24,858 nt of DNA, from positions 1 through 24,858 of IMG/VR virus record IMGVR_UViG_3300037882_001354, one strand, 5' to 3'. Shown here piece after piece: positions 1 through 24,858 of this stretch (within the stretch, counting starts at the first letter, position 1; the number at the start of each line of letters is the position of its first letter). Made by a program: the position numbers and the translations under genes. The notes beneath the pieces were generated by a model. That model saw only the letters and a program-made list of their open reading frames with translations, ran no database searches and was not told where the DNA came from. This stretch comes from a virus.

Positions 1-26
1 AGTCAATAACTTCCGGGGATTACCTA

Positions 27-114
27 GGAATTTTTTAAAAAAAGTAGACAAACCAAGCTGCAAACCATGGAATTTTAAAAAATGTTGCATCAAACCTTTA
101 AAAATTTTAAAAAG
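27..114. repeat. Three iterated AT-rich motifs upstream of terS
   Basis: Three related tracts, each a run of T followed by a run of A (about 27-44, 69-84 and 99-114), precede the first gene; the first two begin GGAATTTT. The word CAAACC follows or precedes them at 61-66 and 91-96. The tracts sit about 30-40 bases apart. In lambda-like phages the DNA just upstream of the small terminase gene holds the packaging recognition sites, so these could be terminase-binding repeats. They could equally be promoter or UP-element DNA, since TTTTATAA lies just before the ATG at 123. Only the repetition is seen; the role is inference. Confidence 0.4.
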
Positions 115-122
115 TTTTATAA

Positions 123-749
123 ATGAAAGAAAAAAGAAAAGCGACGGCAAAAGAGGTGCAGGAGTTCACAGGGCTCAATGCCTCTCAAATTTCGGCGGCA
201 AAAAAAGCGGGGCTCGACATCACTGATATGAGTTTGATGGTCAAATACAGGAACAATATCCCGCATGCTGACACGCCCGGTAGGACCCCATCTGAGAAGA
301 CGGTGCTCGAAAGAATTGCTGTTGATTTCGCTACATTGCAAAAACCAAATCCTAATGCGGTAGGACTCAACATGGAAGGTGACGAGAAGCTCACCGCAGC
401 GAGGCTGTCTCTGGAGCAGTTAGAAGAGCGGCTAATGGCTCCTGATTTATCGGCAAATGAGGCTAGAACATACAAGGTGCAGATTGATGGGTTGAAAGGG
501 GCTCTTCTGCTACGCAGGGAAATGAATCAGGTGATCTCTCGTGCCGAATGTGCTGAAAACATGTCAAAAATCGCTTTGGCATTGGCGGCATTACTACGCA
601 AAATGGAATCAGAGATACCGACAGTCTGCCATGGGTTGCCATTGCCAGAGGCGAAAGCGACTGCAAAATCGAAACTTCGAGAGGTGCAAAACATGTTTGC
701 TGCTGGGTGTAATGAGTTTTGGCTAAACCACGAGGAGGTAAAACAATGA
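123..749 (+). CDS. terS: Probable terminase small subunit (Nu1-like)
   Basis: A 208-residue protein that would recognise the packaging site and recruit the large terminase subunit. The N-terminus (about 7-40) reads like a short DNA-binding helix-turn-helix (AKEVQEFTGLNASQISAAKK), as in Nu1-type small terminases. A long charged helical region (about 85-145, with LTAARLSLEQLEERL and YKVQIDGLKGALLLRREM) matches the usual oligomerisation part. It lies directly upstream of the large subunit and overlaps its start by ATGA, the usual gene order. The leader is AT-rich with no clear Shine-Dalgarno sequence. Identification rests on position, size and pattern, because small terminases diverge strongly in sequence. 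Confidence 0.75.
   Translation: MKEKRKATAKEVQEFTGLNASQISAAKKAGLDITDMSLMVKYRNNIPHADTPGRTPSEKTVLERIAVDFATLQKPNPNAVGLNMEGDEKLTAARLSLEQLEERLMAPDLSANEARTYKVQIDGLKGALLLRREMNQVISRAECAENMSKIALALAALLRKMESEIPTVCHGLPLPEAKATAKSKLREVQNMFAAGCNEFWLNHEEVKQ
732..738 (+). promoter_or_regulatory. Strong Shine-Dalgarno site for terL
   Basis: GAGGAGG ends 7 bases before the ATG at 746, inside the end of the small terminase gene. It favours 746 over the upstream TTG at 719 as the terL start. It also stands out because many other late genes in this window lack such a site. Confidence 0.75.
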
Positions 750-2521
750 TCGAGTCATTTAAAAAAAGCATCCAAGCACCGTCTGAGTTGCATCCCGCTG
801 ACTGGGCAAATCTTCATGTTTGTGTGGAAAACTCAGAGCGAGGCGAGAAGTTCGATGCAAAACAGACTAGATGGTGGAGGAAGCCTATGGGGCATTATGC
901 TGATTATGTGACGACAAACATGGTTTGCATCATGCCTACAGGTGCGGGAAAATCTACGTTCTTCGAGGCTATCAATTGCTGGATTGTATCAGAGGCACCT
1001 GGGTCTGTGCTCTACGCATCACAAACAAACTCAGATGCAGAGCTATGGTGTGAAACTAGGTTTTTAAAGGCCGCTAGACGATGCAAACCGCTGGATCACC
1101 TTTGGCCTACTAACATACGCAATTCAGTCAGAAAAGATGCGATTGTCTGGCCTCACATGTTTATGGTTGTGGGTGGCGCGAATGTCTCGAATTTTCAAGA
1201 GAAGTCGATTTCCTACGGTCAAGGGGATGAGGCGTGGCAGTGGAAACACGGTCTTGTCGGTGATTGGCTAGCGCGATCACATAACAGGGAAAACAGGAAA
1301 TTCGTTCTAACATCGCAGGCTGGAGAGATTGCTCATGAGGATGACAAAAACGGGAAAACCAGCGAACTCCATGTTGAACATGACAAATGCCGCAAATGGG
1401 ATTTTGGGTGGCGTTGTTCGAGCTGCGGAGAGGCGCACGTTTACAAATTCGAGCAACTGATTTTTGATAATGTGAATCGAGAGGATGGCACGTTAGACGA
1501 ACAAGCAACTGCCGACACAGTGAGGCGAGTTTGCCCTGCGTGCTCCGCTGAGTATGCAGACACGGCGGAAATCAGGCGAAAGTTGCATGATTCGTTGCAA
1601 GAAAATGATGGTTATATCTGCGTGGATCCTAACGGCCAAAGAGGATATGAAGGATTTCACGTTGACCGTGGCGCGATCTGGTGGTGTTCGTGGAAAGATG
1701 ACGTGCTAAAAAAGATGCTCGCCGATAAATATAAAAATATAGGCGATCACACGAAAATCAAAGAATGGATGCAGAAGGACAGGGCTATCGGTTGGACTGA
1801 CTCAGTGGCGATTGATACGATCACGCTTGCATTGTCGGGATACACGGCGGGCGATTATTTAGAGGCGCGAAAAATTGATGAAGAGCAAATCAGGTTTGCA
1901 ACGATTGACGCAGGCGCAGACCATTTTTGGCTTAATATCCGAGCTTGGACAAGTGGTGGTGAGAGTCGCTTGTTATATTTTGCTTATATTCCGACAGCCT
2001 CAGAAGTTGATGCTATCCGCGAGAGATATGGAGTCGAACCAAGGCACACGTTTCTAGATATTGGGTTCGAGCAAGAATTAATGGCTGGTTATATTGTTAA
2101 ATACGGCTGGCAGGGTATCAAGGGAGATGGTAACAAGAAGGATGGTTGGGAATGGCTTATTACACAAGGACCGCGCAAAGGGTATAACGAGCGGAGGCTA
2201 TTCTCTAAGCGAGGATTTATTTTGAGCAAAGAGAAGCAACAAGCGGTTTTCTGGTTCATGGCAACTACGCCGTTGCAATATATTTTGGAGCGTTTGATTC
2301 GTGGGTTGGGCGCAAAATGGGAAAAATACGACGACACGCCGCCGAGTTATCTTAAACAATTGAACGGTGAAAAACTTGTTAGATCGATTGATACCAGCGG
2401 GCGAGAGATTGAGAAATGGAAGCGCTATGGAGCTAACCATGCGCGGGACACGGAGGTAATGCAACTTTGCGCGGCTATCATGTTTAAAGTATTTAAGCCT
2501 GAAGCAACTGTTAATGATTAG
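746..2521 (+). CDS. terL: Terminase large subunit, GpA family
   Basis: A 591-residue DNA-packaging motor: ATPase plus headful or cos nuclease acting at the portal. The Walker A motif PTGAGKST is at about residues 64-71 and a Walker B-like acidic pair (GQGDEAW, D161/E162) follows. Two CxxC pairs (CSSC about 224-227, CPAC about 263-266) form the zinc-binding insert seen in lambda GpA-type terminases. The nuclease half begins near ATIDAGADHFW (about 386-395), with later acidic motifs in HTFLDIGFEQ and NHARDTEVMQL. The length is close to the GpA family norm. The ATG at 746 is chosen because of the GAGGAGG site and the ATGA overlap with the upstream gene. Family assignment is firm; packaging mode (cos or pac) cannot be read from it. 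Confidence 0.95.
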   Translation: MIESFKKSIQAPSELHPADWANLHVCVENSERGEKFDAKQTRWWRKPMGHYADYVTTNMVCIMPTGAGKSTFFEAINCWIVSEAPGSVLYASQTNSDAELWCETRFLKAARRCKPLDHLWPTNIRNSVRKDAIVWPHMFMVVGGANVSNFQEKSISYGQGDEAWQWKHGLVGDWLARSHNRENRKFVLTSQAGEIAHEDDKNGKTSELHVEHDKCRKWDFGWRCSSCGEAHVYKFEQLIFDNVNREDGTLDEQATADTVRRVCPACSAEYADTAEIRRKLHDSLQENDGYICVDPNGQRGYEGFHVDRGAIWWCSWKDDVLKKMLADKYKNIGDHTKIKEWMQKDRAIGWTDSVAIDTITLALSGYTAGDYLEARKIDEEQIRFATIDAGADHFWLNIRAWTSGGESRLLYFAYIPTASEVDAIRERYGVEPRHTFLDIGFEQELMAGYIVKYGWQGIKGDGNKKDGWEWLITQGPRKGYNERRLFSKRGFILSKEKQQAVFWFMATTPLQYILERLIRGLGAKWEKYDDTPPSYLKQLNGEKLVRSIDTSGREIEKWKRYGANHARDTEVMQLCAAIMFKVFKPEATVND

Positions 2522-2560
2522 TATTTACAATCCAGCTAGATACTGTTAGTAATAAAAATC

Positions 2561-2836
2561 ATGTCACCAAGAGACCAAGCCGCAGCGATTTTCCGGTGTA
2601 TCCGTGGGGATTCTGTCGCGATTAAACAACAACGCGACAACTACAAAGCTCTTTGTGCTTCTATAACGTCCCCAAATGGCGGGTTGCGGATTACTAGCTC
2701 AACAGTGAACAACCAGATGTTTAAGGGAGAAAACACGATTTCAGCGCAAGAGCAACTCAACGTTTTGAGTTTACTTATGGTGATGTTAGATAAAGATTCT
2801 GCTGGCTCTAAGTCCGTGACTGCGGTTTTTTATTGA
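2561..2836 (+). CDS. Small protein between terminase and portal
   Basis: A 91-residue protein I do not recognise. It is hydrophilic at the N-terminus (SPRDQAAAIFRCIRGDS) and has a helical C-terminal half (AQEQLNVLSLLMVMLDKDS). Genes in this slot of lambda-like phages often encode the small gpW-type head-tail joining protein, but gpW is usually shorter and I see no decisive motif. It is separated from terL by 39 bases and ends 6 bases before the portal gene, so it is probably co-transcribed. Confidence 0.7.
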   Translation: MSPRDQAAAIFRCIRGDSVAIKQQRDNYKALCASITSPNGGLRITSSTVNNQMFKGENTISAQEQLNVLSLLMVMLDKDSAGSKSVTAVFY

Positions 2837-2842
2837 AAAATT

Positions 2843-4357
2843 ATGATCGTAGACCAAAACGGCAATCAAGTTCATCCCTACGCATTCTCCCGGCAGAATG
2901 CTAGATCCGCGAACCTGGGCGGAGGTGATAGACCGTCGGAGCAATGGAATATGCGGGATCTTGGGTATTCCGTGCCAAGGTGGGACCGTAGGATGTTGCT
3001 CTCTAGTTCTAGGAGTCTTTATCTAAATTCGCCCGTAATGATCGGGGCCAGCGATCAAAAAGCTACCTATGCAGTAGGAAACGCATGGATGCCAGTCTAT
3101 AAAGGCAAAAGCGCGGCTTGGGGACGAGCTGCTACCGATTGGCTGGTGAATGAGTGGTATGAAGATTGCAATCTATCAGGCGGAAACTCGGATTTCTCGA
3201 CAGATTTATTTGTAGATTCATTTTCGATTGATAGAGACGGCGAGATTTTCGAGCTAAAAACATCAGATGCAGATGGTTATCCTCAGATCCAGGTGATTCC
3301 AGCGCATCGCATCGACTCAGGCGGCTTGCCAGAGGGTCAACTGCCCAAAGGGAAATACTCCGCGAAGAAATACTACCACGAGGACGGAATTATTTACCTT
3401 CGTGAGAATGATCGACCTGTTGCATATTCGTTTTGTGATAGCGATGGCAAGCATTCAAAATTTCTTGAAGCAGAGTTTGTGAAACATAGTTTTGACAAGT
3501 TTTGGCCGGAACAAAAACGCGGATTGCCATCGTTTTTTCACTCGCTGAACGGGCTTAAAGACATCCTCCAGTCGGAGGAATGGGAGCGGATGAACTTGCT
3601 GTCAATGTCGTCACTGAATTATACGGTCGAAAACATAGCAGGTGGACCAGATCCAAATGAACCGGATTATGAGGGCCAACCTTGTGGATCGCTAGATTTG
3701 AAATATCACAGCGGCGGGCGGATCATGTATGCAGTGGCAGGAGCTGGTGAGAAAATCACGCAGCACCAGAATTTCAGGCCCGGCAATCCATGGCATGAGT
3801 TTTTTGATCTCCAGGTTAGAATGGCATTGACTGGAATTTCGTGGCCCGTGTCGATGGTATGGAAAGCATCCGGACAAGGGACAGCAGAAAGAAACGACAT
3901 CGGGAAAGCATGCCGCACGGTTGAAGATCGCCAAACGATCCTTGAAAAGATTGCAAAATGGCGCGTTACCTACGCTTTGTCATGGGCTATCGATCAAGGG
4001 ATTTTACCTCGGAATAGTGATTGGTATAAATGGGGATTTACAAAACCCGCTAAACTAACAATTGATGACGGACGGACATCGAAAGAACGGCTTGAAAAAT
4101 TCCGTGCTGGTGTATTGAATCAGTCTGATTTAATTGCAGAAGAAGGGAACACATTTAGAGAGACGCTAATCATTCGCGGCGAGGAAATCGCGCAACGTGA
4201 ATTGAATAGAATTGAAATGGAGAATAAATACGGTATCGAAATTGATCGCCGTGAATATATGCTTCTAACACCTAACGAAATGCCTATTGATGCTTATAAG
4301 AATGATGAGCAAGCAGAAACACCCGAAACCAACACCGAAAAAGATGAAACTGATTGA
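2843..4357 (+). CDS. Portal protein, lambda gpB family
   Basis: A 504-residue protein forming the dodecameric channel at the head vertex through which DNA is packaged and ejected. Recognisable lambda-portal features are the N-terminal region with RWDRRMLLSSSRSLYLNSP, the central stretch around IQVIPAHRIDSGG, and the downstream FRPGNPWHEFFDLQVRMALTG segment that leads to the clip and stem. The length suits the family. It is preceded by an A-rich leader without a Shine-Dalgarno sequence. Its last 14 bases overlap the start of the protease gene, which suggests translational coupling of portal and protease. Confidence 0.92.
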   Translation: MIVDQNGNQVHPYAFSRQNARSANLGGGDRPSEQWNMRDLGYSVPRWDRRMLLSSSRSLYLNSPVMIGASDQKATYAVGNAWMPVYKGKSAAWGRAATDWLVNEWYEDCNLSGGNSDFSTDLFVDSFSIDRDGEIFELKTSDADGYPQIQVIPAHRIDSGGLPEGQLPKGKYSAKKYYHEDGIIYLRENDRPVAYSFCDSDGKHSKFLEAEFVKHSFDKFWPEQKRGLPSFFHSLNGLKDILQSEEWERMNLLSMSSLNYTVENIAGGPDPNEPDYEGQPCGSLDLKYHSGGRIMYAVAGAGEKITQHQNFRPGNPWHEFFDLQVRMALTGISWPVSMVWKASGQGTAERNDIGKACRTVEDRQTILEKIAKWRVTYALSWAIDQGILPRNSDWYKWGFTKPAKLTIDDGRTSKERLEKFRAGVLNQSDLIAEEGNTFRETLIIRGEEIAQRELNRIEMENKYGIEIDRREYMLLTPNEMPIDAYKNDEQAETPETNTEKDETD

Positions 4358-5420
4358 AATTGAAAACAAGGCTGGATCAGTCTCTTTGAATGATGGAGTA
4401 AATAAAGAATCGATTGACCAGATTCTAATGGAGATAGGCATGATTTATGGAGCATCAGCGGCAGAGGCTGGCGGCTATATGGGCGATCTTACAAATGACG
4501 CAACCAATGCAGCCGACAGCCTAACAATCAAAATCAACAGCCAAGGCGGGAGCGTTTTTGATGGTGGCCGACTATACAATGCAATTTCAGAGCTTCGCGC
4601 TCGTGGTGTTTTTGTAACTGCATTTATTGATAACCTGGCGGCATCGATGGGATCGGTTGTTGCTATGGCAGCCGACAAAATCGTCATGGTTAAAAACGGG
4701 CGTATGATGATTCACGAGGTTTCTGCTGGGATTCGAGGCACCAGCAAAGAGATTATGCAGGTAGCCGAGTTATGCCGTGAAATGACGGCTGAGATCGCTA
4801 ACATATACTCAGATCGCACTGGCATCCCTATTGATGATATTTACAAGATGCTAGCAGATGAAACTTGGCTAAATTCTTCTAGAGCATTGGAATTGAAATT
4901 TATTGATGAAATCTATAATCCAACTGCGAAAACTACGCTTGACAATCTATCAGAAATAATTACCAATTCATCTATGTTTTTTAAAAATCGCAATGAGGTT
5001 GACAGCTATAAAGCAGACCTTGAAAAATTTAAAGCTGATTCTGAAGCACTAACAAACAAGCTTGTAGAACTTGAGGCTGTTCTTGATGCGTCGAAAGATG
5101 AGTTTTCTACCGAGTTGGAAGCTAAGGCGAAAGAAGCCCTGGACCTATCAAACAAAGTAACAGAGTTGGAAGCATCGCTTTCTGCTAGTAAAGCGGAGAT
5201 TGCAAACTTGACTGCTCAAGTTGAAATCACCGAGGAGAAGATTGGCTTGGCTGCTAGCCGCCTGTTGGCTTCACACGGTCACTCAAAACCTGTAAATATG
5301 GGCAAACAGACAATCACTGAGAATCTTGATAATATTAAAACCATGGCAGAATATAACGCGATGGGGCCGAAGGATCGGTTGGCGTTTGTTAAGACTGGCG
5401 GAAAATTCATCGATCAATAA
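4344..5420 (+). CDS. ClpP-like prohead protease with C-terminal coiled coil
   Basis: A 358-residue head-maturation protease of the ClpP/S14 type. The fold signature runs from TIKINSQGGSVFDGG (about 61-75) through the nucleophile in NLAASMGSV (Ser101), the histidine in MMIHEVSAG (His124) and a likely aspartate in ADETW (Asp172). Residues about 218-305 are a heptad-like, Glu/Lys/Leu/Ala-rich coiled coil, followed by a tail ending RLAFVKTGGKFID. The coiled coil probably serves as the scaffolding domain, as in lambda gpC/Nu3-type fusions, because no separate scaffold gene lies before the coat gene. The longer reading from 4287 would run inside the portal gene; ATG 4344 is preferred because the conserved-looking protein begins there. 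Confidence 0.9.
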   Translation: MKLIEIENKAGSVSLNDGVNKESIDQILMEIGMIYGASAAEAGGYMGDLTNDATNAADSLTIKINSQGGSVFDGGRLYNAISELRARGVFVTAFIDNLAASMGSVVAMAADKIVMVKNGRMMIHEVSAGIRGTSKEIMQVAELCREMTAEIANIYSDRTGIPIDDIYKMLADETWLNSSRALELKFIDEIYNPTAKTTLDNLSEIITNSSMFFKNRNEVDSYKADLEKFKADSEALTNKLVELEAVLDASKDEFSTELEAKAKEALDLSNKVTELEASLSASKAEIANLTAQVEITEEKIGLAASRLLASHGHSKPVNMGKQTITENLDNIKTMAEYNAMGPKDRLAFVKTGGKFIDQ

Positions 5421-5439
5421 AATTTAATAATATAAATAT

Positions 5440-6564
5440 ATGCCTAATACACTAACCAATTTGATACCGACTCTCATCGAGGGTTTTGACGTTGTTTCCC
5501 GTGAACAGCAAGGATTTGTTTCCTCTGTCACTCGTGATCCACGAGCCGACCGAGTGGCGAAAAACCAAACACTCTATTCTTGGGCCGCTCCTTCTGCTAC
5601 TATTGCAGACATCACTCCAGCCGCCACTTCACCACAAGCTGCTGACCAAGCGCTTTCGAATAAGGCAATCACGATCACCAATTACAAAATGAGTGATTTC
5701 TACTTCACCGCGGAGGAGGAGTATGCACTCGGTCAAAATTATGGAAACATTGTTTCTGACAAGGTTGAGCAAGCAATCCGCTCGCTCACTAACCAGATGG
5801 AAATTGACCTTTTCAATGCATCGTATCTTGGCGGCTCACGTGCTGTTGGAACTGCAGGAACTGCACCATTCGCACTCGATATTTCCGCGTCTGCCGAAGT
5901 CACCCGAATTCTCAACGAGAACGGTGCTCCATGGGTAACACGTAGCTTGATTGTTGACGGTCTGGCCGCTTCCAAACTACGGAGCCTTCAACAACTCACA
6001 CGAGCCAATGAAGCCGCTTCCACGATGACTCTTCGCGACGGTCAAATCCTTGATCTCAACGGCCTCTCTATCAAAGAATCCGGCGCTGTGAAAGCTATCG
6101 CAGCAGGAACAGGCACAGGCTATCAGGTGAGCGGAGCAACCGCAGCAGGCGCGACAACGATCACGCTCAAAACAGGAACAGGCACAGTGCTTGCTGGTGA
6201 TATTATCACCATTAGCGGCAACAGCTATGTTGTTGTCACTGGTGTTGCAGCTCCAGGATCCATCACAATTGCCGCTCCCGGACTTCGTGCCGCTGCTGCT
6301 GACAACACCGCCGTTGCGGTTGTTGCCGCATCGACTCGCAACGTTGGTTTTAGCCGCAACGCTATCATCCTCGCCACCCGCCTACCTGCTCTCCCTGCTG
6401 GTGGGGACATGGCAGAAGATCGTCAAACCATCACTGATAGCCGCAGCGGTATCAGCCTTGAAGTCGCACTTTATCGCCAATATCGTCAAGTTAGATATGA
6501 AATCTCTGCCGCTTGGGGCGTAACTGTTATCAAGCCGGAGCATATCGCCATCTTGATGGGTTGA
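5440..6564 (+). CDS. Major capsid protein, P22 coat-like
   Basis: A 374-residue coat protein. The N-terminus (IEGFDVVSREQQGFVSSVTRD), the middle SDFYFTAEEEYALGQNYGN, the inserted beta-rich segment with VLAGDIITISGNSYVV (about 245-265) and the C-terminus AWGVTVIKPEHIAILM match the layout of the P22 gp5 coat family. It is somewhat shorter than P22 coat. A 13-base stretch, GGAACAGGCACAG, occurs twice (near 6108 and 6175) in the loop-coding part. The gene lies between the protease and a hairpin terminator, as expected for the most highly expressed virion gene. The leader AATAATATAAATAT has no Shine-Dalgarno sequence. Confidence 0.88.
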   Translation: MPNTLTNLIPTLIEGFDVVSREQQGFVSSVTRDPRADRVAKNQTLYSWAAPSATIADITPAATSPQAADQALSNKAITITNYKMSDFYFTAEEEYALGQNYGNIVSDKVEQAIRSLTNQMEIDLFNASYLGGSRAVGTAGTAPFALDISASAEVTRILNENGAPWVTRSLIVDGLAASKLRSLQQLTRANEAASTMTLRDGQILDLNGLSIKESGAVKAIAAGTGTGYQVSGATAAGATTITLKTGTGTVLAGDIITISGNSYVVVTGVAAPGSITIAAPGLRAAAADNTAVAVVAASTRNVGFSRNAIILATRLPALPAGGDMAEDRQTITDSRSGISLEVALYRQYRQVRYEISAAWGVTVIKPEHIAILMG

Positions 6565-6582
6565 TTTTTGTTTGGCATAAGT

Positions 6583-6635
6583 AGCCCTCATTTGTTAGGT
6601 TTACCCAGCCGAGCAAATGGGGGCTTTTCCTTTTA
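6583..6635 (+). terminator. Hairpin terminator after the coat gene
   Basis: AGCCCTCATTTG (6583-6594) pairs with CAAATGGGGGCT (6615-6626): 12 pairs with a single G-T wobble, followed by the T-rich tract TTTTCCTTTT. This is a typical intrinsic terminator. It probably limits read-through so that coat protein is made in excess over the connector genes. Confidence 0.85.
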
Positions 6636-6641
6636 AACGCT

Positions 6642-6974
6642 ATGAGTATTCTATCAGATTTTATCAAATCCGTCTCTCTACCAGCTCAAGAAGTGATTGG
6701 ACAAGTAAGTCTAACTATATCAGGCGGGGCGATTATTTACGGGATCTCAGGGCAATCAGACGAAACGCGAGAATACTGTGAAGGGTTCGAGCAGTTCGGG
6801 CTATTTGATTTTGTTGTTGATACTGATATATTTATAGCTGCTTACCCAAAGAGGGCCACTGAATACTTTGGATTGATCGCAACGATTAGAGATGAGAAAT
6901 GGCGGGTAAAATCCATTCAGAAAGGTCAGTTTTTCACTAGAATCGGGCTAGTCGATCCAGATAAATCCACATGA
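6642..6974 (+). CDS. Probable head-tail connector protein
   Basis: A 110-residue protein with a beta-rich pattern (IGQVSLTISGGAIIYGISGQ, then IATIRDEKWRVKSIQKG). I do not recognise a named family. Its size and place directly after the coat gene and before tail-completion genes fit a head completion or stopper protein. It overlaps the next gene by ATGA, so the pair is translationally coupled. Confidence 0.75.
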   Translation: MSILSDFIKSVSLPAQEVIGQVSLTISGGAIIYGISGQSDETREYCEGFEQFGLFDFVVDTDIFIAAYPKRATEYFGLIATIRDEKWRVKSIQKGQFFTRIGLVDPDKST

Positions 6975-7729
6975 TTGAGTTATCAATAGACCAGCGAGCC
7001 CTCACGGCTCAAATCGTTCACATGACTAGTTTGTTTGGTGACGCCAATCAAACAGGCGTTGCTCGTTGGGGCGTGGCGACGGCTAGAAGGCTGGCTGTTG
7101 AAACGCAGGCTTTTGGATCAGGCCAAGAAGCGAGAATTTCTCAAGAGAAGGCGATTTTCAAAGATGCGCACAAGAATATCATGATTGTTAGAGGAGATCT
7201 TGCTAGGAGGGTGATGAAAAAAAAGCTTCCTTTCTTTATGCACGGTGGTCAAAGAATCATGATTCAGCCATATCAAAACGTTACAACGGCGGCGGGCGTG
7301 AATCTATTTTTGGACGCTAGCAGAGGCGGGCGTAAGCAGCATGTGATAGAGAAACCCGCGACGTCTTGGATAGTTACCACCGACGCTGTTTTTAAATCTG
7401 CGATGAAGGCAAGAATCAAGCGGGCAGGTAAAGCTAAAGGAGGATGGATTGGAGCAGGAAAGCAGATTGGCGAGGCATTTCCAAGGTCTAAAAGGATTAC
7501 TATTGGTAAAAACTTTCTATCATACGCTCACAAACATTCTAATCTAGGGTCAGCAACCGCAACGGCTAGCACTTGGGAACCTGTTGGAATTCTTAACAAC
7601 CACGCAAGGCACGCTGGAAATTCTAACGTAATCAAATCAGGGGCAATGCAATCAGCCGTTCATGATGGAGGTGTGATGATGATTCGTGAATATGAAAGAA
7701 GATTACAAGGAAGACTCAATAGACGATGA
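6971..7729 (+). CDS. Probable neck or tail-completion protein
   Basis: A 252-residue, strongly basic protein (for example RVMKKKLPFF, KARIKRAGKAKGG and the C-terminus RRLQGRLNRR). No family is recognised with certainty. In the head-tail joining region of long-tailed phages, a basic protein of this size upstream of the tail terminator is usually a neck or minor tail protein. Both ends overlap neighbours by ATGA. Confidence 0.7.
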   Translation: MIELSIDQRALTAQIVHMTSLFGDANQTGVARWGVATARRLAVETQAFGSGQEARISQEKAIFKDAHKNIMIVRGDLARRVMKKKLPFFMHGGQRIMIQPYQNVTTAAGVNLFLDASRGGRKQHVIEKPATSWIVTTDAVFKSAMKARIKRAGKAKGGWIGAGKQIGEAFPRSKRITIGKNFLSYAHKHSNLGSATATASTWEPVGILNNHARHAGNSNVIKSGAMQSAVHDGGVMMIREYERRLQGRLNRR

Positions 7730-8178
7730 CAATTACAGATAAAACTCTAAAAGGCTGGAAAGAATGGTTATCTTATATCATAGCCAACACAGAAGACACG
7801 CCTCTAGCTGGACTCCAGATACGCATAAGAGACACTGAAGAGATGATTACTTATCCTAGTATGGTCATCAGAGAAGCTAGCGTTACAAGGCATGAAGCTG
7901 GCGGCATTGTTGACTCTAATGTTTTTAACATTATGGTTGAAACATGCTTAGAATCTGTGATTGGTTATGACGCCGAGGATGCAACAAGCGAGCAAGCACA
8001 TAACACTCTAAGAACCGCTCTGGATTCTATTGTAAACAATTGCAATGCAGAAGCATGGTTAAACTCTCGAAATGGTCTAGTTTGTTTTAGGGTTTACACG
8101 TCTTCACCAGTAACAGATGGTCAAGATGCGAAAAGAACATCTACGTGGTCAAATCAGACTATTGTCTGCGATGATTGA
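7726..8178 (+). CDS. Probable tail terminator protein
   Basis: A 150-residue protein beginning MTITDKTLKGWKEWLSYIIA with alternating helix and strand segments (YPSMVIREASVTRHEAGG, VFNIMVETCLESV, then the helix SEQAHNTLRTALDSIV). This layout and its position just before the tail tube candidate fit tail terminator (gpU-like) proteins that stop tube growth and dock to the head. The assignment is by context; no diagnostic motif is visible. It overlaps the upstream gene by ATGA. Confidence 0.68.
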   Translation: MTITDKTLKGWKEWLSYIIANTEDTPLAGLQIRIRDTEEMITYPSMVIREASVTRHEAGGIVDSNVFNIMVETCLESVIGYDAEDATSEQAHNTLRTALDSIVNNCNAEAWLNSRNGLVCFRVYTSSPVTDGQDAKRTSTWSNQTIVCDD

Positions 8179-8223
8179 GCTTTACATTTTTATTCTAACA
8201 ATATAAATCAACTATATAATAAT

Positions 8224-8649
8224 ATGTCTGCCAAGAATTTTTCAACTGCCCAGTTTGGAGCTTTTAGCGAAGCGACCGCCACCGGATTATATGTCAACGA
8301 TATTTCCTATTCATACGAATCCGAAAAAGTTGACTTAAAAAACCATATTAGCAACACGGTTGGATTTACTCTAACCGATGACAAAACCAACATCAAGCTT
8401 TCAGGTGCAGTCATCACTAAAGGAACGGGGATTATCCCATCTATCGCATCGGTTATTGTGTTAGCTAACTCAACAGGAAACTCTTTGACTTTGAACTCTG
8501 ATGGAATCTTTACAACGCCAATTGCAAATGCGGGCGTCGTCGTGATTGGCTCAGAGTTGAAGCGTGTGAATGATAATTTTGAGACTGGAGACCTAACAGC
8601 TATATTCCACCCACTCACTGCGACGAATGCGGTTGTAACTATCGACTAA
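8224..8649 (+). CDS. Candidate tail tube protein
   Basis: A 141-residue beta-rich protein (VNDISYSYESEKVDLKNHIS, IKLSGAVITKGTG, VVVIGSELKRVNDNFETGDL). Position between the tail terminator candidate and the tail assembly chaperones is where the major tail tube gene lies. The leader (CAACTATATAATAAT before the ATG) resembles that of the coat gene and lacks a Shine-Dalgarno site, which suits a highly expressed structural gene. The family cannot be confirmed by eye. Confidence 0.7.
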   Translation: MSAKNFSTAQFGAFSEATATGLYVNDISYSYESEKVDLKNHISNTVGFTLTDDKTNIKLSGAVITKGTGIIPSIASVIVLANSTGNSLTLNSDGIFTTPIANAGVVVIGSELKRVNDNFETGDLTAIFHPLTATNAVVTID

Positions 8650-8675
8650 AAACAAACCAAAAAGAAAAAAAAGAA

Positions 8676-8855
8676 ATGAGCAAAAAGGAAAAACTATCTA
8701 ACGAATCTGCAACCGCGTTGTGGATAGAGATATACAAACAAAAGAAGACGCTAAACGGTCCGTTTGATACTATCGAAGAGGATGTTGAGAAAATGTATCT
8801 GCTTCTTACTCGGCAGCTATTGTTAGCACTAGAAGAAGAGGAGGCATCCAAATGA
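8676..8855 (+). CDS. Small acidic helical protein, tail region
   Basis: A 59-residue ORF read directly from the sequence. It starts after an A-rich leader and reads MSKKEKLSNESATALWIEIY, then a helical, acidic C-terminus ending LLLALEEEEASK. Its stop overlaps the next start (ATGA at 8852-8855) and its last codons contain the GAAGAAGAGGAGG that serves the next gene as ribosome-binding site. The tight fit between neighbours and the lack of other coding use of the interval support it as a real gene. Function unknown. Confidence 0.7.
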   Translation: MSKKEKLSNESATALWIEIYKQKKTLNGPFDTIEEDVEKMYLLLTRQLLLALEEEEASK

Positions 8856-9397
8856 ATGGATACACAGGCCACCGCACAGGGGATTTGAACTTCTTGTCTT
8901 GCTGTATGTCCATTGGTATCTCTCCAAGCTTTCCTGAGCCCGTTGAGATCATTCAAAACTCTGATGGTAAAGATTATCATTCTTTTCGGATTGAGCCGCA
9001 TTCTATGTGCGGAAAATATGAAACGGAAGTGATGAATTGCGCTTGGACGGATCCAAAGCTGCTACCAGAAACCCACCCTTTCATGATCGTCTCTGGCTTC
9101 TCTAGGAGTGCCAAAGGGTGCAGGACTAAGAATGATTTCATTGAGGCTGCCGCTAGCTATTTAATGATTTCAAAAGATGCTGTTAGAAATAGCTTAAAGG
9201 CGATTTCAGACCTTGAAACAAACAGCCCGGAATCTCCAGTCACTTACGTTTGCTGTTTTATCCTTAACCGTTTCGCAGCGATTTCATGGGCGAAATCTGC
9301 TATACCTAAAGACTGCATCATGCGTGGTTCTTCCGTTGTTATGTTAGACGGGAAGCTTTCCAGCGAAAAAAGAAAATTCATCATCTCACACTTATGA
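8852..9397 (+). CDS. Unknown protein before the tail chaperones
   Basis: A 181-residue protein, cysteine-containing (LSCCMSIGISPSFPEP, VTYVCCFILNRF), with no family I recognise. It overlaps the upstream small gene and the downstream chaperone gene by ATGA, so it is part of the tail operon. The ribosome-binding sequence GAGGAGG lies about 10 bases upstream inside the preceding ORF. Genes in this slot vary widely among siphoviruses. Confidence 0.68.
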   Translation: MNGYTGHRTGDLNFLSCCMSIGISPSFPEPVEIIQNSDGKDYHSFRIEPHSMCGKYETEVMNCAWTDPKLLPETHPFMIVSGFSRSAKGCRTKNDFIEAAASYLMISKDAVRNSLKAISDLETNSPESPVTYVCCFILNRFAAISWAKSAIPKDCIMRGSSVVMLDGKLSSEKRKFIISHL

Positions 9398-9819
9398 AAG
9401 AAGAAAAACAAAATTCAAAGAGTCTTTCCGTCATTGCATCAACGAAAGAAATCGAAGGAATCAAAGTTTGGCCTGTGTCATTCGGTGCCATCATCTGGCT
9501 TCGTGATGTTAGGAAAAATAAATTATTGCACGGCGAATCACCGACAGAAATCGATTTGGCCGAGGTTTGTTTTGCGTTTGCTAACAACCCGCTAGAACTC
9601 AGCTCAATGACAAAAGCGACGATCGACAAAGGTGTGAATGATTTGCTTTATGGAAATTCAGTGAAGACCCTTTCGGCTTTGATGACGTATTGCAACAATC
9701 AACTGTTAGATCATATCAATTCGATTGTTGTTCCAAAAAAAAAGGTCCAAAAGGGCCAGCCTTTGAACAAAACGAAAACTCAAAAGCAACCAAGGAAAAC
9801 GAAGTTGACCCATGCGTAG
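9394..9819 (+). CDS. Tail assembly chaperone, short form (gpG-like)
   Basis: A 141-residue protein made by normal termination. It begins MKEEKQNSKSLSVIASTKEI, has a helical core (EIDLAEVCFAFANN, LYGNSVKTLSALMTYCNNQL) and a basic lysine-rich tail (PKKKVQKGQPLNKTKTQKQ). It lies immediately upstream of the tape measure gene, where long-tailed phages encode the G and GT chaperones that hold the tape measure during tail assembly. The slippery run near its end and the open -1 frame behind it are the strongest evidence for the identity. Confidence 0.85.
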   Translation: MKEEKQNSKSLSVIASTKEIEGIKVWPVSFGAIIWLRDVRKNKLLHGESPTEIDLAEVCFAFANNPLELSSMTKATIDKGVNDLLYGNSVKTLSALMTYCNNQLLDHINSIVVPKKKVQKGQPLNKTKTQKQPRKTKLTHA

Positions 9820-10037
9820 AGGCTTCCGTTGCTTTTGCGCTTGTGAAAAGCGGGTTTAAATTTGAAGATGTCATATATAATATGTCAACACCGCTTGTGC
9901 ATCAACTTCTATCATGCTTATGGTTAAGTGAAGATTTAGATGTGGTAATGGCATCTTCAAAATCTAAGAAAGAGCAAGAGATAGAAGATTTGATTTTCCA
10001 GATGGAAACGAGAAGACTCCCAAAATTCAATTTTTAA
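9394..10037 (+). CDS. Tail assembly chaperone, frameshifted long form (gpGT-like)
   Basis: A -1 shift at AAAAAAG (9738-9744) joins the first 117 codons of the short form to the overlapping -1 frame, which then runs 97 codons to a stop at 10035-10037. The predicted fusion is about 214 residues. The added domain includes EASVAFALVKSGFKFEDVIYN and LLSCLWLSEDLDVVMAS, a helical segment expected to bind tape measure. The -1 frame opens upstream of the slippery site and has no good start of its own after it, which argues against a separate gene. It ends 3 bases before the tape measure start. Known in lambda G/GT and many siphoviruses and myoviruses. Confidence 0.87.
9738..9757 (+). promoter_or_regulatory. 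-1 programmed ribosomal frameshift site
   Basis: The heptamer A AAA AAG is in the zero frame of the chaperone gene, within nine consecutive A's. Immediately after it GGTCC (9744-9748) can pair with GGGCC (9753-9757) around an AAAA loop; this could stimulate slippage, although stimulatory hairpins normally sit a few bases further on. The low-GC run may be enough on its own. Confidence 0.85.
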
Positions 10038-10040
10038 TAT

Positions 10041-11399
10041 ATGGCAATCACAGCACAAGTTGTTTTGAGATTTTCAGGCGCACAAGTTGCGCGTGGTTTG
10101 GCTGCTGTTCAGCGTGGTTTCGCTAACGTTGCGAGGGCAGGGATCAGTGCGTTCTCTTCGCTAATATCAAGCGCAACCCGCCTTGCCGCTGTGCTTGGTC
10201 CTATTGCGGCATTTGCTGGGTTCGGTAAAATGGTTACGGGATCTGTGAACGCGGCGGCAAGCATCGAAGATTTAACTGCTATGTATTCCACCCTTTTAGG
10301 TTCTCAAGCAGAAGGGAAGAGGTTAATGGAGGGAATCATCAAGCTCAACGAACAATCCCGGTTAGGTCTCGATGACATGGCTTCTGGTGCATCTAAATTT
10401 TTGGCACAAGGGATGAAGATCGAGGACGTAATTAAGACACTGGATATGCTTGGCAAAGTTACCATGGGAGATGCTGATAAGTTTAAACGGCTTAGTGAGC
10501 AATACAGCCAAGTTATGGGTAAAGGTAAATTCCAGGCAGAGGAGAGAATGGCCTTTACTGAGGCTGGTTGGGACCCAATTGCAGAGCTAGAGAAGATGAC
10601 AGGCAAATCAAAAGCTGCTTTTTTTAAAATGATGGAGGCTGGTCAAATTACTTTCGAAATGATCCAAGAAGCCATGGTAAATGCAACCACTGGAGCGGGG
10701 CGGTTTACAAAGGTTAACGAAGACATGTCGAAGACCACCACGGGAAAATGGATGATTATGTTAGATACTTGGGAGCGGCTAAAGATCGCGATGGGAACAC
10801 CTATCAACGATCATTTGCGCCCGTTGCTAGATCAAGCGACAGCGAAGCTTGGAACGATGGGTGAAAAATTTAAAGAAATTGGTGAACAAATTGGACGAAT
10901 AATAACAGCCATCACGAATGCTTATCAAAATGGCGAGTTAGGAGCACTACTAAAAGAAGGAATTGAGGTTGTGTGGGACCAAGCAATAGCAAGACTTGTT
11001 GCCGCCTTTGTTACGGGAGCGGACTATATGGGAACAGTAATAAAGAATGCGATAAGAGGGGATGATCCAGCAGAGGAGGGTTTTCAAAAAGGATTCAGAC
11101 CTGACTTTAAAACATTCGGACCATTTCTAATCCCTGCGACATATAGGGATAAGAAGCCGAGCTCTTACGCGGAAAACCTAGAGATAGCGCAGGCAGGGAT
11201 GGGGACGAAAGAATCCAAAAAAGCACTCATGGATCGGCTCGAAAGCAACCAATCAGTGCATGCCAAAGGTCCATTACCAATGGCCTCTGCGGCAGATTAT
11301 CAATTGATGTTGCAAGAAATGAGAGCGGCAAAAGAAGCTTTGCTAGGCACAAAGAAAGCAGTTGAGTCAATTGTTCCAAAACTTAATTACAATTACTAA
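10041..11399 (+). CDS. Tape measure protein
   Basis: A 452-residue tail length ruler. The N-terminal part is Ala/Gly-rich and partly hydrophobic (GISAFSSLISSATRLAAVLG, then AAFAGFGKMV), followed by long helical segments (for example DMASGASKFLAQGMKIEDVI and WERLKIAMGTPINDHLRPLL), as in the common tape measure N-terminal domain. The short C-terminal part has no lysozyme or peptidase signature. At the usual 1.5 angstrom per residue it would specify a tail of roughly 70 nm, short for a siphovirus. It follows the frameshifted chaperone pair directly, with the SD-less leader TTTTTAATAT. Confidence 0.92.
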   Translation: MAITAQVVLRFSGAQVARGLAAVQRGFANVARAGISAFSSLISSATRLAAVLGPIAAFAGFGKMVTGSVNAAASIEDLTAMYSTLLGSQAEGKRLMEGIIKLNEQSRLGLDDMASGASKFLAQGMKIEDVIKTLDMLGKVTMGDADKFKRLSEQYSQVMGKGKFQAEERMAFTEAGWDPIAELEKMTGKSKAAFFKMMEAGQITFEMIQEAMVNATTGAGRFTKVNEDMSKTTTGKWMIMLDTWERLKIAMGTPINDHLRPLLDQATAKLGTMGEKFKEIGEQIGRIITAITNAYQNGELGALLKEGIEVVWDQAIARLVAAFVTGADYMGTVIKNAIRGDDPAEEGFQKGFRPDFKTFGPFLIPATYRDKKPSSYAENLEIAQAGMGTKESKKALMDRLESNQSVHAKGPLPMASAADYQLMLQEMRAAKEALLGTKKAVESIVPKLNYNY

Positions 11400-11401
11400 C
11401 A

Positions 11402-12283
11402 ATGAGCAAAATGATATTCCCGCAAGGGGTCACACATATTCCACAGCATGATCTCAATGTTAATTTCAACCAGAACGGTGGGGTCATGGCTAGTCAGTCA
11501 TTCCTTGCAAAGAAGTCTGATCTGGTTGTCAACTCAACGCTTTCTAGATTATTTACGCAAGGTAATCTCCTAGGCAACATAGATCCTAATTGCCCTGCAC
11601 CATATCGGAATTTGAAGCTTGTTTCTTTTGTTCCTCAAGATTTCGCGCCAGGTGTGATCTCAATTCCTTGTGAGTTCTCAGGCTATGAATTCGGAAACAG
11701 CGGAGGAACTAGCAGCGGGAGCACTCCAGTAATTGAAACGTATTCTTTGCGAGGATCATTAGAGGAGGCTCATATAACATACCACAAGAAATTCCAAGAG
11801 CTATCAGATACTGATAAAACAAGGATAGGATACCAATTAGCTGGCAAAGCATCTTTATATTCTGGAGATTTAGGTGAATGGGTTCCATTAAAACTACCAT
11901 CAAAAATTCCACCAATTGACACGGAAGAAGTGCCTGACGTTTTGGTTTTTAAGCCATTTAGAGACAAAGAAAATAATAAATGGTCATTGACTGGTGATGC
12001 ATTGAAATTTGCAACTATGATTGACGAAGGGAATCTAAGCTTTAAATCACCGTCATACACTTGGATAGTTAGAACTGAAGGTGAGCTTGGGTTCACTTCA
12101 GCTCAACTCAATTCAATAGGTAAATTCACGAATCCTCCGGGACCAGCACCAAAACCTAATAATGGTTGGGATTGGATGCTGATCTCGCCAGATCAAGAAC
12201 AGGTTGGCGTTGGTCGATACATAAAAGACTTAACTTTTCAACTCGTTAGAAAAGACGAAAAGACTGATTTCCTTTACACTTAA
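11402..12283 (+). CDS. Probable distal tail protein
   Basis: A 293-residue protein of mixed beta character with short Gly/Ser and Pro linkers (NSGGTSSGSTPV, NPPGPAPKPNNGWDWM). No named family is recognised. It is the first gene after the tape measure, where distal tail and tip proteins lie in long-tailed phages. It starts 2 bases after the tape measure stop. Role inferred from position only. Confidence 0.7.
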   Translation: MSKMIFPQGVTHIPQHDLNVNFNQNGGVMASQSFLAKKSDLVVNSTLSRLFTQGNLLGNIDPNCPAPYRNLKLVSFVPQDFAPGVISIPCEFSGYEFGNSGGTSSGSTPVIETYSLRGSLEEAHITYHKKFQELSDTDKTRIGYQLAGKASLYSGDLGEWVPLKLPSKIPPIDTEEVPDVLVFKPFRDKENNKWSLTGDALKFATMIDEGNLSFKSPSYTWIVRTEGELGFTSAQLNSIGKFTNPPGPAPKPNNGWDWMLISPDQEQVGVGRYIKDLTFQLVRKDEKTDFLYT

Positions 12284-12288
12284 AAAAC

Positions 12289-12903
12289 ATGTTAATAAAG
12301 CTAACAGGATTAGTTATCACGCCACGGCTTCCGAAAAGTTTTGGAGGCATTTATAAATGGGCAAAAGAAGTGAATACTGCTTTGCAACAGCTAAGGGATA
12401 GAGTTGTTATTATACCGACAACACCGACAACTACCAAGACAGAAACTAGTGACACTGTTAGTGAATGCGATTTTGGAATAATTATAGAAACTCCAGCACT
12501 AGACCCAGAAGACCAACCAACGTATGCCATCAGGGGCGGTTATGTTAATTGTGGAGATCAGAACTGGAACTTTGATAATCAAGATATAAATACTAGCGCA
12601 AATGGTCGTTGGCTTGTTTATCTCGTTGTTGATTGTGAGGTGAATCAAGATGATAACAATGAGTTATTACTACCGGGTGTTAAGACTGGGACCAAACCAA
12701 CTGGAGACTGGGACCAAACTCCCTACACAGGATCAGAAAACTATCCGCCAAACAACAACCCGGAAGCAGGAGCAGGGACCGGAACAATCACGCTGCCCAT
12801 CGGAGTTCTAACGATAACTGACGGAATTCCGACATTTAACAACACAGGATGCGGTGGTTTTATGATTAACCATTGCAGCGGAACCCTAAGTTTTAGCAGA
12901 TGA
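12289..12903 (+). CDS. Tail or virion structural protein
   Basis: A 204-residue protein. The N-terminus is short and helical (GIYKWAKEVNTALQQLRDRV), then a threonine-rich linker (IIPTTPTTTKTETSDT), then a beta-rich C-terminal domain with conserved-looking cysteines (NNTGCGGFMINHCSGTLSF). The helix-linker-beta architecture is typical of tail tip or fibre-associated proteins. It is preceded by TTAAAAAACATG, the same leader as the tailspike gene at 17041. It overlaps the next gene by ATGA. Confidence 0.7.
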   Translation: MLIKLTGLVITPRLPKSFGGIYKWAKEVNTALQQLRDRVVIIPTTPTTTKTETSDTVSECDFGIIIETPALDPEDQPTYAIRGGYVNCGDQNWNFDNQDINTSANGRWLVYLVVDCEVNQDDNNELLLPGVKTGTKPTGDWDQTPYTGSENYPPNNNPEAGAGTGTITLPIGVLTITDGIPTFNNTGCGGFMINHCSGTLSFSR

Positions 12904-14279
12904 TAATCACAACAGCAGAAGAACGGGCGGCGGTATCGGCATGTTGTTGTGCATTGCCAGCTTGTGATGCACCACGCCGAGAATGTCAGAGCATGCTTGG
13001 TGGTGCGAAATCTGTTGGGTTCTATAACACAACGCCAATCGAGCCAGAGGAAACGGCAGACACAGAATGGACGGTCTATCTCGAATATGGAGAAGGAAAC
13101 GAGTGGAATAGATTCGAACAAGTATTTTATCCAGAAGACCCAAACTGGCCTGATGGACAAGTTAGTTTAGCAAGGGAAGATTTTGGTGATACGTTCTACG
13201 GTGATAAATTTTCATCTAACATTTCTTGGGAAATCGGAACAGCTCTTGATTGTCCCGATGAAGTCCCGACAACAGAGGAAGACGTTTGCAAGGTAAATGG
13301 TTTAGGTATTGAAAGTACATATAATAGATATATTTACCAAAGGGGCGAGCCACCTAATCAATATCTAGTTCGTTACCCTAACGCGATAGCTACTAGAACT
13401 ATAAATTTCGTAGAGCCAGAAACTGACCCCGGTTATGTGCCTTGCACGTTTAGGTTGAAAGCTAGGATCACCACTTATGCTCATAAGTGGGGTTATAATT
13501 CTGACGGGACATCAGCAGCACCTGATGCAGATCCGGTAGCATATCAATACTGGTTAGACAATAGATCTGGAGATCCACCATGTCCCGGCGATGGTGTTAG
13601 ATTCACAGGGGACAGAGGTGATTTTATCCAAGCTGCCAATTGGATTCAGATTGTCAATGATCCAGAGCAACCAATTCTGCCCGTTGTCACTGATTTCTTT
13701 GAGCCATCAAGCTATGAAGAATGGATGGAAGCAACTGTTGCAAAGTTAGATGAAGAAATGGATTTCGATGCTGTTCCTGTTGAGTGCATGGGAGATTCTT
13801 GCTTCTCATACGAAGAACGTGATCCAAAGCCAACATTGCCACCATGGGGGGATATAAATATAACTAGGCAACTCGCAAGATATAGACTAGGAGTGCCTGA
13901 GAATTATTCAACAGAAGAAAATCCAAGATCATTTTTCCAAATTCAATGGGATGAAGTTTTCTTCCCTAAAGAGTGGGATGACTGGGCTGCTGGAGGAATG
14001 GAAGGTGAATCACCATCAGTCCAGCCTTCTATCATCGCAGAACGAGAGTGGACGTGGGGTGGTTCGATGGAGCCAGAAGATAACCAATTCTCGCCATGGT
14101 ATAATCTTGAAATCCAAGAAGCTCCCGGTCAAGTTAGGCCTGTCAACGTCCTCACATTATGTTGGACATCTTCTCGCATTGGTAGTGTTCCTTCGTCTAG
14201 CGGAGAGGTTTATCCACCTGAAGGTATGGAATTGAAAATGAACAACAAAACAAGATCGCAAACCACTTTATTTATATGA
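12900..14279 (+). CDS. Large unknown tail-region protein with Cys-rich N-terminus
   Basis: A 459-residue acidic protein, rich in Trp, Pro and Glu. The N-terminus carries a dense cysteine patch (SACCCALPACDAPRREC, about residues 14-30), and further cysteines are spread through the chain (CPDEVPTTEEDVC, CMGDSC). I recognise no enzyme motif. ATGA overlaps on both sides tie it to the flanking structural genes, so a tail tip or fibre component is the most likely role. The cysteine patch could bind metal or form disulfides in the virion. Confidence 0.7.
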   Translation: MIITTAEERAAVSACCCALPACDAPRRECQSMLGGAKSVGFYNTTPIEPEETADTEWTVYLEYGEGNEWNRFEQVFYPEDPNWPDGQVSLAREDFGDTFYGDKFSSNISWEIGTALDCPDEVPTTEEDVCKVNGLGIESTYNRYIYQRGEPPNQYLVRYPNAIATRTINFVEPETDPGYVPCTFRLKARITTYAHKWGYNSDGTSAAPDADPVAYQYWLDNRSGDPPCPGDGVRFTGDRGDFIQAANWIQIVNDPEQPILPVVTDFFEPSSYEEWMEATVAKLDEEMDFDAVPVECMGDSCFSYEERDPKPTLPPWGDINITRQLARYRLGVPENYSTEENPRSFFQIQWDEVFFPKEWDDWAAGGMEGESPSVQPSIIAEREWTWGGSMEPEDNQFSPWYNLEIQEAPGQVRPVNVLTLCWTSSRIGSVPSSSGEVYPPEGMELKMNNKTRSQTTLFI

Positions 14280-15568
14280 GCAATAATCTGAACATAATAG
14301 ACGGGCTAGACGTTCTACAAAAAGTCAAAACTACCGAGATTTCAGCGGGGGTGCATGTCCCTCATCATGCAATCGATAGTTTCCCTTCTTACAGCCTTGA
14401 CGGATTTTCTCGGCTCCGGGTGTCAATGCCAGCACATCGATTTGACTCAGATTTTGTATATGATCCAGATTCTAGCTTGTGGGATCAATACTCGCTAAAT
14501 GCAACCATCACGCACAACACAACAGCCAAGCAAATGGAGCTAGCAACCACGGTAAGCGCGACGTTGAGCGGCAGTGCAATCATGCAGTCGCACGCTTACA
14601 TTCCTTACACAGTGGGGCGTTCTGGTGTTATTTTCGTGGCATTCTCATTCTCTACCGTTCCTACGACTGGCGGGTTTCAGCGTGTGGGATATTTCGACGG
14701 GCAAAATGGAATATACCTAGAGCAAGATTCTAATGGTGTTAGGCTGAAACTAATTAGCACGACAGGAAATCCGCCAATGATAAGAGAACAAGAAAACTGG
14801 GTTGATCCTTTGGATGGAACTGGGCCAAGCGGGAAAACCTTGGACTTGTCAAAGACTCAAACCATGGCAATTCAGATTCAACCTTATTGCGGAAGTGTTG
14901 GCGTAGGATTCTGGATTGAAGGTGAGATTGTCGGAGTTGTTAGATTCGCAAATGAGAATGTCTCATCATTTCCGTTTTGGGGCAATGCTTCTTTACCAGT
15001 TAGATTTGAAGTTGGCAGCACAGCGGCGACAACAACTCAAACAAAGATCAACGCAATCTGGACTTCAGTCGCATCAGAAGGTGGCCAAAATTACAAAGAT
15101 ATGCCTGGCCGTACATTTGCAGCATCGACGGGAGCCGTTACAATCCCGGTGACAACCCGCAGACCAATTCTTGCGATCAGATCGAAAGTTTTACTAAACG
15201 GGATTCAGAACAATATAATTGTTGGTTTAGAAACAATTGATTTTTTTGCCGAAGGGAATAGCGCGTTTGTTGAGATTGTAGGCAATCCAACAACCACGAC
15301 AGGTGGGACTTGGACGAACTTTGATCCGCAGTCATCAGTTGAATCTAACACTGGGATTACTGCTCTAACTGGTGGACGAGTAATTAGTTCGTTTTATGTT
15401 TCAGCTGGGAATAAGACAGCATCATCTAATTTGTTCGATGAGTTTGGCAGAGCTTTTATGACTTATTCCCAGCTATTAAACGCTGCTGATGTTGTTTGCG
15501 TAGTTGTAACTTCAATTGCAGCGACAGCAGACGTAGCTTGTTCTATCAAATGGAAGGAAATCGGGTGA
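14276..15568 (+). CDS. Virion structural protein with FxRLRVS motif
   Basis: A 430-residue beta-rich protein. Residues about 43-70 (YSLDGFSRLRVSMPAHRFDS, then a WDQYS stretch) match a widespread phage structural family recognised by GRLRVSxPxxxFDS followed by a WD-containing segment. The rest is rich in Thr, Ser, Gly and short strands, as in tail fibre or decoration proteins. It overlaps both the upstream gene (ATGA) and the small gene at 15568. Probably a tail- or fibre-associated structural component; precise location in the virion unknown. Confidence 0.78.
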   Translation: MSNNLNIIDGLDVLQKVKTTEISAGVHVPHHAIDSFPSYSLDGFSRLRVSMPAHRFDSDFVYDPDSSLWDQYSLNATITHNTTAKQMELATTVSATLSGSAIMQSHAYIPYTVGRSGVIFVAFSFSTVPTTGGFQRVGYFDGQNGIYLEQDSNGVRLKLISTTGNPPMIREQENWVDPLDGTGPSGKTLDLSKTQTMAIQIQPYCGSVGVGFWIEGEIVGVVRFANENVSSFPFWGNASLPVRFEVGSTAATTTQTKINAIWTSVASEGGQNYKDMPGRTFAASTGAVTIPVTTRRPILAIRSKVLLNGIQNNIIVGLETIDFFAEGNSAFVEIVGNPTTTTGGTWTNFDPQSSVESNTGITALTGGRVISSFYVSAGNKTASSNLFDEFGRAFMTYSQLLNAADVVCVVVTSIAATADVACSIKWKEIG

Positions 15569-15759
15569 TGAGATGGAAGCGGCCACGCAGGAGGGTTTTG
15601 TTAGGCGATGCAGTCCATGCAGGAGCCGACCCGATCGCTAGGCTTGCTGACAGGCTTATTGGTACAAAGCTTGCAGGTTGTTCATCATGCGCATCAAGGA
15701 GAGATAAACTCAACGATGCGCACGAAAAGATACTGAATTACCTAAAACGCGAACCTTGA
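15568..15759 (+). CDS. Small basic CxxC protein
   Basis: A 63-residue protein, MRWKRPRRRVLLGDAVHAGA followed by a helix and GCSSCASRRDKLNDA. Small phage proteins with this GCxxCxxRRxxLN pattern are common next to tail fibre genes, but their function is not known to me. The start at 15568 is chosen because the A of its ATG is the last base of the upstream stop codon; the longer upstream reading would lie inside the neighbouring gene. Confidence 0.7.
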   Translation: MRWKRPRRRVLLGDAVHAGADPIARLADRLIGTKLAGCSSCASRRDKLNDAHEKILNYLKREP

Positions 15760-15791
15760 CTTTAGACACTAACCATACGTAAATAAACCAC

Positions 15792-16664
15792 ATGAATATA
15801 TCGGCTACTTCAGTTAGATACGAATTAACAGCTACCGCTCCACTTTCTAGCGTAAACACTCTTGGCGTCGCGGCTATCGGGACCCCATCAACAAATATCA
15901 CATATGATGCGGCATACCTTCCAAACGTCGCATATTCAATGCGACTTAAAATCAGGAACGGGGGATCTTTAGTCTGGAGTTGTTCTGATGGAAGCATCAC
16001 AGGTCAGGATGCAGGAGTAAACCAAGTAATGCGTCATAATGGCGCCAATACTACAAGCATTACCACTGCTGGCCAGATCAATTGCGACATAGAATACACA
16101 TTATCTGGTATAAATTACAGCTCCACGATCCCTGTTGATATTGCAATTGGTGATACTGTAAATGATTGCAGAGATAAAATTATCATTCAGCTTCTAACAA
16201 TCCCAGATTTAGCAGACACATTTATAATTGAAGCAGACAATACCACTCTTGGTGATATTAAATTCACATATAAAGAAAAACTAACTAACGACACTTCTTT
16301 TTCTTTTGAAACTTCAACAGCGACAGCAGTTGGTTTTATTGGTTCAGCTTCAAACACTCAAGTCACTGCTGGGGTTTATCCAAATGAAGCTTATCGATTA
16401 GACGGCGCACCTTGGGATGCAACCGATTTCCAAGGCTCGCCATTGCCATCTACAACGAACCATTTATCTAGGCTAGTAAAAACAATCAAAGGTGCTGGGT
16501 CTTATTATCGGTCTAGCGGTGTTTTCCAAAGTGAGTTAGAAGCTGGGAAAGTTGATTTAGTAACTGCTCCTTATACAGACTTTTGGGCGTTAGTATTAAC
16601 ATTCGAAGCAATTGCTGATACGGAAGTAATTATTGATTTTCATGGATACGATCAAAACATCTAA
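15792..16664 (+). CDS. Tail fibre or tip structural protein
   Basis: A 290-residue protein rich in Thr, Ser, Asn and short beta strands (SVRYELTATAPLSSVNTLGV, FSFETSTATAVGFIGS). The C-terminal part has a beta-sandwich look (FWALVLTFEAIADTEVIIDF). No named family is recognised. It lies in the fibre cluster, 5 bases before the next gene. Probably a fibre-associated adaptor or minor tail component. Confidence 0.7.
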   Translation: MNISATSVRYELTATAPLSSVNTLGVAAIGTPSTNITYDAAYLPNVAYSMRLKIRNGGSLVWSCSDGSITGQDAGVNQVMRHNGANTTSITTAGQINCDIEYTLSGINYSSTIPVDIAIGDTVNDCRDKIIIQLLTIPDLADTFIIEADNTTLGDIKFTYKEKLTNDTSFSFETSTATAVGFIGSASNTQVTAGVYPNEAYRLDGAPWDATDFQGSPLPSTTNHLSRLVKTIKGAGSYYRSSGVFQSELEAGKVDLVTAPYTDFWALVLTFEAIADTEVIIDFHGYDQNI

Positions 16665-16669
16665 CTAAA

Positions 16670-17035
16670 ATGTCATCCTGCGAATCCACCTTTCTCCCTG
16701 TCAATCTAGACGTTTTTGTTCCTACTGTTTCCGGTGAGACATACCGTGAAGGGGTGAAGATCCGTATCGACGGGATGGATCAAGAACTAACAAGAATCAA
16801 AGTAACATTTCAAAAAAACCCATCATCCACAACCATCGATCTTGTGTTAGATTCAGACTTAGCGCAAATCGAGCTAGTATCCACGGGTGCTGATAACTGG
16901 GAATTTTGGATTTACGAATTCGAATGCCTACTTAGTTACGCAGATTATTTTTATCAAATCCAAGCGACCTACGGGAGCGGGAGTAAGACATCCGTCGTGT
17001 CTGGTATCTTCTGCGTCAAACCTTCAATTCCTTAA
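16670..17035 (+). CDS. Small beta-rich tail protein upstream of the tailspike
   Basis: A 121-residue protein predicted to be an all-beta domain (VNLDVFVPTVSGETYREG, IKVTFQKNPSSTTIDLVLDS, YFYQIQATYGSGSKTSVV). The pattern resembles Ig-like or upper-baseplate adaptor domains that mount fibres. It ends 5 bases before the tailspike gene, with the TTAAAAAACATG junction between them. No enzymatic motif. Confidence 0.7.
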   Translation: MSSCESTFLPVNLDVFVPTVSGETYREGVKIRIDGMDQELTRIKVTFQKNPSSTTIDLVLDSDLAQIELVSTGADNWEFWIYEFECLLSYADYFYQIQATYGSGSKTSVVSGIFCVKPSIP

Positions 17036-17040
17036 AAAAC

Positions 17041-19122
17041 ATGGCTGAAACGATCAATATCACTGTAAATAAAACAGGCCAAACAGGTCCAAAGGGCGAG
17101 CAGGGGCTAGCGGGGGAAACTCCAAAAATCAGACTAACATCACCTTCATCCGCTGTTGTTGGCCTAGGAAATAAATCATTCAACACGCTCCCTCTAAATG
17201 CTGATTTTAAAGTTGGCGATGCTGTGAGGATTACTTACCAAGCTTCGCCGATTCCGATCTGGATGGAAGGCGTTGTTTTGTCTTACGTCCCTAACAGTGG
17301 CGTTTTAGGCGTAGAGGTTAAGTCATTCGAGGGAAGCGGAACGCTAGCAGGATGGGAAATTAGATTAGGAGGAACGGGGGCCGATTACCAACCGCTTGAC
17401 TCTGATTTAACGGCATACGCTGCGGACCCAGTAGAGCAAACAAAGTTCAATATCGGTGGCATGTCATTGAGTCAAGCGAAGGAATCTCGGACTGGTTTGC
17501 GGATTAATCGTCTGCACGCTGCGGATTATGGGGTTATCTATAACGACCAAACTCCAGCGGTAATGACTGCTAACGTCTCTGCATTACACAACCTGTTTGC
17601 TGCCGCTGTCTCGTCTGGTAATATTGCAGTGATTAGTGGGAGAGTTTATTGTTCTGGCGAGATTGCTGTCACTGGAATATTTCTCACTATTTTAGGTGAG
17701 GCTAACGCGGAGATCGTTCAAACTGACATCACCAAAAACGGGATTACGATGTCGGAAGTAACGCCGCCTTATGGGTTGTGGATGCAAAACATTACCATTA
17801 AGGGTCAGGGGTCAGCGACGCACGCGATGGCTGGTATTTACGGGCGACGTGCAGGTCTCACTTATTTGACGAGTGATTTGAATTTCATCGATGTAATTGT
17901 TCAGGATTTTAGAACTGGCTGCTCATTTGCCGAAATCGCCAAATTATATATGAGCGGGGTCTCCATCATTGGATGCCGTTATGGTCATGACTGGTATTCC
18001 CTACAAACCTATCTATTGGAGAATATCAGAATTGTAGCAGGGGATAGCAATGCTGATGCGACATGTTTTGTCCTTGATGGGACAAACTACTTTGCAGGGC
18101 ATGTCAACGTCGGCGAGTTTGGTGGATCAGGTTTTGCGAGGTTTGCAAAAATCACGCAAGGCCGATTGCATGTAAATGCCGCCAACATGGAAGCGTTCTC
18201 AAGCGCGCAAACGATTGATATGCCAGGGTTATCCAATAACAAGGATTTTTCTCTTACTAATTCACGAATCGCAGTGACGCATTCGGCTACGAGTGCTGTA
18301 ATTTCTTGTCAGGTATCAGGTGCAGATGGGAATCCACGGCTAACATATTTCAATAATAATTATTCTGGGCCTGGCCGCATATTTGAATCTTGGGGGACTG
18401 CTAACGTCGGGCCGATTATTATCGAGGGCAGCATCGTGATCCACTACACAACCACGCAAGGCGGCACTGTTTCCTCTACGAGGTTGCTTGGAACTGCTCG
18501 AAACTATCAAACGACCTTGCCAGCGAGCTCGTCACAGTTCGGGCAATTGGTTATTAAAAGTATTAGCTCAGGAAACGGCCCAGATGACAGTAGAGAAAAC
18601 CTTTGCATTCGGAGTAAAGATAACCGCGATGGGACTGGTAAATGGAGTTCGCTGGTTAATGACATGCTGCGCAAGACTCTCACTTTTACTGTCGAACAAG
18701 CGACGGCTGATGCAACTGAGAAGGATTTATTGTCATTCTCTCTACACGCCAACGCAATCGTTAATGATGGCGAAGGGTTGCACCTTACAGCCTGGGGTAA
18801 GACTGGGGCGAATGCTAATGATAAAACTTTCCGCTTTTACCTCGGCACTCTGGCTATCGACTTTGGAGCAATACAGGCGAACAATGAACACTGGCGGATC
18901 GATATTAGAACCATGAAGGGATTCAGTGGAACAGGTCAGCAGAAGGTGGTTGCAAACCTGACAGGCGGGACAACGATCGGAAATCGTATTCTCACCGCGC
19001 AGGTTTCACCATCAAACTCTGCTGCGATTCTGGTGAGACTAACAGCGCAGGCGACAGCCTTGAATGATGTGGTGGCTCATGCGTCTGAACTATACTGGAA
19101 CAGGACGATAACCACCATTTAA
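17041..19122 (+). CDS. Tailspike or receptor-binding fibre with collagen-like start
   Basis: A 693-residue receptor-binding protein. Residues about 13-27 are five collagen-like G-x-y triplets (GQTGPKGEQGLAGET), a common trimerisation or linker element of phage fibres. A small beta domain follows, then a linker (YQPLDSDLTAYAADPVEQTK) typical of fibre junctions. Residues about 155-480 read as a right-handed parallel beta-helix of the pectate-lyase type (LHAADYGVIYNDQTPAVMTA, ILENIRIV-like rungs such as YLLENIRIVAGDSNADATCF). The C-terminal ~150 residues form a separate beta-sandwich. Catalytic residues for glycan cleavage cannot be assigned by eye, so enzyme activity is open. Confidence 0.82.
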   Translation: MAETINITVNKTGQTGPKGEQGLAGETPKIRLTSPSSAVVGLGNKSFNTLPLNADFKVGDAVRITYQASPIPIWMEGVVLSYVPNSGVLGVEVKSFEGSGTLAGWEIRLGGTGADYQPLDSDLTAYAADPVEQTKFNIGGMSLSQAKESRTGLRINRLHAADYGVIYNDQTPAVMTANVSALHNLFAAAVSSGNIAVISGRVYCSGEIAVTGIFLTILGEANAEIVQTDITKNGITMSEVTPPYGLWMQNITIKGQGSATHAMAGIYGRRAGLTYLTSDLNFIDVIVQDFRTGCSFAEIAKLYMSGVSIIGCRYGHDWYSLQTYLLENIRIVAGDSNADATCFVLDGTNYFAGHVNVGEFGGSGFARFAKITQGRLHVNAANMEAFSSAQTIDMPGLSNNKDFSLTNSRIAVTHSATSAVISCQVSGADGNPRLTYFNNNYSGPGRIFESWGTANVGPIIIEGSIVIHYTTTQGGTVSSTRLLGTARNYQTTLPASSSQFGQLVIKSISSGNGPDDSRENLCIRSKDNRDGTGKWSSLVNDMLRKTLTFTVEQATADATEKDLLSFSLHANAIVNDGEGLHLTAWGKTGANANDKTFRFYLGTLAIDFGAIQANNEHWRIDIRTMKGFSGTGQQKVVANLTGGTTIGNRILTAQVSPSNSAAILVRLTAQATALNDVVAHASELYWNRTITTI

Positions 19123-19334
19123 TGAGCACAAGGAACCGCATCCTTTTGATCTTCGCTATCACCATTTCAATATGTGTCTCAGCGACGGTCTTTGGTGCGG
19201 TTTTCGGCACGCTCTATTATGGGAAACCGCTTCTCTCTCCAGAATCAGGAGCTAGAATTGAGGGGATTATTTCTGGTTTGTTAGGCTTTATCTGCGGAGC
19301 ATTAGCGGTGGTAAAAAGGGACGAAAATTATTGA
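19122..19334 (+). CDS. Small membrane protein, holin candidate 1
   Basis: A 70-residue protein with two hydrophobic segments (about 8-32, ILLIFAITISICVSATVFGA; and about 48-63, GIISGLLGFICGALAVV), separated by a polar loop and followed by a charged KRDENY tail. Such two-segment proteins next to a lysin are typical class II holins or antiholins. The start shares its A with the tailspike stop (TAATG at 19120-19124). Confidence 0.75.
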   Translation: MSTRNRILLIFAITISICVSATVFGAVFGTLYYGKPLLSPESGARIEGIISGLLGFICGALAVVKRDENY

Positions 19335-19351
19335 GAATTGTTTAAATTATT

Positions 19352-19534
19352 ATGAATATCCAGCGCATGTCACCAATCAGAGCAACCACCGAGGGGATTG
19401 TTGGAATAATGGGATCTTATTTGTGCGTGATTTCAACATTCCAAGAACAGTTAGACTACTTCATTAGAACGTCTGCTTCATTTGTTGGTTTAATCACGGC
19501 GATCATCATCCTATACAGACTCGTTAAAAAATGA
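19352..19534 (+). CDS. Small membrane protein, holin candidate 2
   Basis: A 60-residue protein with a moderately hydrophobic segment (EGIVGIMGSYLCVIS, about 14-28) and a clear C-terminal membrane helix (FVGLITAIIILYRLVKK, about 43-60). Its basic C-terminal end would stay in the cytoplasm. It overlaps the next gene by ATGA. With its two neighbours it forms a set of three small membrane proteins ahead of the lysin; which of them is holin, antiholin or spanin cannot be told from sequence. Confidence 0.72.
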   Translation: MNIQRMSPIRATTEGIVGIMGSYLCVISTFQEQLDYFIRTSASFVGLITAIIILYRLVKK

Positions 19535-19692
19535 AACCGATCCTTGAAAAATTAAAACAGGAAAGCACTTGGCGCGGGATCATCGTGCTTATTGGAATTG
19601 CGGGCGTAGAGATTGCGCCAGAACTAGCCAATGAGATCATTGCTGTTGGAATGGGTATCGTCGGAATTATTAACATCGCAAAAAATGACTAA
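19531..19692 (+). CDS. Small membrane protein, holin candidate 3
   Basis: A 53-residue ORF read directly from the sequence: MKPILEKLKQESTWRGIIVL followed by a second hydrophobic stretch (ANEIIAVGMGIVGIINIAKN). The two membrane segments with a short loop containing VEIAPE, and the ESTWRG lead-in, are frequent in small phage holins. ATGA overlap with the upstream gene and an 8-base overlap with the lysin gene support it as part of the lysis operon. Confidence 0.78.
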   Translation: MKPILEKLKQESTWRGIIVLIGIAGVEIAPELANEIIAVGMGIVGIINIAKND

Positions 19693-20311
19693 TTTAAAAC
19701 CTGATTTGGCACTGTCAAAAATTCTTGAAATCATCGATGCAAACAAGGTGCCAAGGGATAAATATCCTGTCGTTGTGGTGGCGATTAGAGGTTATCGGTT
19801 AGACGATGGGAATAAGGGCATCAATGATCGGAGGATTTATGATGACGCTCATTTTATAGTTTGGCCTAAAGGTGTAGCTAGATTTTACGGCAACACAGAT
19901 CCTAATGGATATAGAAAAGGACAAGGGATGGGATCAGGAAGAGGAATGGCGAGCCTCTGCTGCGGGATTCATTTCTACGGTACTGGATTACATAAAGGGC
20001 GGGCTGGGTTTAGGCAGGCCGAGCCGTTCACCGTGCTACGGGATGGCAACCCACCATATAGAGATTTAGGCTGGCATGCTATCAATTGGCATGATGGCGG
20101 CGAAACATCTACGAGCTCTCTAGGTTGCCAGACAAACAAATTCTCGGTTTTCCGAGAGCTGCAACCGTTGCTCTATGGTTTGTTGTATGAGTTTGGAAAC
20201 GTAAAATCGAAAACGGACCAACTCGAAAACGTTCCTGTTTTCCCCTATATCCTCATTGAGGAGGTAAACCGCAGGAATGGAAATCTTGTAGTGTCAAGGA
20301 GATTCTTTTAA
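19685..20311 (+). CDS. Putative lysin with L,D-transpeptidase-like Cys motif
   Basis: A 208-residue protein directly after the holin candidates. Landmarks are VVVAIRGYRLDDGNKGINDR, FYGNTDPNGYRKGQGMGSGR, VLRDGNPPYRDLGWHAINWH and DGGETSTSSLGCQTN. His136 followed by S-x-x-G-C148 resembles the His/Cys signature of L,D-transpeptidase (YkuD-type) folds. Proteins of this pattern occur in the lysis region of many phages, so a peptidoglycan-active enzyme is likely, but whether it cuts or links is not shown. The start at 19685 overlaps the holin-like gene; a longer reading from 19631 would lie wholly inside that gene. Confidence 0.72.
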   Translation: MTNLKPDLALSKILEIIDANKVPRDKYPVVVVAIRGYRLDDGNKGINDRRIYDDAHFIVWPKGVARFYGNTDPNGYRKGQGMGSGRGMASLCCGIHFYGTGLHKGRAGFRQAEPFTVLRDGNPPYRDLGWHAINWHDGGETSTSSLGCQTNKFSVFRELQPLLYGLLYEFGNVKSKTDQLENVPVFPYILIEEVNRRNGNLVVSRRFF

Positions 20312-20377
20312 AATATTCTTTTTGTTTCCCTGTTTTTTGTTGCCAATCCCGTTTTCTAGGGTTTTATTCGGTTCGTA

Positions 20378-20449
20378 GGTGCTGCGACGGATGGGTGGCG
20401 ACCTCTAATGCCTGTTTCATAGGAATTTTAAAACTCCCGTCGCGGGGCC
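20378..20449 (+). ncRNA. Structured intergenic RNA candidate
   Basis: In the 160-base gap after the lysin, 20378-20390 (GGTGCTGCGACGG) pairs with 20437-20449 (CCGTCGCGGGGCC) with one mismatch and two wobbles. The enclosed 46 bases hold two smaller hairpins (GGTGGCGACC and CCTGTTTCATAGG), giving a three-way-junction-like fold ahead of the small-gene cluster at 20472. T-rich sequence just after the lysin stop (20320-20340) may end the late transcript. This could be a leader, a regulatory RNA or a relic of a recombination site; no known riboswitch is recognised. Confidence 0.4.
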
Positions 20450-20471
20450 TTCAACGCACAACAACAAACAA

Positions 20472-20672
20472 ATGACATACAACACATCATTCCACCTGTC
20501 CCAGGGGGACATTGACTGCATGATAGAACGCATGCATGACGCCGCAATTGATGCGGCAGCAAATGGAAAATCGGAACGGGCGATTGCGTTCCAAGATGCG
20601 ATCCAGATGATTCGGAATGCACGGATCATTGCATTCGATTCCCGCAGGGCAAAACGAGGGGGCCGCAAATGA
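20472..20672 (+). CDS. Small helical protein
   Basis: A 66-residue protein, mostly helical (GDIDCMIERMHDAAIDAAAN, then AIAFQDAIQMIRNARII) with a basic end (SRRAKRGGRK). Unknown function. It begins the cluster downstream of the structured gap and overlaps the following 26-residue ORF by ATGA. Confidence 0.65.
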   Translation: MTYNTSFHLSQGDIDCMIERMHDAAIDAAANGKSERAIAFQDAIQMIRNARIIAFDSRRAKRGGRK

Positions 20673-20749
20673 AAATTACGTTTGCCGTATTACTAGGCGT
20701 AAACTTTATGCTTTGGATGTTGGTCATCGTCGCAACACAACAACAATGA
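20669..20749 (+). CDS. 26-residue membrane peptide
   Basis: A tiny ORF whose start overlaps the upstream stop (ATGA at 20669) and whose stop overlaps the next start (ATGA at 20746). The product is essentially one membrane helix (KITFAVLLGVNFMLWMLVIV) with a polar ATQQQ tail. Coupling at both ends is the main argument that it is translated. Function unknown; small membrane peptides of this kind may regulate membrane proteins or lysis. Confidence 0.5.
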   Translation: MKITFAVLLGVNFMLWMLVIVATQQQ

Positions 20750-20901
20750 AATATCACAGAAACCACGTCGGATCCTATGGAGCGTATATGGAAAGTTGCA
20801 GAAATAGGGCGCAGAGGAAGAGACGATTGTTTTTCATGTCCCTCTTCTGTCTAGTAACTGCAACGGCAGCCAGTGTGATAATCGTAATTCTATTAAGCTA
20901 A
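20746..20901 (+). CDS. 51-residue single-pass membrane protein
   Basis: A basic N-terminal region (YHRNHVGSYGAYMESCRNRA, then QRKRR) is followed by one hydrophobic helix to the C-terminus (FFMSLFCLVTATAASVIIVI). By the positive-inside rule the N-terminus should be cytoplasmic. ATG 20746 is preferred over the longer upstream reading because that would sit inside two overlapping genes. The stop shares one base with the next start (TAATG). Function unknown. Confidence 0.6.
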   Translation: MKYHRNHVGSYGAYMESCRNRAQRKRRLFFMSLFCLVTATAASVIIVILLS

Positions 20902-21674
20902 TGAACATACCAACAATAACAACGACAGATAAAAACGAGATTGAGAGCGCAAAAAACACAGGAGAAATACAGTCGGCGCTCATCATCGCAAAAAGATTCC
21001 CGAGGGATGAGGTGGCGGCGGTAGAGAAAATAAAAAATGCTTGTTCCAGGCTAGGATTGGCAGAGCAGGCATTTTACGCATACGGAAAAGGGGGGGCATC
21101 CGTTGAGGGTGCATCCATCAGACTCGTCGAGGCCGTGGCGCAGTATTGGGGCAACATTAGATCCGGCATTGTTGAGATTAGCCGTGGAATCTCAGATGGC
21201 GTTAAACACTCCGAGTGCAAAGCATTCGCGTGGGATGTCGAAACGAATTATTATGAAGAGAAGATTTTCACTGTTAGGCATATTCGAGAAACTATAAAAG
21301 GAAGCTATGCGCTCAGAGATGAGCGGGAGGTTTACGAAATGATCGCCAATATGGGGAGTCGTAGAAAACGCGCATGCATCCTGTCGGTGATTCCGAGTGA
21401 TGTGATCGAAACGGCGGCAGAACAATGCCGGGCCACACTGCACGCAAAAGCAGATGTTTCTCCTGAGTCTATTTTAAAAATGCTTGCAGCATTTGAAAAG
21501 ATGGGCGTGACAAAATCTCAAATTGAAGCACGCATTCAGAGGAAAATGGATGCAATCGCGCCCGCACAGCTCTTGAACCTGCGGAAAATCCACCTATCAA
21601 TCAGGGATGGAATGAGCAGCAAAGATGACTGGTTTGCGGTAGTTGTAAACGTGGAGTCACCTGAGTCGTTATGA
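20901..21674 (+). CDS. Phage recombination protein, RecT-like family candidate
   Basis: A 257-residue protein of a family frequent in phages. Typical stretches are ALIIAKRFPRDEVAAVEKI, GGASVEGASIRLVEAVAQYW, ECKAFAWDVETNYYEEKIF, EVYEMIANMGSRRKRACILS and VIPSDVIETAAEQCRATL. The C-terminal part (FEKMGVTKSQIEARIQRKMD, LRKIHLSIRDGMSSKDDWF) resembles the C-terminal tail of RecT-type single-strand annealing proteins. It would pair complementary DNA strands during phage recombination. No partner exonuclease lies in the window. The family resemblance is from memory of pattern, so the annealing role is inference. It shares one base with the upstream ORF. Confidence 0.7.
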   Translation: MNIPTITTTDKNEIESAKNTGEIQSALIIAKRFPRDEVAAVEKIKNACSRLGLAEQAFYAYGKGGASVEGASIRLVEAVAQYWGNIRSGIVEISRGISDGVKHSECKAFAWDVETNYYEEKIFTVRHIRETIKGSYALRDEREVYEMIANMGSRRKRACILSVIPSDVIETAAEQCRATLHAKADVSPESILKMLAAFEKMGVTKSQIEARIQRKMDAIAPAQLLNLRKIHLSIRDGMSSKDDWFAVVVNVESPESL

Positions 21675-21702
21675 AGAAATCTTAAAATTACAAAACAACA
21701 AC

Positions 21703-21888
21703 ATGAACACTAAACATGATATACCGCACGATGGTTATCCGACATGTCACCACTGTAAAGGGAGGATGACACACACGATGCTTGAAAGTTGGTGCTCAGA
21801 CTGCGGCTTCATCTCGACCATGAACGGCTGCGGATGGCCGTATGAAGGGGATGACGACGACCTGCGCGATTCTCCACCGAATGCCTAG
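21703..21888 (+). CDS. Small zinc-ribbon protein
   Basis: A 61-residue protein with two CxxC knuckles (CHHCKGRM and CSDCGF) about 14 residues apart, then an acidic tail (EGDDDDLRD). Probably binds one zinc ion. It ends with TAG inside GCCTAGCTCTGGCACC, the same 16-base word in which the gene at 23861 ends, i.e. within an eroded attC-like left arm. Function unknown. Confidence 0.65.
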   Translation: MNTKHDIPHDGYPTCHHCKGRMTHTMLESWCSDCGFISTMNGCGWPYEGDDDDLRDSPPNA

Positions 21889-22003
21889 CTCTGGCACCCT
21901 CACCACTAACCACTAAAACACTATGCAAACCGAAAACGATACATCGAAGCCCGAACCCTCACCCCGACAGGAGGCTGGTGAGGGTTGGCTGCCCCCAGAA
22001 ACC
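21876..22003. repeat. Eroded attC-like site (array left edge)
   Basis: The left part (ACCGAATGCCTAGCTC, then TGGCACCCTCACC to 21904) is nearly the same as the left arm of the site at 24043. Right arm GGTGAGGGTTG (21977-21987) pairs with CACCCTCACC and keeps the extra T seen in the intact sites. The terminal AAC is AAT and no GTT end is present; CAGAAACCGCC stands where it should be. The right arm can also pair with the perfect local copy AACCCTCACC (21954-21963). Read as a site that has decayed into the start of the next gene. Confidence 0.5.
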
Positions 22004-22267
22004 GCCCCGCATGATGGAACGCCCATAATTGGCGATTTCGGTTGGCCGTGGGCAAACTTCGCGGTATGGGATGAATGCGATGAGGAGTGGTGTATCGCAA
22101 CGATCCAAGCATGCCCGATCATTGATCGCCAGATGAACACATGGATCGAGACGGACACCGAAAAACGAGGCGCGCTGAAATCGTGGATGCCTCTTCCGTA
22201 TTTGCCGAACGCAATAGGTGAGGCACGGGCGGACAACGCCACCTCGCCGCAAGATCAAACTATCTAA
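21923..22267 (+). CDS. DUF551-like protein
   Basis: A 114-residue protein. After a Thr/Pro-rich start (MQTENDTSKPEPSPRQ), the pattern WLPPETAPHDGTPIIGDFGW and the later WMPLPYLP match the DUF551 layout (W-x-P-x-x-x-A-P-x-D-G-T, then W-x-P-L-P) common in phages and prophages. Function of the family is unknown. Its start lies in the eroded attC-like site and its stop in the loop of the next site (22204-22326). Confidence 0.75.
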   Translation: MQTENDTSKPEPSPRQEAGEGWLPPETAPHDGTPIIGDFGWPWANFAVWDECDEEWCIATIQACPIIDRQMNTWIETDTEKRGALKSWMPLPYLPNAIGEARADNATSPQDQTI

Positions 22268-22326
22268 CCACATGGAAACTCCGACACACACCGCCCCGCC
22301 CGTTGACCTCGACCGACTTGTTCGCA
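22204..22326 (-). repeat. attC-like site 1
   Basis: Ends GCCGAAC (22204-22210) and GTTCGCA (22320-22326). Left arm GGTGAGGCACGGGCGG (22217-22232) pairs completely with 22296-22314 apart from three extra bases on the right arm (T303, A306 and G311 of 22xxx). The 63-base loop holds the stop of the DUF551-like gene (22265-22267) and the start of the next gene (22272). Confidence 0.85.
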
Positions 22327-22706
22327 TTCCTGTCGGTCAATATAGGTGCTCGAAATGGTACCAATTTTGGAAGCGCGGCGGATGGCTGACAGTCGAAAGA
22401 AAGGGAGGGAAAACGTCCGTGATGTGGACGAGCGGGAAGGATACGCACCACCCGTTCTGTGGGTGTGCAACCGCTGTCGATGTGGACACAAGCGGGGAAA
22501 TGACCGCTTACTACGAATCAGTTCTGTCGATGTGGATAAAATGGGGCTACGGGCGCGGAACGGAGGCCGACCGCCAGCGAGGGCTTGAAGAGGCACGATG
22601 GATGGTCCGCGTGCTTTGTGATGCGAACGCAGAGCGCATCCACGGCGGCGATGGACTTACAAATCAACCAGAGACGCCCACGCCGTTGGATGGCGCGTCT
22701 TGTTAG
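22272..22706 (+). CDS. Cassette protein, Trp-rich, unknown
   Basis: A 144-residue protein. The T/P-rich start METPTHTAPPVDLDRL is encoded by the loop and right arm of attC-like site 1; the body (YRCSKWYQFWKRGGWLTVER, SGKDTHHPFCGCATAVDVDT, EARWMVRVLCDANAERIHGG) is the cassette proper. The last ~25 residues are encoded by site 2 and the stop TAG lies in its GTTAGCC end. Two cysteines and a histidine pair (HHPFCGC) could bind metal. No family recognised. A start at 22218 is possible but would lie in the left arm of site 1 and overlap the previous gene more. Confidence 0.68.
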   Translation: METPTHTAPPVDLDRLVRIPVGQYRCSKWYQFWKRGGWLTVERKGGKTSVMWTSGKDTHHPFCGCATAVDVDTSGEMTAYYESVLSMWIKWGYGRGTEADRQRGLEEARWMVRVLCDANAERIHGGDGLTNQPETPTPLDGASC

Positions 22707-22708
22707 CC
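22622..22708 (-). repeat. attC-like site 2
   Basis: Ends TGCGAAC (22622-22628) and GTTAGCC (22702-22708). The left arm AGAGCGCATCCACGGCG (22631-22647) pairs over 17 bases with 22681-22700, leaving extra T86, G93 and G97 of 226xx on the right arm. The arms are almost identical to those of site 4 (23744-23828), while the loops between them are unrelated. Confidence 0.88.
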
Positions 22709-22717
22709 TTTCTTATT

Positions 22718-22906
22718 ATGAACGACACACTAGAAACACTGAAAAACCTACTTGAAGGGGTAGAACACGCAATCCGCATTGGAGATTGGAATGTTGATGG
22801 TCGATGCGATCCCGCCATGGTGATCGAACGCGCCGAATCAATACTGCTTTCCAACGGATACCGAAGAGACTCGCTGACAGGAGAGGAGTTCATTTTTGAG
22901 GGCTAA
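22718..22906 (+). CDS. Small cassette protein, unknown
   Basis: A 62-residue acidic helical protein (MNDTLETLKNLLEGVEHAIR, then MVIERAESILLSNGYRRDSL and an end GEEFIFEG). It is the only gene of its ~205-base segment. The ATG at 22718 is 10 bases after the GTTAGCC end of site 2, and the stop TAA is part of the GGCTAAC end of site 3, a packing typical of integron cassettes. The longer start at 22700 would read through site 2. Function unknown. Confidence 0.7.
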   Translation: MNDTLETLKNLLEGVEHAIRIGDWNVDGRCDPAMVIERAESILLSNGYRRDSLTGEEFIFEG

Positions 22907-22990
22907 CGCTGGGGATCTGGCACCGCCGCCGGGAACGCCCGAAAACCACGAATGACGCTCCCGGCGGTTGCCAGCATGCCATTGTTCTGC
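22901..22990 (-). repeat. attC-like site 3
   Basis: Ends GGCTAAC (22901-22907) and GTTCTGC (22984-22990). Left arm CTGGCACCGCCGCCGGGA (22917-22934) pairs with TCCCGGCGGTTGCCAG (22959-22974), with an extra CCG on the left and the conserved extra T on the right. The rest of the 197-base gap to 23104 is an A-rich leader with no ORF I can support. Confidence 0.85.
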
Positions 22991-23103
22991 CTCTTAATTT
23001 TGCGACTGAAAAGAAAGTGAAAATAAATTGAAATAGTGCTTGCAGGAAATCAAACGGGGGAGTATCTCTATTCACGTAAGCGAAAGCGAACCCCACAAAC
23101 AAA

Positions 23104-23316
23104 ATGACAACTACCACACTCCGCCTCCTGAAAGCAAAAACCACCATCCAATGCGACTGCTGCGGATGCTCAATGCCTCGCGTCAAGTCCTTCAAGGTCG
23201 CCGCCGACGACAAGGAATCAGCCAAGATCGAAGTCCGCGAGAAAGTCGCCAAGTGGCAAGAAAGCCTGAAAGGGCAAAACTGCCGGATCTGCCAATCAAT
23301 CATCGACAGCATCTAA
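23104..23316 (+). CDS. Small Cys-rich, probably zinc-binding protein
   Basis: A 70-residue protein with an N-terminal cluster CDCCGC (Cys17, 19, 20, 22) and a C-terminal CRIC (about Cys60-63). Between them is a charged helix (DDKESAKIEVREKVAKWQES). The two cysteine pairs could coordinate one zinc ion and close the domain. First of three genes in the longest cassette segment (22984-23750). A GC-rich hairpin follows its stop. Function unknown. Confidence 0.7.
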   Translation: MTTTTLRLLKAKTTIQCDCCGCSMPRVKSFKVAADDKESAKIEVREKVAKWQESLKGQNCRICQSIIDSI

Positions 23317-23324
23317 GGAATCCA

Positions 23325-23344
23325 GCGGGGGTGAAAGCCCCCGC
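23325..23344 (+). terminator. GC-rich hairpin after the Cys-rich gene
   Basis: GCGGGGG and CCCCCGC form a perfect 7-pair stem around TGAAAG, 9 bases after the TAA stop. There is no following T-run, so it may be a weak or factor-assisted terminator, or a structure that protects or separates the mRNA of the next gene. Confidence 0.5.
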
Positions 23345-23359
23345 CTACCCACCGAGCCA

Positions 23360-23551
23360 ATGAATGAAACCGAAAATCAAATGAGGCTCCGCAGGGCGAA
23401 AGAGTCGCTGGCGACAGCACGCGAAAGAGAATCTATCGCCCGCCGTGCCTTTGCGGACGCTACCGAATCCCTAAAAGCGGCCAAAGAACGCTACGAGGAT
23501 CTATTCATGGCCGAAGAAAAAGCCGAAGCAACTCGCCGCCGCCAAGCATGA
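23360..23551 (+). CDS. Small coiled-coil protein
   Basis: A 63-residue protein that is charged and helical over nearly its full length (QMRLRRAKESLATARERESI, then SLKAAKERYEDLFMAEEKAE). A short coiled coil or helical hairpin is likely. It overlaps the next gene by ATGA, so the two are translated together; it may be a partner of the DNA-binding protein encoded next. Function unknown. Confidence 0.65.
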   Translation: MNETENQMRLRRAKESLATARERESIARRAFADATESLKAAKERYEDLFMAEEKAEATRRRQA

Positions 23552-23736
23552 AAGAGAAACCAACCAGGGGAGGCGCTAGGGAAGGCGCGGGCCGCAAGCC
23601 AAGGGATACTCCCCGCGAAGCAATCACTGTGCGGTTGGAACCGCAGGACTCGTCCAAGCTGCGGGATCTGTGTGCGGCTCGGAAACTATCTCAAGCGGAT
23701 TGGATCACGGAAAAGATCCGCAAGTCACGCCTCTGA
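23548..23736 (+). CDS. Small DNA-binding protein, GAREGAGRKP / ribbon-helix-helix type
   Basis: A 62-residue protein. The start KPTRGGAREGAGRKPRDTP is the frequent basic N-terminal tail of phage and plasmid ribbon-helix-helix proteins. It is followed by a strand (AITVRLEPQD) and two helices (SSKLRDLCAARKLSQADWIT, EKIRKS). It would bind DNA as a dimer and may regulate local transcription; the target is unknown. It ends 7 bases before attC-like site 4. Confidence 0.75.
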   Translation: MKEKPTRGGAREGAGRKPRDTPREAITVRLEPQDSSKLRDLCAARKLSQADWITEKIRKSRL

Positions 23737-23743
23737 TTTCTCG

Positions 23744-23828
23744 GCAGAACGCAGAGCGCATCCACGGCGACCAATAAACTAAACTTAACAACAAACGGGA
23801 CGCCGTTGGATGGCGCTGCTTGTTAGCC
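23744..23828 (-). repeat. attC-like site 4
   Basis: Ends GCAGAAC (23744-23750) and GTTAGCC (23822-23828). The left arm shares 22 identical bases with site 2, and the right arm also matches it (CGCCGTTGGATGGCGC). Extra T806 and G813 (of 23xxx) stay unpaired on the right arm. The AT-rich loop differs fully from that of site 2. This site is wholly intergenic. Confidence 0.88.
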
Positions 23829-23860
23829 ATTCTTAATTTTAACTCCTAGGCACCGAAAAC

Positions 23861-24055
23861 ATGAATAAAAAAGAACACATTAAACGCCACAAACTACTGC
23901 ACGCATATCTTGACGAACTTCTGGCCGATTGGATCGGAGAGACGGAAGGCTTGCCATCGAAATGCACCCTCATGGAGTTCACGCGATGGTCACACCAGCA
24001 AACAATCAAACCAAGCGATAGGCACGAACGCTATCCTGATAAGGCTAACGCCTAG
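23861..24055 (+). CDS. Small cassette protein, unknown
   Basis: A 64-residue helical protein with basic N-terminus (NKKEHIKRHKLLHAYLDELL) and the centre CTLMEFTRWSHQQTIKP. It is the only gene of its segment. Its leader (TTCTTAATTTTAACTCC) repeats sequence also found after site 3. The stop TAG lies in GCCTAGCTC, within the left arm of attC-like site 5. Function unknown. Confidence 0.65.
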   Translation: MNKKEHIKRHKLLHAYLDELLADWIGETEGLPSKCTLMEFTRWSHQQTIKPSDRHERYPDKANA

Positions 24056-24162
24056 CTCTGGCACCGCGCCGAGAGCGCGTGCCGCAACTCACAAATCTAT
24101 GAAGCAAAATACAAATACAGATAACACAGCGGGCGCGGTTGCTCAGGAGCGTCTTGTTCGGC
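24043..24162 (-). repeat. attC-like site 5
   Basis: Ends GGCTAAC (24043-24049) and GTTCGGC (24156-24162). Left arm GCTCTGGCACCGCGCC (24055-24070) pairs with 24132-24150 with extra T39, T43 and G46 (of 241xx) on the right arm. An alternative short hairpin, GGCACCGCGC with GCGCGTGCC (24060-24083), competes for the left arm. The loop carries the start codon of the next gene (24099). Confidence 0.83.
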
Positions 24163-24575
24163 GTTGCGATACGTGCCATCACTTCAGGCTAGACGCGGAA
24201 AAGAACGGGCATAAATGGGGCGTCTGTACATGGGATTCGCCCGTGCCAGACCACTACAAAAAACGCGACGAATCCAAAATGTCGATTCTCTCCGTCGCTT
24301 GTGGATCACTAGCGTTTGGGGAGGAATGTAATGCTTGGCAAGGATTTACGCCAATGGAAGACAATGGAGCGGCTGAAATAGCGCGGCTCCGCGTCTGCCT
24401 TGCTGACTGTGAGGCCACGCTAAAAACGATTCACACATGGGCGACGTTCCGCTGTGGGGAGGCTCTTAACGATAGGTGGAGCGTCGCCAAGCTCTGCAAG
24501 CTGGTCCTGAATTCTCTGCCGAACGATAAGCGTCTGGCATCTGCCGACGAGAATCTCAACAACCACGAAAAATGA
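24099..24575 (+). CDS. Cassette protein with Cys/His metal-binding start
   Basis: A 158-residue protein. The T/N-rich beginning (MKQNTNTDNTAGAVAQERLV) is encoded by the loop and right arm of attC-like site 5. The body starts with CDTCHHFRLDAEKNGHKWGV and C-x-W, then VACGSLAFGEECNAWQGF; the spaced cysteines and histidines suggest a small metal-binding domain. A helical C-terminal half (AAEIARLRVCLADCEATLKT) follows. The stop lies in the loop of site 6 and overlaps the next start (ATGA). A longer upstream reading to 23910 lacks support because it shadows the gene at 23861. Function unknown. Confidence 0.68.
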   Translation: MKQNTNTDNTAGAVAQERLVRRCDTCHHFRLDAEKNGHKWGVCTWDSPVPDHYKKRDESKMSILSVACGSLAFGEECNAWQGFTPMEDNGAAEIARLRVCLADCEATLKTIHTWATFRCGEALNDRWSVAKLCKLVLNSLPNDKRLASADENLNNHEK

Positions 24576-24639
24576 CAGATACACCTACCCCGCCCGCCGA
24601 AGCGACTGATGGCAGATTGCCAGCACGCGCTTGTTATGC
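24518..24639 (-). repeat. attC-like site 6
   Basis: Ends GCCGAAC (24518-24524) and GTTATGC (24633-24639). Left arm GCGTCTGGCATCTGCC (24530-24545) pairs with GGCAGATTGCCAGCACGC (24611-24628) over 16 bases; T617 and C624 (of 24xxx) are left unpaired on the right arm. The loop contains both the stop of one gene and the start of the next. Confidence 0.85.
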
Positions 24640-24858
24640 CTCTTTTTGGGGGAAGATCCTGCGCAAGTGGGACTGGTGGATTTACCGCAAAGCCTGCGGA
24701 TCGCTGCGGCGGATGACGCTCGATAATCCCGGAATGAGCTACCTCATGGAACTCAATATCCGGGGATGGAACGAGCAACTGGAAATCTCGCCGGAGCTGA
24801 AACGCTCCACGGAACTCTTCCACGATGCGATGCGGGATCATTCTCGGATGAACGCAAA
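24572..24858 (+). CDS. Cassette protein, partial at window end
   Basis: An ORF that starts in the loop of attC-like site 6 and is still open at the end of the window (95 codons seen). The start MTDTPTPPAEATDGRLPARA is T/P-rich and site-encoded, like those of the genes at 22272 and 24099. The body is Trp-rich and helical (KILRKWDWWIYRKACGSLRR, MELNIRGWNEQLEISPELKR). It overlaps the upstream gene by ATGA. Many phage proteins begin MTDTP and end in similar helical segments; no function is known. Confidence 0.6.
   Translation, partial: MTDTPTPPAEATDGRLPARACYASFWGKILRKWDWWIYRKACGSLRRMTLDNPGMSYLMELNIRGWNEQLEISPELKRSTELFHDAMRDHSRMNA

Follow-up and report, generated by a model that had tools for sequence, protein, structure and literature searches.

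A reversed cassette array of attC sites in a phage genome as the putative distal part of a phage integron

Integrons capture genes in bacteria and are occasionally acquired by phages from their hosts; it is cassette arrays of this kind that spread antibiotic resistance among bacteria. The question raised by the present locus is whether a run of long hairpins, alternating with genes close to one end of a phage genome, represents an integron cassette array and, if it does, to whom the array belongs, in which direction it is read and which integrase might move it. The window, i.e. the whole stretch of DNA analysed, is the complete IMG/VR record IMGVR_UViG_3300037882_001354 with a length of 24,858 bases. 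Its left four fifths correspond to a phage head and tail module with terminase, portal, head protease, major head protein and tape measure assigned by PHROGs, the packaging and head part—from terminase to major head protein—being located at 719–6564 on the plus strand. Another plus-strand phage gene lies left of the array at 20901–21674 (viral family PHROG 3657, E=1.6e-85), and the array itself, preceded by further phage genes, begins to the right of 21,876. All contigs compared here are metagenome assemblies.

The hairpins were evaluated with two covariance models, R1 and R2, derived from attC sites of other phages with the window sequence excluded. Both recognised the same six sites, on the minus strand only, with E-values from 1.9e-22 to 1.3e-7 for R1 (next best match E=1.1) and from 6e-11 to 2.8e-6 for R2 (next best match 0.27). 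The six are attC1 at 22204–22326 (R1 E=1e-13, R2 E=4e-8), attC2 at 22622–22708 (R1 E=4e-9, R2 E=2e-10), attC3 at 22901–22990 (R1 E=1e-7, R2 E=6e-11), attC4 at 23744–23828 (R1 E=3e-10, R2 E=2e-8), attC5 at 24043–24162 (R1 E=1.9e-22, R2 E=4e-8) and attC6 at 24518–24639 (R1 E=1e-11, R2 E=3e-6), and they also occupy ranks 1–5 and 7 in a blind scan of the entire window for AAC...GTT hairpins. An earlier sequence-only reading had proposed six attC hairpins at just these places and a covariance-model search for them; both window-blind models and the blind scan agree with it on all six. What it had missed is a decayed seventh site, attC0, on the minus strand at 21876–22006 (R1 E=6.2e-7), matching the intact attC sites of other phages at 87–93% over 21869–21987. 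The core boxes of attC0 are mutated, with AAT instead of AAC and the GTT missing, and its right arm is gone; its loop contains the ATG of the following gene (21923–22267).

The sites are connected with each other through their segment ends. In all five segments the heptamer at the start is the exact reverse complement of the heptamer at the end, as already stated in the sequence-only reading; this amounts to 20 of 20 matching free heptamer positions between successive sites versus 10 of 24 within single sites, an exact match being found for just 0.55% of random GTT/AAC heptamer pairs from the same region. As for the features of a CALIN, which should comprise two or more attC sites, each having core boxes and an imperfect stem, the window holds six intact sites and one decayed, and the core-box complementarity follows the cassette and not the single site. 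Judged by these sequence features, the six hairpins at 22204–24639 are attC sites.

Since the hairpins lie between consecutive genes and two of their right arms are terminator-like, they might also be seen as RNA elements, such as terminators or leaders, repeated between phage genes and having nothing to do with recombination. Terminator-like sites are, however, as frequent here as in shuffled sequence, no Rfam family is matched, and in the R1 alignment all 14 of 14 stem pairs have changes on both sides with no one-sided G-T step, a pattern suiting a DNA hairpin. Neither would RNA elements account for the segment-end matching, nor for the base-exact cassette swaps, the attI site and the integrase described below. 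It is mainly the swaps that refute the RNA reading, which is left with a vanishingly small probability; the hairpins are considered as attC sites from this point onwards.

The limits of the mobile units can be seen in two sister phages, G019 and G025, whose sequences agree to 99.9% in the 9.5 kb surrounding the integrase and to 96.6% in another 7.4 kb, their arrays being shuffled. At the base level, the junctions between shuffled parts agree through xxxxAAC and diverge afterwards; the shared units extend from the AAC of one attC to just before the AAC of the next one, the four bases preceding AAC being part of the left-hand unit. The same limits apply to a cassette common to two further phages (G012 and G021; 91% over 360 bp). 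A unit is therefore made up of an attC and the sequence following it on the right; the minus-strand crossover falls at G^TT, and the integrase occupies its usual position at the attI end. On the plus strand of the window, this corresponds to AA^C breaks at the AAC starting at 22208, 22626, 22905, 23748, 24047 and 24522. The plus-strand reading with breaks at GTT (22320, 22702, 22984, 23822, 24156 and 24633), listed earlier as the boundaries, is ruled out by the G019/G025 junctions together with the strand-specific covariance matches and the position of attI and integrase. The comparison of related phages, suggested in order to look for gain or loss at those GTT positions, did reveal differences of whole cassettes at the crossover—a further CALIN feature, observed in G019 versus G025, i.e. 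in relatives and not in the window—but at AA^C instead. The idea that swaps exchange the N-termini of neighbouring genes, whose starts lie in attC loops, was also considered and failed, the start codon and its gene belonging to one unit.

The genes of the array are all on the plus strand, and several of them are interwoven with the attC sites. The first one, at 21923–22267 (114 aa), starts in the loop of attC0 and stops in that of attC1, where the next gene at 22272–22706 (144 aa) starts, to end with a TAG within GTTAG at the edge of attC2. The gene at 22718–22906 (62 aa) stops with the TAA within GGCTAAC of attC3. The following unit contains three genes, at 23104–23316 (70 aa), 23360–23551 (63 aa) and 23548–23736 (62 aa), the first of them preceded by a conserved leader at 23007–23111 that is also present in phage G025. 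For the gene at 23861–24055 (64 aa), the stop TAG is provided by AACGCCTAG of attC5, and the gene at 24099–24575 (158 aa) starts in the loop of attC5, stops in that of attC6 and shares an ATGA overlap with the next gene. This last one, at 24572–24858 and incomplete at the contig end, takes its first 21 codons from attC6, the peptide MTDTPTPPAEATDGR being the product expected from a start inside that site. Its remainder exhibits 63–70% identity to an ordinary gene with its own start in two attC-free phages, and the homology begins at residue 18–22, where attC6 ends; the gene may thus illustrate how a cassette is made.

In a typical integron the cassette genes have the orientation of their attC sites and are read away from attI. 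In the window this layout is reversed, the plus-strand genes being antisense to the minus-strand attC sites and reading toward attI. When phage cassettes and chromosomal cassettes from Verrucomicrobiota genomes with this attC family were scored alike, the longest frame ran antisense to its attC in 64 of 75 of the former versus 6 of 53 of the latter (Fisher's test, p=9e-18), and a start inside the own attC was found in 50 of 75 versus 4 of 53 (p=4e-12), both p-values overstating independence because near-duplicate and related contigs were counted. Many phage cassette genes stop within the next attC via AACGCCTAG, and neighbours overlap as ATGA. A Sigma-70 promoter scan of the array gave no more matches than chance.

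With regard to the integrase, neither its gene nor an attI was found on the window contig, which ends before the place expected for both of them; the search for the two, also proposed in the sequence-only reading, succeeded in related phages. The window contig breaks off within a cassette, at the end where attI and integrase are found in relatives, and other relatives have kept attI and lost the integrase gene, so that the absence of an integrase from the window is uninformative. Among the relatives, an integrase gene adjoining the array is intact in five contigs and in one more runs up to the contig end. The G019 integrase (321 aa) has the integron integrase IntI4 as its best PDB match (E=1.4e-32), aligned across the integron-specific insertion, and in NCBIfam the integron integrase model comes first with 194 bits versus 111 for XerD. 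The phage integrases score 180–195 bits, below the curated cut-off of 265 for TIGR02249, even though it is their best model. The catalytic residues R-K-H-R-H-Y are invariant in an alignment of four phage integrases, and the phage clade has a support of 100/99 in the integrase tree, its deeper placement being unsure due to long branches. By sequence comparison, the phage integrase is a divergent member of the integron integrases.

Each intact phage integrase gene examined is preceded, at a distance of about 50 bases, by a conserved site with the sequence AACAG..AATT...AAGTG.C.ATAA.CA. In five of five arrays the last attC correctly predicts all four bases in front of the AAC of this site, which identifies it as attI. 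Its pattern is present in 11 IMG/VR stretches. In three of the relatives (L155, L042 and L158) attI has no adjoining integrase and the chain prediction is still correct; in G020 attI is followed by a C-terminal remnant of the integrase, and such a remnant has also been found in G009. Forms with and without integrase therefore exist.

These remnants, the dead leftmost attC and the lack of an integrase on the window contig would fit an array that is a fossil, its cassettes having become immobile after the phage lost the integrase. On the other hand, core boxes and stems have stayed intact in six sites, the segment ends match perfectly, recent array shuffling is seen in sister phages whose integrase is intact, and the window contig ends before the integrase would be expected. 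A fossil is hence considered a real but clearly less probable possibility than an array in use by a phage integron.

As far as the phage location is concerned, that of the window array rests on its left flank and on the relatives, the array reaching the contig end on the right. An IMG/VR search with two short attC motifs yielded 27 and 5 matching stretches, and in most of these contigs the attC chains obey the segment-end rule. The array of G028 is situated between terminase and DnaB helicase, with phage genes on both sides; that of G018 separates phage replication genes from structural genes; and that of G034 is found beside TerL (terminase), portal, head and tape measure genes. In G020, which possesses TerL, portal, head, tape measure and tail fibre genes, the array lies between a RusA-like gene and a helicase, and the attC chain joins up over the contig ends, as it would in a closed genome. 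In related siphophage genomes the full system is seen, consisting of integron integrase, conserved attI and array. The terminase and portal families differ among the array phages, indicating that several phage lineages are involved. Searches for relatives by the array-flanking gene, by the cassette gene at 24099–24575 and by DNA in named phages gave none, and no segment-end chain was found on either strand in the examined parts of eight capsid-related contigs.

It could be argued that the array is a host chromosomal integron standing beside an integrated prophage, the phage itself having no integron: no phage gene follows to the right of the array before the contig end, Verrucomicrobiota chromosomes harbour the same attC family, and the excision of prophages at the attC sites of a host integron has been described (Qi et al. 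2023, PMC9892861). Such a neighbourhood is difficult to reconcile with the G020 array, placed inside a full siphophage with a chain closing across the contig ends, with the phage genes on both sides of the G028 and G018 arrays, and with a cassette gene orientation opposite to the chromosomal one; it is regarded as quite improbable. The covariance models, the segment-end rule, the phage-borne relatives and the sisters differing in cassettes agree with what had been read from the sequence at the beginning, namely a cassette array, without a visible integrase, in a phage genome.

Based on the above results, the window very probably covers the distal part of a phage integron, in which head-to-tail cassettes are moved at their attC hairpins by an integron integrase. 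This reading draws on the identity and strand of the attC sites, the unit boundaries, attI, the integrase, the phage location and the gene orientation, each as seen in the window or in its relatives. The integrase would cut out each cassette and reinsert it at its attC hairpin, read on the minus strand with the crossover at G^TT, corresponding to plus-strand AA^C. A unit consists of one attC and the gene to its right, which often starts in the loop of its own attC and reads toward attI. As in the relatives, attI and the divergent integrase gene would directly follow the last cassette, in the window beyond the contig end, and new cassettes would join at this downstream attI end. The integrase serving the window is presumably encoded right beyond the contig end or supplied in trans, the array probably being still mobile and, as the gene layout suggests, transcribed as a phage operon.

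The likely host of the window phage is a member of the Verrucomicrobiota, as pointed to by one MAG and the attC family. Among 84,980 bacterial and archaeal species genomes, the main attC motif occurs in a single one, a Verrucomicrobiaceae MAG, where it is carried by a phage-like contig; this MAG has an integron-integrase-like gene, too. The attC model matches 22 of 241 sampled Verrucomicrobiota genomes. In 289 Verrucomicrobiota genomes, no integrase-like gene exceeds 175 bits when scored with the phage-integrase profile, compared with 660–696 bits for the phage integrases. A scan for attC chains found none within ~1.5 kb of the chromosomal integrase-like genes, for which reason most of them are referred to here as integrase-like only.

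The attC family recurs across phages with different packaging genes, accompanied by an integrase and an attI of phage type, and sister phages differ by whole cassettes. The phages thus appear to be users, and possibly shuttles, of integrons instead of accidental carriers, which suggests that they use the phage-type integron to trade genes with one another. It seems reasonably probable that a phage-adapted integron lineage, with its own integrase and attI and with inverted cassettes starting in attC, serves as a shared gene-swap platform of Verrucomicrobiota phages, those devoid of integrase keeping attI and the array and being served in trans by a co-infecting phage or prophage. Among the open-access papers searched, none was found to describe a phage integron lineage with inverted cassettes. 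Cassette genes that are inverted and begin within attC are also relevant to two long-standing questions, namely by what route a gene turns into a cassette and how expression is achieved for cassettes distant from an integron promoter, both of which are approachable with a small integrase, a 40-base attI and synthetic attC sites.

With respect to the known systems, integrons, CALINs and attC clusters in phage genomes have already been described, several phage attC sites having been shown to be active with IntI1 and the complete phage integrons matching host types—Vibrio, class 1 and Shewanella (Qi et al. 2023, PMC9892861). The present arrays resemble them in occurring with or without an integrase and in having DNA methyltransferase cassettes, but they differ by a separate recurrent integrase clade with its own attI, by one attC family spread across several phage lineages and by genes opposing attC. 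The chromosomal integrons of Verrucomicrobiota share the attC family with the phages, as seen with the covariance model, whereas their genes run with attC (47 of 53) and those of the phage cassettes mostly in the opposite direction. The class 1 integrase IntI1 and the phage integrase are both tyrosine recombinases with the integron-specific insertion, sharing ~40% amino-acid identity, and action on attC and attI is predicted for the phage enzyme. Finally, in the 'atypical' integrons of Treponema the integrase gene is flipped and reads toward attI (PMC3607928). There, as in the phages, integrase and cassette genes point the same way; the phage integrase, however, stays in its usual place, and it is the cassette genes that are the flipped part.

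Remnants of the integrase C-terminus adjoin attI or the array in two related phage contigs, G020 (2137-2244) and G009 (12785-12901), the integrase having been deleted there and the array retained. Two further phages, G018 and G017, lack an integrase, and the motif AACA.(G/C)TTATT...ATG.CAA.CTACC.AAAACAAC is found in both where attI is predicted—at the array end of G018 (about 17762, reverse strand) and at position 9164 of G017—possibly representing a second type of attI.

Concerning the cassettes themselves, a gene in the window's third cassette is preceded by a non-coding leader of 105 bases (23007-23111), the counterpart of which (82% identity) is located in G025, a related phage contig, 5' of a gene outside the array (L062 16940-17042). 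Both leaders terminate in GTATCTCTATTCACGTAAGCGAAAGCGAACCCCAAAACAAAATGACAAC, and that of the window is perhaps a cassette-borne promoter.

A chromosome fragment from Verrucomicrobiota (L182, G178:C10) carries a sizeable array of 22 consecutive attC sites, its cassette genes running in the usual direction, i.e. with attC. In the named phage Virus Rctr41k (KX853513.1, L149; 4680-10097), a gene annotated as 'xerD' groups with integron integrases and is followed by a chain of six attC-type sites and by two methyltransferase genes, the record's annotation of this region bearing no integron label.

Genes for N6/N4 DNA methyltransferases are recurrent in phage cassettes, such as those of G019 (11295-12071), G035 (28457-29281) and others, where they may protect against restriction. 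Other features of the phage G019 (L057 3067-3607 and 16832-18016) are a tRNA-Arg, a predicted tmRNA and a tyrosine integrase of the phage type that is distinct from its integron integrase. Cassettes with DNA methyltransferases are a feature common to the phages analysed here and the phage cassettes described previously (Qi 2023; PMC9892861).
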